Translations under genes and position numbers: made by a program
Origin: a virus
Virus record (IMG/VR): IMGVR_UViG_3300025245_000001
Coordinates: 1 to 42,746 of that record
Direction: 5' to 3' (one strand)
Length of the DNA stretch: 42,746 nt
In this document: one piece after another, positions 1 through 42,746 of the stretch
Layout: every line of letters starts with the position of its first letter
Numbering within the stretch: position 1 is the stretch's first letter
The notes under the pieces: model-generated
Seen by the model: only the letters and a program-made list of their open reading frames with translations
Told to the model about the DNA's origin: nothing
The model's database searches: none

Positions 1-343
<343 letters not shown>

Positions 344-344
<1 letters not shown>

Positions 345-613
345 CAGGCAGCTTCCCACTTGGCCCAGGCTTCCGGCGTAATGTCGAAGATCGCCGTGAT
401 GCTGTGGAGCATCGGGATATCGGCCGGCAGGCTGATCTTGCTGCTGGAGTTCGGGCCGTCCTTGCAAAGCTCCATGACGCCGCGCTTGGTGCCCCAATAG
501 ATCGCCATCTTGGCGGCCTTCAGCGGCATAGAGCGCGCCGTGAGATCCTGACCATCCTCGATCAGGCCGGCGAAAACTCCGCGGTGTTCCGTGGTTACCA
601 AAACTGCTTTCAT
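344..613 (-). CDS. Small conserved phage protein (DUF6948-like)
   Basis: 89-residue protein of unknown function. I chose the ATG at 613 because GGAGGG lies 7 bases before it; the open frame extends further upstream without a better start. The N-terminus (MKAVLVTTEHRGVFAGLIED) resembles the small phage family I know as DUF6948, from memory and not from a search. It is soluble with no membrane segment or signal peptide. Its TGA overlaps the ATG of the Gly-rich repeat protein, so the two are probably translationally coupled. Confidence 0.8.
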
Positions 614-690
614 GCTATGTCCCTCCTTGGGGTGTTGTGCCGCATAGGCGGCGGGTATTGGATTGATAGGGCGTTGCCGGGTGGTATTGG

Positions 691-894
691 TCACTTGGTT
701 GCCTTGGCGATCACCTCGTCGATATGAACGAGATCGATAGCGTCTTGATCGGTGAGGAGACGGCGGGCGTCCTTGAGGCATTCAAGCAAGATGGATGCAA
801 GTGCCTCGGCGTTGTCAGCGCGAGCCTCTTCCTGCCTAAGAGCGTCGTTATAGGCGTCGTATCGAGCCTGCATCTGAGCTTCCATGTACTCCAT
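691..894 (-). CDS. Hypothetical 67-residue helical protein
   Basis: Not recognised. The sequence is strongly helical and charged (residues 1-50 rich in Glu, Ala, Arg and Leu), consistent with a short coiled coil. GGGAGCG precedes the ATG at 894. It follows the 906-1181 gene by 11 bases in the leftward operon and is followed by a 77-bp gap before the next start. Confidence 0.65.
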   Translation of the reverse strand: MEYMEAQMQARYDAYNDALRQEEARADNAEALASILLECLKDARRLLTDQDAIDLVHIDEVIAKATK

Positions 895-905
895 CGTCTC
901 GCTCC

Positions 906-1181
906 CTATTCGGCTGCATGGAGGGTGGCGGCATAGAAGCGCTCAAGGCGAGCGGCGGCGCTGTGGCCGGTGAACCGCTTCGAAACCTCGATGCTGGCTG
1001 AGAGGCCGAGGCCCTCGATCTTCGTGTAGTCAAGGGCTGCGTCGATCACGTCGGAATATTCCAGCGCATCCTCGCGGTTTGAGGAAAGGTCTGGCTCTCC
1101 GCGATCCCAGCCGCAGAAATAGCTGACGGATCCGGTGCGGTTGAGGATTTCAATGCGCCATGTGTTTTCGAACGGGCTCAT
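906..1181 (-). CDS. Hypothetical 91-residue protein
   Basis: Not recognised. Acidic N-terminal half with aromatic residues (WRIEILNRTG, SYFCGWDRGE) and a helical C-terminal half with an AARLERFYAATL segment. Its ATG at 1181 overlaps the TGA of the XRE regulator upstream (ATGA), so it is probably coupled to it. A phage regulator accessory role is possible from position only. Confidence 0.7.
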   Translation of the reverse strand: MSPFENTWRIEILNRTGSVSYFCGWDRGEPDLSSNREDALEYSDVIDAALDYTKIEGLGLSASIEVSKRFTGHSAAARLERFYAATLHAAE

Positions 1182-1432
1182 GAGCGTGCCTCCGCAATGC
1201 CGAGCAAATAATCGGTGCTGACCTCGAAATAGCCTGCGAGTGCAATCAGCGATGAAATCGAAGGATCGCCTCGGCCTCGCTCAAGATTGGCGATCTGCGA
1301 ACGGGAAACCCTTGCCGCATCAGCGACTTCGTCCTGGGTGGCGCCTTTGACTTGGCGAAGAGCGGTAAGCCGGACGGCCAGCGTGGCCTCGATCTTCCCT
1401 GTGCCTTTGCAGTATGGGCAAGTGTCGGACAT
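1178..1432 (-). CDS. XRE-family HTH regulator with N-terminal zinc knuckle
   Basis: 84-residue DNA-binding regulator. Residues 4-13 carry CPYCKGTGKI, a CxxC knuckle of the DnaJ type that may bind zinc, though only one pair is visible. Residues ~18-80 form an HTH_3/XRE fold (QDEVADAARVSRSQIANLE is the helix-turn-helix, then GRGDPSISSLIALAGYFEV). The ATG at 1432 overlaps the previous gene's TGA and has GGAGGG six bases upstream. As the fourth gene of the leftward operon it may act as a secondary repressor or time the operon's shut-off. The target is not evident. Confidence 0.88.
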   Translation of the reverse strand: MSDTCPYCKGTGKIEATLAVRLTALRQVKGATQDEVADAARVSRSQIANLERGRGDPSISSLIALAGYFEVSTDYLLGIAEARS

Positions 1433-1671
1433 CACATTCCCTCCAGATCATCTTCGGAGAGATGCGCTGTAACGCGACCGGCGAAATCCAACTGGCAGGC
1501 GGTCTTTGCCTCATCAACGGAGCCTACCGGGTTCCACCCGTCTCCGCCGATACCCCAGTCAACCCCGCGGTCATCGTCGATGATGACGTATTTGAAGCCG
1601 GGGAACGGCTCAGCAACGAAGCTCTTCTGAGAGGCGTTCTCTATCCAGTTCAATTGCTTGATGGTGCTCAT
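1432..1671 (-). CDS. Hypothetical protein, related to the gene at 37845-38123
   Basis: 79 residues, function unknown. I chose the ATG at 1671, with GAGGA just upstream, over the longer open frame. Pattern: Trp-x-x-Asn-Ala near the start, Ser-Phe, a Phe-x-Gly-(Phe/Arg)-Tyr-x-Val strand, then Glu-Ala-Lys-x-x-Cys-Gln-x-Asp near the C-terminus. The same spaced pattern occurs in 37845-38123 in the same operon, suggesting two members of one family. Its TGA overlaps the start of the XRE gene. Confidence 0.75.
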   Translation of the reverse strand: MSTIKQLNWIENASQKSFVAEPFPGFKYVIIDDDRGVDWGIGGDGWNPVGSVDEAKTACQLDFAGRVTAHLSEDDLEGM

Positions 1672-1717
1672 CGTCGTCCTCAAATCAAGCTGGCAATCGG
1701 GAGCCAGGGGGAGTGGT

Positions 1718-2014
1718 TCAGGCGGCAGACCGATGGCGTGAAAAGCGCGGCCTGAAGTGGTCAACGAGCTTTCCCGTATCGCGATCGAGGTGCTTGGTGA
1801 TGCCGCAGACGTCGTGCATGAAGTTGAAATCATCGGCTGCGAGAAGGGCTTGGAAGTCGATCGGGTCATTCCCGTTGACGCCGTCCGCTGCCAGCATGTC
1901 CATCATGAACGCTATGCGCCCGCCTGAAGCCATGATGATCCCGGAGCCCGCCCGATCGGCAATCTTCGCTACGATCGAAAGGTTCTCGCTGAATTGAACG
2001 TCCATCATCTTCAT
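1718..2014 (-). CDS. Hypothetical 98-residue protein
   Basis: Not recognised. Starts at 2014 (ATG; two further in-frame ATGs at 2008 and 2005 follow, so the true start is open by three residues). The N-terminal ~40 residues are hydrophobic and glycine-rich (KIADRAGSGIIMASGGRIAF), the rest acidic then basic (RPRFSRHRSAA at the end). An 18-bp element directly upstream (2021-2038) is repeated upstream of the preceding gene. Confidence 0.7.
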   Translation of the reverse strand: MKMMDVQFSENLSIVAKIADRAGSGIIMASGGRIAFMMDMLAADGVNGNDPIDFQALLAADDFNFMHDVCGITKHLDRDTGKLVDHFRPRFSRHRSAA

Positions 2015-2020
2015 CCGTCC

Positions 2021-2289
2021 CGTTGCTGCAGATCGGCCTCTGCTGGTGAAATTTATCAGGCTGCCAGCGGGCAGTTCGTGTTGAGATTGACAAAGAAGCG
2101 CTCGGCGCCATCCTCGACGATCGCAGCCCGGAATGCCTTGGCAGCGCGGTCGCTCATCGCAGCGCGGATCGAGCCAGACATCAGGCGGGCATAAGCTGAG
2201 CCATTGCCGGCGTTCAGCATCTTGCGGGCCATTTCGATTTGCTTGGTGATCGTCATCGTCGTTCCTCGGTTCGTTGCTGCAGATCGGCC
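2021..2289. repeat. 18-bp direct repeat in two operon leaders
   Basis: CGTTGCTGCAGATCGGCC occurs exactly at 2021-2038 and 2272-2289, in each case just upstream of a minus-strand start (2014 and 2256). The second copy forms one arm of an inverted repeat, GCAGATC at 2279-2285 with GATCTGC at 2299-2305, so the leader RNA of the operon can fold. The duplication may be a regulator site, an RNA element or a scar of gene duplication; the sequence does not decide. Confidence 0.75.
2056..2256 (-). CDS. Hypothetical 66-residue protein, first gene of the leftward operon
   Basis: Not recognised. Start at 2256 has GAGGA seven bases upstream. Helical, basic N-terminal half (MTITKQIEMARKMLNAGNGS) and an Ala-rich centre. 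As the first gene behind the leftward promoter it occupies the position of lambda N, but I see no arginine-rich RNA-binding helix that would support an N-like role. Confidence 0.7.
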   Translation of the reverse strand: MTITKQIEMARKMLNAGNGSAYARLMSGSIRAAMSDRAAKAFRAAIVEDGAERFFVNLNTNCPLAA

Positions 2290-2327
2290 GTGGGCTGAGA
2301 TCTGCTGTTCTGCGTTTCGTTGAGGAG

Positions 2328-2356
2328 AACATAGCGAGCGACTGAAATTCAGTCAA
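2328..2356 (-). promoter_or_regulatory. Leftward early promoter (PL-like)
   Basis: TTGACT (minus strand, 2356-2351), 17-bp spacer, TATGTT (2333-2328). It drives the long minus-strand operon that crosses the window ends and finishes near 35 kb. The palindromic operator GACTGAAATTCAGTC (2340-2354) lies within the spacer and -35 box, so a bound repressor would block polymerase. Confidence 0.75.
2340..2354. promoter_or_regulatory. Palindromic repressor operator
   Basis: GACTGAA-A-TTCAGTC is a perfect 7-1-7 inverted repeat. The half-site GACTGAA recurs at 2373-2379, 3610-3616, 3628-3634 and 3644-3650, in both promoter clusters that flank the repressor gene. This is the arrangement expected for CI/Cro-type operators; which protein binds is inferred. 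Confidence 0.8.
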
Positions 2357-2370
2357 GACGAATTTTCGCT

Positions 2371-2399
2371 TTGACTGAAATTTGTTTCCGGCTTATGTC
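2371..2399 (+). promoter_or_regulatory. Rightward promoter of the winged-helix gene
   Basis: TTGACT at 2371-2376, 17-bp spacer, TATGTC at 2394-2399. A GACTGAAATT operator half-site overlaps the -35 box. Predicted transcription start is about 2406, at the ATG at 2407, so the message may lack a leader. It is divergent from the leftward promoter with 14 bp between the two -35 boxes. Confidence 0.55.
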
Positions 2400-2406
2400 T
2401 GTGAGC

Positions 2407-2748
2407 ATGGACATACAGACGCAGAAGCTCTCTCCGGCAGGGCAGTTTTACCGGATGCGCGATAACTGGATTAAGTTCATCCTTTGCAAGAGAAAGGACG
2501 AATACACCTATGTGGAGAAGCTGGTGGCAATCCGTATAGCCTCGGCCATCAACCCGACGACGCCGTGGGTTCTATCTCAAAGCCGAATTGCCGAGGATCT
2601 GGACTGCGGCGTCCGCGTCGTCAAAAGCGCGGTCAGGAAGCTGAAGGACGAAAAGCTGATCAGGGCCACCCGCGTCAAAGTCCCAGGCCATACAAAATTG
2701 TTTAATGCCTACGAGCTTGTCCCTGTCGAATTGTCCGGCCCGTTCTGA
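2407..2748 (+). CDS. Winged-helix protein, replication-initiator N-domain type
   Basis: 113 residues with a helix-turn-helix at ~60-100 (LSQSRIAEDLDCGVRVVKSA), of the kind found at the N-terminus of phage replication organisers. I chose the ATG at 2407 since the predicted promoter starts transcription there; an in-frame ATG at 2395 would add four residues and has no Shine-Dalgarno either. Full-length relatives normally continue into a repetitive linker and a second domain; here the frame stops at 2748. In the next frame two copies of EVRGDAP follow and then a stop at ~2826, so a frameshift may have cut the protein. It could act as a DNA-binding regulator in the immunity region instead. Confidence 0.75.
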   Translation: MDIQTQKLSPAGQFYRMRDNWIKFILCKRKDEYTYVEKLVAIRIASAINPTTPWVLSQSRIAEDLDCGVRVVKSAVRKLKDEKLIRATRVKVPGHTKLFNAYELVPVELSGPF

Positions 2749-2790
2749 GGTGCGTGGTGATGCACCTGCTGAGGTGCGTGGTGATGCACC
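2745..2790. repeat. Two 22-bp tandem repeats with hairpins
   Basis: The unit CTGAGGTGCGTGGTGATGCACC lies at 2745-2766 and 2769-2790 (period 24). Each contains GGTGC/GCACC arms and could fold. It begins at the stop codon of the winged-helix gene. In the +1 frame it encodes a Glu-Val-Arg-Gly-Asp-Ala-Pro repeat, so it may be linker-coding DNA left behind by a frameshift. The remaining bases to 3030 hold no gene I can support. Confidence 0.8.
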
Positions 2791-3030
2791 CATTAGAACG
2801 GTCAGTTTTAGAACAGAGTTATCTTAGGGTATAAAGATCTTGCTCTGAGGGGAGTAATTGGAAGGGTGGGACAGTGTTGTGAAAGCATAGAATCCGATGG
2901 CTAGAAATCGCCTCGATCATTGGCCGATCCGTTAACCACCCGCCGCAGAAGTGCCGGATAGCGCACTTTCGAAGTTGATAAATTGCTAAAAAGCCTCAGC
3001 CTACAAGGAAAATCGCGGGGAGTGCGCCAT

Positions 3031-3243
3031 ATGCAAACAAGACGGGAAATAATAAGAACAATTGCAACCGGCGTGGCGGCTTCGACCGTCGTCAAGTCTG
3101 CGTCGGCACAGTCGTCGCCTCAGGAAGTATGCTTGAAAGAGGCCGGCCAGCTGTCAGAAACCATGCGGAGACTTGCCGGCGGACAATGGCGCGTCACCGT
3201 CGACAAAAATCTCGAGTTCGTTTTGGTTTCGAAAATTCTCTAA
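3031..3243 (+). CDS. Small protein with Tat-type signal peptide
   Basis: 70 residues, function unknown. The N-terminus MQTRREIIRTIATGVAAS has a twin-arginine motif (T-R-R-E-I-I), a hydrophobic stretch and an Ala-x-Ala cleavage region (SASAQ, about residue 26), so export of a folded mature part of ~44 residues is predicted. GGGGAG lies nine bases before the ATG at 3031. It sits next to the repressor and converges with it (4-bp overlap), a typical place for lysogenic conversion or superinfection-exclusion genes like lambda rex. Confidence 0.7.
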   Translation: MQTRREIIRTIATGVAASTVVKSASAQSSPQEVCLKEAGQLSETMRRLAGGQWRVTVDKNLEFVLVSKIL

Positions 3244-3566
3244 TCCGTGCCGGTCAGCGCGCGTAGCACTCGGATGGCCTGGTCGCGGTTCTTGTCGTTG
3301 ATGAGCCGCATCAGGTCGACGACCTCGCCTTCCATGAACGGGTTCACATTCAGGAGATCTGCAGGCCCGCAACCAAGCGCGTCCGCGATCGCCTCAAGCA
3401 TTGGCTGGCTATAGCCCTGCTTGCCGGTTTCCAGCTGGGAGACGCTAGAAGTTACAACCCCCAGTCTCCCCGCCAACTGCTCCTGCGTAAGGCCGCGGTA
3501 CTTCCGCCACTCCCTGATGTAGTGGCGAGGGCCGTTCGAGCCGTCTGTTTTCTTCCGTGTTCCCAT
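3240..3566 (-). CDS. CI-like XRE-family repressor
   Basis: 108-residue prophage repressor candidate. The helix-turn-helix lies at ~27-48 (TQEQLAGRLGVVTSSVSQLE) with the family's following helix (SQPMLEAIADALG). The C-terminal ~40 residues (EVVDLMRLINDKNRDQAIRV) are probably a dimerisation part. There is no LexA-like Ser-Lys peptidase domain, so induction cannot be by RecA-stimulated self-cleavage of this protein. GAGG precedes the ATG at 3566. It is divergent from the Cro-like gene with 93 bp between, which hold three operator half-sites. The gene's own -35 box looks poor, as in lambda PRM. Confidence 0.88.
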   Translation of the reverse strand: MGTRKKTDGSNGPRHYIREWRKYRGLTQEQLAGRLGVVTSSVSQLETGKQGYSQPMLEAIADALGCGPADLLNVNPFMEGEVVDLMRLINDKNRDQAIRVLRALTGTD

Positions 3567-3609
3567 GCCTCAATTTTCGCTCATGAGAAAAATGCATTCC
3601 ATAGCGCTC

Positions 3610-3660
3610 GACTGAAAGATTTTGCTTGACTGAATTTCATTTTGACTGAATATGGGGGCA
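3610..3660 (+). promoter_or_regulatory. Rightward early promoter and operator cluster (PR-like)
   Basis: Three direct copies of GACTGAA at 3610, 3628 and 3644, spaced 18 and 16 bp. The middle one extends to GACTGAATTTCA, close to the palindrome at 2340-2354. A -35 box TTGACT (3626-3631) with a 17-bp spacer leads to a weak -10 (AATATG, 3649-3654) and a predicted start near 3660, the A of the Cro-like gene's ATG. It feeds the plus-strand early operon. Confidence 0.65.
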
Positions 3661-3863
3661 TGGAAAAGCTCATTGAATTCTTCAAAGCAAATCGCGGCAC
3701 ACAGGTCAGGCTCGCTGAGCGTCTTGGTCTGCAGCCGTCAACGATCTCCCAATGGAAGAACGTTCCGGTCGAATATCTGCCGGAAGTGTCGGAGTTCACC
3801 GGGATCTCTCGCGAGGAGCTGATCCCGGATGCATTCCGTCCGGCGCGGGAGTCGGCAGCATGA
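3660..3863 (+). CDS. Cro/YdaS-like regulator
   Basis: 67 residues, small HTH protein: LAERLGLQPSTISQWKN at ~21-37, preceded by MEKLIEFFKANRG and followed by VPVEYLPEVSEFTGISREEL, the layout of Cro/YdaS-type proteins. It is the first gene of the rightward early operon and lies opposite the repressor, the classic Cro position. I chose the ATG at 3660; an alternative TTG at 3642 lies within the promoter. The ending ESAA is built by an embedded GGAG and ATGA overlap with the next gene. Confidence 0.87.
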   Translation: MEKLIEFFKANRGTQVRLAERLGLQPSTISQWKNVPVEYLPEVSEFTGISREELIPDAFRPARESAA

Positions 3864-4243
3864 AAAGCCTCACGAGACAAGCCGTATGGAACAAGACGGG
3901 TGGCCATTGCTACTATTGCGGGCTCGCCCTGACGCCAGACGAAGTCGATACGATTGAAGGGCGGTACAATTCCTGGATGGACGCGGATCACCTGCTGCCA
4001 AAGGCAAAGGGCGGACTTGACACGCTGGAAAACATGGTCCCGGCCTGCAAGGCATGCAATTGCGCAAAGGGCCTGAAAACCCTGGAAGAGTATCGCCAGT
4101 ATGTCGCAATAAAGAAGTCTGGGCGGCCAAACCTGACGAGAGAGATCGTCGATTGGCTCGATGCTGTCGGGTTCCAATTCCCAGCCCTTCCTGTCCACCG
4201 GTTTTGGTTTGAATTGCACGCTGTCGAGGAGTCTGCGGCATGA
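3860..4243 (+). CDS. HNH endonuclease
   Basis: 127 residues. Zinc cysteines C17/C20 (HCYYCG) and C63/C66 (CKAC) enclose the active-site strand with D43-H44 (DADHLLPKAKGG) and N58 (LENMVPAC), a full HNH signature. The C-terminal ~50 residues are not recognised. In phages such free-standing HNH proteins can help packaging, act as homing nucleases or work in replication. Here the position right behind cro speaks against packaging, and a second HNH gene lies at 39171-39536. Translationally coupled to cro by ATGA. Confidence 0.9.
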   Translation: MKSLTRQAVWNKTGGHCYYCGLALTPDEVDTIEGRYNSWMDADHLLPKAKGGLDTLENMVPACKACNCAKGLKTLEEYRQYVAIKKSGRPNLTREIVDWLDAVGFQFPALPVHRFWFELHAVEESAA

Positions 4244-4317
4244 GCAACATCAACACATACCAGCGCGTCGTCGACTGGCTTGATGAGCAGGAGCGGTCGA
4301 AGGAGTCCGCAGCATGA
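4240..4317 (+). CDS. Tiny ORF, 25 residues
   Basis: Encodes MSNINTYQRVVDWLDEQERS followed by KESAA. It shares ATGA overlaps with both neighbours, and GGAGT lies before its start. It fills the only gap between the HNH gene and 4314-4691 exactly, which supports translation or at least ribosome hand-over. Function unknown. Confidence 0.45.
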   Translation: MSNINTYQRVVDWLDEQERSKESAA

Positions 4318-4691
4318 GCGAGTTCACTGCAGGGCAAGTGTTCCGAAACAGTTATCCTTTCGTCAGAGGAACATACAGCACCTTCGATGAAGACGGAGAA
4401 CATCAGACGAAGACGTGGACCCCAGGTGCTCGTTTTGAGGAGGCCGGGTACTACGGCGACGAAACCGACATCATTGCCGATGGAGAGGGATTCCAAGTCC
4501 TCACGGTGGTGGATGTTCACAAGCCTGGGAGATACCCAGAGCGCGTTTTCTATACGGTCAAATGGATTGACCCGGATGGCCGCGAGTTCGGCAAAGGGAA
4601 ACTTCATATCGCCACCACTGAGAAGTTTCGCCGTTGGTCGCGAGGATTCAAGTTCACGTACGTGATTGATCTGGACGAGGCTGCGGCATGA
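4314..4691 (+). CDS. Hypothetical 125-residue protein
   Basis: Not recognised. A mixed alpha/beta-looking, acidic and aromatic-rich protein (GQVFRNSYPFVRGTYSTFDE at the start; WIDPDGREFGKGKL in the middle). No signal peptide or membrane segment. Overlaps both neighbours by four bases. Confidence 0.75.
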   Translation: MSEFTAGQVFRNSYPFVRGTYSTFDEDGEHQTKTWTPGARFEEAGYYGDETDIIADGEGFQVLTVVDVHKPGRYPERVFYTVKWIDPDGREFGKGKLHIATTEKFRRWSRGFKFTYVIDLDEAAA

Positions 4692-4993
4692 GCGAATCCA
4701 TCGGCGAAATACGCAAACGGGCATGGAAAACGCGCCGCGAGAAGTACGGCCATCTTGGGCACAACGGATCCTATAGCCGTTCTCCCGGCCCTTGTGCGGC
4801 ATGCGACAGAATGAGGGCAGTCCTTGTCCGTCTTCACGTCGAAGGCATCCTTAGCGAAGGACAGGTTTCAAAAGCGACCGGCATGTACCGTGTCGACGTG
4901 CGTAAGGCTGTTGACGAATACACCGCAGCAATCGATGAGGCCGCCCCTCCATCCCCCACCCATCCCCAGCGGGCAAAGGAGAGTGCGGCATGA
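4688..4993 (+). CDS. Hypothetical 101-residue protein with CxxC
   Basis: Not recognised. Basic N-terminus (IRKRAWKTRREKYGH), a single CAAC pair at ~38-41 and a helical part with LSEGQVSKATGMYRVDVRKA, which could be a small helix-turn-helix. A regulator is possible but unproven. Overlaps both neighbours by ATGA. Confidence 0.75.
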   Translation: MSESIGEIRKRAWKTRREKYGHLGHNGSYSRSPGPCAACDRMRAVLVRLHVEGILSEGQVSKATGMYRVDVRKAVDEYTAAIDEAAPPSPTHPQRAKESAA

Positions 4994-5337
4994 GCGACAC
5001 TGTCACACCGCGTATCATTTACTTGTCTGGCCCGATGAAGGGTTATCCAGAGCGGAACTACCCATTGTTCCGGGAGGTTGCGGCGGGTCTCAGGGCTAAC
5101 GGTCATCGCGTATACGACCCATCAGAATTCCCACACCCAGATCCGACGCAGCCGTTCCCGATCAGGGCAGCTTTCGCGGCATACTCGTCTTTCATCTGCC
5201 TTGAGGCCGACCTGCTGATTTTGCTTCCTGGATGGGAGAAATCAAAGGGCGCATCGGCTGAAAGAGCGCTTGCAGACAATTGCGGTATCGAAATCATGGA
5301 ATGGGCCACTCCAGTTGATGAGGAGGACGCAGCATGA
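4990..5337 (+). CDS. DUF4406 / nucleoside 2-deoxyribosyltransferase-like protein
   Basis: 115 residues. IIYLSGPMKGYPERNYPLF near the start and ADLLILLPGWEKSKGASAE at ~75-93 match the pattern of DUF4406 and related nucleoside 2-deoxyribosyltransferases, including the conserved Glu (E93) that serves as nucleophile in the enzyme family. Probable role: hydrolysis or exchange of deoxynucleoside or nucleotide glycosidic bonds in the infected cell. Activity is inferred from fold pattern only. Confidence 0.82.
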   Translation: MSDTVTPRIIYLSGPMKGYPERNYPLFREVAAGLRANGHRVYDPSEFPHPDPTQPFPIRAAFAAYSSFICLEADLLILLPGWEKSKGASAERALADNCGIEIMEWATPVDEEDAA

Positions 5338-5528
5338 CCGAACCAACTCCCCAATCCCCCGGCGAAATCACCATAGAGCGCAAGCCTGACGGCAGCATCA
5401 TCATCACCCAGGCCAACCTTTTCAAACTGTACGACGACGAGGTGACGATCCCGGCAGATCAGTTCGCCACCGTCTTTAAGGCGCTTCAAGCGATCAGCAA
5501 CGAAATCCGGGAGATCGAAAGCATATGA
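5334..5528 (+). CDS. Hypothetical 64-residue protein
   Basis: Not recognised. Beta-rich N-terminal part (GEITIERKPDGSIIITQANL) and helical C-terminal end (VFKALQAISNEIREIES). Overlaps neighbours on both sides by four bases. Confidence 0.7.
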   Translation: MTEPTPQSPGEITIERKPDGSIIITQANLFKLYDDEVTIPADQFATVFKALQAISNEIREIESI

Positions 5529-5695
5529 CCTACCTCGCAATTTTCCTAGCCGCCCTGGCCTTCTCTGTCATCCTCGGCAAGCTCCTGAAGCGCAATCTGG
5601 AGATCAACTACCCACGAGCAGACGACGAAGGCGAAGTAGAGGCTTTCCTCGCCGATCGCCTCGCTGTCTGCCTGAAGGAGGAGTTGGCGAGATGA
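5525..5695 (+). CDS. Small inner-membrane protein, 56 residues
   Basis: Starts at 5525 in an ATGA overlap and ends in one at 5695. Residues ~3-20 (YLAIFLAALAFSVILGKL) are a single hydrophobic segment, followed by a basic turn (KRN) and an acidic cytoplasmic tail. GGAGG for the next gene lies within its 3' end. Function unknown. Confidence 0.7.
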   Translation: MTYLAIFLAALAFSVILGKLLKRNLEINYPRADDEGEVEAFLADRLAVCLKEELAR

Positions 5696-6033
5696 GCGAC
5701 TTCCAGTCCTCTCGCGAAATCAAGGCAACGCGCAAGCGGCATGTCTGCGAGCAGTGCAATCGATGGATCGATGCTGGATCTCCAGCGCACTACTCGTTTG
5801 GAATCTACGAAGGCAATGCTTACAGCCTTCATACCCATGTCGAGTGCCAAGCGGCGGCAAGAGCCTACGCAGAGCTGAACGACGCTTGGGGTGAAGAATG
5901 GCCGTGGTTCCAGCACATGGGTGACGACGAATATGACCACCACGCATGGCTTCTAGAGCATCACCCGATCGTCGCCGAACGACTGAACATCGACATTCCA
6001 GATCCTCACGTTTCTTCCTCCCAGGGATCGTGA
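5692..6033 (+). CDS. Hypothetical protein with zinc-ribbon start
   Basis: 113 residues. HVCEQCNRWIDAGSPAHYSF at ~17-36 gives one CxxC; a second metal site may use H and C at 48-51 (HVEC), so a zinc-binding domain is likely. The rest is Trp/His/Glu-rich (WGEEWPWFQHMGDDEYDHH). GGAGG lies before the ATG. Its last 28 bases overlap the converging gene 6006-6311. Confidence 0.78.
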   Translation: MSDFQSSREIKATRKRHVCEQCNRWIDAGSPAHYSFGIYEGNAYSLHTHVECQAAARAYAELNDAWGEEWPWFQHMGDDEYDHHAWLLEHHPIVAERLNIDIPDPHVSSSQGS

Positions 6034-6311
6034 GTGGCTGGCGCAGGGCTTGGCCCCCTACGACCCTGCGCCAGCGCCTTTATCCGAGGCAGTTCAAACT
6101 GCCCGACGATACGAACGGCAAGCGACCCGATCGACTCAAACCCCTCAACCGGGTCGCTTGCATCTTCCAGACCTAGATAGCGGCGGCGGTCGGCCTGGAA
6201 ACTGAGAATAACGGGAATACCCAGCGGCGGACGCTTGGGCAACGACGATGCCGGAACGCCGGCAAGCATTTTGGCATCGTCGTCTTTGTTTTGAGTGACG
6301 CTCTTGTGCAT
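6006..6311 (-). CDS. Minus-strand gene inside the early operon, 101 residues
   Basis: Not recognised. Starts at 6311 behind an excellent GAAGGAGA. Sequence begins MHKSVTQNKDDDAKMLAGVP and has a likely structured centre (PLGIPVILSFQADRRRYLGL). It runs against its neighbours and converges on 5692-6033. Start signal and composition favour it over the plus-strand frame 6030-6176. A gene on the silent strand of an early operon is typical of a moron expressed in the lysogen. Confidence 0.68.
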   Translation of the reverse strand: MHKSVTQNKDDDAKMLAGVPASSLPKRPPLGIPVILSFQADRRRYLGLEDASDPVEGFESIGSLAVRIVGQFELPRIKALAQGRRGPSPAPATHDPWEEET

Positions 6312-6356
6312 CGGTCTCTCCTTCGAACGAGGAGACTTTCGCACAGGGGCACGCAG

Positions 6357-6755
6357 ATGAACGGAAATAGCGTTTCCAGATCCGGAAAGAACGGTTCCGA
6401 GGACAACATGACAAGCATGGCGTTGATTGAAGCAAAAGGCTGGGCTGAGGAACTCATGGACAGTGAGTTTCGCGGCCGTGGCGATAGGGAAAAATCTGCA
6501 AGATATCGGCTCTCCAAGAAAACCGGAGTGCCGGAAAGCTATCTCTTCCGTCTTCAATACAAGACGGCCGAGATGAAGGACGTAGCGGGCTCCGTCTATC
6601 GCGCTCTGATGATCGCCTATGACACCGCCTGCCGCGCGAACGAGGAAGCGGCGGACAAGTATCGGGCACAGCGCCTGGGACTGCGAGGACAGAATGAAAA
6701 GGCTGACGAAAAGCCTGCTTCGGCGGGCGTGGGAATGGATTCGTCTCAAAATTAA
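6357..6755 (+). CDS. Probable DNA-binding protein
   Basis: 132 residues. AGGGG precedes the ATG at 6357; MTSMALIEAK at 6408 is an alternative start. The centre (ARYRLSKKTGVPESYLFRLQ) looks like a helix-turn-helix, and the Arg/Lys-rich surroundings fit nucleic-acid binding. I recall similar proteins in rhizobial prophages as unnamed regulators. It starts 45 bp from the divergent gene at 6311. Confidence 0.7.
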   Translation: MNGNSVSRSGKNGSEDNMTSMALIEAKGWAEELMDSEFRGRGDREKSARYRLSKKTGVPESYLFRLQYKTAEMKDVAGSVYRALMIAYDTACRANEEAADKYRAQRLGLRGQNEKADEKPASAGVGMDSSQN

Positions 6756-6767
6756 GAGGATGCGGAA

Positions 6768-7418
6768 ATGAAGGTTCTGGTCGCCTGCGAATACTCCGGC
6801 CGAGTCCGTGACGCCTTCAGAGCACTCGGTCATGATGCCTGGTCGTGCGACATACTGCCGAGCGAGGCGGATCCTACATGGCACATAGAGGCGCCAGTGC
6901 AGTCCGTTTTGCATCTGAAGTGGGATCTGATGATCGCGCATCCGCCGTGCACCTACATGGCCAACAGCGGGGCGAAGCACCTCTATCTAGGCATGAAGAA
7001 GGAAAACGGCCGCAACGATGAGCGCTGGAAGAGCATGGAGGAGGCGGCAGCGTTTTTTCGTATGCTCCTGAGCGCGAAGATCCCGCACATCGCGATAGAG
7101 AACCCGGTCATGCTAGGCCATGCGGTCGGCCTGATCGGTCAGAACTTCACCCAGTCAATCCAGCCGTGGCAGTTCGGCCATATGGAGGTGAAGCGCACAT
7201 GTCTGTGGCTCAGGAACCTTCCACAGCTAGTCCCCAGCAACAATGTCTACGACGAGATGATGAGGCTCCCCTATGCGGAGCGCGCCAAGGTTCACCACGA
7301 AAGCCCCGGTCCCGATCGCTGGAAGAACCGCAGCCGGACCTACGCCGGCATAGCCGAGGCCATGGCCTCACAGTGGGCGCCATACGTCACCGGTAATCTT
7401 CAGCAACAGGCAGCCTAA
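6768..7418 (+). CDS. C5 cytosine methyltransferase-like protein without target domain
   Basis: 216 residues. MKVLVACEYSGRVRDAFRAL is a SAM-binding motif I as in DNA cytosine methyltransferases, and PPC at 59-61 supplies the motif IV cysteine (C61). ENP at 111-113 replaces the usual ENV. The C-terminal half is too short for a normal target-recognition domain. It may methylate phage DNA against restriction, or may have changed substrate. GAGGATGCGG precedes the ATG. Confidence 0.82.
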   Translation: MKVLVACEYSGRVRDAFRALGHDAWSCDILPSEADPTWHIEAPVQSVLHLKWDLMIAHPPCTYMANSGAKHLYLGMKKENGRNDERWKSMEEAAAFFRMLLSAKIPHIAIENPVMLGHAVGLIGQNFTQSIQPWQFGHMEVKRTCLWLRNLPQLVPSNNVYDEMMRLPYAERAKVHHESPGPDRWKNRSRTYAGIAEAMASQWAPYVTGNLQQQAA

Positions 7419-7460
7419 CCCCACCACCCCAAAGCATAAACCACCACCCGAGGCGGCGAG

Positions 7461-7775
7461 ATGACAAAGCCAAAGAGACGGAAGCTCAACAAGAATATCA
7501 TCGTTGCGTTCAACCGGCTGCATCGCAGCGGCCGTCTCCTCTGCCGTCAGTTCTCGCAGAGCGAAGAGGCGAAGACGATCGGCGGTAGCTACATCTACTT
7601 CACAGTTCGCGACAATGTGAAATTCCCGACTGGCGTTGGCCGGTTCCTGATCGAGAACGGCTTGGTCATCTCGTCATCTGACGGGCTCTTTGCCGATACG
7701 CCACAGACGTTCGAGGCCGTCGATAGGCCAGTTTTCGAACTATTCCGCGAACAATGGGAGGCACCAGCGCCATGA
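7461..7775 (+). CDS. Hypothetical 104-residue protein
   Basis: Not recognised. Lys/Arg-rich start (MTKPKRRKLNKNIIVAFNRL), then an alternating beta-like middle. It follows the methyltransferase-like gene after 42 bp with GGCGAG before the ATG, and overlaps the next gene by ATGA. Confidence 0.75.
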   Translation: MTKPKRRKLNKNIIVAFNRLHRSGRLLCRQFSQSEEAKTIGGSYIYFTVRDNVKFPTGVGRFLIENGLVISSSDGLFADTPQTFEAVDRPVFELFREQWEAPAP

Positions 7776-7972
7776 AATTCAGCCTCCAAGACAAGCAAGA
7801 CGAGATCGACACTATCATATTCAACACCCGCGCCTGGCTGGCCTCATTCGGCGATGGTCCGAAAAAGCGCCCGCAGCATGAGATCGATGTCAAGCAACGC
7901 CGCCTCGATGTGCTGAAAGAGGTTCGCGACGACTACGAGATCGCGATCGAGCGGAAACGGGGCGCAGCATGA
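7772..7972 (+). CDS. Hypothetical 66-residue helical protein
   Basis: Not recognised. I chose the ATG at 7772, in an ATGA overlap with the gene before, over the ATG at 7754. Charged and helical throughout, with a C-terminal segment (VLKEVRDDYEIAIERKRGAA) that could form a coiled coil. Confidence 0.7.
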   Translation: MKFSLQDKQDEIDTIIFNTRAWLASFGDGPKKRPQHEIDVKQRRLDVLKEVRDDYEIAIERKRGAA

Positions 7973-8205
7973 CCAACAAACACTGCGATGTCTGGGAAGA
8001 GACCGTCACCTCTGACGATCAGAAGCGCGCGGCTCTGAAAGCTGCCACAAGCAACGGCCTCCAGTGGATCAGCACGTCACACGTTGAAGGCCCTGATGGC
8101 TTTATCCCCGGCGCCTATCGGATGAGGTTTGCCGAGCCGCCGCGGCGCAAGCGTGCACCGATCAAGTTCGCCGGCCACGACTACAGGGATAGGGCGCGCC
8201 GATGA
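7969..8205 (+). CDS. Hypothetical 78-residue protein
   Basis: Not recognised. Acidic start, then basic C-terminal third (PPRRKRAPIKFAGHDYRDRA), which suggests nucleic-acid or partner contact. ATGA overlaps at both ends tie it to the operon. Confidence 0.7.
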   Translation: MTNKHCDVWEETVTSDDQKRAALKAATSNGLQWISTSHVEGPDGFIPGAYRMRFAEPPRRKRAPIKFAGHDYRDRARR

Positions 8206-8492
8206 GACGAGCTTCGAAAAGAGATATCAGCGAGCCCGAGATTGTCAGCGCACTCGTCCAGTGCGGCTTCAGCGTCTATCGGCTCAATCAGCCGGTGGAT
8301 CTGCTTGTCGGGCATCGAGGCCGCAACTTCCTCGTCGAATGCAAGACCGGCAACAAGGGCTACGGCAAGAGCCTGAATGAAAACCAGCAGGAATTCAACG
8401 ACGGCTGGCGCGGCTCCAAGGTCGTCAAGCTTTCTAGCGCACAAGAAGCTATCGATTGGGCCGTGGCTGTATCGAGCGGAGAGGTGGCATGA
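8202..8492 (+). CDS. PD-(D/E)XK nuclease
   Basis: 96 residues. E11 (EPEIVSAL), D33 (PVDLLVG) and E46-x-K48 (FLVECKTG) form the complete catalytic set of a small PD-(D/E)XK nuclease of the VRR-NUC / Holliday-junction resolvase type, and LNENQQEFNDGWRG matches the helix that follows. Probable role: branched or flapped DNA processing during phage replication or recombination. ATGA overlap with its upstream gene. Confidence 0.88.
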   Translation: MRRASKRDISEPEIVSALVQCGFSVYRLNQPVDLLVGHRGRNFLVECKTGNKGYGKSLNENQQEFNDGWRGSKVVKLSSAQEAIDWAVAVSSGEVA

Positions 8493-9064
8493 CAGTCCGC
8501 GCATCGAACTTCGAACTTGTCGCAAACAATTACTATCAGACCGAGGCATGGGCAACGCAGGCGCTTCTGCGCCGCTTCCCGATGACAGGATATCTCGTTT
8601 GGGAACCGGCTGCTGGTGGGCACGCTATTGCTGACGTTCTGAGAACGGACGGTGCCAAGGTGTGGACAAGCGACATCGAATGGTACGGCCGCGATCACTG
8701 CGAGACATTCGATTTCCTGAACGGCTTTGTTTCCCCACTGCTTTCGGAGCGCCCAGACGCCATTGTCACGAATCCCCCTTACGGCAAGGGCAACCGTCTC
8801 GCCGTCCAGTTCTGCGAACTGGCTCTGAAGCGATGTGCTGGCAATGTCGCCATGCTCCTCACGGCCAAATTCGATTTCGGCAAGACGCGCCATCATCTGT
8901 TCCGCGACAATGATCGGTTCATGGCCAAAATAAATCTCGTCGATCGCATTAGTTGGGCCGGCAATGGCGAGACGGGAACCGAAGATCACGCTTGGTATGT
9001 ATGGGGGCCGAAGGGCTCTAGCTACATTGGTCCGCGAATTTTCTACGAGGGAAAACAAGCATGA
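8489..9064 (+). CDS. N6-adenine-type DNA methyltransferase-like protein
   Basis: 191 residues. Motif I WEPAAGG (38-44) for SAM and motif IV NPPYGKG (95-101) are those of amino-methyltransferases. I chose the ATG at 8489 in an ATGA overlap with GGAGAGG upstream. Motif IV with Asn and Tyr fits N6-adenine chemistry. As with the C5-like protein, the likely role is phage DNA modification against host restriction; specificity cannot be read. Confidence 0.87.
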   Translation: MTVRASNFELVANNYYQTEAWATQALLRRFPMTGYLVWEPAAGGHAIADVLRTDGAKVWTSDIEWYGRDHCETFDFLNGFVSPLLSERPDAIVTNPPYGKGNRLAVQFCELALKRCAGNVAMLLTAKFDFGKTRHHLFRDNDRFMAKINLVDRISWAGNGETGTEDHAWYVWGPKGSSYIGPRIFYEGKQA

Positions 9065-9399
9065 CACGAGAAGACCAATTCGAAACGTTCTGGCGCACCT
9101 ATCCCCGTCGCATCGGCAAGGGCGCCGCCCGCAAGTCATTCGAGAAGGCCCTGAAGCTAGAAAGCTTCGAAGGCATCATGGCCGGCCTTCAACGCCAACT
9201 CGCCTACTACGCCAGCAAGGAACAGCAGTTCATCCCTCACCCGACGACCTGGCTAAATCAGGAGCGTTGGAGCGATGAACCGCAGCCCATTCAAAGCAAA
9301 TCTGGACGGAGAACGATCAGTGACGCAGCGCGCGACTTCCTCACCAGCAACGATTATCGCGGCGATGCTTTCTGGCTTCCCAGCATCGGCCGGCACTGA
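9061..9399 (+). CDS. Replication-protein C-terminal domain homologue
   Basis: 112 residues. EDQFETFWRTYPRRIGKGAA with FIPHPTTWLNQERW at ~60-73 is the pattern I know from the C-terminal domain of phage replication initiators, which normally follows a winged-helix domain and a linker. Here it stands alone, while a matching winged-helix domain lies at 2407-2748. The last 125 bases overlap the next gene in another frame. Confidence 0.78.
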   Translation: MTREDQFETFWRTYPRRIGKGAARKSFEKALKLESFEGIMAGLQRQLAYYASKEQQFIPHPTTWLNQERWSDEPQPIQSKSGRRTISDAARDFLTSNDYRGDAFWLPSIGRH

Positions 9400-9769
9400 T
9401 CCCGATATGCAGATCAGGGCATATCTTATGGCGTCTGGAGGTATTGAGCCGGAAGCACTGGCGCGAGCCGCCGGCAGGTTCATGCGAGGAGAGGTGGCAA
9501 ACCACAATAACGCCTTCGCCCCGAGCTGCGCAGAGTTTGCCGAAGAGTGCCGGTTCCAGCAAATGTCGATCGCCGCGGAGCGCCGCCCACGCATCGAGCC
9601 GCCCGAGGAGAAGCCACAGCCGAAGGTCTCAAAAGAAAAGATGCAACTGCTCAAGGACGCCACGAATGGCAGCTTGAGCGCCCGGAAGAAGCTTGCGGCG
9701 ATGTTCCCGGATAATCCGATCATCGCGAGAGCGGCAGAAGACAACGAACAGAAGGACGCAGCAGAATGA
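9275..9769 (+). CDS. Replication-associated hypothetical protein
   Basis: 164 residues. Starts at 9275 behind GGAGCG, well inside the preceding gene. The core (GTDPDMQIRAYLMASGGIEP) and the acidic, Pro-rich linker fit a small helical protein often found beside replication proteins in rhizobial prophages (my recollection). A helicase-loader role is possible. Ends in an ATGA overlap. Confidence 0.75.
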   Translation: MNRSPFKANLDGERSVTQRATSSPATIIAAMLSGFPASAGTDPDMQIRAYLMASGGIEPEALARAAGRFMRGEVANHNNAFAPSCAEFAEECRFQQMSIAAERRPRIEPPEEKPQPKVSKEKMQLLKDATNGSLSARKKLAAMFPDNPIIARAAEDNEQKDAAE

Positions 9770-10065
9770 GCGAAGACGACGACAATTTCGAAATGCACTC
9801 TCCGAGCAAGGGAGAGCCTGGATACAGGAAGCAGGTTGAGATCAGCCAATACGCATACGAGCGCGATCTTGCCCGTCGAGAGCGCGATGAGGCAATAGCC
9901 GAACGCGACAGGTTTGCCACCCAGGCAATTAATATCATGGCGCAGCACGACAGACTCAAGCGCGCCACGAAAGCCCTATGCGAAGCCTACTCAGCCTGCA
10001 ACGGAGAGGATGACGACGCATGGGTTACGGCTCGGCTTCTTTGCATGGACGGGATACCCCAATGA
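9766..10065 (+). CDS. Hypothetical coiled-coil protein
   Basis: 99 residues. Residues ~30-68 are rich in Arg/Glu/Ala (YERDLARRERDEAIAERDRF) and predicted to form a coiled coil. Acidic N-terminus. No recognised domain. Overlaps both neighbours. Confidence 0.72.
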   Translation: MSEDDDNFEMHSPSKGEPGYRKQVEISQYAYERDLARRERDEAIAERDRFATQAINIMAQHDRLKRATKALCEAYSACNGEDDDAWVTARLLCMDGIPQ

Positions 10066-10166
10066 CGCAATCTGGGATCACTTGGCCGGACGCCATTTTT
10101 GGATCGTCGATTATGTTCGCGATAGCCGTGGTGTTCTGGGCTCTTTCACGAAGCAAGACATGGTAA
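10062..10166 (+). CDS. Membrane peptide, 34 residues
   Basis: Too short for most gene callers. ATG at 10062 overlaps the previous TGA, stop TAA at 10164-10166. Residues ~9-29 (PDAIFGSSIMFAIAVVFWAL) are one hydrophobic segment followed by basic SRSK. Such single-pass peptides recur in early operons of rhizobial prophages, as I recall; function unknown. Confidence 0.6.
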   Translation: MTQSGITWPDAIFGSSIMFAIAVVFWALSRSKTW

Positions 10167-10185
10167 CCAGTGAGGGCAGAATAGC

Positions 10186-10701
10186 ATGAGCGTATCAGCG
10201 TTGAGGGAACAGCACGAAAGATACAGAGCAGCCCATGCGCGGCTCTGGAACGCCCCAGCGGCTAAGCTGCCGTTGGTCAAGCCGGTAAAGGTGGTTGAGG
10301 ACAAGGCGAATTGGCCGGAATGGAAGAGGCGTCAGGTCTCATTTGACAGCCACGTCACTGTGTGGCGATCGGTCGTCCGGTCTTGCCTCGATCGTCTGGC
10401 ATCAGAGATGAAGTCATCAGTCGGGAAGGGGCGCCCGGTAAAGGCGATCATCCTCGAAGTGCTGGAGAAGTTCCCCGGCGTCAGCTTCGCGGAACTCAAG
10501 GGTCCACACCGTGACAGGAACATAGTCCGGGCCCGACAAGTCGCGATGTACGAGGTCTATACCCAGCGCGAAGACATGTCGACGCCGATGGTCGGCAACC
10601 TATTCCTGCGCGATCACACGACTGTCCTCCATGCTGTCCACAAGATAAAGGCGATGAAGGCCGCCGGAGAAACGGTCTACCCGCTGGACGAGGGCCTATG
10701 A
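10186..10701 (+). CDS. DnaA domain IV-like DNA-binding protein
   Basis: 171 residues. Residues ~112-156 resemble DnaA domain IV: a helix with RARQVAMYEVYTQ, then NLFLRDHTTVLHAVHKI, where RDHTTVLHA (142-150) matches the DnaA signature GGRDHTTVLHA. No AAA+ domain or Walker motif is present. It could bind DnaA boxes at the phage or host origin, recruit or compete with host DnaA, and so control replication. GAGGG precedes the ATG at 10186. Confidence 0.85.
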   Translation: MSVSALREQHERYRAAHARLWNAPAAKLPLVKPVKVVEDKANWPEWKRRQVSFDSHVTVWRSVVRSCLDRLASEMKSSVGKGRPVKAIILEVLEKFPGVSFAELKGPHRDRNIVRARQVAMYEVYTQREDMSTPMVGNLFLRDHTTVLHAVHKIKAMKAAGETVYPLDEGL

Positions 10702-10901
10702 GCGACGTGCACATAACTCCCCGCGAAACCGAGGTCATCAAATGGATAGCGGATGGGAAGACGGCTTGGGAAATATCGACGATCCTTCATCTCTCCGAGC
10801 ACACGATCCGAAACCACATCGAGAATGCCAGGCGGAAGTTTGACGCCGCCAACACTCCACACCTGATAGCGGCGGCGTTCAGGCATCAGGTCATTTCATA
10901 G
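10698..10901 (+). CDS. LuxR-type HTH regulator
   Basis: 67 residues that form only the GerE/LuxR DNA-binding domain: ITPRETEVIKWIADGKTAWE, then ISTILHLSEHTIRNHIENAR (recognition helix). No sensor domain. It lies just before the antiterminator gene, a position that suggests control of the early-to-late switch, for example at the late promoter. ATGA overlap with the DnaA-like gene. Confidence 0.87.
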   Translation: MSDVHITPRETEVIKWIADGKTAWEISTILHLSEHTIRNHIENARRKFDAANTPHLIAAAFRHQVIS

Positions 10902-10911
10902 CGAGGAAACC

Positions 10912-11523
10912 ATGGGCGGCAAGACTTCTTGGTACGCGTTGAGGCTCAAGCCAGGAGCGTCACGGCCATACAGGCACGATGAGCGCATCACAAATATCGA
11001 ATGGTCACTGAAGCGTGAGGGGATAGACTACTACATGCCGATGGAACTGGCGATGAAGATCCACCATCGTACAAAGAAGACGATCGACAAGCGCTTCCCG
11101 CTGATCCCTGGCTATGCCTTCATGCGGGCCATACCGGACGAACAGAACTGGAAGAAGGTCGCCGAATGCGATTTCGTCGCTTCGATCATCGGGGTAGGGG
11201 GAACACCGATCCCGCTCCCAACTGCCCAGATCGACCTAATCCAGATGGCAGAGACCAGCCTTCGCGATCTGTATGAGTACCACAAGGCGCTCAGGGCCTA
11301 TCAGGAAGAGCAACGGCTGCGCAAGGTGACCAGACGTGTCGCCGCTGAACAGTTCCCAGCAGGCGGCGTCGTCACCATCAGCAAGGAGCATAGGCTGTTC
11401 GCCGGCCGCCGTGCAACCATCGTCGCAGCCACAGGGCGGAATACGATCAAGGTCATCATCGAGAGGCTAAACGGACTCGCAAACGCAGAGATACCGATCG
11501 ACCTTGTGGATATGGCGAGCTAA
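10912..11523 (+). CDS. NusG-like transcription antiterminator
   Basis: 203 residues. N-terminal ~100 residues fit an NGN domain (SWYALRLKPGASRPYRHDER, then YYMPMELAMKIHHR and FPLIPGYAFMRAIP, as in NusG/RfaH). The C-terminal end (GGVVTISKEHRLFAGRRATI then IKVIIERLNG) fits a KOW domain. It is the last gene before the late region, so it probably plays the part of lambda Q: it rides on RNA polymerase and carries it through the 22-kb late operon. GAGGAAACC precedes the ATG. Confidence 0.85.
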   Translation: MGGKTSWYALRLKPGASRPYRHDERITNIEWSLKREGIDYYMPMELAMKIHHRTKKTIDKRFPLIPGYAFMRAIPDEQNWKKVAECDFVASIIGVGGTPIPLPTAQIDLIQMAETSLRDLYEYHKALRAYQEEQRLRKVTRRVAAEQFPAGGVVTISKEHRLFAGRRATIVAATGRNTIKVIIERLNGLANAEIPIDLVDMAS

Positions 11524-11537
11524 CCGTTTGAACCCGC

Positions 11538-11565
11538 TTGCCATTAACAATGATTTGGTTAATAT
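11538..11565 (+). promoter_or_regulatory. Candidate late promoter
   Basis: TTGCCA (11538-11543), 16-bp spacer, TAATAT (11560-11565), in the first A+T-rich stretch behind the NusG-like gene. TTAAC (11544-11548) and GTTAA (11558-11562) form an inverted repeat that could bind a regulator. Downstream, GCTGG and CCAGC can pair in the leader. The place matches lambda pR', just behind the antiterminator gene. Confidence 0.5.
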
Positions 11566-11577
11566 GTCGGCAGTGAT

Positions 11578-11726
11578 TTGCGAGACGGTTCTGTTGCGGA
11601 TTTCGCCGCGTCTCTGCTGGTGCTCACAGCCAGCGCATAGAAGAACTGTCTCTGGAGTTTCCCAAGCCAGTCCCAGCCCGTCACCGGATAAACCCGGATG
11701 GCGGGCTCTTCATTCCGAGGTCATGA
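11578..11726 (+). pseudogene. Possible frameshifted small gene
   Basis: Two partial frames join into a protein-like sequence: from TTG 11578, a hydrophobic VADFAASLLVLTASA ending at 11640, and in another frame IEELSLEFPKPVPARH then RINPDGGLFIPRS, stopping at 11724-11726, just before the next gene's Shine-Dalgarno. The second frame has no start codon. A one-base shift near 11620-11630 would unite them. Alternatively the stretch is simply the late leader RNA. Confidence 0.4.
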
Positions 11727-11727
11727 A

Positions 11728-11931
11728 ATGGATTTGACCGACGCCCACATGGATTTCATAAACCGGCTGAGGAATGGGCTATGGCTCCCAACGGCCGATC
11801 GGAAGCAGGACCGAATCCGCCAGCAGCTACGAAAGGCTGGGATGATCCAATGCGTAATGAATCCTCGGCGCTGGGTGATAACTGAGTTCGGCCACGATAT
11901 CCTGCGCCGGGTCGACGAGTTAGCAGCATGA
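11728..11931 (+). CDS. Hypothetical 67-residue protein, winged-helix-like
   Basis: ATG at 11728 has GAGG eight bases upstream. The sequence (DRIRQQLRKAGMIQCVMNPR, then RWVITEFGHDILRRV) has the helix-helix-wing look of a small winged-helix domain. Target unknown. Overlaps the lipoprotein gene by ATGA. Confidence 0.68.
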   Translation: MDLTDAHMDFINRLRNGLWLPTADRKQDRIRQQLRKAGMIQCVMNPRRWVITEFGHDILRRVDELAA

Positions 11932-12065
11932 CCTTCTGGAAGCGCTATTCCCGCGGCCTCATCTGGCTCACCATCGTCATTGCTGCTCTTGCTGCTGCTT
12001 TCGTTCTGTCGGGGTGCCAGACACGGTACGAACCGCCCGGTGAAGGATTGTGGAGAGCGCTGTGA
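11928..12065 (+). CDS. Small lipoprotein, 45 residues
   Basis: MTFWKRYSRGLIWLTIVIAA begins a signal sequence that ends in the lipobox LSGC (cysteine ~29), so lipid attachment at the inner or outer membrane is predicted; mature part only ~17 residues (CQTRYEPPGEGLWRAL). Too short for the usual gene callers. Early expression and surface location would suit superinfection exclusion, by analogy with other phage lipoproteins. It is not a spanin by position. Confidence 0.65.
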   Translation: MTFWKRYSRGLIWLTIVIAALAAAFVLSGCQTRYEPPGEGLWRAL

Positions 12066-12105
12066 GCGATCGGTTGATCTGCCGCCAGCAATATGAGAAT
12101 TTCAT

Positions 12106-12324
12106 ATGATGCAGATCACCATCAGGCACGAAGAATCTCAGCCAAGCCCGTTCCTGCCGCTCCTCAAGGCTCTGAGATCCAAGGATCTTGAGCTATTCCG
12201 CAAGCTCGCTCATCTGCACCCATCGGCATTCTGGGTCGAATGGAAGAAGGTTCACCCCGAGGACTTCCCGCAAGGCGGCGCTTCGCCAGCTGATGCAAGA
12301 TCGATCGTACCCAAAGAGATATAG
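12106..12324 (+). CDS. Hypothetical 72-residue protein
   Basis: Not recognised. Double ATG start at 12106/12109. Aromatic and basic, with PFLPLLKALRSKDLELFRKL as a likely helix. No export signal. Confidence 0.65.
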   Translation: MMQITIRHEESQPSPFLPLLKALRSKDLELFRKLAHLHPSAFWVEWKKVHPEDFPQGGASPADARSIVPKEI

Positions 12325-12333
12325 GCGCGCGCT

Positions 12334-12537
12334 ATGAACAACGATTTCACCCTGAGACGAGCCAACAACGGTGGATGGGTACTCTCGGAAGGCGTGAATG
12401 ATGGGTCTTTGTGGCCCATTTATGCATTTTCCTCGACTGAGGATCTGTTGCGGGCTCTTCCTGAGATGCTGGAGAAGAAGCCGGCTGCTGGGTTTCAGCG
12501 AGGCGAGCAGTATCTCAACAAAAATAGCGCGCTATAG
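12334..12537 (+). CDS. Hypothetical 67-residue protein
   Basis: Not recognised. NNDFTLRRANNGGWVLSEGV followed by a helical end (DLLRALPEMLEKKPA). It converges with the BrnA-like gene with a 6-bp overlap, so it is probably the last gene before the late operon. Confidence 0.68.
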   Translation: MNNDFTLRRANNGGWVLSEGVNDGSLWPIYAFSSTEDLLRALPEMLEKKPAAGFQRGEQYLNKNSAL

Positions 12538-12804
12538 GCCGGCAGCCTTTCGCAGCGCCTCGTTCATGCGGGTTTGCCAGCCTTCGCCGGTAGATCTGAA
12601 ATGCTCAATCACCTGAGGATCAAGGCGAAGCGTCAAGAGCTTCTTGGCATTTGGATCTGGCTTTCTGCCGCTTTTGGTCTTCGGAGCCTTCAATGTCCCG
12701 TCAGCGGTATGCTGCAGGATAGATGACATCACTTTGTTTTCTGACCTCAACTGCTCTTTTCGAGCCTGAAATTTCTCTGGGCCGTTTGTGAATTTGATGG
12801 CCAT
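12532..12804 (-). CDS. BrnA-like antitoxin, no partner toxin
   Basis: 90 residues. The C-terminal part (KKLLTLRLDPQVIEHFRSTG, then EGWQTRMNEALRKAAGL) matches the ribbon-helix-helix-type DNA-binding end of BrnA/DUF4415 antitoxins. The N-terminal ~50 residues are basic and probably flexible. In normal loci brnT lies directly upstream of brnA; here that place holds the operator and the divergent late gene, so it is an orphan. It may autorepress, control the late region, or neutralise a host BrnT toxin. GAGGA precedes the ATG at 12804. Confidence 0.82.
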   Translation of the reverse strand: MAIKFTNGPEKFQARKEQLRSENKVMSSILQHTADGTLKAPKTKSGRKPDPNAKKLLTLRLDPQVIEHFRSTGEGWQTRMNEALRKAAGL

Positions 12805-12821
12805 GGCATTCCTCGCAATTT

Positions 12822-12861
12822 CGTAACTACGGCATTCTATCCCGTAACTACGGGAAGTCAA
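12822..12861 (-). promoter_or_regulatory. BrnA-like gene promoter with two operators
   Basis: Minus-strand -35 TTGACT (12861-12856), 16-bp spacer, -10 TAGAAT. The inverted repeat CCCGTAACTACGGG (12841-12854) fills the spacer, and its core CGTAACTACG recurs at 12822-12831, 21 bp away centre to centre, two helical turns on the same face. This is the expected arrangement for cooperative autorepression. Confidence 0.8.
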
Positions 12862-12877
12862 TTCAGGAGAAATCCAT

Positions 12878-13141
12878 ATGGCAAGCGGCATCGACGAGAT
12901 CAAGCCGGCAGGCTACGTGTGGGCTGTCACACCCAGCGATAGTGCAGAACTGAAAAAGCACACCCGCGCTATCTTCGTTGGTGGCGCCGGCAACATTGCA
13001 GTGCGGGCATTCGACCCGGCAACAGATAAACTCGCCGACGTCACGATAACCGGTGTCCTGGCTGGTCAGATCATCCCAGTGCGTACGAAGATGGTTCTCC
13101 TCACTGGCACAACGGCGACTAACATCATCGCTCTGGCGTAA
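12878..13141 (+). CDS. Spike base protein, RcGTA Rcc01079-like
   Basis: 87-residue beta protein. VTPSDSAELKKHTRAIFVGG, then GNIAVRAF, VTITGVLAGQIIPVRTKMVL and LTGTTATNIIAL fit the small family found as a base of head spikes in the Rhodobacter gene transfer agent (Rcc01079). First gene of the late operon; GGAGAAATCC precedes the ATG. The virion role is inferred from the family. Confidence 0.78.
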   Translation: MASGIDEIKPAGYVWAVTPSDSAELKKHTRAIFVGGAGNIAVRAFDPATDKLADVTITGVLAGQIIPVRTKMVLLTGTTATNIIALA

Positions 13142-13182
13142 CACAATTACATTTTGCACCAACCTGAAAGGGAGTGCAGCAC

Positions 13183-13215
13183 ATGGCTTTCAAATCAATC
13201 GGATGGTCATTTTAA
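13183..13215 (+). CDS. Leader peptide before the terminase genes
   Basis: Encodes MAFKSIGWSF behind an AGGGAG and stops one base before the small-terminase ATG at 13217. The next gene has no Shine-Dalgarno of its own between, so ribosomes finishing this peptide may restart there. Weak evidence: a short frame with good spacing. Confidence 0.35.
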   Translation: MAFKSIGWSF

Positions 13216-13216
13216 A

Positions 13217-13504
13217 ATGGCCGGCAATGCAAACAGCGGGCGCAAGCAGGAAAAGCCCTTTCGCGATGCTCTCAGGATTGAACTCGCCGCAGCTGAGCTT
13301 GACCAGCGTGGGCTTCGCCTCATCGCCAAGAAGCTGATCTCTGCTGCGGAAGAGGGCAAGCTTGATGCAATCAAAGAGCTTGCTGACCGAATGGACGGGA
13401 AGTCGCCGCAAGCCATCGTCGGCGATGAAGAGAACCCGCTTGAGGTCATTCACCGTATCGAACGCCACATAGTCCGTGCGAACGCTCCAGATACCAACAG
13501 CTGA
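13217..13504 (+). CDS. Terminase small subunit
   Basis: 95 residues. MAGNANSGRKQEKPFRDAL with LIAKKLISAAEEGKLDAIKE at ~40-60 matches small subunits or terminase-associated DNA-binding proteins of rhizobial phages, and it lies directly before the large subunit with a 29-bp overlap. Probable role: recognises the pac site and recruits the large subunit. I chose the ATG at 13217 over the upstream frame that lacks a start signal. Confidence 0.75.
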   Translation: MAGNANSGRKQEKPFRDALRIELAAAELDQRGLRLIAKKLISAAEEGKLDAIKELADRMDGKSPQAIVGDEENPLEVIHRIERHIVRANAPDTNS

Positions 13505-14774
13505 GGTCTTCGAACCTCTCCTAACCCCATCTCGATACAAAGGCGCAAAGGGCGGGCGCGGTTCAGGGAAAAGCCATTTCTTCGGCGGCCTGATGATCGA
13601 GGATCATCTTGCAGAGCGCGGGATGCTTTCTGTCTGCATTCGTGAAGTCCAGAAAACCCTCGCGGACTCATCCAAGCGCCTGCTGGAAAGCAAGCTCGCA
13701 GATTTCCGCCTAGGTGAACCGGATGGGTTCAAAGTCTTCCGCGATACGATCGAAACGCCAGGAGATGGTGCGATCATCTTCCAGGGGATGCAGGATCACA
13801 CAGCGGAATCGATCAAGTCGCTCGAAGGCTTCAAGCGCGCTTGGTGGGAGGAAGCGCAGACAGCCTCGATGCGGTCCCTGAACCTTCTTCGGCCGACGAT
13901 CCGCGCACCTGGCTCCGAGATCTGGTTCAGCTGGAACCCGCGCCGCAAGGTTGATCCTGTCGACGTGATGATGTGTGGCGAGGAAAAGCCGACAGGTTCG
14001 GTGCTGGTCACCGCCAATTGGCGGGACAACCCATGGCTCACTCCTGAGCTTGAACAGGAACGTCTCGACTGCCTTCGCATGCAGCCCGATCAATACGACC
14101 ATATCTGGGAAGGTGGATATTTGACCGTGGCGGCCGGCGCATATTTCGCCAAACACCTTGCAGACGCCAAGAACGAAGGCCGCATAGGCAGGGTGGCCGC
14201 TGACCCGCTGATGACTATTCGGCTGATCTGCGACATTGGCGGGACGGGTGCAAAGGCCGACGCCTTCACGATCTGGGCCTGCCAGTTCATCGGCAAGGAA
14301 ATCCGCTGGCTCGATTATTACGAAGCTGTAGGCCAGCCGCTCGCAGCCCATCTCAACTGGTGCAGGTCCAAAGGCTACACGCCCGATCGCGCGCAATTCT
14401 GGTTGCCACACGACGGCTCAACCAACGACAAGGTTTATGACGTCTCCTACGAAAGCGCTCTGCGTGATGCAGGCTATCGAGTGACGGTGGTCCCCAACCA
14501 AGGCAAAGGCGCTGCTGCGGCTCGCATCGAAGCTGCCCGCAGGCTGTTCCCGAACATGTGGTTCAACGCCGACACGACAGAAGCGGGACGCGCCGCTCTC
14601 GGCTGGTATCACGAAAAGAAAGACGAGGCTCGGGGCATCGGCCTCGGTCCTGAGCACGATTGGGCCTCTCATGGTGCGGATGGCTTTGGCCTCGGCTGCG
14701 TCGTCTACGAAGAGCCTATAGCAAAGAAGAAGCAGGATCCGCGCAACGCGGTCGCCGGCGGCTGGATGGGATGA
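13476..14774 (+). CDS. Terminase large subunit
   Basis: 432 residues, GTG start at 13476. ATPase: Walker A GGRGSGKS at 26-33, Walker B AWWEEAQ with acidic pair E125/E126. Nuclease: DIGGTGAKADAFTIW from D253, further acidic residues (HDG and DADTTEAG regions) toward the C-terminus. This is the PBSX/Terminase_3 type that pumps DNA into the procapsid and cuts it. In P22-like phages packaging is headful, giving circularly permuted DNA, which agrees with the circular assembly. Confidence 0.95.
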   Translation: MRTLQIPTAEVFEPLLTPSRYKGAKGGRGSGKSHFFGGLMIEDHLAERGMLSVCIREVQKTLADSSKRLLESKLADFRLGEPDGFKVFRDTIETPGDGAIIFQGMQDHTAESIKSLEGFKRAWWEEAQTASMRSLNLLRPTIRAPGSEIWFSWNPRRKVDPVDVMMCGEEKPTGSVLVTANWRDNPWLTPELEQERLDCLRMQPDQYDHIWEGGYLTVAAGAYFAKHLADAKNEGRIGRVAADPLMTIRLICDIGGTGAKADAFTIWACQFIGKEIRWLDYYEAVGQPLAAHLNWCRSKGYTPDRAQFWLPHDGSTNDKVYDVSYESALRDAGYRVTVVPNQGKGAAAARIEAARRLFPNMWFNADTTEAGRAALGWYHEKKDEARGIGLGPEHDWASHGADGFGLGCVVYEEPIAKKKQDPRNAVAGGWMG

Positions 14775-14777
14775 TTC

Positions 14778-16832
14778 ATGGCTGATATGGAAGACATCCT
14801 GACCGAAGCCAAAGAAGCGTTTCAGCGCGTCTCTGACTTTGAGAACGAGAACCGCATGACGGCGCTCGACGATATCAGGTTTTCCCGCCTCGAAGAGCAA
14901 TGGCCGGCGCAGATCGTCAAGCAGCGCGAGATCGAGCAGCGGCCGTGCCTGACCATCAACAAGATGCCGGCCTTCATTCGCCAGGTCGTCAACGATAGCA
15001 GACAGAACAAGCCATCGATCAAGGTGCATCCTGTCGATAGCGCCGCCGATGTTCACACCGCCGACGTGATGAACGGCCTGATCCGCAATATCGAATATAC
15101 CTCGAATGCCGATGTTGCCTATGACACGGCGATCGAGGCCAGCGTCTCAGGCGGCTTCGGCTATTGGAGAATCGGCCTCGATTACGCCTATGCCGACAGT
15201 TTCGACCTCGATCTCTGCATCAAGCGCGTCTCGAACCAGTTCTCGGTCTATGGTGACCCTGACAGCACGGAAGCGGATTCGTCCGACTGGAACAGCGCCT
15301 TCATCGTTGACCGCCTCAGCCGAGAGGAGTTCAAGCGCAAATACAAGGGCGCGAAGAACATCGAGGATGATGACGTCGCCATCGATTTCGACAGTGATGC
15401 GTGGGACCGCTCGAACGATTGGCTCGATGACAAGACGGTGCTGATCGGCGAATGGTGGAAGCGCGAAGAGACCACCAAGAAAATCGTCCTGCTCTCGGAC
15501 GGGCGCATTGTCGACGAGGATCTGATCAAGTCAGACCCGATGACGATGGTCTTGATCAATAACGGCGTGATTCAGGTCCAGCGCGAACGCGAGGCCAAGT
15601 CGCACAAGGTCACGCAATACATCATGACCGGCGCCGACGTCATCAAGACGAACGACTGGCTCGGCTGCTATATCCCGATCGTCCCCGTCTATGGCGACGA
15701 GATCATAGTTGAGGGCAAGCGCTATTTCCGAAGCCTCATTCACGGGGCCAAGGATGCGCAGCGCATGTTCAACTATTGGCGTACCACGTCGACAGAACTT
15801 GTTGCGCTGGCGCCGAAGACGCCATGGATCGGCCGCAAGGGCACATTTGACAGTGACGCGAGCAATTGGGCAACGGCGAACACGACAAGCCACGCCTATC
15901 TTGAATATGATAGCGACGCGCCACAGCGCATCCCGCTAGACAGCGGGCCGGCGGCCGGCGCTCTGCAGGAGGCTTTGAACTCTTCCGACGACATGAAATC
16001 GATCATGGGCATCTATGACGCTTCGCTTGGTGCTCGTTCGAACGAAACCAGCGGCAAGGCCATCATGGCTCGCCAGCGGGAAGGGGATGTTGCGACATTC
16101 CACTTCATCGACAACCTGTCGCGCGCCATTCGCCATACCGGTCGCATCCTGATCGACATGATTCCGAAGGTCTATACCAATGAGCGCATTATCCGCGTGA
16201 TCGGCGAAGACGGCTCACAGCGCGCCGCTACTATCAACGCGCAAGAGCCGAAGCCGCAGCTTGACCAGAATGGCCAGCCGGTCGTCACCGCTCAAGGCGA
16301 GACGCTTCAGGGCGTCTACAGCCTGACGACCGGCAAATACGATCTCACCGTCACCACTGGCCCGAGCTTCACCACACGCCGCGAAGAGGCTGCCTACCAG
16401 ATGACTGAGTTTGTTCGGGCGTTCCCGGATGCCGCTCCTGTTATCGGTGACATTCTGGCGAAGAACCTCGATTGGCCAGGTGCTGAAGAGATTGCCGAGC
16501 GTCTGAAGGCGATCAACCCTGCGCTGAAGCAACAGCAGGGTTTGCCGCCTGAAGTGCAGCAGATGATCCAAGATGGTCAGCAGGCCATTCAGGAACTGAC
16601 GCAGAAGGTCCAGGCGCTGGAAGCCGATAAGAGCATCGACCAGTTCAACGCCGACACGAAGCGGATGGAGGTCGAAGGTGACCTTCGCAACGAAGCTATA
16701 AGGATTCGGCAGGACGCAGAAACAAAGGTGACGACGCACGCTTTGACCGTCGCTCAGAAGGCCGAACAGGCCCATCAATCAAGCATCGCCAAGGCCAATC
16801 AGGCCTTACAAGCTCCCACGCGCCAAGGGTAA
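14778..16832 (+). CDS. Portal protein, P22 type
   Basis: 684 residues, close to P22 gp1 (725). The N-terminal part (DDIRFSRLEEQWPAQIVKQR, then RPCLTINKMPAFIRQVVND) is the family's typical start; the C-terminus ends in a long Gln/Glu-rich helix (QQMIQDGQQAIQELTQKVQA), the likely barrel. Forms the dodecameric channel at the vertex. Directly behind the large terminase. Confidence 0.93.
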   Translation: MADMEDILTEAKEAFQRVSDFENENRMTALDDIRFSRLEEQWPAQIVKQREIEQRPCLTINKMPAFIRQVVNDSRQNKPSIKVHPVDSAADVHTADVMNGLIRNIEYTSNADVAYDTAIEASVSGGFGYWRIGLDYAYADSFDLDLCIKRVSNQFSVYGDPDSTEADSSDWNSAFIVDRLSREEFKRKYKGAKNIEDDDVAIDFDSDAWDRSNDWLDDKTVLIGEWWKREETTKKIVLLSDGRIVDEDLIKSDPMTMVLINNGVIQVQREREAKSHKVTQYIMTGADVIKTNDWLGCYIPIVPVYGDEIIVEGKRYFRSLIHGAKDAQRMFNYWRTTSTELVALAPKTPWIGRKGTFDSDASNWATANTTSHAYLEYDSDAPQRIPLDSGPAAGALQEALNSSDDMKSIMGIYDASLGARSNETSGKAIMARQREGDVATFHFIDNLSRAIRHTGRILIDMIPKVYTNERIIRVIGEDGSQRAATINAQEPKPQLDQNGQPVVTAQGETLQGVYSLTTGKYDLTVTTGPSFTTRREEAAYQMTEFVRAFPDAAPVIGDILAKNLDWPGAEEIAERLKAINPALKQQQGLPPEVQQMIQDGQQAIQELTQKVQALEADKSIDQFNADTKRMEVEGDLRNEAIRIRQDAETKVTTHALTVAQKAEQAHQSSIAKANQALQAPTRQG

Positions 16833-16877
16833 GCGGCGCAATTCCCTATCACCAACCGGAAAACGGAGTGAACCTCT

Positions 16878-17759
16878 ATGGATGAGGCTTTGACGGCTGT
16901 TGCCGAAGCACAGGCTATGCCTGCAGGCGGAGAACAGCAGACCAACACGGCAGACAAAGCAGTTTCTGACGTCGAGACCGAGGAAACTACGACTGAAGCA
17001 GAGGGCGCGGAAGGCCAAGAAGGCGAAGGCGAACCACAAGAGCCCGAGCTTGTCGAGGTCGACTACGACGGGAAGAAGCACAAAATCCCAGCTGAACTGA
17101 AGGACGCGCTTCTTCGCCAGCAGGATTACACCCGGAAGACCCAGGAAGTCGCGGAGGAGCGCAAAGCCGTAGAGGCAAAGCGCGCTGAAGCCGATCGGAT
17201 CTTCCAGACGTCGCAGGAGGTGATCGAGGCGAAAGCCCACATTCATCACCTCGATTCCCAGTTGAAGCAATACGAAGGCGTCAATTGGCAGCAGCTTGAG
17301 CAGGAAGACCCCATGGCGGCCATGTCGCACTGGCGGAACTACCAGACGCTGAAGGAAGAGCGCGGTCAGGTCGCTGGTTACCTGACACACACGACAAACG
17401 AACTGTCCGAAAAAGCGAAGCAGGAAACTGCCAATCGACTTCGGGAAACACGCGCGTTTGCGGAAAAGAGCATCCCCGGCTGGACCGAGGACATGGACAA
17501 GAAGATCACGGAATTCGCACTCGGCAAGGGTTTTACGCGTGAAGCGTTGCAGAACGCCTACAGCCCGCAGACCTATGAAATCCTCTTCCTCGCCCATCTC
17601 GGCCATCAGGCAATGATGCAGAAGACCGCACAGCCGAAGCCAACCACCACCATCGTTCCCAAGCCACTCGAAACCGTCGCCGCCAAGGCCACGGCAGGTC
17701 GCGTGCCGCCGGAGAAGATGCCGATGGAGGACTTCGCGAAATGGATCAACAAGCGCTGA
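16878..17759 (+). CDS. Scaffolding protein
   Basis: 293 residues. Acidic, Glu/Thr/Gln-rich N-terminus (residues ~10-60), then long charged helices (RKTQEVAEERKAVEAKRAEA), and a short basic end (WINKR). Position between portal and coat and composition fit the P22 gp8-type scaffold that directs procapsid assembly and leaves before DNA filling. Confidence 0.87.
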   Translation: MDEALTAVAEAQAMPAGGEQQTNTADKAVSDVETEETTTEAEGAEGQEGEGEPQEPELVEVDYDGKKHKIPAELKDALLRQQDYTRKTQEVAEERKAVEAKRAEADRIFQTSQEVIEAKAHIHHLDSQLKQYEGVNWQQLEQEDPMAAMSHWRNYQTLKEERGQVAGYLTHTTNELSEKAKQETANRLRETRAFAEKSIPGWTEDMDKKITEFALGKGFTREALQNAYSPQTYEILFLAHLGHQAMMQKTAQPKPTTTIVPKPLETVAAKATAGRVPPEKMPMEDFAKWINKR

Positions 17760-17788
17760 TCTGGCGCATTTCCCAAAGGTAAACGAAA

Positions 17789-19036
17789 ATGGCAAATACT
17801 ACGCTCTCCGCGAGCATCATCGCGAAGGCGGCCGTGGCTATTCTCGACAACGAGCTGGTCATGGCCCGGAAAGTCTTCCGCGGCTACGAGGAAGACATCA
17901 CCAAGAAGGTCAACGGCTACACGGTCGGCGACACGCTCAGCATCCGCAAGCCTGCCGATTTCACCGTTCGCGACGGCGCCACAGCGTCCGCTCAGAACGT
18001 GACGGAAGGCAAGACTACCATTCAGGTCAACAAGCGCAAGGGCATCGACTTCAAGTTCACCTCTCAGGAGCTGACCTTGAACATCAAGGATCTGTCTGAG
18101 CGCGTCATTCGGCCGGCAATGGTCCAGCTTGCCAATCAGATCGACGTCGATCTGATGGCGGAATACAAGAACGTCCCGAACTGGGTCGGCACACCTGGAA
18201 ACCTCATCAATTCGTTTGCGGACTTCGCCAAGGGCCCGGAACGTCTCGACGAGGGCGCCGTACCACAGGACGGACGCACATCGGTTCTCTGCCCTGCTGA
18301 CCACTGGGCACTCGTCGGCTCCCAGACGACGCTCTACAACGACACGATTACCAAGCCTGCCTATCGTCAGGGCAATACCGGCATGGTGGCCAACGTCGAC
18401 ATGTACATGACGCAGAACGTTGCCACGCATACGACTGGCTCGCGCTCCGGCTCGATCCTGATCGACCTGTCCATCACGTCTTCGACTATCACCTACGCCG
18501 ACGTCAAGGACACCAATCAGCAGACGATCCACATCGATGCGCTTGGCGGCGCAACGCAGACGGTCAAAGCCGGCGACGTCTTCACGATCGATGGCGTCTA
18601 TGACGTCAACCCGGTCACCAAGGCGCCACTGTCGTTCCTGAAGATGTTCACGGTCGTTTCCGATGCGACGGCCGCCGGCTCCGAAACCGATCTCGTCATC
18701 ACTCCGGCGATGATCTGGACCGGTGCGTTCAAGAACGTCGATGTCCAGGGCGTCACTGACCTAAACAACCAGCCCGTCACCTTCGTCGGCTCTGCTTCGA
18801 CCAACTATCGCCAGAACATGATCTTCACGGAAAAGGCGTTCGCGCTGATCACCGTGCCGCTCATCTCGCCTCCGGGCGCTGTCGACGTTGGCCGCGAGAC
18901 CTACAAGGGCACCAGCGTTCGCGTGATCCCGGTCTATGACGGTATCTCCGACGAAAGCATGTGGCGTCTGGACGTCCTTTACGGGACAAAGACCATCGAC
19001 GGCCGTCTGGCAACCCGCATCAGCGGCACGCCGTAA
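17789..19036 (+). CDS. Major capsid protein, P22 coat type
   Basis: 415 residues (P22 gp5: 430). Start MANTTLSASIIAKAAVAILD, then VGDTLSIRKPADFTVRDG and the helix NLSERVIRPAMVQLAN-like segment (LNIKDLSERVIRPAMVQLAN) are typical of P22-type coats with HK97 fold. The centre (200-330) is the inserted domain. The end carries SMWRLDVLYGTKTIDGRLAT. Confidence 0.95.
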   Translation: MANTTLSASIIAKAAVAILDNELVMARKVFRGYEEDITKKVNGYTVGDTLSIRKPADFTVRDGATASAQNVTEGKTTIQVNKRKGIDFKFTSQELTLNIKDLSERVIRPAMVQLANQIDVDLMAEYKNVPNWVGTPGNLINSFADFAKGPERLDEGAVPQDGRTSVLCPADHWALVGSQTTLYNDTITKPAYRQGNTGMVANVDMYMTQNVATHTTGSRSGSILIDLSITSSTITYADVKDTNQQTIHIDALGGATQTVKAGDVFTIDGVYDVNPVTKAPLSFLKMFTVVSDATAAGSETDLVITPAMIWTGAFKNVDVQGVTDLNNQPVTFVGSASTNYRQNMIFTEKAFALITVPLISPPGAVDVGRETYKGTSVRVIPVYDGISDESMWRLDVLYGTKTIDGRLATRISGTP

Positions 19037-19058
19037 CGGAAACGGAAGGAGCAGGAAT

Positions 19059-19295
19059 ATGACCACGAAACAGCTTTCCGATGGCGGTTCTGACGGCACG
19101 AAGCTCGGCCAGTCCACCACCGACAAGATCGCCTTCTACGGCGTCACACCGATCGCGCAGCGCTCTCTTGCCGCTCAGGCAACGTCGCTCGTCGGCACGG
19201 CGTCGTCCACCGCTCTCGACACGGCCACGAAAGCGGCCCTGATTGAAGTGATGAACACCCTCACCGCGATTGGCATCTGGAAGGGTTCCGCGTGA
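19059..19295 (+). CDS. Small structural protein, head-fibre-like
   Basis: 78 residues. SDGTKLGQSTTDKIAFYGVT, then TPIAQRSLAAQ is a pattern I know from small phage proteins beside the coat, often called head fibre or left unnamed. GGAAGGAG precedes the ATG. Its stop overlaps the GTG of the glycosyltransferase. Confidence 0.75.
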   Translation: MTTKQLSDGGSDGTKLGQSTTDKIAFYGVTPIAQRSLAAQATSLVGTASSTALDTATKAALIEVMNTLTAIGIWKGSA

Positions 19296-19981
19296 AGGTC
19301 GTTTTCTGCGTTCCTTCCCTTCAAGGGCCTACAGCGCCGTTCGTTGAGGCCCTTGAACGCTCCCTGCCGTTGATAAAGGCGGCAGGATGGGAAGAGGGCG
19401 CAGTCGAAGAAAGAGGCTGCCCGTACATCAGCTATGCGCGGGCGGCCATGTTGAGGAAGGCGCTCGACGCCAAGGCGGATGTGATCGTCTTCCTCGACTA
19501 CGATTTAAGTTGGGATCCGCAAGACCTCCTGACCTTGATTGAAACCGAAGGCGATGTTGTCGCTGGTACATATCGGTTCAAGAAGGACGAAGAGGTCTAT
19601 ATGGGAGTCTGGCGCACCGATGGCGCCGACCGTCCCGTTGTGCGGGATGGCTGCTTCCTGGCGAGCCGCATCCCTGCCGGGTTCATGAAGATCACCCGCG
19701 AAGGCGTCGACCGGTTCATGACGGCCTATCCGGAACTGACCTTCGGCGTTCGCTACAGTCCATCGGTCGATCTCTTCAATCACGGCGTCATCGATGGCGT
19801 CTGGTATGGTGAGGATTATGCCTTTTCCAAGCGTTGGGTCGAGTGCGGCGGCGAAATCGCCCTGATCCCCAATCTCAACATCAATCACCACAGCGGCGAC
19901 CATGAATTCAAGGGAAACCTGCATGAATTCATGATGCGCCAGCCTGGCGGGGCAAAGGCGGTTTGCGATGCCGTTCAGTAA
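19292..19981 (+). CDS. GT-A family glycosyltransferase
   Basis: 229 residues. MKVVFCVPSLQGPTAPF gives the first strand; VIVFLDYDLSWDP at ~64-77 holds the metal-binding D69-x-D71; GTYRFKK, then a C-terminal GEDYAFSKRWVECGGEIALI and a NINHHS segment match GT2-like enzymes. It transfers a sugar from a nucleotide-sugar donor to an unknown acceptor. GTG start in a GTGA overlap. The position in the head module, between coat and adaptor, is odd and suggests late, virion-linked action (capsid or tail glycosylation), though host polysaccharide is possible. Confidence 0.85.
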   Translation: MKVVFCVPSLQGPTAPFVEALERSLPLIKAAGWEEGAVEERGCPYISYARAAMLRKALDAKADVIVFLDYDLSWDPQDLLTLIETEGDVVAGTYRFKKDEEVYMGVWRTDGADRPVVRDGCFLASRIPAGFMKITREGVDRFMTAYPELTFGVRYSPSVDLFNHGVIDGVWYGEDYAFSKRWVECGGEIALIPNLNINHHSGDHEFKGNLHEFMMRQPGGAKAVCDAVQ

Positions 19982-20609
19982 TTATTCCGAACTACAGGCG
20001 TCCATAAGCGATTGGATGGCGCGCTCCGACGTCGCAGGCGTTGCTACAGATTTCATCGCCCTTGGCGAGGCAGGCTTGAACCGGGAACTGAAGCAGGTCG
20101 GCACGACGGTAGCGTTGGCTGGTGTCCCCGGCCAGGATTATATCGATATCACAAGCCTGTCGATGATCGAGCCAACGGCTCTGTTTATCACCCCAAATTT
20201 GCAGGAATACGAGCTTACAAAACAGGCGCTAGGCACCTTTACCAAATATGACACGGCTGGAGAGCCGACGACCTGGGCAGTCGAGGGCAAAAAAATCGTC
20301 TTCGACCGGGAGCTTGACCAGGCATACCCGCTCCGCTTCGTCTACACCGGCCGGTTTGCTCTTTCCGTCGCAGCGCCGACTAACGATTTCCTCACGGAAA
20401 ATCCAGATCTCTATATGGCCGCGTCGATCGTTTGGGGCTCCGTCTACGTGAAGTCGTCACCTGACATTTCGATGTGGTCGCAGATGCTGACCGCCTTCCT
20501 TACGTCGGCCCGCAATATCGAGGCGCGCAAGAAGCGCGGGCAGATGGTCGTGGATCCGGCAATCACCAGCGTCGGCAAATATTGGCCGATCAGGGATATC
20601 ATTTCGTGA
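19968..20609 (+). CDS. Head-tail adaptor protein (gp4-like)
   Basis: 213 residues. Helical start (YSELQASISDWMARSDVAGV), central beta part, helical end with YMAASIVWGSVYVK; this fits short-tail adaptors attached to the portal. Position between coat and hub equals P22 gp4. Its start overlaps the glycosyltransferase end by 14 bases and its stop overlaps the next gene's GTG. Confidence 0.8.
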   Translation: MPFSNYSELQASISDWMARSDVAGVATDFIALGEAGLNRELKQVGTTVALAGVPGQDYIDITSLSMIEPTALFITPNLQEYELTKQALGTFTKYDTAGEPTTWAVEGKKIVFDRELDQAYPLRFVYTGRFALSVAAPTNDFLTENPDLYMAASIVWGSVYVKSSPDISMWSQMLTAFLTSARNIEARKKRGQMVVDPAITSVGKYWPIRDIIS

Positions 20610-22066
20610 ATATCCCATTCCCGCCATTCGAGCCAGACCGCAGCGATTTCACCGGCTCAGCCAGCAACAACGTCGTCAATGCTCAGCCGGTGGCCGATGG
20701 CTGGGGCCCGATGCCCGATCTCGTCGAAATCTCGCAAGCTTTGGCAAGCGAATGCCGCGGTGCGGTCTATGTCCGGGATTCCACAGGCAATTACGTCATT
20801 ATCGCCGGCACGGAAACGCGCCTCTATCGCCTCGATACCACGGATTACTCCTGGGATGACATTTCAGGCCCGAGCGCGCCATATTCAGTGCCTCTTGGCG
20901 ATGCCTGGGTGTTTACCCGCTTCGGAACGCAGCTCCTGATCCACAATCTGAACAACCCGATACAGGTCTATGACATCGAGGCGGCCGGCGTCTGCGCCGA
21001 TCTGGCAGGAAGCCCGCCAAAAGCCCGCTATTCCTGGGTATCAGGCGACTTTGTGGTGCTTGGATACCTAGAAGGCATAAATGGCGAGAGAATTGTCCGC
21101 TGGAGTGGCCTGAATGACTGCGAATTCTGGACAATCGGCAAGAAAGGCTCGGATTATCAGGAATTGCCCGAGGGTGACGAGATCATGGGCGGCTTCGCGG
21201 AGCAGGGCGGCTTTTCCGTCATCCAGCGCGCTGCCATGCAGTTCTTCCCGTTCGCTCCTAGTTCGGGCTTTACCTTCACGCGCACCGTCCTGAACCCGAA
21301 GCAGGGAACGATTGCACCGCGGTCCATCGTCTCGATCGGGCCGGGGAAATTCTTCTATTATTCGGAGGATGGCTTCTTCGGCGGTGCCCAGCGCCAGCCG
21401 ATCGGCGCCGAACGTGTCGACCGGTGGTTTCTGGAGCAGGTGGACGAAAGCTTCCTTGGCGATGTTCAAGGCGTAGCAGACCCATACGAGAAGATCGTCT
21501 GGTGGAAATACCGACAGGCAAACGGCCAATATCGCCGCCTCGGTTATGACTGGCAGCTGGACCGCTGGTGTCAGTCCGATCAGCAGGTAGGCGAGGTGGT
21601 GGCCCTGACGACGCCTGGCGTGACCTGGGATGGTCTATCTGCCCTTTATGCAGATATCGATGCCGTTGACGTGCCCTTCGACAGCCGGATCTTCCTCGGT
21701 GGTCGGCCGACAATGGCGACGTTCACCACGGATAATAAGCTGGCGTTCTTCTCCGGCTCTCCGCTGGCTGCGACGATCGACACGGCGGATGTCGAGATCA
21801 ACCAGACATATCGGACCTTCATCTCAGGCGTTCGCGTCGTCACCGATGCGCCAACCTATACCGTCAAGGACGGAACCTCGGATTATCATGGTGGAACAGT
21901 GACGTTCTCCAGCGCCAGTTCGCCCAATCGCGCCGGCCTATGCCCGCTCCGGTCGGATGGTCGCCTGCACAAGATCCGGCTTGAGATAGCCGCCGGGACT
22001 GTCTGGAGCGTCGTTTCGGCGGCAAATGTGCCTGACAACAACATTGCCCCGAGCGGGGAACAGTAG
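20606..22066 (+). CDS. Tail hub / DNA-stabilisation protein (P22 gp10-like)
   Basis: 486 residues from GTG at 20606 (P22 gp10: 472). Beta-propeller-like repeats: IPFPPFEPDRSDFTGSASNN at the start, AVYVRDSTGNYVIIAGTETR, RLYRLDTTDYSWDDISG and RIVRWSGLNDCEFWTIGKKG. Closes the portal channel after packaging. Order behind the adaptor matches P22. Confidence 0.87.
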   Translation: MNIPFPPFEPDRSDFTGSASNNVVNAQPVADGWGPMPDLVEISQALASECRGAVYVRDSTGNYVIIAGTETRLYRLDTTDYSWDDISGPSAPYSVPLGDAWVFTRFGTQLLIHNLNNPIQVYDIEAAGVCADLAGSPPKARYSWVSGDFVVLGYLEGINGERIVRWSGLNDCEFWTIGKKGSDYQELPEGDEIMGGFAEQGGFSVIQRAAMQFFPFAPSSGFTFTRTVLNPKQGTIAPRSIVSIGPGKFFYYSEDGFFGGAQRQPIGAERVDRWFLEQVDESFLGDVQGVADPYEKIVWWKYRQANGQYRRLGYDWQLDRWCQSDQQVGEVVALTTPGVTWDGLSALYADIDAVDVPFDSRIFLGGRPTMATFTTDNKLAFFSGSPLAATIDTADVEINQTYRTFISGVRVVTDAPTYTVKDGTSDYHGGTVTFSSASSPNRAGLCPLRSDGRLHKIRLEIAAGTVWSVVSAANVPDNNIAPSGEQ

Positions 22067-22417
22067 ATGAGCGTCAACGCAAACTATGGCGGCAACGTCG
22101 CCAAGCCCGTTCATCTGGTGCTTGCCGGTACGACCACGACGCTTGTCGGCACGGCGATGACGGACAATTCCATGTCACTGTCGTCATGGGCGTTCTGCAA
22201 TCCGACCGGCGGCGCGGTGACCTGTGACCTGTTCTGGTACGACGCCGCCACGACAACGGAGCGTCTCATCTGGCGCAAGTCCGTCCCGGCCAATGACACA
22301 CTGATCGAGGCCGACTTGCCGCTTCGCCTCTGGCCTTCTGACGAGATCAGAGCCAAGGGCGCGAACACCGTCACTGTGACGCTCACCATGACAATGAATC
22401 TGGTCAACTCGCAGTGA
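22067..22417 (+). CDS. Hypothetical beta-rich virion protein
   Basis: 116 residues, alternating Thr/Val strands (GTTTTLVGTAMTDNSMSLSS, then VTVTLTMTMNLVNSQ). Probably structural by position (after the hub). It directly follows the hub's stop codon and overlaps the next gene's GTG. Confidence 0.72.
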   Translation: MSVNANYGGNVAKPVHLVLAGTTTTLVGTAMTDNSMSLSSWAFCNPTGGAVTCDLFWYDAATTTERLIWRKSVPANDTLIEADLPLRLWPSDEIRAKGANTVTVTLTMTMNLVNSQ

Positions 22418-22818
22418 GGATCGCCATCGCGAATTCAGCAGAGGTCGATCACTTTTGGCCGGTCTTCGCTGAGCGCATGCAAGCTATGCTTGATGATGCC
22501 GGTGGAGACTTAAGCAGCGGTGACCTGTGGCAGATGTGCCGATCCGGGAATGCTTTCCTTGTCCTCATCGAGAATGACGGCAAGCTAGCGGCTGCTTCGA
22601 TTTATCAGTTCCAGAGATGGACGCAAAGGACTGTTCTGCGGTGCCTTGGGCTGGTCGGAGACGACTTCAAGGCGTGGGCTCAACCGCTCGTCCAATTTGC
22701 TGAAGAGATGGCGAAGCAGGGTGGGGCAACAGCGCTTGTGACGAGTGGCCGCGAAGGCCTTCAAAGAGTCTACCCAAAGGCCAAGCGCCTAACATCGACC
22801 TACATTATGGAGATCTAG
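22414..22818 (+). CDS. GNAT-like protein in the tail module
   Basis: 134 residues from GTG 22414. Residues ~50-120 (AFLVLIENDGKLAAASIYQF, then ALVTSGREGLQRVYPKAKRL) fit a degenerate GNAT acetyltransferase fold as seen in internal proteins of several podoviruses. No clear acetyl-CoA loop (Q/RxxGxG/A), so enzymatic activity is doubtful; a structural role at the P22 gp14 position is likelier. Confidence 0.68.
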   Translation: MRIAIANSAEVDHFWPVFAERMQAMLDDAGGDLSSGDLWQMCRSGNAFLVLIENDGKLAAASIYQFQRWTQRTVLRCLGLVGDDFKAWAQPLVQFAEEMAKQGGATALVTSGREGLQRVYPKAKRLTSTYIMEI

Positions 22819-22819
22819 G

Positions 22820-23644
22820 ATGGCCAAGGGCGGAACCCAGACCACCAGCAGCAATTCCGCGCCGTGGAAGGAAGCGCAGCCAGCCCTCAAGCAGGGCATA
22901 GGCGCAGCGCAGAGCCTCTACAACAGCGGCACAGGCGCTCAGGTCTATAACGATTCCACGGTTGTTCCGTGGAGCAACAACACCATGACCGGCATGGATA
23001 AGACCAAGGATGCGGCACTTGCCAATCTCAACGGCAACGGCCTCTCTGGTCAGCTTCAGGGCGTCATTAACAACGGCGGCTATAACGCCGGCCAGTTGGA
23101 AGCGCTGAACAACACGCGTCAGGTGGCGAACGGCGCGTTCAACATCAACGAAGATCCCGGCTTTCGACAGGTCATCGATCAGGCGACGAATTCAGTAAAC
23201 AGCAATGCATCGGCCGCCGGCCGCTATGGCTCAGGCACAAATCAGCAGCTCCTCGGAAGCACGATCGGCGATCTTGGCGCCCGGCAGTTCCAGAACTGGC
23301 AGACGCGCAAGGATGCGGCGAATTCCAACCTCTTCAACATGGGCCAGACCGGATTCGGTCAGCTCGGGCAGGCTTATTCCGGCATGCAGGCTCCGGCTCA
23401 GGACTTGATGAAGGTCGGCGGCATGGATGACGATTATGCCACGCGGTTGATGAACGATCGCCTCCGCGTCTTCAACGAGCAGCAGAACAAGCCTTGGGAG
23501 AACCTTTCCAGGCTCCAGGCTATCGCATCTGGCGCCGGTCAACTTGGCGGCTCTCAGACGCAATCACAGCCTGGTCAAAACCCATTCTTGACGGCCCTTG
23601 GCTATGGCGCGACAGGCGCCGGCCTCCTTGGAGGTTTCCTATAA
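22820..23644 (+). CDS. Ejection/internal virion protein (gp7-like position)
   Basis: 274 residues, low in charge, rich in Asn, Gln, Gly, Ser (GAQVYNDSTVVPWSNNTMTG, RYGSGTNQQLLGSTIGDLGA) with a glycine-zipper end (LTALGYGATGAGLLGGF). Such composition is usual in proteins ejected into the cell envelope. Order matches P22 gp7. Confidence 0.72.
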   Translation: MAKGGTQTTSSNSAPWKEAQPALKQGIGAAQSLYNSGTGAQVYNDSTVVPWSNNTMTGMDKTKDAALANLNGNGLSGQLQGVINNGGYNAGQLEALNNTRQVANGAFNINEDPGFRQVIDQATNSVNSNASAAGRYGSGTNQQLLGSTIGDLGARQFQNWQTRKDAANSNLFNMGQTGFGQLGQAYSGMQAPAQDLMKVGGMDDDYATRLMNDRLRVFNEQQNKPWENLSRLQAIASGAGQLGGSQTQSQPGQNPFLTALGYGATGAGLLGGFL

Positions 23645-24709
23645 ATGGCGCTCCCTCCCTTCGCAAATGGCTTCCAGCCGTTCCTCCGCAACAACAGCGA
23701 CATGCTGCTCCAGGCTGGTGCTGGCCTCCTTGGTGGGGCTACGGCGCCCCAGCAGGTCGCCGGCCTCGCGCAAGGCGTTGCAGGCGTGCGCCAGCGCAAC
23801 AAGACGCTGGAGTTCCTTCGCCAGCAGAACCCGGATCTGGCCGCGGCCGTCGAGAGCGGCGCGCTGTCCGGCGGCGATGCCTACAAGCTGTTCTACCAGC
23901 AGAAACTCGAGTCTCAGAAGCCGAAGAACAACTTCATCACGGCTGGCAAGAACCTCTATGACGCCTCGACGGGCCAGTGGGTTACCCCGCCAGCCAGCAT
24001 TGCGGCCGGCGATGAAGAATGGGGCCTCACCCCTGTATGGGGCAAGGATGAGAGCGGTAAGACTGTGCTCGGGCAGGTTTCAAAGACTGGGAAATTCAAG
24101 CCGCTTGATACGGGTAATTTCGAACCGACTCCAGTTCTTCAAAATCTCGATACCGGCACGGCGATCATCAGCCAGAACAGCCGAACCGGTGCCGTAGTCA
24201 ACAACACGCCGAAGAACTTGATCGGCGCTGCCAGCGACACGAAACTTGGCGCTTCGCAGGGCGAAGCCAGGGCAGCATACAACAGCATGGCAAGCAAAAT
24301 GCCGGGACTTGAGGCAGTCGTAAACAGTCTCGACAGTCTGGCAGATAAAGCGACCTATACGGGCGCTGGGCAAATTCTTGATTTGGGCAGAAAGCAACTC
24401 GGCATGGCGCCAAGAGATGCTGCGGTAGCTCGGGCGCAATATATCTCAACGGTCGACAACCAAGTCTTGCCGCTGTTGCGCGATACATTTGGGGCTGCGT
24501 TCACCCAGAAGGAAGGCGAAACCTTGCGTGATACTCTCGGTGACCCCGACAAGTCTCCGCAGGAAAAGAAGGTCGTTCTTCGCGCGTTTATCGAGCAGAA
24601 GAAGCGCGACCTTGAGGCATTGGCGGCTCAGTCTGGGCAGGATTCAGCTGTCCCGGCCGCTGGTGGCAACACAACGTCTACCGGCGTGCCATGGAGCATG
24701 GAACCATAA
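23645..24709 (+). CDS. Ejection/internal virion protein (gp20-like position)
   Basis: 354 residues. Ala/Gly-rich start (LLQAGAGLLGGATAPQQVAG), middle with repeated LDTGxx segments, helical end (VVLRAFIEQKKRDLEALAAQ). ATG at 23645 follows the previous stop directly; the final TAA overlaps the next ATG (TAATG). Position as P22 gp20. Confidence 0.72.
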   Translation: MALPPFANGFQPFLRNNSDMLLQAGAGLLGGATAPQQVAGLAQGVAGVRQRNKTLEFLRQQNPDLAAAVESGALSGGDAYKLFYQQKLESQKPKNNFITAGKNLYDASTGQWVTPPASIAAGDEEWGLTPVWGKDESGKTVLGQVSKTGKFKPLDTGNFEPTPVLQNLDTGTAIISQNSRTGAVVNNTPKNLIGAASDTKLGASQGEARAAYNSMASKMPGLEAVVNSLDSLADKATYTGAGQILDLGRKQLGMAPRDAAVARAQYISTVDNQVLPLLRDTFGAAFTQKEGETLRDTLGDPDKSPQEKKVVLRAFIEQKKRDLEALAAQSGQDSAVPAAGGNTTSTGVPWSMEP

Positions 24710-26370
24710 TGCCGACACTCAACATACAGGGCAAGCGCGTGAAGGTGGATGATTCCTTCCTTCAGCTTTCGCCGGAAGATCAGGCCAAGACTGTCGACGA
24801 GATCGCCGCTCAGATCGGCGTGGTTCCGGCTCCTGAGAACGACCTGAGCACCGCAAGCGCTGACACTCGCGATCTTGCCTCCAGCCTGTCGAACATGACG
24901 CAAAACCCGGCCGCGGCGATCGATGCCCAGCGCGTGAACGACGCCAAGGCCAAGCGCGACGAGTTCTACAGCAGTGGCATCTATGCGGGCTCGATGAACC
25001 CGCTCGGGTCGATCGCCAAGTCCATCGACGCTGGCGCAAGCGCGGCACAACGTTCTCCACTCTTCGGGTGGGATGACGAGTTGACCGCTCTCGCTCGGAG
25101 CGACGTGAACAAGGGCGACTATGGCAGGCTTCAAGCTGAGGCAGATGCCAAGAAGACTGCGGCTCGGCAGCAGAACCCAGGCGCGTCGCTTGCTGGTGAC
25201 GTCGGCGGTGGCCTCATCATGGGGCGCGCGCTTCCAAATTTCGTCGCTGGACGCAATCTCCCCGTTGTCGGGCGGACTGGCGCTGCGATGATCGAGGGCG
25301 CCACATATGGCGGCGTGACGGGGGCTGGAGAAGCGAAGCCGGGCGAGCGCGGCACAGGGGCCACATACGGCGCACTTCTCGGCGCGGGGATCAGCGGCGT
25401 TGCGTCTCGCATCGGGGATGCCTTGGCCTCTCGCGCGGCTCGCAATACGGCAAACAACGCTGCTCCAACTGCTCAGGAACTCGCAGACGCTTCCCAGCAG
25501 CTTTATGATCGAGCTTATCAGTCTGGTGTTGCCATAGAGCCGCAATCTGCGAACCGGATGTTCCAGAACATGCGCATCGCGGGCGGGCGCATCAACGAAA
25601 ACCTACGCCCACAGACAGCGGGCCTCATCGACGATATTAACGCTCTGCAAGGCCAGCCGATCGATTTGCAGCGGTTTCATGAGCTTCGCCAGGAAATCGA
25701 CCTTGCTATCAGCCGAGCAACCCCGTCTGATGAGCGTACCTTGTCCCGAATGCGCGAAATCCTGAACGCCTTCGCTGACAACGTCACGCCACAGCATGTT
25801 GTCGGGCCTCCAGACGCTTTCAACACATTCCGAGAAGCCGATCATCTTTGGGCTCAGCGCACGAAGACGCAGAAGATCGAGGATCTTTTTGACCTCGCCG
25901 ACGTCAAGTCTGGCCGCCATTCCCAGTCTGGTATGGAAAACGCCGTTCGCGACAAGGCATCTCAGCTCTATACGAGGATCGTCAATCGGCAAGAGCGCAG
26001 CTTTACGCCGGAAGAAACCGCACTCATTCGGCAGTTGGCCCGCGGCAATTCTTCGCCGGCACTCGTTAAGTGGGTGGCTAAATTTGCGCCGCGTGGCGTC
26101 GTATCAGCAGGGGCGGGCGCAGCAGTGGGCTCGGCTATAGGCGGGATCTTCGGGCCAGTTGGTGCGGCCATCGGTTTTGCCACCCCAGGTGCTGTTGGTC
26201 ATCTTGCCGCCGGCAGTGTCGATCGTGCCGCGAATAGAAGCCTTCACGCTCTGCAGACGGCTGCCGCAACTGGGAATGCGCCTGTCCTCGGGGCAATCTC
26301 AAACCGCATCAACCCGCTTATTGCTCCGGTCACCTCTGGAACGGCGAGCCAAGTGATGCGCCGAAGATAA
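24709..26370 (+). CDS. Ejection protein (gp16-like position)
   Basis: 553 residues from ATG 24709. The N-terminal LNIQGKRVKVDDSFLQLSPE is a short module common in large podoviral internal proteins. A central helical part (~240-450) is followed by a Gly/Ala transmembrane-like run (GAGAAVGSAIGGIFGPVGAA) that could insert in the host membrane. Three consecutive such genes (22820-26370) match the P22 gp7-gp20-gp16 set. Its last 41 bases lie under the minus-strand gene 26330-26527. Confidence 0.75.
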   Translation: MPTLNIQGKRVKVDDSFLQLSPEDQAKTVDEIAAQIGVVPAPENDLSTASADTRDLASSLSNMTQNPAAAIDAQRVNDAKAKRDEFYSSGIYAGSMNPLGSIAKSIDAGASAAQRSPLFGWDDELTALARSDVNKGDYGRLQAEADAKKTAARQQNPGASLAGDVGGGLIMGRALPNFVAGRNLPVVGRTGAAMIEGATYGGVTGAGEAKPGERGTGATYGALLGAGISGVASRIGDALASRAARNTANNAAPTAQELADASQQLYDRAYQSGVAIEPQSANRMFQNMRIAGGRINENLRPQTAGLIDDINALQGQPIDLQRFHELRQEIDLAISRATPSDERTLSRMREILNAFADNVTPQHVVGPPDAFNTFREADHLWAQRTKTQKIEDLFDLADVKSGRHSQSGMENAVRDKASQLYTRIVNRQERSFTPEETALIRQLARGNSSPALVKWVAKFAPRGVVSAGAGAAVGSAIGGIFGPVGAAIGFATPGAVGHLAAGSVDRAANRSLHALQTAAATGNAPVLGAISNRINPLIAPVTSGTASQVMRRR

Positions 26371-26527
26371 AATCGAAGCCGTAGGCCAGCGCAATCGTAA
26401 TAACCAGCGTCGGCAGTGTTACGTTGAAAAACCAGTAGGCCCCCGGACCCCAAAAGGGTTCTTTCTTCCCGGCTTTGGACCACTCGCTTTCGTGCAGGTC
26501 CACTTGCTTCGCAAACTTATCGTCCAA
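26330..26527 (-). CDS. Minus-strand membrane protein in the late operon
   Basis: 65 residues, TTG start at 26527 behind AAAGGAAG. Soluble charged N-terminus (HESEWSKAGKKEPFWGPGAY) and one long hydrophobic segment (WFFNVTLPTLVITIALAYGF). Opposite to all neighbours, so it is probably expressed on its own: a moron, possibly changing the lysogen's membrane. TTG start lowers confidence. Confidence 0.62.
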   Translation of the reverse strand: MDDKFAKQVDLHESEWSKAGKKEPFWGPGAYWFFNVTLPTLVITIALAYGFDFIFGASLGSPFQR

Positions 26528-26588
26528 CCCAATCTTCCTTTAATGCCCTCAGACGCGGCATTTTACACGTAATCCATGGGGAATGCCA

Positions 26589-27959
26589 ATGGCTGATTTC
26601 GATTGGTCGCCATACGCTGTGGGCGGTGCGACAAGGCCAGACGCGCTGTCAGGCATGAACGCGCAGTTCAGGGCGGCTCTTCAGGGGCTCATCTCGACGG
26701 CTCCTAATGGCATCCGCCAGCAATTGCAGGTGTTTTCCGGGTATCGGTCGCCGGCCAAGCAAGCCGAACTCTATAACCGTGCACTGCAGAAATATGGATC
26801 TCCGCAGGCCGCACGCCAATGGGTCGCGCCTCCGAACCGCAGCCAGCACAACAAGGGCATGGCCGCCGACCTGAAATATCTCTCCCCGCAGGCCAAGGCG
26901 TGGGTGAGGGAGAATGCCCCGGCACATGGCCTTTCCTTCCCGCTGAAGAATGAGCCCTGGCATGTCGAACTGGCGACGGCGCGCAATCCTAATGCAGCAA
27001 CGCCGCCGAGGGATATCCCAAATGTCTCTTCGGCACTTGCCTATGACGCCGTGCCGACGCCACGCCCGTCAAGCAACCCGTTCGACGCCATTCTCTCTAC
27101 ATCAACCCCAGCGCCATCACCGATGCTGGCTTCATCCTTCGCGCCGACGCCCGTTCAAAGGGAGGCATTACCCGACGTGACCCCTGTCAGTATGAGATCA
27201 TCCCGCCTTGGATCATCCGCGCCCACATTGGCCGATATGGGCCGTCTTGGCCCTGCACCTGTCGCATCTCCTGCCTCGTCCTATTTCGACTATTCCGGGC
27301 TGCTCTCCGAAGATCCACAGCAGGTAAGCGCGTTCGATGCCGAGCGCCTTGGCCCGACTTCCCCAGTCGCCACGACACCGCAGCAACTTCAGCGCGGCCT
27401 TCTCGACCAGCAGCTTAACGCCGGCATTCTGCCCGACCTCATGGCACCCGCCACCAACTGGCCTGGTCAGGTCGCGCCGACGACTGCCGCGACAGTCGAG
27501 CAACCAGCCATGGGCGACTATGAACCTGCCTCGATCAAGACATCGAGCGTTCAGCCGCCGGCCGTCCAAAGCGGGCTCATGTCGATGCCGGAATATCGGC
27601 AGGTCCAACAGCAACAGGCGCTTATGGGCGGCGCTCTCCCGCAGACGTCTCCAGCTGAATTCCAAGCTTATGCGGATCGGACAAGGCAGCAGATGCAGAA
27701 CCGGTCGCTTGGCGGTGGTCTTCTTGGCGGCCTTCTCGGCGGCCTGACCCTCGGCCCGGTCGGCGCCATTGCCGGTGGCCTGTTGGGCAAGACCGTGGCG
27801 AACAGGAGCTTCTTCCCGGAAGCGCCACCCGCAAACCCGAACAGCAAGCAACAGCAGACGGGATACGCCGGACTGAACGAGTCCGGTCGCCGTTCATATT
27901 CGGAAAGCAAACAGTTCAGGGACGCCGTTGACGGCAAAATGAGCGCAGGGCTCTGGTAA
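26589..27959 (+). CDS. Virion peptidoglycan peptidase (M15/VanY-like) with long disordered tail
   Basis: 456 residues. Residues ~20-130 form an M15 D,D-peptidase: FSGYRSPAKQAELYN (49-63), zinc ligands H87 and D94 (QHNKGMAAD), catalytic E122 and ligand H125 (EPWHVE). The remaining ~300 residues are Pro/Ser/Ala/Gln-rich and probably disordered, with a Gly-zipper near 380-405. It probably opens the cell wall at DNA entry as part of the virion. ATG 26589 has GGGGA six bases upstream; ATG 26583 is an alternative. Confidence 0.85.
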   Translation: MADFDWSPYAVGGATRPDALSGMNAQFRAALQGLISTAPNGIRQQLQVFSGYRSPAKQAELYNRALQKYGSPQAARQWVAPPNRSQHNKGMAADLKYLSPQAKAWVRENAPAHGLSFPLKNEPWHVELATARNPNAATPPRDIPNVSSALAYDAVPTPRPSSNPFDAILSTSTPAPSPMLASSFAPTPVQREALPDVTPVSMRSSRLGSSAPTLADMGRLGPAPVASPASSYFDYSGLLSEDPQQVSAFDAERLGPTSPVATTPQQLQRGLLDQQLNAGILPDLMAPATNWPGQVAPTTAATVEQPAMGDYEPASIKTSSVQPPAVQSGLMSMPEYRQVQQQQALMGGALPQTSPAEFQAYADRTRQQMQNRSLGGGLLGGLLGGLTLGPVGAIAGGLLGKTVANRSFFPEAPPANPNSKQQQTGYAGLNESGRRSYSESKQFRDAVDGKMSAGLW

Positions 27960-27969
27960 GGGATATCCG

Positions 27970-29142
27970 ATGGCAAAGAGCAACGTCCTCGAATGGGATG
28001 CTACCGCATCGAACAACACCGATATCAACAATATCGGTGTGCAGGGCTCCAACAACGTCAATAACTTCGACAACGCCTTCCGGGAGCTGATGGCGCAAGG
28101 GGCATCAAACCTCGTCTCCCGCTTCACGTCTCGCGGCGCCGGCTATACAGCGGTCAAGGCTGATCACAATCAAGTGTCGCTCTTCACGGCAAGCGCCACC
28201 CTTGGGCTAACGGCAGCAGCCACCCTGACCAATGGATGGGAGCACATCGTTGTTGCTTCCGGCGGGGATGTCACGATCGACCCGAACGGTTCAGAGCTGA
28301 TCAACGGGCTGACGACGATTACCGTCCTCAACGGTCAACGCGCTGTCATTCGCTGCAATGGAACAGCCTTCTATGCGGCTATTTCTGGCGAAGCTACGAT
28401 TGGTATGGCGATCCAGGGCCATCGTTATGGTCTCACGCTTTCGAATAATGGCTCTGACGCCACAAATGACATCGATATTGCTGTGGGATCGGCCGCAAGT
28501 GACGGTACAACCCCATATCTCATGACGCTTGCCTCTGCGCTGACCAAGCGCCTCGATGCATCCTGGGCAGTCGGCACGAACCAGGGAGGTCTCGATACTG
28601 GCTCTATCGCGAATACGACCTATCATGTCTGGCTTATCCAGAGGTCAGATACCGGCGTGGTAGACGTCCTGTTTTCTACCTCTGCCACTTCCCCGACCAT
28701 GCCGACGAACTACGACCGCAAGCGCCGAATAGGATCAATTCTCCGGGAGAGCGCGGCGATTGTCGGATTCAAGCAATATAACAAGCGTTTTCTGCGCAAT
28801 GCGCCAAAGATCGACAGCACTGTTGCAACCGCATTCACCAGTGAAACGATAACTCTTTCAATCCCGGCCGGAATTTCAGTGAGGCCCATATTCGGCTCTC
28901 AGTTGGTTCTCGCAGCTTCTACAAACGTAGTCTATCTGGTCGGGGATGCCGACATTGGTTCGGCTGTATTCACCATTCAGCAAGCCTTGACCGCAGCCGG
29001 TGGCCTCGCGGCCGATCGCATCGTTATTGACGCTTTCGTCTCAAACACAAACCGGCAGATCTACCAGGCGCTGACAATCGCCGCGGGCACAGTTTCCCAG
29101 CGCCAGATTGAGACCTTCGGCTGGCACGACGACACTCTCTAG
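27970..29142 (+). CDS. Tail fibre/spike-type structural protein
   Basis: 390 residues. Start SNVLEWDATASNNTDINNIG with a helical connector (NVNNFDNAFRELMAQ) is typical of phage fibre head-binding parts; the rest is Thr/Ser/Ala-rich beta. Directly before the SGNH hydrolase gene, so the two probably work as fibre and enzyme. No catalytic motif seen. Confidence 0.75.
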   Translation: MAKSNVLEWDATASNNTDINNIGVQGSNNVNNFDNAFRELMAQGASNLVSRFTSRGAGYTAVKADHNQVSLFTASATLGLTAAATLTNGWEHIVVASGGDVTIDPNGSELINGLTTITVLNGQRAVIRCNGTAFYAAISGEATIGMAIQGHRYGLTLSNNGSDATNDIDIAVGSAASDGTTPYLMTLASALTKRLDASWAVGTNQGGLDTGSIANTTYHVWLIQRSDTGVVDVLFSTSATSPTMPTNYDRKRRIGSILRESAAIVGFKQYNKRFLRNAPKIDSTVATAFTSETITLSIPAGISVRPIFGSQLVLAASTNVVYLVGDADIGSAVFTIQQALTAAGGLAADRIVIDAFVSNTNRQIYQALTIAAGTVSQRQIETFGWHDDTL

Positions 29143-29150
29143 GAGAAACC

Positions 29151-29975
29151 ATGACGCACCGCAGGCACATCCATCTCATCGGCGACAGCCTTTCGAAAGG
29201 CTATGCTCTCGGGGCATATAGCGAGCAGATCATCGCCAATGGTCCAAGCGACCCGCGGAATGCGATTCTGCTGTTTGCCTCGATATCGTCTATGGCAAAC
29301 AACGTGCTTTACGAGAACGGCATTCGAGACGAATTCAATTACACTGGGATTCCCGCGGTCAATCTCAGTTCCGACATATCGACCACGGTTGCCTCTATCC
29401 GCGCCCTAGTCGCCAACGGAACCATTCGCAGCGGCGATGTTGTCGTGGCAGAAGACGCCGGCCCGCACAACCAAGATCCTGACCTCTACCAAAGCCAATG
29501 GGAGCAGTTCCGCGCCGCCGTGGTTGACCGCTTCGATATCACGTTGGTCATGATGAGCATGTTCAGCTATCCGAATGCCGCGGCTGACAGCCAGTACAGC
29601 ACCCTCTTCGGAACGGCACCCAATCAGCGCACAATGAATGCCGCTACCGTGGCCGCCTATCAGGCGACCATTCCGAACGAGCGAGGCCAGACGCTTTGGA
29701 TCGACATGAAGACAGCAATGGACAACTGGCGGTCATCGGCAAAATCAGTCGACAACGTTGATGTGATGCATCCTGACGACATTCATCCGAATGTCTGGGG
29801 GCAGGCCCTCATGGTGGGGGAACTGCTCAAGGCGCTTCAGTATCGGCCCTATATCAATGACTGCAATGGGCTGAAGAACCTCGCATATACGCAATATGCC
29901 CAACTGAAATACGGCTCGACGACCTTCAACGCGCTGCGTGCTTTCCAGTATATGAGCCAGTGCATTCTTGGATGA
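29151..29975 (+). CDS. SGNH/GDSL hydrolase, virion-type
   Basis: 274 residues without signal peptide. IHLIGDSLSKGYALG holds the block I serine (S13); HPDDIHPNVWG holds D209 and H212 of the D-x-x-H block V; GDVVVAEDAGPHNQD lies between. SGNH enzymes remove acyl groups from sugars; in a tail module this points to deacetylation of host exopolysaccharide or O-antigen during adsorption. GGAGAAACC precedes the ATG. The C-terminal ~45 residues may be an attachment part. Confidence 0.87.
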   Translation: MTHRRHIHLIGDSLSKGYALGAYSEQIIANGPSDPRNAILLFASISSMANNVLYENGIRDEFNYTGIPAVNLSSDISTTVASIRALVANGTIRSGDVVVAEDAGPHNQDPDLYQSQWEQFRAAVVDRFDITLVMMSMFSYPNAAADSQYSTLFGTAPNQRTMNAATVAAYQATIPNERGQTLWIDMKTAMDNWRSSAKSVDNVDVMHPDDIHPNVWGQALMVGELLKALQYRPYINDCNGLKNLAYTQYAQLKYGSTTFNALRAFQYMSQCILG

Positions 29976-30693
29976 TTGCATCCACCATGATTGTCTGTCC
30001 TTTGATGTTCTGATGTATCCCGTCATCATGCAGGACGGTATACCCCGATTTCGTGACCTCGTTTATCATGGTTTTGAGGTCAATAAGCTTGGCACCGAGG
30101 ACATGGGCCGCAAAGGTCGTCGCATCGTTATAGCTCACCCCTCCGAAATCGATGGAATAGCGGTATAGGTCGGCAGGTTCTCCACCGACAACAGGGGATT
30201 TGATATCGTCCGGTATGGTCATCATGATCAGCTTGACATCAACGCCCCTGAGCGCGGCGCCGATCTTCAACCAGTTGTCGAAATATACCATCGGGGCCTT
30301 GTCGTGGCGTCCCGCGTCTTCGAGCACAACCACATCACCATCGCGGATAACGCCGCGCTTGACGAGATCCGAAATCCACTCTGCCCCATCCTCTACCATA
30401 TCAGGCTGTCCGTTCAGGCCGGCGTAGACAGCCATGAAGCCACGGCTGCGCAACTGCGAGGCTGGGGAACGAAGCTCCCAGTCCGGATTGTCCATCTGTT
30501 CTTTCGTCGAGCTGTCCGGGAAGAAGCCGAGGGCATAGCCTCGCATGATGCTGTCACCAAAGGTGAAGATCACGCTTCCGTAACTGTCCCGGGCGACCAT
30601 CATTTTGGCGAGAAGCGGCTCGGACGGCCCAGCCTGGGCGAACGCCTGGCAGGCAAAGAGCAGCGCTGAAAACAAGAGCGGGATGAGTTTCAT
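29926..30693 (-). CDS. Secreted SGNH hydrolase on the opposite strand
   Basis: 255 residues. Sec signal peptide MKLIPLLFSALLFACQAFA cleaved before QAGPSEP (an FAC pair leaves a weak lipoprotein alternative). Catalytic S48 (TFGDSIMRGYALG) and D224-x-x-H227 (DDGIHQNIKG). It is clearly homologous to the plus-strand hydrolase (RGYALG/KGYALG, GDVVVLEDAG/GDVVVAEDAG). Minus strand and signal peptide imply expression in the lysogen and action on its own surface. The 3' ends of the two genes overlap by 50 bp. Start: ATG 30693, or TTG at 30699 with AAGG upstream. Confidence 0.86.
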   Translation of the reverse strand: MKLIPLLFSALLFACQAFAQAGPSEPLLAKMMVARDSYGSVIFTFGDSIMRGYALGFFPDSSTKEQMDNPDWELRSPASQLRSRGFMAVYAGLNGQPDMVEDGAEWISDLVKRGVIRDGDVVVLEDAGRHDKAPMVYFDNWLKIGAALRGVDVKLIMMTIPDDIKSPVVGGEPADLYRYSIDFGGVSYNDATTFAAHVLGAKLIDLKTMINEVTKSGYTVLHDDGIHQNIKGQTIMVDAIIQECTGSYTGKHAAR

Positions 30694-30699
30694 CCCCAA

Positions 30700-30728
30700 T
30701 GCATACCTTAACGCGAATCTTCTGACAA
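30700..30728 (-). promoter_or_regulatory. Promoter of the secreted SGNH hydrolase
   Basis: Minus-strand TTGTCA (30728-30723), 17-bp spacer, TATGCA (30705-30700). Predicted transcription start lies at or beside the ATG at 30693, so the message may be leaderless. It is independent of the late operon, as expected for a lysogenic conversion gene. Confidence 0.5.
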
Positions 30729-30800
30729 TCTGGAGACTTCCATGCTCGTCCACAACTGGCGCGCAGTCTCCTTCCTATTTCACCAATGGAGAGAAACCCC

Positions 30801-31490
30801 ATGCGCAAGATCAGCGCTTATGGCATCCAGAAGCTTAAACAGTGGGAGGGGGAAATCCTCTTCGCCTATGACGACTTCGACCCGCCATCCAATCGCCGCC
30901 GCATCAAGAGCGGCGACAGGATCAAGGGAACATTGACAATCGGGGTAGGGCACACTGGGCCCGACGTGCGCCCCGGCATGACGATCACCTCGCAGCAATC
31001 GACCGATCTTCTCTATCAGGATCTGGCGGCGTTCGAGGCTGTCGTAGAGGCCAGCGTCAAGGTTCCGCTCAACGACAACCAGTTTGCGGCTCTCGTCAGT
31101 TTTGCGTTCAACGTCGGCGCAGCAAACTTCCGATCTTCCACGCTCCTGAAGAAGCTCAATACCGGCAATTATGCCGCTGTCCCGGCTGAGCTTGCCAAAT
31201 GGACGAAATCCAAGGGCAAGACGATGCAGGGGCTTGTCAACCGGCGCGCGGCCGAGGCGGGGCTCTGGGCCGAGGGATCATTCGTTCAGTCTTCCGGCAC
31301 GATCGCCGACAAGCAGCGCGCGCCGCTCATCAACGGCAAGGTGCTCAGCACCGGGACCGCGCTCCTGTCTGGTGGCGGACTGCAGTTCGTTCCGACCAAT
31401 GGACCGATCGCCTACGCGCTCGCGGCCATCCTCGTCATCGCCTGCCTTGTCGGCGGCGGCCTATACGTCTGGGACAGGATGAAGAACTGA
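30801..31490 (+). CDS. Endolysin, GH24 lysozyme with C-terminal membrane segment
   Basis: 229 residues. Residues ~8-150 are a T4-type muramidase: catalytic E16 (LKQWEGEILFAYDD), LTIGVGHTG with the usual Thr region, LVSFAFNVGAANF and LVNRRAAEAGLW. The last ~25 residues (YALAAILVIACLVGGGLYVW) span a membrane, which is unusual for this family; there is no N-terminal signal. ATG 30801 has GGAGAG upstream. Overlaps the spanin gene by one base pair set. Confidence 0.9.
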   Translation: MRKISAYGIQKLKQWEGEILFAYDDFDPPSNRRRIKSGDRIKGTLTIGVGHTGPDVRPGMTITSQQSTDLLYQDLAAFEAVVEASVKVPLNDNQFAALVSFAFNVGAANFRSSTLLKKLNTGNYAAVPAELAKWTKSKGKTMQGLVNRRAAEAGLWAEGSFVQSSGTIADKQRAPLINGKVLSTGTALLSGGGLQFVPTNGPIAYALAAILVIACLVGGGLYVWDRMKN

Positions 31491-31768
31491 TGCTTTCCTT
31501 TATCCCTGACGCCCTCAAGCTGCCCGCAGCAGCGCTTGCCGGGGCTTTAGCCTCCGCATCCATCCTGATCGTCATAAACGCTATCTGGTGGCTTCCTGCG
31601 GCCCGTAGTGAGGGCAGGGACGCAGAACGCACCGCTGCTCTTCAGCGATCGATGGATCTAATTCGAGAACGAGGCAAAACCAATGCTGAGATTGGCAAAC
31701 TCTCTCCTGCCGATATTTGCCGTCGCTTGGGCGGCGTCTGGGTGCCAGGCGACAACCTCTGCGAATGA
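31490..31768 (+). CDS. Inner-membrane spanin (Rz-like)
   Basis: 92 residues. N-terminal membrane segment (LAGALASASILIVINAIWWL), then a charged periplasmic helix (RDAERTAALQRSMDLIRERG). Small size and position behind the endolysin fit an i-spanin, which together with the outer-membrane partner fuses the membranes at lysis. Partner gene starts within it in another frame. Final CRRLGGVWVPGDNLCE may form a disulphide. Confidence 0.82.
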   Translation: MLSFIPDALKLPAAALAGALASASILIVINAIWWLPAARSEGRDAERTAALQRSMDLIRERGKTNAEIGKLSPADICRRLGGVWVPGDNLCE

Positions 31769-31901
31769 CGGTGCCGGATTCGAGCGTCTAAGCCCGTCTG
31801 CCGTCACCCGGAAATTCATCATCGCCAACGATATCCCCTTCGCCAAGCAGGTCGTCGCGCATAATCAGACGTGCGACAAACTGCCGGCCTGCCGAAAGTA
31901 G
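31683..31901 (+). CDS. Outer-membrane spanin lipoprotein (Rz1-like), overlapping gene
   Basis: 72 residues, ATG 31683. MLRLANSLLPIFAVAWAASG ends in the lipobox A-S-G-C (cysteine 21), giving an outer-membrane lipoprotein. 86 bases overlap the Rz-like gene in another frame, the lambda-type Rz/Rz1 nesting. The mature part is short (~50 residues). Confidence 0.82.
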   Translation: MLRLANSLLPIFAVAWAASGCQATTSANDGAGFERLSPSAVTRKFIIANDIPFAKQVVAHNQTCDKLPACRK

Positions 31902-31907
31902 ACGCCC

Positions 31908-34427
31908 ATGACCATGCTTGGACTGAACCTGGCCCTTACAGGCGTGAGAAGCGGAGGAGGGGGCACATCGCTCCCGGATTTCCAGTTCCAGACGGAAACC
32001 GATACGCTCAACACGTCGAAGACGGCGGCCGGCATTCCGATGACCAGACGGCAGAAGCTTGCCTTTGACCGGCTCATCGTCCGCATCAAGGGCGCTGGTG
32101 TAAGCATGGCCGATGCCCTGGCCATGTATTCGCCAGACACGCCGACCGAAATCAACAGCCGCGTCAACAAGTTTCATCCCGGCACGAACGATCTGACCCT
32201 GACTGGTGCGGGTGTCCCGACCTATACGGCAAACGACCGCTGGGGAAGCTGGCTGTCAACAGCCAAATATAACACCGGCATCGGACTGCAGACCTTCGCC
32301 CAAGGCCAGTTCACGATCTTCTACTATTCCCGGTCCAGCAACGCCGCCAGCAGCGGTGACTTCGGCGCGCAGACGGCCGGCGCAGATGGCATCGGGGGTA
32401 ATATCCGGGACGCCTCCAACAAGATCAATGCGCGTCTTCAGGCTGCGAACTACGTTTCCACTTCGGCGACCATCAGCCCGGGCCAGGGCATGTATAGCTT
32501 CCGTTCGAACAGCATCGACACATTCGGGATCACGCGCGAAGCTCCGTCCACAACCTATGTCGCGCCTGCCACCAATCCGACCATCCATCTCGGCGGCATC
32601 AACGGCGGCGCGCTGTCCGTGCACGATTGCGGGCTCTTCGCCATCTTCAAGGTGCGGCTGACCGATGCCCAGTGCATGGAGATCAGTGCTGCCCTGCTGG
32701 ATTATTACTACAAGATCCGCTTCGGCATGGTCGACTACTACGACGCTGGCAAAGCCCCAACGACGGCCGATTATGACGTTGTTGTCTATGGCGCAAGCTG
32801 GACAGGGGTTTCTGCCGCCTACGCCGCCAAGCAGGAAGGCAAGACCGTCTGCATGGTGCTCGACGACCTCGCCAAAACCGATTGGGATATCGGCGGCATG
32901 CCGGCATCCGGTCTGGCCTATGTCGACTGCTATAACTTCACGGCGCTGAAGGGACTCTATCGAGACCTCACATCCTGGGCCAATAGCACGATCATCAACC
33001 GGGCGGACACCAACACGCAAACGGGTAACTCGATCGAAAGCTGGCAGTTCGTCCAGGGCGTTCGGCGCATGCTCGACCCAGCACGGACGAACGGAACGCT
33101 CATTCTCGGGCAGGATATCCCGGTCTACTTCTCCACCGGTATCCAATCCATCACATCGGTCGGCCTGAAGGACACGGCGCTGAAGACCAACGACGGGCGG
33201 ACATTCACGGCTCGGCAGTTCATCGCCGCGGACTATGATGGCGAATATATCCACAAGTCGGCCGGCATCCCGACCTTTACGGGCAGCGAGGCTGCAGGCG
33301 CAGGTTCCGAAGCCAACAACGGCTACAAGGGATCCGGCTCGATGAGCAAGCCCTATGGCTCGGATATCAGCCCCTACATCACGGATGGCGTCCAGGCGTC
33401 CGGTCTTCTGCCGGATATCCAGGGCGAAATGCCTCTGCCCGGCTTGACCGTTGATGGCGTCGATCCGTCGATCGAGAGTATGAACTATCGCCTTGCGATG
33501 ACGACCGACGTGGCCCGCATGGTTCCAGTGACGACCATGGACCCGCATCGGAATTACAATTCGCTTCGCTACGAGACCGCGGCTCGCGCCTATGTCCTTA
33601 ACCCCGGCGTTACGATCGGCAATCCGGCGGTCACCACCACCATCCTGCAGTTCGCGGTTGGTGGCTCGACAAACAAGATGGACGTGAACAACGGTTCTGG
33701 CGGCCTCTCCACCGACTTGCCGGGCAGCGGCTATCGGTACGCCACAGCGGCAAACCGTGCGGCGCAGTTGGCCGTGATCGATGACCTTCGGGACTACCAG
33801 CTTGGTTGGTTCTGGTGGCACGCCAACTCCGGGGACGGCCGCATCCCCGGAACTCTTGTGACACAGTTCCAAGCGCTCGGGCTCGACGCAGGCACGTTCC
33901 TCGATCCCGGTCCCGGCGGCTTGCTGTTCTGGCCGAACCGCCCGTATCAGCGCGATCCGATCTGGCGCCTGAAAAACACCGGCTACGTCTCGACGGCGCA
34001 GGATTATTGCAAGGTCGATGGCTCGGCTCTCAGATCCGACAAGACGATTGCCGTGACGAGCTATGACTGCGACAAGCATCCCCCGTGGAAGGTGGCCTCT
34101 GGTGGCCTCCTATACACGCAGGGCAGCGTTCCCGGCTCGCTGGTGGCCGGCGCCGACAAGATGGCCCCTGTACCGCTTGAGGAGATCGTTCCCGATGTTG
34201 GGGTAAAGACGAACGTCGTCGTGCCGTGGGGATCTTCCTGCACGATCCTTTGCTGGTATATGGGTAGGCTGGAGCCGACAGGCGGCCTCAAGGGCGAGGC
34301 GGCCGGCGTTATCGCTTCCATGGCGATCGACGCGACAGCGAACGTGCAGGACGTTGACTATTCGACACTGCGCACGAAGCTGTTGGCTCGGGACGTGAAC
34401 CATCCGGTTCTTCCCCAAGTAGCATAA
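31908..34427 (+). CDS. LamG-like/FAD-dependent oxidoreductase fusion, tail candidate
   Basis: 839 residues. Residues ~60-275 (LTLTGAGVPTYTANDRWGSW, HLGGINGGALSVHDCGLFAI) resemble LamG/concanavalin-type domains of phage tail proteins. From ~288 the protein changes: YDVVVYGASWTGVSAAYAAK is a Rossmann nucleotide site (G295-A-S-W-T-G300), followed by DIGGMPASGLAYVDC, FIAADYDGEYIHKSAG, NYRLAMTTDVARMVP, STDLPGSGYRY and DYQLGWFWWHANSGDGR, in the order of the FAD_oxidored family (Pfam PF12831). The second Gly of GxGxxG is Ser. It is the last gene of the late operon, behind lysis, where P22-like phages often keep host-recognition proteins. Proposed: virion-borne flavoenzyme acting on surface sugars; a structural, inactive use is also possible. 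Confidence 0.85.
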   Translation: MTMLGLNLALTGVRSGGGGTSLPDFQFQTETDTLNTSKTAAGIPMTRRQKLAFDRLIVRIKGAGVSMADALAMYSPDTPTEINSRVNKFHPGTNDLTLTGAGVPTYTANDRWGSWLSTAKYNTGIGLQTFAQGQFTIFYYSRSSNAASSGDFGAQTAGADGIGGNIRDASNKINARLQAANYVSTSATISPGQGMYSFRSNSIDTFGITREAPSTTYVAPATNPTIHLGGINGGALSVHDCGLFAIFKVRLTDAQCMEISAALLDYYYKIRFGMVDYYDAGKAPTTADYDVVVYGASWTGVSAAYAAKQEGKTVCMVLDDLAKTDWDIGGMPASGLAYVDCYNFTALKGLYRDLTSWANSTIINRADTNTQTGNSIESWQFVQGVRRMLDPARTNGTLILGQDIPVYFSTGIQSITSVGLKDTALKTNDGRTFTARQFIAADYDGEYIHKSAGIPTFTGSEAAGAGSEANNGYKGSGSMSKPYGSDISPYITDGVQASGLLPDIQGEMPLPGLTVDGVDPSIESMNYRLAMTTDVARMVPVTTMDPHRNYNSLRYETAARAYVLNPGVTIGNPAVTTTILQFAVGGSTNKMDVNNGSGGLSTDLPGSGYRYATAANRAAQLAVIDDLRDYQLGWFWWHANSGDGRIPGTLVTQFQALGLDAGTFLDPGPGGLLFWPNRPYQRDPIWRLKNTGYVSTAQDYCKVDGSALRSDKTIAVTSYDCDKHPPWKVASGGLLYTQGSVPGSLVAGADKMAPVPLEEIVPDVGVKTNVVVPWGSSCTILCWYMGRLEPTGGLKGEAAGVIASMAIDATANVQDVDYSTLRTKLLARDVNHPVLPQVA

Positions 34428-34433
34428 GCAATC

Positions 34434-34468
34434 GGTTTTCCGACCTGCAGCGAACAGATCGGAAAACC
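34434..34468 (+). terminator. Late-operon terminator hairpin
   Basis: GGTTTTCCGA (34434-34443) and TCGGAAAACC (34459-34468) form a perfect 10-bp stem with 15-nt loop just behind the last late gene. No long U-run follows, so strength is uncertain. The interval 34469-34566 holds nothing else recognised. Confidence 0.7.
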
Positions 34469-34566
34469 TAACCACCAAGATTAGCTGGAATCTCGATGGC
34501 TGGGCATAAGTTACCAGTGTCTGATTTCGAAAACCTAAATGCAGACACAGCGGGCTTAGGGACTTG

Positions 34567-34995
34567 ATGACATCCAACGACGATATCCTGCGCGCCCTTG
34601 GCCGGGTCGAAGGCAGACTCACAGGCATTGAAGAAAGCGTTTCCCTGTTGAGGGAGGACGTGAGCGACGAAAAGGACAATGCCCACGAAAGCCGGTCTGT
34701 CATTCATCGCCGGCTCGATGAACAGATGCGACAGATCAATCTGCTGGATAAGGTCGTCGAGATCAGCAGCGGCGTTGATGCTACTCTTCGGGAGGAGATA
34801 AAAAACCTCCGGGATACCGTAGACAAGAACCACGCTGCCACACAGCCGGCCCTAGAGGAGTGGAGACGCATGAAGTCTATCGGCTACGGTATCTCAGGTC
34901 TGATCGCGTTTGCTGGCCTTACAGTCGGCGCTATTGTCACTTGGGCGAGCGATGGGGCAGTTTCGGCTCTCAGGCATTGGTTGAAGATTAATTAA
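34567..34995 (+). CDS. DUF1515-like protein, membrane-anchored coiled coil (holin candidate)
   Basis: 142 residues. N-terminal coiled coil (ILRALGRVEGRLTGIEESVS, then QINLLDKVVEISSGV), C-terminal membrane span (YGISGLIAFAGLTVGAIVTW). It fits the family I know as DUF1515 in rhizobial prophages. A holin role is possible, since none is otherwise seen with the endolysin, but the place outside the lysis cassette argues for caution. ATG 34567 with AGGGA upstream. Confidence 0.75.
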   Translation: MTSNDDILRALGRVEGRLTGIEESVSLLREDVSDEKDNAHESRSVIHRRLDEQMRQINLLDKVVEISSGVDATLREEIKNLRDTVDKNHAATQPALEEWRRMKSIGYGISGLIAFAGLTVGAIVTWASDGAVSALRHWLKIN

Positions 34996-35353
34996 AGTTC
35001 TCGGCAAGAGAACGACTGAATTCTGGAATGCATTCGAAGTCTCCCGGACCCATGTTATCCGCCGCGACCCAGCCTTTATCGGTGCGCCTGAAGTCGCCGG
35101 GACGAGGGTCGTAGAGGAATGACGTTGACTTGATCATCAGCGGGTCGAAGGCCACCGGCAAAGATCCGATCTCCCGGCCCCGCTGGAAGACCGGTAGCCG
35201 TCCGGTCGGCATCTCAACGCCATGGCTCTCCATGACAGCCTTCAGCCCGATTTCTCGCACGATCCTCGCATCCAAGGTGACCCACCGGCCTTCGGCTATC
35301 TCATAGGTAACCGTGCCGTTCATGTCATCTTGTAGGCTTTCGATTTTTCTCAT
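34988..35353 (-). CDS. Hypothetical 121-residue protein
   Basis: Not recognised. ATG 35353 has GGAGG eight bases upstream, so I reject the longer start at 35368. Residues ~15-60 are acidic/beta (VTYEIAEGRWVTLDARIVRE); end DFECIPEFSRSLAENFN. Last gene of the leftward operon, converging with 34567-34995 (8-bp overlap). Confidence 0.72.
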   Translation of the reverse strand: MRKIESLQDDMNGTVTYEIAEGRWVTLDARIVREIGLKAVMESHGVEMPTGRLPVFQRGREIGSLPVAFDPLMIKSTSFLYDPRPGDFRRTDKGWVAADNMGPGDFECIPEFSRSLAENFN

Positions 35354-35451
35354 CCCATCATCCTCCATACCATCTTCCCGATCTCCACCGCCATCACCAC
35401 GATCAAAGCTATTCCGAAGATGATGGCGTGCGGGGTGTAGCGGCTAAGCAA
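35350..35451 (-). CDS. Membrane peptide, 33 residues
   Basis: TTG start at 35451 behind GAGGG, stop in an ATGA overlap at 35350-35352. LSRYTPHAIIFGIALIVVMA then VEIGKMVWRMMG: one membrane span with basic end. Fills the gap between its neighbours exactly. Function unknown; a second holin-like candidate. Confidence 0.5.
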   Translation of the reverse strand: MLSRYTPHAIIFGIALIVVMAVEIGKMVWRMMG

Positions 35452-35674
35452 AGACCCTCGCTACTTTCCGCCCTACTCGAATGGCTCCGGTTCGTCCAAA
35501 CCAAGCAGGGTAATTGGCGGCGAAAAGAGTTTTCCCATCGTCGATCAAATATTTCCCGTTTTTTGATAGCCACCCTTCGTCACGCCAATCGTGAGACGAC
35601 CAAACTCCCAGGTGAACAACTTCCGCGAAATTCGGATGCTGATCAAGCCACGCGCGCTGCTCTTCGGTTCTCAT
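35444..35674 (-). CDS. Hypothetical 76-residue protein
   Basis: Not recognised. Trp/His-rich centre (FAEVVHLGVWSSHDWRDEGW), basic C-terminus (RVGRKVARVFA). Overlaps its upstream neighbour by ATGA. Confidence 0.68.
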   Translation of the reverse strand: MRTEEQRAWLDQHPNFAEVVHLGVWSSHDWRDEGWLSKNGKYLIDDGKTLFAANYPAWFGRTGAIRVGRKVARVFA

Positions 35675-35925
35675 CCCTTCGCCCCCTCATGTTCCTTGAG
35701 GGCGGCCGTGATCATCGCATCCCACCAAGCCATATTGCTCGACCACGAATCCATATGCCCAATCGCGTCCTCAAGCATCAGTTCGGTCGGCTTCCGCATT
35801 TCCTCGATCGCTGCTCTGGCTAGATCAAAGCAGGTTTCACGGAAACCTGGGCCGCAATCTTCCCATGTGGTGTTGAAGTCTAGATTAGCGGCAATCGCTC
35901 TTGCCACTCGCTCTATCATATCCAT
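35671..35925 (-). CDS. Hypothetical 84-residue protein
   Basis: ATG 35925 with AAGGAG six bases before it. The start (MIERVARAIAANLDF) is a short module frequent in small phage proteins, followed by acidic helices. Function unknown. First gene downstream of the attachment site in the leftward direction, so after integration it would be separated from the int gene. Confidence 0.7.
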   Translation of the reverse strand: MDMIERVARAIAANLDFNTTWEDCGPGFRETCFDLARAAIEEMRKPTELMLEDAIGHMDSWSSNMAWWDAMITAALKEHEGAKG

Positions 35926-35950
35926 TCCATTCTCCTTTAGGGATGGGGGA

Positions 35951-35980
35951 CTATCCACAGGCGCCGATTTCTGTGGATTT
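35951..35980. repeat. Inverted repeat with two DnaA-box-like 9-mers
   Basis: ATCCACAG (35953-35960) and CTGTGGAT (35971-35978) are perfect inverted arms with a 10-nt spacer. Read outward they contain CTATCCACA and, on the other strand, AAATCCACA, one or two changes from the DnaA box TTATCCACA. An exact TTATCCACA lies at 37430-37438. May be a DnaA site or a recombination directionality site beside attP. Confidence 0.55.
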
Positions 35981-36206
35981 CATTTTACAATATACTCTTG
36001 ACGTTCCTAGATTCATTGAGTGAATTCCGGCTGCATTTTACAGCCCAGTTCCATCTACCCAATTGAAATCCATGCTTATGCCATCGGATTTGTAATCAGG
36101 GGGTCCCGGGTTCGAACCCTGGCGGGGGCACCATAACCACTTGATATTTATACACTATTTTCATCGCCAGCACCACCCATTTTACAGCATTTCGCGTATT
36201 TTACAG
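35981..36206. other. attP: tRNA-Thr(UGU) core with four arm-type sites
   Basis: Core 36086-36133 copies the 3' part of a tRNA-Thr: anticodon loop TTTGTAA, T-arm GGTTCGAACCC, and acceptor end GGGGGCACCA. The 5' half of the tRNA is absent, so it is an attachment site and no gene. Flanking direct repeats (C/T)ATTTTACA(A/G) lie at 35981-35990, 36034-36043, 36178-36187 and 36197-36206, two per side, all in one orientation: probable integrase arm sites. Insertion would restore the host tRNA 3' end. The 288 bases between genes here hold nothing else coding. Confidence 0.88.
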
Positions 36207-36213
36207 ATTATGC

Positions 36214-37245
36214 TCATTTCGTTCCGCGGCTGATGGCGTCGATAATCTCCTGGCCTGCCAGGTAGTGACGCCGAATAATCCCCTCCGCATCCTCCCGAGA
36301 ATGACCCGAGATCTCGGCGATAAGCTGGATCTTCTCCTCATGCGATCTATCGAGGTTCGCATAGGCATAGGTGATCGCCGTTCCGCGCAGATCGTGGAAG
36401 GTCACGCCTTTGATGCCGAGGCGCGTCATCTCTTTCCCCCATGATGATTTGAAGCCGCTCGATGTCCAGTTTTGGCCGAATGAGTTGACCAGCACGCGCT
36501 GGCGCTGATGGGTCTTGGCCTCCTGCAGTATCGGCAAGATGGCCGGCGCTGCGGTGATGCGAACCCGCGCGCCCGTCTTCCCCTGCTTGATCGATACCCG
36601 CTCGCCATCGAAAGCGATCATCGGCATCGTCAACAGGTCGGCCTGCCTCTGCATCGTCCATAGCGCCACACAGGCCACGTTTCGAAGATGCGGAGCGGCC
36701 TTGGTGAGAACGGTGTTGATCTGATCCATCGTCCATACGGAGTCCCGCCTGCTGCCCTCGTGAAGGCGCTCGACGCGCTCCAGCGGATTGCGGAGAATGG
36801 TTTCGTTGTCCTTCGCCCACGCGAAGAGCCTTGCCAGCAGCCCCAGGTGCATATCAGCAGAGCGGGGCGCGTCCTTCATGGTGTCTCGCCACTCAAGGAA
36901 CAGTTTTCGGCTTCCACGAGCCTCTATGGCCGAAATCGGGAAGGACTCGTATTCAGCCCGGATAGCTCCGAACATGCGTTCATAGTCCTTGCGGGTATTG
37001 GCTCCTAGAGCCTTATATTTCGCGGTGGAACGGAATTCCTCGATAAGAGAGCCGATCGTTCCGGATGCGACGTGCACCGGCCGATCTCTGGTGAGGCGAA
37101 CGAATTCCTGCGTAAAGGCTTTCGTCCCCGGCTTGGCGTGGATCCTCGGTGCGCCTTTTCCCCGCCATGCATAGTAGTAGATCGTTTCCGACCCATCGGC
37201 CAGCTTGACCTTGATCCTATGCACGCCCACCAGCTTGCCTTCCAT
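36214..37245 (-). CDS. int: Tyrosine recombinase integrase
   Basis: 343 residues. Catalytic residues visible: R200 (WTMQRQADLL), K223 (KQGKTGARV), H284 and R287 (FHDLRGTA), H315 (SGHSREDAE) and Y328 (RRHYLAG). The N-terminal ~160 residues hold the arm-binding and core-binding domains. It lies 8 bp from the outer arm site of attP and catalyses integration into tRNA-Thr. GAGGA precedes the ATG. Last third of the leftward operon, as lambda int. Confidence 0.96.
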   Translation of the reverse strand: MEGKLVGVHRIKVKLADGSETIYYYAWRGKGAPRIHAKPGTKAFTQEFVRLTRDRPVHVASGTIGSLIEEFRSTAKYKALGANTRKDYERMFGAIRAEYESFPISAIEARGSRKLFLEWRDTMKDAPRSADMHLGLLARLFAWAKDNETILRNPLERVERLHEGSRRDSVWTMDQINTVLTKAAPHLRNVACVALWTMQRQADLLTMPMIAFDGERVSIKQGKTGARVRITAAPAILPILQEAKTHQRQRVLVNSFGQNWTSSGFKSSWGKEMTRLGIKGVTFHDLRGTAITYAYANLDRSHEEKIQLIAEISGHSREDAEGIIRRHYLAGQEIIDAISRGTK

Positions 37246-37423
37246 TCTGCCAATTCCTCAAAGCCTTCTCGGCGGTATCGTCTTCTCGATCGACCGCGGT
37301 AAAACTCTTCGGAGCGAATTCGATTTCGCCGTTCGGGTGCATGACCACCCGGACGTTATGGCTAGCCGCGGCAGCCGCAGCATCGGAGATTTCGGACTTC
37401 GTGTAAGTGCGGGCTCTGCTCAT
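37217..37423 (-). CDS. Hypothetical gene upstream of int, excisionase candidate by position
   Basis: 68 residues, Ala-rich start (YTKSEISDAAAAAASHNVRV), beta middle (VVMHPNGEIEFAP) and charged tail. Overlaps the integrase start by 29 bases. The sequence does not show the winged helix of Xis, but small proteins in this place are common in rhizobial prophages; function unproven. Confidence 0.68.
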   Translation of the reverse strand: MSRARTYTKSEISDAAAAAASHNVRVVMHPNGEIEFAPKSFTAVDREDDTAEKALRNWQNGRQAGGRA

Positions 37424-37848
37424 GGCCGGTTATCCACATTGTTTCCACAGGCAGCATGAATTTCCGCGTCAGTCTTCCCGTAGGTCGGAGAGGTCACAAT
37501 CCGCCTCAATTCATCCGCAGTGATTGGAACTCTGAATTCGTCATCATCCACCGCCTTCTCGGACAGGAAATCCCACATCTCGTCGATCAGGTCATGAATA
37601 TGCGGCCCGTACCTGAACCACTCTCCAGAGACGACGTGAGGCGCTAAGAAGGCATGTAGCGCTCTTTCCAGTTCGCGATCGCCAGCACATGAGAAAACCA
37701 GAGCCAACGGCTCACTGGCAGATGTTTGCAGGTCGATCATGCGCTTGCGCAGATTGGCTGAAAACCCTACTTTGACGGTTCCGGACTTACTGGCGACGAT
37801 GAAATACACGCGACCCTGCGAAATCGGTTCGTCATCCTCGATATTCAT
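37420..37848 (-). CDS. GIY-YIG-type nuclease (T5orf172/MUG113-like)
   Basis: 142 residues. VYFIVASKSGTVKVGFSANL replaces the GIY-YIG strands in the way of the T5orf172/MUG113 group, followed by R34/R36, E59/E61, H65 (ELERALHAFLA) and GEWFRY at 75-80. Probable DNA endonuclease or a DNA-binding relative; substrate unknown. The C-terminal third (RVPITADELRRIVTSPTYG) is unrelated. Confidence 0.82.
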   Translation of the reverse strand: MNIEDDEPISQGRVYFIVASKSGTVKVGFSANLRKRMIDLQTSASEPLALVFSCAGDRELERALHAFLAPHVVSGEWFRYGPHIHDLIDEMWDFLSEKAVDDDEFRVPITADELRRIVTSPTYGKTDAEIHAACGNNVDNRP

Positions 37849-38123
37849 CTCCTATCCCCTTTCCCCAATTCTTTCAGGGCGTCGGCTGGAACGAGAGCGG
37901 ATAGGATTCGACGCTCGTAATCGGCTTGGCATGATGCCTTAGCTGCTTCGAAGTTGCCAGTCTGGTAAAGCCCAACGCCGAATTCCCCGTAAAACGACAA
38001 GCCCCAGCACCATCGATCAGTGGGATTGCGCTGAACGTGATAACGTCCGAAGAAAACATCCGCGAACGATTGACCTTCAGCGTTTAACTCCCACTTCAGC
38101 GGCATTATATCGGTGATATGCAT
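37845..38123 (-). CDS. Hypothetical protein, relative of 1432-1671
   Basis: 92 residues, ATG 38123 with GAGG six bases before. LKWELNAEGQSFADVFFGRY, W-rich middle and EAAKASCQADYERRI share the spacing of the gene at 1432-1671. Family common in phages as far as I recall, role unknown. Confidence 0.75.
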   Translation of the reverse strand: MHITDIMPLKWELNAEGQSFADVFFGRYHVQRNPTDRWCWGLSFYGEFGVGLYQTGNFEAAKASCQADYERRILSALVPADALKELGKGDRR

Positions 38124-38131
38124 GTTTGACC

Positions 38132-38386
38132 TCAATCCGGGATAACAGGCTTCAGGTTGTACTCTTTGAGGGCGGCTGCGTAGGTCTCAGCCGTATGCGC
38201 CGAGCGATTGATCGCATCAGTGGGTGACATACCATTCGCGACCTGAGTTCTTATCGTCGTGAGCGTCTCAGAGATTTCACGGGCTGTTCGCTGTGGCCAT
38301 GTCTCTTTCATTCGTTTGGTTCCTTCTTGCATGTCCGTGATCTGCGCCTTCACCTCCACAGCCGGCAATTCCGTCTCTATGGTCAT
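38132..38386 (-). CDS. Hypothetical 84-residue protein
   Basis: ATG 38386 with CAGGAG upstream. Charged helical protein (KAQITDMQEGTKRMKETWPQ, TAREISETLTTIRTQVANGM). Not recognised. Confidence 0.7.
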   Translation of the reverse strand: MTIETELPAVEVKAQITDMQEGTKRMKETWPQRTAREISETLTTIRTQVANGMSPTDAINRSAHTAETYAAALKEYNLKPVIPD

Positions 38387-38658
38387 GGGGTTGGCTCCTG
38401 AGGGGCTGGAGTAAGATCGGCAGGCTTCCACCCATCAGAGACTTGATCTACATCGTGCAGGAGCGTGATATCGGCCTCGAAGATCATCCCAAGGCTATGC
38501 TGTTTCCGAAGCTCGATACCGATGATGATACATTCTGATTTCCGCCATTCTGCTTCGAAATCTGGGTGGGTTACCTTCACCCTGTCGCCAATGCGAAAGC
38601 GGTTTAGGTCCGCGATCTCAAGGACTTGGTAGGAATATGGAATTTTCGTTTCGCTCAC
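38383..38658 (-). CDS. Hypothetical 91-residue beta protein
   Basis: GTG 38658 with AGGAG seven bases before, overlapping the preceding TGA. FRIGDRVKVTHPDFEAEWRK then ECIIIGIELRKQHSLG looks like a small SH3-like barrel of the type that may bind nucleic acid or protein. Unproven. Pro-rich end. Confidence 0.7.
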   Translation of the reverse strand: MSETKIPYSYQVLEIADLNRFRIGDRVKVTHPDFEAEWRKSECIIIGIELRKQHSLGMIFEADITLLHDVDQVSDGWKPADLTPAPQEPTP

Positions 38659-38801
38659 TTGTGCTCTCCTTTCCGAGCCCCACCCTCGATTTCTCTCAAG
38701 TACGCCTCGATCGCCTTCCGCAGCACAGGCTTCGTGATCTTTCCATCCCATGAGGAGCAGGCTTTCCAGGCGGCTTCGAATGCGCGGTCATGGTCAGTCA
38801 T
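38655..38801 (-). CDS. Hypothetical 48-residue protein
   Basis: ATG 38801, MTDHDRAFEAAWKACSSWDG, then a helix (KPVLRKAIEAYLREIEGGAR). The AYLREI-type helix recurs in small phage proteins of this operon (compare 38794-39174). Overlaps both neighbours. Confidence 0.65.
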   Translation of the reverse strand: MTDHDRAFEAAWKACSSWDGKITKPVLRKAIEAYLREIEGGARKGEHK

Positions 38802-39174
38802 CGGAAACCCCTGGCTTTGAAAGGGACTGAAGGAAGGAGCGCGCGTCCCGGCAGCGAGCAACATTCACGATGACCGAGGCAATAGGCCCAGCTTGTTCTT
38901 CCATGTCGGCGATCTGCGCAAACGGCTCAATCACCTTCACCGCCTCTGCAAGCTTGGCCTCCAACTGGCGCCGGCTATACAGGGGCTTGCTCAATACAAG
39001 CTGCGTCTCCAGTTCCTCTATACGGGAGAGGAGGACGGGGGCTGAATCAAAGCCGACCGCTTCGATATAGGCGGCGATGGCGCGTTCGGCCAATTCTCGC
39101 GCAGACAGTTCATGTGCCCTCAACAGGAGGATATCTGTCGCAGCTTCCACGCCGCGCTCATGTTCGTTGGTCAT
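38794..39174 (-). CDS. Hypothetical 126-residue helical protein
   Basis: MTNEHERGVEAATDILLLRA, then RELAERAIAAYIEAVGF and a coiled coil (LSRIEELETQLVLSKPL). Not recognised. Overlaps 39171-39536 by ATGA. Confidence 0.72.
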   Translation of the reverse strand: MTNEHERGVEAATDILLLRAHELSARELAERAIAAYIEAVGFDSAPVLLSRIEELETQLVLSKPLYSRRQLEAKLAEAVKVIEPFAQIADMEEQAGPIASVIVNVARCRDARSFLQSLSKPGVSDD

Positions 39175-39536
39175 GGTGTCTCCTGCCTATAAAGCTGCCG
39201 ATACGGCAACGTTGGGCGTGGCTGGCGCTCTGGCTTCCGCGATACCGGAAATCCGGCGGATCTGATCTTCTGCTTGGGAGCGATGGCGCCGGTAGCCTTG
39301 TCGCGGGCTCGATCGGCCTTGCGGATGCGGCGGACATCGGTCGCCGATTTTTCGACATGACAGACGCGGCAGATCAATCTTCCGTTGGCAACCGTGGGCT
39401 CTCCGCCTAAAGCGCACGGGAGTATGTGATCCACCTCTCCCTCTCCAGGCTTCAGAGCAGCTTCGCAGGCTTCGCATTTGCCGGCGGCGCGGGCGATGAT
39501 GGCGGCTTTCGTCTTTCGGGAGAATTCGAGGCGCAT
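39171..39536 (-). CDS. HNH endonuclease
   Basis: 121 residues from ATG 39536 in a TGATG overlap. C21/C24 (CEAC) and C56/C59 (CRVC) zinc pairs, active site D36-H37 (EVDHILPCALGG), N51 (NGRLICRVCH) and H60. Basic C-terminal tail (RKADRARDKATG) probably contacts DNA. Second HNH gene of the genome; being far from the terminase, a packaging role is less likely here. Confidence 0.88.
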   Translation of the reverse strand: MRLEFSRKTKAAIIARAAGKCEACEAALKPGEGEVDHILPCALGGEPTVANGRLICRVCHVEKSATDVRRIRKADRARDKATGAIAPKQKIRSAGFPVSRKPERQPRPTLPYRQLYRQETP

Positions 39537-39718
39537 CACACCCTCCCAAGCATATTGCGCAGGCGCTTCCACCAAGGGACAGGAGTGCGCCGAAGCTGCT
39601 CGTCGAGGATTTCCCGCATGAGCTGCTTGGTGGTCTCCTCCCTCTTTGCCAGGTACTGGATGGTGGTGGCGCGGGCGTGGGGATGCTGGGAGACGTGGCG
39701 TCTGATTATCTCGCTCAT
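39536..39718 (-). CDS. Hypothetical 60-residue protein
   Basis: Helical, strongly basic (MSEIIRRHVSQHPHARATTI, QLRRTPVPWWKRLRNMLGRV). A small nucleic-acid- or membrane-associating protein is possible. ATGA overlaps on both sides. Confidence 0.68.
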   Translation of the reverse strand: MSEIIRRHVSQHPHARATTIQYLAKREETTKQLMREILDEQLRRTPVPWWKRLRNMLGRV

Positions 39719-39930
39719 GCTGCACCGCCCTTCCCGCGAAGCTTGTCGATCAGGTCGGCGGCCGCTTCGAACACCTCATCATCGATCCAGTTCGGAAGCC
39801 GACGCATTCCGCGTTCATCAACGCATGCTTCAGTGCGGAGATATTCGACAATCTCGTCCGGCGTCTGAGGGGTTGTGACGAGACGCATATAGACGGACCC
39901 ATTTTCCTCTTTTGTGAACACCCTGCTCAT
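39715..39930 (-). CDS. Hypothetical 71-residue protein
   Basis: ATG 39930 in an ATGA overlap. Acidic helix-rich (TTPQTPDEIVEYLRTEACVD, FEAAADLIDKLRGKGGAA). Not recognised. Confidence 0.7.
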   Translation of the reverse strand: MSRVFTKEENGSVYMRLVTTPQTPDEIVEYLRTEACVDERGMRRLPNWIDDEVFEAAADLIDKLRGKGGAA

Positions 39931-40145
39931 GCTGCACCTGCCGAAACAACCGGCGACATGGCTACGGCGTCCTTGCCATCTCGGAGCCAGAAATAGCAGT
40001 TGCCGTTGGGGTGGGTGGTCTTGTCGCACTTCGCGAAGTAATCACCAGCTTTGACGGCATCCCACTGCTCGGAATTCATCCACTCGGGACCGCTTCCAAC
40101 CCACTCAAGCTTCTTGCCGCACGTTGCGCAGATCTTCTCGCTCAT
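39927..40145 (-). CDS. Hypothetical zinc-finger protein, 72 residues
   Basis: CATCGKKLEW at 6-15 supplies one CxxC; C and H residues at ~40-51 (FAKCDKTTHPNGNCYFW) could complete a zinc site. Function unknown. Directly follows the Lar-like gene (ATGA). Confidence 0.72.
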   Translation of the reverse strand: MSEKICATCGKKLEWVGSGPEWMNSEQWDAVKAGDYFAKCDKTTHPNGNCYFWLRDGKDAVAMSPVVSAGAA

Positions 40146-40342
40146 GACACATCCCCTTCGTCTTTTTCGCCAGCGCGGCGGTTCCACACCTTGATAACGT
40201 CCATCCCTGGGCGAGGCGTGAAATCGAAGCCGCAGCGAATGCAGTCGATCGCATATGGCTTTCCGCTTCCCGGCCATTCGTAGCTCGGGTAAACACTTTC
40301 AACGTCGCCGCAGAAGGGGCAGGGCTTCGGCTTCTCGCTCAT
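40142..40342 (-). CDS. Lar-like restriction alleviation protein
   Basis: 66 residues. KPCPFCGD (C8, C11), DCIRCGF (C34, C37) and the closing VWNRR at 52-56 reproduce the zinc ribbon of the Lar family, which in the Rac prophage weakens type I restriction. Activity against a host system is inferred. It lies near the recombination genes, expressed early, fitting protection of incoming DNA. Confidence 0.83.
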   Translation of the reverse strand: MSEKPKPCPFCGDVESVYPSYEWPGSGKPYAIDCIRCGFDFTPRPGMDVIKVWNRRAGEKDEGDVS

Positions 40343-40755
40343 GCTGCAATCTTCCTTTCGCTGACGAATCCGAAATCCTTGGCAAGCAGTTCCTCAACCG
40401 CTAGGAAGAACGCGATCATCTCGGGCTCGTCGCACTCGCGGGTGTTGATGGCGCGCGGGATACCTACGAGGTGGCCGTTCGCGAGCCGTATCGTGTCGAC
40501 GAAGTTGACGGCGGGGCGGATATAGGCGTCGAGAGCTTCCTTGCTCGCAGCGCAGCCAGTGGCGTCAATGCAGTCCTGAAGCGTGGCCCAATATGCTCTG
40601 AGACGGCCCATGTTCCGCCACTGCTTCACGTCGACACGGACGCGCTGGCCCTGGTCTACGCCGTCAAGAGCTTGCAAATCATACTGCATCTCCGGGATAA
40701 GCGAGTTTCCCTTGCGAATGAAGGCGTATACGGGCTTTTCTGCTTTCTTCGCCAT
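40339..40755 (-). CDS. Phage protein near recombination genes (DUF1367/NinB-like pattern)
   Basis: 138 residues, ATG 40755. VDVKQWRNMGRLRAYWATLQ resembles the conserved part of phage Nin-region proteins that help recombination, but the match is loose. C-terminal part (RECDEPEMIAFFLAVEELLA) acidic helical. It is placed directly after the exonuclease gene. Confidence 0.62.
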   Translation of the reverse strand: MAKKAEKPVYAFIRKGNSLIPEMQYDLQALDGVDQGQRVRVDVKQWRNMGRLRAYWATLQDCIDATGCAASKEALDAYIRPAVNFVDTIRLANGHLVGIPRAINTRECDEPEMIAFFLAVEELLAKDFGFVSERKIAA

Positions 40756-40756
40756 G

Positions 40757-41416
40757 TCAGCCTGCCATTGCCGGATGCATCCGAAGAGCATCGAGCGTAT
40801 CTTGAGGGACGGAATCCTTTACGCCATAGCGTTTGATGCGCTCGACCAGTGCGGCAAGCTCATCGTTGAACCGGTCGATCTCGTCCGACATTTCCTTGAT
40901 GAACGCCTCGTCTCGATAGACGCGGACGGTGAGCATCGGCAGTTTGGGCCAATAGGAAACAAAATCCCAGAATTCACGCTCCGATATCCATAGGTTCCCT
41001 TGAACCTGAGCCTTGTGCTCTGGCGGCGATGGCGGCGCGCAGGCGGTCGAGATCTGGATATGAGGAAGCGCGGTCTTGATCTCCAGGCCGCCGTTTGTGC
41101 CGATCAGGCTGTCCGGGCTTGCGCCCTTGTTGCCGTTTCGGATGAACCCGACCAGTTGCGGCTCTTGGTTGGTGATAAAGGCATATTCCGCGCGAGCGAT
41201 GCCCTCCATGTCGTGTCCGCGCTCAGTATGGGCGCTGGTGAAGGATTCTGCTGGCTCCTCGGTCAGGATCTCCCCAGCAAGTTTCCGCATATACTCGCTG
41301 CGCGTCTTGCCTTCGCCCTTCGCCATAACAGTGGCAAACTTGCTTGCCGTAGGGATGCCGAGGCGAGCGGTGATCCACTCAGGGCTATTCTGATCGCATT
41401 CGATGATATCGATCAT
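40757..41416 (-). CDS. Lambda-type exonuclease (YqaJ family)
   Basis: 219 residues. SPEWITARLGIPTASKFATV is the family start; active site residues E71 (HDMEGIARAEY), D102 (GASPDSLIG) and E112-x-K114 (GLEIKT) are present. It degrades one strand of double-stranded ends 5' to 3' and hands the single strand to the annealing protein encoded just before it (ATGA overlap). Confidence 0.93.
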   Translation of the reverse strand: MIDIIECDQNSPEWITARLGIPTASKFATVMAKGEGKTRSEYMRKLAGEILTEEPAESFTSAHTERGHDMEGIARAEYAFITNQEPQLVGFIRNGNKGASPDSLIGTNGGLEIKTALPHIQISTACAPPSPPEHKAQVQGNLWISEREFWDFVSYWPKLPMLTVRVYRDEAFIKEMSDEIDRFNDELAALVERIKRYGVKDSVPQDTLDALRMHPAMAG

Positions 41417-42222
41417 GCTGCGCTCCCCGTTTGGGCCTTATGGTTGGCAAGCCATGCAATGCGCTGCTGAAGACTGAGAACGACTTCGTCGTACTGGCGC
41501 TGGGGAAGATCGGTTATTGCGTCGATACCCCAGCGCCCGCAGAACTTTTCGGTATCGACCTCGCCCTGCTCGATAAGCCCGCGGATTTCAGCGGCCTGCT
41601 TGTCGGTGATCGGGTCATTCGAAGCCGGCGGCACGGTGTTGCCGTCGCGATCGTCCCCAGTGCTTATATTGAACAGCATGCAGAGGAGGTAACGACGGCC
41701 ATAGGTGGCGGTCGAGCCGAAAGCCTGGGTTCCGGTCTTGTTGACCTTCCCTTGCGACCCGGCGCCGTCCACAGGGATGCCGGCGATATCGCTTTCCGAG
41801 TGACCTTCTTCGTGGCTGATCGTCCACTTGATCTGCAGTTCGCCCTTGTCGTTGTAGCCGGCCGGTTGGAAGTTAACGCCGAAGCCGAAATCATGAATGA
41901 TCGGCATGGCCTGATCTTCGATAGCGGCAAGGTCAGCATAGTTTGATTTCGTATGGTCGTTCCACTTCGTCTTGGTGACGACCGGCAACGCCTTCTGGCA
42001 GCGGGACATGGCGAAATAATAGGCTTTGCGGGCTTCCCGCTCAGCATCTTCGCGCGCCCGGTCTTCCATCCGTTCCTTCATCGCCATCATCTTTTCGAGG
42101 CGGTCGATCGGAATATTGGGGTCCATGGCGATGCGCTCGATCATGGCGACCATGGGAGCGTCGGCGGCAGAGATCAGCTTGCCAGTTGGCTGCTCGTGGC
42201 GTACATCAATTGCGGTTTGCAT
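41413..42222 (-). CDS. erf: ERF-family single-strand annealing protein
   Basis: 269 residues, ATG 42222 with AGGAG upstream. The ERF core spans ~60-200: KALPVVTKTKWNDHTKSNYA, DLAAIEDQAMPIIHDFGFGV, TGTQAFGSTATYGRRYLLCM with the typical GSxxTYxRRY. Linker and C-terminal helical part follow (DKQAAEIRGLIEQGEVD). With the exonuclease it forms a Red-like recombination pair, as P22 Erf does for genome circularisation. Confidence 0.94.
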   Translation of the reverse strand: MQTAIDVRHEQPTGKLISAADAPMVAMIERIAMDPNIPIDRLEKMMAMKERMEDRAREDAEREARKAYYFAMSRCQKALPVVTKTKWNDHTKSNYADLAAIEDQAMPIIHDFGFGVNFQPAGYNDKGELQIKWTISHEEGHSESDIAGIPVDGAGSQGKVNKTGTQAFGSTATYGRRYLLCMLFNISTGDDRDGNTVPPASNDPITDKQAAEIRGLIEQGEVDTEKFCGRWGIDAITDLPQRQYDEVVLSLQQRIAWLANHKAQTGSAA

Positions 42223-42421
42223 GATATTGCTCCTGTGCGATTTGATCCTGATTTTTGAACTGCGACTCCGAAAGCATGAACCCGAAGAAGACAGCCGCCC
42301 CCATCCACACCACCACGATGGCCTTGGCTGTGGCGTCGGATAAGCGATCATGGAGAAGTTCGGATTTGATCTTGGCGTTGATCTCCGCCACGCGGGATTG
42401 TATGTCTGGTATCTCGCTCAC
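42206..42421 (-). CDS. Small membrane protein upstream of erf
   Basis: 71 residues, GTG 42421 with GAGGA upstream. Coiled-coil N-terminus (IQSRVAEINAKIKSELLHDR), one membrane span (AIVVVWMGAAVFFGFML), Gln/Asn-rich end. Overlaps the ERF gene by 17 bases. Function unknown. Confidence 0.68.
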   Translation of the reverse strand: MSEIPDIQSRVAEINAKIKSELLHDRLSDATAKAIVVVWMGAAVFFGFMLSESQFKNQDQIAQEQYHANRN

Positions 42422-42451
42422 GTTACGTTCCTCATCTATCGCCTTCGGCTT

Positions 42452-42467
42452 CCTCCCGGCGGGGAGG
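42452..42467 (-). terminator. Hairpin behind the repeat-protein gene
   Basis: CCTCCC, four bases, GGGAGG (42452-42467) lies 57 bp behind the stop of the repeat gene and just ahead of the next start region. No U-run; it may attenuate transcription, protect the upstream message, or be chance. Confidence 0.4.
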
Positions 42468-42523
42468 GGCGTGGGGATCATTTTCGGAATCCGCCGCCGT
42501 GAAGAGGCGGACGCCGAACTCGA

Positions 42524-42746
42524 TCAGTCGTCTTCGTTTTCAGAACCGCCGTTGCCGTCGCCGTTGCCGTAGCCGTAGCCGTTGCCGTTGCCGTTGCCGT
42601 TGCCGTCGCCGTTGCCGTAGCCGTTGCCGTTGCCGTTGCCGTAGCCGTCGCCGTTGCCGTTGCCGTAGCCGTTGCCGTTGCCGTTGCCGTAGCCGTTGCC
42701 GTCGCCGTTGCCGTAGCCGTAGCCGTTGCCGTTGCCGTTGCCGTTG
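42524..42746 (-). CDS. Gly-Asn/Asp/Tyr repeat protein, C-terminal part
   Basis: Continuation of the gene that starts at 344 and leaves the window at base 1. Thirty-two more dipeptide units, then GGSENEDD and TGA at 42526-42524. The combined protein is about 190 residues with roughly 120 of low complexity. The acidic end recalls acidic tips of single-strand binding proteins only loosely. Confidence 0.85.
   Translation of the reverse strand, partial: NGNGNGNGYGYGNGDGNGYGNGNGNGYGNGNGDGYGNGNGNGYGNGDGNGNGNGNGYGYGNGDGNGGSENEDD
42551..42746. repeat. Hexanucleotide tandem array, second part
   Basis: Thirty-two units of GTTGCC, GTAGCC or GTCGCC plus four bases, same phase as the array at 1-162. TTG-type units (Asn on the minus strand) are the most frequent in both halves. 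No unit departs from the scheme. Confidence 0.95.

Follow-up and report, generated by a model that had tools for sequence, protein, structure and literature searches.

What does an antitoxin gene do in a phage that carries no toxin for it? The question is raised by a small gene in the virus record IMGVR_UViG_3300025245_000001 of IMG/VR, which was analysed over its whole length of 42,746 nucleotides (here called the window). The original prediction had placed an orphan BrnA-like antitoxin at 12532-12861. The gene itself is real, but that span joined gene and promoter: the coding part, on the minus strand, occupies only 12532-12804, with the ATG at 12804 and the stop codon at 12532-12534, and specifies 90 amino acids. 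The protein matches the BrnA antitoxin family PF14384 with 69.3 bits (cut-off 26.1; profile positions 23-68 of 68), its sole Pfam match, and it showed no membership of the Arc family PF03869. It also matches phrog_4692, named "antitoxin". In NCBIfam no match was found for this protein, nor for a BrnT-paired BrnA. A sequence search gave no solved relatives of BrnA, the best hits (E 0.34 and 0.5) bearing unrelated names, and the solved chain 7vd7, named "toxin", matched BrnT. The ribbon-helix-helix (RHH) domain comprises approximately residues 55-88 and the variable N-terminus residues 1-45. In the AlphaFold model (mean pLDDT 69, pTM 0.33) the RHH end has two helices, residues 63-71 and 76-88, and the N-terminal helix is of low confidence.

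The founding paper on BrnT and BrnA is reportedly that of Heaton et al. 2012. The toxin family, BrnT (PF04365), has no match beside the gene or elsewhere in the 42,746-base record, and the description of the gene as an orphan is well supported. Approximately 700 bp of the minus strand 3' of brnA contain no open reading frame longer than 55 amino acids. Among viral contigs a search returned 22 loci, seven of which (L002-L008) have the window's architecture, and a profile search recovered the same seven contigs and added L235 and L236. Genome contigs contributed one close and one divergent match. The close one lies in a prophage of Rhizobium sp. J15 (L148), whose BrnA does not differ from that of L006; the divergent one, from Novacetimonas hansenii (L149), has two sites 106 bp apart and not in the paired layout. 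The original prediction had proposed a search for a lost brnT in relatives: no PF04365 match was found in the records of nine relatives, several of which are fragments of 8-14 kb. In the wider set BrnT was present in 14 of 26 records. In a tree of the short domain the orphans group together (SH-aLRT 89-93, no starred branch), with alphaproteobacterial paired BrnAs as their neighbours.

The gene has a promoter of its own. On the minus strand the promoter scan found TTGACT-16-TAGAAT (12861-12834), consisting of a -35-like hexamer at 12856-12861 and a -10-like hexamer at 12834-12839, with one operator inside the spacer. This operator, O1 (CGTAGTTACG, 12843-12852), belongs to a longer inverted repeat, CCCGTAACTACGGG (12841-12854), and a second one, O2 (again CGTAGTTACG, 12822-12831), lies just 3' of the -10 hexamer and covers the likely transcription start. 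Read from the letters, a ribosome-binding-like GAGG (12811-12814, minus) stands ahead of the ATG. A two-operator promoter, with one site in the -35/-10 spacer and a second 21 bp off, had been predicted, and both exact sites were found there: the window has just two copies of CGTAACTACG, these two sites 21 bp apart, and allowing one mismatch added none. Single sites are unremarkable (on average 0.81 matches with at most one mismatch per shuffled window), but two same-strand copies of GTAGTTAC within 40 bp occurred in none of 300 dinucleotide shuffles, so that the pair is not due to chance. One GTAGCTAC site, at position 7585 of the window, has flanking Y/R that do not fit and was taken as chance.

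The pair is also conserved. It was found 5' of the start codon in all nine aligned loci (the window, L002-L008 and L235), the nearer operator being 23-29 bp from the start codon, and the spacing is 21 or 22 bp in eight of them; L003 is the exception, with 13 bp and no clear -10. The retention of the two sites in the window and eight relatives speaks well for the autoregulation that had been proposed. A wide operator search in viral contigs returned at least 120 stretches, mostly chance, of which four were kept after filtering. Three were BrnA loci (L065, L111 and L115, by sequence the same genes as L004, L002 and L005) and the fourth, L030, was not. In another rejected candidate, L027, the operator pair lies inside a coding gene unrelated to brnA.

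The palindrome GTANNTAC also precedes brnT in many genuine operons (Burkholderiales, Rhizobiales and others), often twice, and by their letters the window's operators are of the type used by genuine brnTA operons. Many alphaproteobacterial brnTA operators have other centres, e.g., GTATATAC, and no exact operator copy was present in 61 of 176 and 30 of 53 loci of two sets, orphans included. What distinguishes the phage loci is the spacing. In the paired operons with two exact sites it is 33-37 bp in 39 of 39 cases and 30-37 bp in four of four more. The 13 rows labelled orphan comprise eight at 21-22 bp, L003 at 13 bp, L236 at 8 bp (between GTATATAC sites), L149 at 106 bp and two at 35 bp, namely L266, which another listing gives as paired, and L288. 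Read from the letters, paired promoters often have a TTGC-like -35 between the sites and a TACAAT overlapping the second site; in the phage lineage the spacer contains O1, and O2 follows the -10. The operator was thus kept and the promoter geometry changed. According to a review (PMC5086665), BrnT and BrnA form a 2:2 complex that binds its own promoter and represses it. A distance of approximately 35 bp would suit a BrnT-containing complex, and 21-22 bp would suit neighbouring toxin-free dimers.

The operator appears to serve this one promoter only. In nine orphan records (approximately 260 kb) YGTARYTACR matches 18 times, twice per record and never outside the brnA promoter, against eight matches of the reversed control pattern. 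The tenth orphan record, that of L236, contains zero YGTARYTACR sites, and across the ten records no second phage target was found with this pattern besides the gene's own promoter. In the J15 genome (6.7 Mb) the tandem pattern was found once, at the prophage brnA, in a register of 18-32 bp that does not cover the 33-37 bp of brnTA. Since the operator lies only at its own promoter in the nine records, any wider control would need to act locally or via the host.

If the DNA-reading end is kept, is the toxin-binding end as well? The RHH domain sits C-terminally in BrnA, according to PMC11980606, and from this position we infer that the N-terminal segment contacts BrnT. With a random split, a profile of the N-terminal segments of BrnT-paired proteins gave more than 10 bits for 119 of 121 held-out paired proteins and 0.6 bits for the window protein. 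Trained on the paired set, the profile scored all 44 paired proteins from the order and phylum searches above 99% of shuffles, a favourable sample since they had been chosen by high Pfam score, and likewise 18 of 20 scored BrnAs from Rhizobium loci chosen by BrnT. The window protein received -1.3 bits, and nine of ten orphans fell under the 99% shuffle level, the exception being L236 with 9.1. When whole clusters were held out, the profile recognised only 51 of 119 paired proteins above shuffles, one cluster accounting for 97 of the 119; the segment varies, so that failure to find it by profile suggests its absence but does not prove it. The window BrnA thus seems to be without the N-terminal segment common to BrnT-paired BrnAs, and as judged from its sequence it is not convincing as a neutraliser of BrnT.

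The segment is kept in some other proteins without a nearby BrnT (L009, L206, L210, L268 and L288), some of them near contig ends, which are a different matter from the phage orphan lineage. One of these, the BrnA-like gene at L288:5854-6156, has no BrnT within 300 bp and sites 35 bp apart, perhaps as a result of recent loss or of a contig-edge effect.

Selection has acted on the two ends as follows. Compared with its eight relatives over 32 codons of the RHH domain, the window shows 0-5 amino acid differences, much synonymous change and a dN/dS of 0.00-0.12, values that indicate strong purifying selection on the RHH end. For the N-terminus dN/dS was 0.12-0.39 in the five of eight pairs in which it was computable, synonymous change being saturated in the other three, and these five pairs gave no sign of positive selection.

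The record further contains an integrase, Erf and YqaJ recombination genes, a NusG-domain antiterminator-family gene, terminase and portal, and at the DNA level three Rhizobium phages cover 3-7% of an 8 kb query. The gene had been assigned to the border of early and late genes, and this is where it lies: its slot is between the antiterminator-family gene (10912-11523, plus) and the terminase genes, antisense to the late genes. Its divergent neighbour (12878-13141, plus) encodes a small protein of tail-fibre type (phrog_12296), followed by a small protein at the position of the terminase small subunit, named by position only (13217-13504, plus), and the terminase large subunit (13476-14774, plus), both late genes that brnA opposes, and then by the portal gene (14778-16832). 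The NusG domain (PF02357, 54 bits) of the antiterminator-family gene, standing before the late genes, suggests that late control may use a NusG paralogue. To view the slot in relatives, the window's genes were searched against the orphan-lineage loci, L148 being left out as a repeat of L232. Relatives of terminase, spike or portal were found on one side of brnA in eight of ten views (L228-L232 and L234-L236), always on the strand opposite brnA, with L233 and L149 as exceptions to the layout; replication or antiterminator-side relatives were on the other side in six of ten.

The content of the slot varies among phages. RHph_Y25 has no annotated brnA between the corresponding genes. Rhizobium phage RHph_N3_2 (L024) has a shortened BrnA-like gene at 2023-2271, annotated as DUF4415, near terminase and without an operator pair; its C-terminus resembles BrnAs of Rhizobium brnTA operons, e.g., L318, and this points to an independent acquisition. 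A complete antisense brnTA lies by Rha/antirepressor genes in the Bordetella phages IFTN4 and PHB09 (L025, L026), in PHB09 beside Rha and terminase and with brnA annotated merely as hypothetical. The absent, the short and the full version together give the picture of a moron slot. In L235 an Arc-type RHH gene (6487-6798; PF03869, 40 bits) lies in the same slot, on the same strand and 3' of the orphan brnA, and is a second small repressor in the moron.

We consider it reasonably probable that the window brnA is a stand-alone, self-repressing RHH regulator derived from BrnA, and that the phage carries it as a moron in the slot that separates the antiterminator-family gene from terminase. The lineage would have lost BrnT and the N-terminal toxin-binding segment, re-spaced its operators and kept the DNA-binding end. 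A sigma-70-type promoter would make brnA as a separate transcription unit, antisense to the terminase genes and presumably expressed in the lysogen. O1, in the spacer, and O2, at the start site, are separated by two helical turns and hence lie on the same face of the DNA; BrnA dimers would occupy both and shut the promoter, so that the protein is held low and steady. The exceptions L003 (spacing and -10) and L236 (operator centre, spacing and N-terminal score) count against this reading, as does the small benefit that control of its own promoter alone would seem to offer the phage. By analogy with the P22 ant moron, the role beyond self-control is probably a local effect on opposing late transcription, in that the leftward promoter and the bound repressor would temper rightward transcription into the terminase genes.

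The P22 repressors Arc and Mnt are RHH proteins. According to PMC2629481 both are small phage repressors in the immI/ant moron within the late region, and this moron has been proposed to affect late read-through into the tailspike gene; a title cited there refers to the autogenous control of Arc. Similarly to genes of the Arc/Mnt type, the window brnA has its own promoter and operators in a variable slot of the late region. However, its product is of the BrnA branch of RHH and not Arc, no antirepressor gene was identified with it, and its slot lies before terminase, that of P22 before the tailspike. With BrnT-BrnA operons (PF04365, PF14384) it shares the RHH end, the operators and, putatively, autorepression, but it is single, without BrnT and without a recognisable toxin-binding N-terminus, and its operators flank the -10 at a spacing of 21-22 bp, where those of the operons stand 30-37 bp apart. 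Orphan antitoxins in genome surveys likewise have no neighbouring toxin, and a regulator role is suggested for them in PMC12654330 and PMC7354431; here, in contrast, there is a defined phage lineage with a conserved operator layout and slot.

The original prediction had offered, as one of two readings, that the gene blocks a host BrnT. It would then be a decoy antitoxin that, in infection or in the lysogen, neutralises a BrnT made by the host or by a rival element, its N-terminus having diverged to fit different toxins. The variable N-terminus beside a constant RHH end would fit this, a BrnT match was found in 53 of 148 searched genomes of J15's genus, and orphan antitoxins are often proposed as anti-addiction factors (PMC7354431). 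T4 Dmd and the phage mimic countering DarTG are phage genes of the antitoxin kind too; those neutralise a toxin, whereas here the toxin-binding part appears lost. Indeed, a paired-type N-terminal segment is not detectable in the window protein, the N-terminal dN/dS values carry no mark of positive selection, and J15, the one named host genome with such a prophage, has no BrnT match. The N-terminal profile and the J15 genome thus demote the decoy as the main reading; unsupported by the sequence and weakened, it is now rather unlikely.

Alternatively, the protein could be made in the lysogen and directed outwards, silencing brnTA modules, resident in the host or incoming, through their GTAGTTAC operators, or else acting on the promoters of related phages. 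The operator is of the same type as in brnTA promoters, and TGTAGTTACA lies upstream in two of 30 Rhizobium BrnT loci examined (L298 and L304); yet in J15 the tandem pattern, in the register that was searched, is found only at the prophage gene, and many alphaproteobacterial brnTA operators are centred otherwise. We regard such a target as unlikely. A decaying remnant of an antitoxin after loss of brnT is very improbable: the gene of RHph_N3_2, shortened and without operator pair in the corresponding slot, looks remnant-like, and the full antisense brnTA of the Bordetella phages would fit as well, but the low dN/dS of the RHH end amid much synonymous change and the operators kept at their distance from the start codon in nine of nine aligned loci speak against decay here. 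The self-repressing regulator remains the reading that we prefer.

The comparison of loci also yielded a possible rule of operator specificity in the BrnA family. Asymmetric operator centres (GT/AC, CA/TG) mostly go with a T before xR[YLF]D in the RHH strand, and symmetric ones (GC, TA) with an S. In set A the counts are 50:2 for T and 2:35 for S, and in set B 10:2 and 2:9 (Fisher p 0.003). The likeness of set B rows to set A, measured as identity times coverage, is 47-68%, apart from a single row at 81%. These counts leave out the rows without an exact site (the 61 of 176 and 30 of 53 above), those with Q (five) or K (one) at the residue and those in which the pattern found no strand. A tree-aware test had one usable pair on supported branches and thus no power against shared descent. 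The window obeys the rule, with T and a GT centre, and L236 (S, TA) differs from the other orphans (T, mostly GT) in both residue and operator centre.

It is possible, and we propose it tentatively, that the antitoxin was turned into a pure transcription factor: toxin and toxin-binding end were shed, the operators were re-spaced for toxin-free dimers, within the lineage the operator centre and one DNA-contact residue switched together (GTATATAC and S in L236, GTAGTTAC and T in the other orphans), and the bound antisense promoter became a local gate on late transcription before terminase. Neither a phage lineage with BrnA alone nor a T/S operator rule was found described in the literature that was searched. 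If true, this would show, clearly and testably, how an antitoxin can be domesticated into a regulator that stands alone, each step being legible in the sequence: toxin lost, toxin-contact segment lost, operators re-spaced and DNA-reading end retained. In addition, a simple residue-operator rule would make it easier to foresee cross-talk between the many brnTA modules that bacteria and phages carry.

Two minor observations concern other sequences. In Paracoccus cavernae (L158, L159) a single open frame spans BrnT-like and BrnA-like parts and may be a fused brnTA such as PMC11980606 describes. The window itself ends in six-base repeat arrays, TTGCCG at 1-163 and GCCGTT at 42548-42746, with 27 and 33 copies, respectively, as if one array had been split when a circular assembly was opened.

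Follow-up and report, generated by a model that had tools for sequence, protein, structure and literature searches.

A flavoenzyme-derived domain fused to a predicted lectin-like fold in a probable receptor-binding or host-surface-processing protein of rhizobial phages

The stretch of DNA analyzed here (the window), a virus record of 42.7 kb, comes from a phage of root-nodule bacteria. Its plus strand carries genes for a terminase, a portal protein (phrog_156), a major head protein, an ejection protein, and a VanY-domain protein, followed by a phage lysozyme gene (30786 to 31490, plus strand). From there, the gene order (5′ to 3′) is lysozyme, an overlapping spanin-like pair, the FAD fusion gene studied here, and a conserved 143-amino-acid open reading frame (ORF). 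Integrase and ERF recombinase genes lie on the strand opposite to the FAD gene. An initial annotation had described the fusion as the last late gene; it does read in the late direction, but the 143-amino-acid ORF (34564 to 34995) follows it on the same strand, and this ORF forms the downstream border of the slot and the anchor for the slot comparison described below.

The spanin-like pair (31490 to 31901, plus strand) consists of a membrane-anchored ORF (31490 to 31768) and a 72-amino-acid ORF (31683 to 31901) that starts within the end of the first and carries a lipobox-like ASGC motif. The VanY peptidase domain forms the N terminus of a late-region protein (26583 to 27959, plus strand), which is perhaps an ejected peptidoglycan-cutting protein. 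Two SGNH/GDSL-like hydrolase genes on opposite strands (29151 to 29975, plus; 29926 to 30753, minus) overlap at their 3′ ends; the minus-strand product, with a leader-like N terminus and weak Pfam GDSL matches below the cutoff, is possibly a lysogenic-conversion esterase. The 3′ part of a tRNA gene (36085 to 36133), with an anticodon-loop-like TTTGTAA, a T loop, and CCA, lies beside the integrase gene (36214 to 37245) and is a probable attachment site. Both ends of the window (1 to 163 and 42548 to 42746) fall in a (GCCGTT)n hexanucleotide array and have 69 identical bases in common, an apparent terminal repeat that may be an assembly product of the array.

The fusion gene is a real and exactly delimited 839-amino-acid ORF running from the ATG at 31908 to the stop at 34427 on the plus strand, and it encodes three segments. 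A short, Gly-rich leader, MTMLGLNLALTGVRSGGGGTS (residues 1 to 21; 31908 to 31970), is disordered in the structural model and is a probable attachment peptide. Structure prediction places a concanavalin-A/LamG-like jelly roll at residues 64 to 270 (32097 to 32717), and Pfam, the model, and the alignment together place a FAD_oxidored-derived domain at residues 286 to 830 (32763 to 34397). The match to PF12831 (FAD_oxidored) covers residues 290 to 825 and profile positions 1 to 416 of 416, with an E value of 2.4e-26 and 93.4 bits against a cutoff of 27, far above chance. The FAD-dependent oxidoreductase-type domain claimed by the initial annotation is thus borne out, and every motif quoted for the ORF was found; of the Rossmann site that was also claimed, the glycine loop is present, but it reads G-x-S-x-x-G rather than GxGxxG. 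A PHROGs scan of the 839-amino-acid protein gave no match, phmmer against the PDB returned weak Rossmann matches only, and a PDB profile search covered mainly the N-terminal Rossmann part of flavoproteins. Antisense to the gene lies a 607-codon open frame (32256 to 34079, minus strand), probably a shadow of the GC-rich codon use of the FAD gene.

An AlphaFold2 model built from 62 aligned sequences had a pTM of 0.88, with pLDDT values of mostly 85 to 98 in the C-terminal domain. Residues 282 to 828 align with solved flavoproteins, including MnmG, thioredoxin reductase, and urocanate reductase, at Z scores of ~15 to 17, as expected for the two-dinucleotide-type flavoprotein fold of FAD_oxidored proteins; a structure check of the FAD domain proposed with the initial annotation therefore came out in its favor (Z of ~16). 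The N-terminal 285 residues were modeled separately (pLDDT of 75; pTM of 0.78), and residues ~51 to 272 align with concanavalin-A-like lectin and carbohydrate-binding domains in the PDB at Z scores of 10 to 11.6, a match of fold only. Comparison of the full model with BFVD recovered phage LamG/ConA-like proteins. These matches agree with the LamG-like N terminus that had been proposed, and the predicted fold is of the carbohydrate-binding type expected of a receptor-binding protein.

The same fusion is present at full length in 20 phage proteins, of which 17 are temperate or metagenomic (window included) and 3 come from isolated Rhizobium phages. Carriers were drawn from 14 IMG/VR loci, Rhizobium sp. 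J15, the 3 isolated phages, and three further virus records (L123, L157, and L169); 2 truncated carriers were excluded, and two pairs (L003/L028 and L006/L011) are identical in sequence. Among 395 sampled Rhizobiaceae genomes, only J15 carries the fusion, and 14 others gave matches to the FAD domain only. The proteins of the isolated lytic phages RHph_I72, RHph_Y55, and RHph_N3_19 have the same two-domain fusion (residues 21 to 838) at 27 to 30% identity and are nearer to bacterial enzymes than the window protein is. The RHph_I72 and RHph_Y55 genes already bear the GenBank label "FAD dependent oxidoreductase," and the RHph_N3_19 gene (EVB99_110) is labeled hypothetical protein.

Bacterial FAD_oxidored proteins of the exported subfamily, including three chromosomal rhizobial ones (L200, L202, and L204), match over the full length of the domain and have the same fold but differ in carrying export leaders and no jelly roll, and several of their invariant residues are lost in the clade to which the window protein belongs (the window clade). 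By a motif scan rather than a trained predictor, most bacterial relatives have a hydrophobic export-type segment at the start, and twin-arginine-like motifs occur in about one-quarter, including the three nearest; no such signal is present on the phage protein. One chromosomal gene for a secreted-type FAD_oxidored protein (L252, 9829 to 11556) lies directly after phage tail-like genes in a Rhizobiaceae genome and also adjoins an apparent DNA methyltransferase gene.

The flavin site was compared across an alignment of the 20 phage proteins, 86 bacterial sequences (including 20 for which no peptide pattern was used in retrieval), and 10 distant PF12831 members. A first list of invariant residues was set aside as biased because the bacterial relatives had been fetched with peptide patterns around residues 404 to 412 and 674 to 684; the count was redone with pattern-free relatives from whole Rhizobiaceae genomes and with both stretches excluded. 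All 20 phage proteins keep G295, G330, G335, L336, D340, G349, G459, E461, G472, R528, R560, D592, N594, Y680, R682, D722, H724, P762, N769, R787, and E789. Segment GGMPASGLAYVD (residues 329 to 340; 32892 to 32927) is conserved from the bacterial enzymes, and the D-x-H pair at residues 722 to 724 (34071 to 34079) is kept by every phage member. Lost in 13/13 window-clade proteins are D440, R460, P547, H780, and M793, with E444 changed to D and D446 to E. Thus, in the window the segment AADYDGEYI...GSE (residues 439 to 461; 33222 to 33290) has Ala for bacterial D440 and Ser for R460, and the last flavin-site segment (residues 769 to 806; 34212 to 34325) keeps N769, R787, and E789 but has Ile for H780 and Gly for M793. 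D440, the Asp of a D-A-x-x motif, is present in 86/86 near relatives and 10/10 distant members; it is Ala, Gly, or Ser throughout the window clade, and the 7 phage proteins outside the clade keep Asp. Overall, window-clade proteins keep 27/39 near-invariant residues (23 to 24 in L023 and L025), the other phage proteins keep 32 to 35, and bacterial relatives keep at least 85%, typically all.

The dinucleotide loop, DVVVYGASWTGVSAA (residues 290 to 304; 32775 to 32819), reads G-A-S-W-T-G in the window, the same pattern as the bacterial G-x-T-x-x-G. G295 is kept; position 300 is Gly in the window and Ala or Ser in its fellow clade members, and the last Gly of the loop is replaced in most phage relatives. 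Three window-clade proteins (L006, L009, and L011) have YGAGPASIATARGLK instead of YGASWTAVCAAYAAK at the start of the FAD domain, which resembles a local replacement. An acidic residue is expected at the end of β-2, where it contacts the adenosine ribose. In the window this position (318) is Leu, with an Asp shifted to 319, and the acid is missing from all of the phage proteins. Its loss was considered as a phage-specific change and rejected: the three nearest chromosomal rhizobial relatives also lack it, so the loss is a trait of the subfamily and is not decisive.

A quick tree groups the phage proteins with these three chromosomal proteins in one clade (SH-aLRT of 98). Together, homology, fold, and phylogeny show that the C-terminal domain has its origin in exported FAD_oxidored enzymes of bacteria. 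In the same tree, the stem of the window clade carries 2.5 changes per column and is followed by slow change; this long branch makes the exact placement of the clade unsure. Among the members of this clade, dN/dS comes to ~0.1 for each of the two domains and to 0.4 for the leader, values that are rough because synonymous sites are near saturation. Such strong constraint indicates that the FAD-derived domain has some function, and a burst of change followed by constraint argues for changed function rather than decay.

What that function is can be read in two ways. Window-clade proteins may have kept a flavoenzyme scaffold that no longer performs redox chemistry and instead binds a surface glycan or another ligand, a reading that we rate as possible, at somewhat below an even chance. 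Consistent with it are the residues, invariant elsewhere, that all 13 members have lost, the burst on the stem, and the purifying selection that followed. On the other hand, many putative active-site residues are still invariant, most members retain the GG motif as well as the dinucleotide loop, and a new substrate could have given the same pattern; both a new substrate and lost redox chemistry fit it. Alternatively, the C-terminal domain may bind FAD and oxidize or dehydrogenate a host surface sugar, as a redox counterpart to the esterases and depolymerases of phage tails. This active form is doubtful for the window copy. The kept residues G295, the GG at 330, D340, R528, D592, N594, Y680, R682, D722, H724, N769, R787, and E789 and the export of the bacterial relatives speak for it; the five clade-wide losses, with only 27/39 residues kept, speak against it, as does the missing β-2 acid, although the chromosomal relatives lack that acid too. 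Judged by sequence, activity is more likely in the isolated-phage branch: the RHph_N3_19 protein keeps 35/39 residues and scores 203 bits to PF12831, and the RHph_N3_19/L027 branch appears to be the better candidate. Because so many otherwise invariant residues are lost, a reused fold is slightly favored for the window clade; in the isolated Rhizobium phages, most of these residues are still present.

The downstream 143-amino-acid gene was used as bait to fetch 76 rhizobial prophage loci, 60 of which were mapped. Directly upstream of it, 46/60 loci encode a protein of at least 350 amino acids, with at least 3 types of payload: 37 of the 46 fall into a single cluster, with matches of the tested members to phrog_8480 ("lysophospholipase L1-like esterase"), 3 are jelly-roll/FAD fusions, 2 are β-helix proteins, and 4 are others, mostly GDSL/SGNH-like. 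Two slot proteins (L177 and L138) are GDSL by Pfam, one (L189) has a partial phrog_8480 match, and one (L153, P0002) is SGNH-like by motif, with no database match. Esterase-family, GDSL, and β-helix slot proteins have the same type of leader as the fusion. The leader motif M-M-L-G-L-S-L-x-L-T-N...GGGG was found in 43/47 slot proteins (window included) and in 1/527 control ORFs of the same loci, a ratio that is descriptive because the motif was written after the sequences had been seen. The leader is nearly identical in L169 (FAD), L139 (esterase), L177, and L189. An independent swap is seen in the isolated phages, where the RHph_N3_19 FAD fusion and an RHph_N3_13 BNR_4 protein occupy one position, flanked by a small gene and the portal gene, and are 64% identical over the first 36 amino acids. 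Thus, the FAD-derived domain sits where related phages place esterase-family, GDSL, β-helix, or BNR domains. Just 3′ of the FAD stop codon in the window is a hairpin (34434 to 34468; 14-nucleotide arms, 93% complementary) without a T run; the idea that it marks a border for recombination in the slot was rejected, since it is absent at that place in all other slot loci.

Payload swapping behind a conserved N-terminal leader is a pattern typical of receptor-binding proteins, which makes a role at the virion surface the best reading and supports the virion location proposed in the initial annotation; the proposed "tail" placement likewise draws on gene swapping. We conclude that the protein is probably a phage receptor-binding or host-surface-processing protein. 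The short leader would fix it to the virion, the predicted jelly roll would bind a host-surface glycan, the C-terminal domain would modify or bind such a glycan, and the fusion would thereby engage rhizobial surface polysaccharide at adsorption. The full PF12831 profile, the flavoprotein fold, the ConA-like N terminus, the conservation of the fusion in 20 phage proteins, the exchange of payloads in both settings, the absence of the export signal found on its bacterial relatives, and the dN/dS of ~0.1 are all consistent with this reading. The narrower proposal, that the protein is a lectin-guided virion flavin oxidoreductase that oxidizes host surface polysaccharide at adsorption and represents a class of redox receptor-binding enzymes, is tentative.

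The temperate-phage gene comes after the lysis genes, at a site that also accepts cargo genes, which counts against a receptor-binding role. A late-expressed intracellular or lysogenic-conversion enzyme outside the virion, for which this position after the lysozyme and spanin-like genes and the prophage tail genes next to L252 can be cited, is nevertheless unlikely given the lectin-type N terminus, the payloads swapped behind one leader with β-helix and esterase-family proteins, the BNR swap, and the lytic-phage location next to the portal gene. In RHph_N3_19, RHph_I72, and RHph_Y55 the gene lies between the portal and major capsid genes, in a head/packaging cluster, so the protein could sit on the head; a capsid-bound adhesin in place of a tail protein is improbable, however, since the temperate-phage gene stands at the end of the late region and the swapped payloads are polysaccharide-active types.

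Polysaccharide-active domains in phage receptor-binding proteins are, to our knowledge, hydrolases, lyases, or esterases. Present in at least two quite distinct groups of rhizobial phages, a domain of flavoenzyme origin in a receptor-binding slot would bring to phage entry a new chemistry or a new scaffold for binding, and it would offer a starting point for assigning functions in a large, unassigned branch of exported FAD_oxidored proteins. Our searches on FAD oxidoreductases in Rhizobium phages, on FAD_oxidored/PF12831, and on flavoprotein tail proteins, with thin coverage of subscription journals, found no description of such a protein. The earlier statement that no phage tail flavoenzyme is described agrees with these literature searches but not with databases, where the two GenBank labels stand; given these labels and the known domain family, neither the fold nor the family is new. 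The fusion suggests an undescribed, possibly redox-based, phage handling of the host surface.

Among known proteins, phage LamG/ConA-like proteins such as "YapH" of Sinorhizobium phage phiN3 and that of Rhizobium phage RHEph08 have an N-terminal jelly roll like that of the window protein but no flavoenzyme domain. The SGNH-domain tail proteins of Klebsiella prophages are experimentally supported receptor-binding enzymes (PMC13123978), and E. coli phage G7C gp63.1 is cited in that paper as an SGNH/GDSL esterase receptor-binding protein. As here, an enzyme-type domain occupies a swappable slot, and esterase-family proteins fill the very slot of the FAD fusion in other rhizobial prophages; their chemistry is hydrolytic, however, and their fold is unrelated. 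The nearest published parallel for a flavoprotein as a virion protein is the GMC-oxidoreductase of mimivirus (PMC9512402), a likeness in use. The mimivirus enzymes, which are found in the genomic fiber and in surface fibrils, belong to another flavoprotein family and to a virus of amoebae, with FAD seen in the map and a structural role (PMC9512402, PMC11042495).
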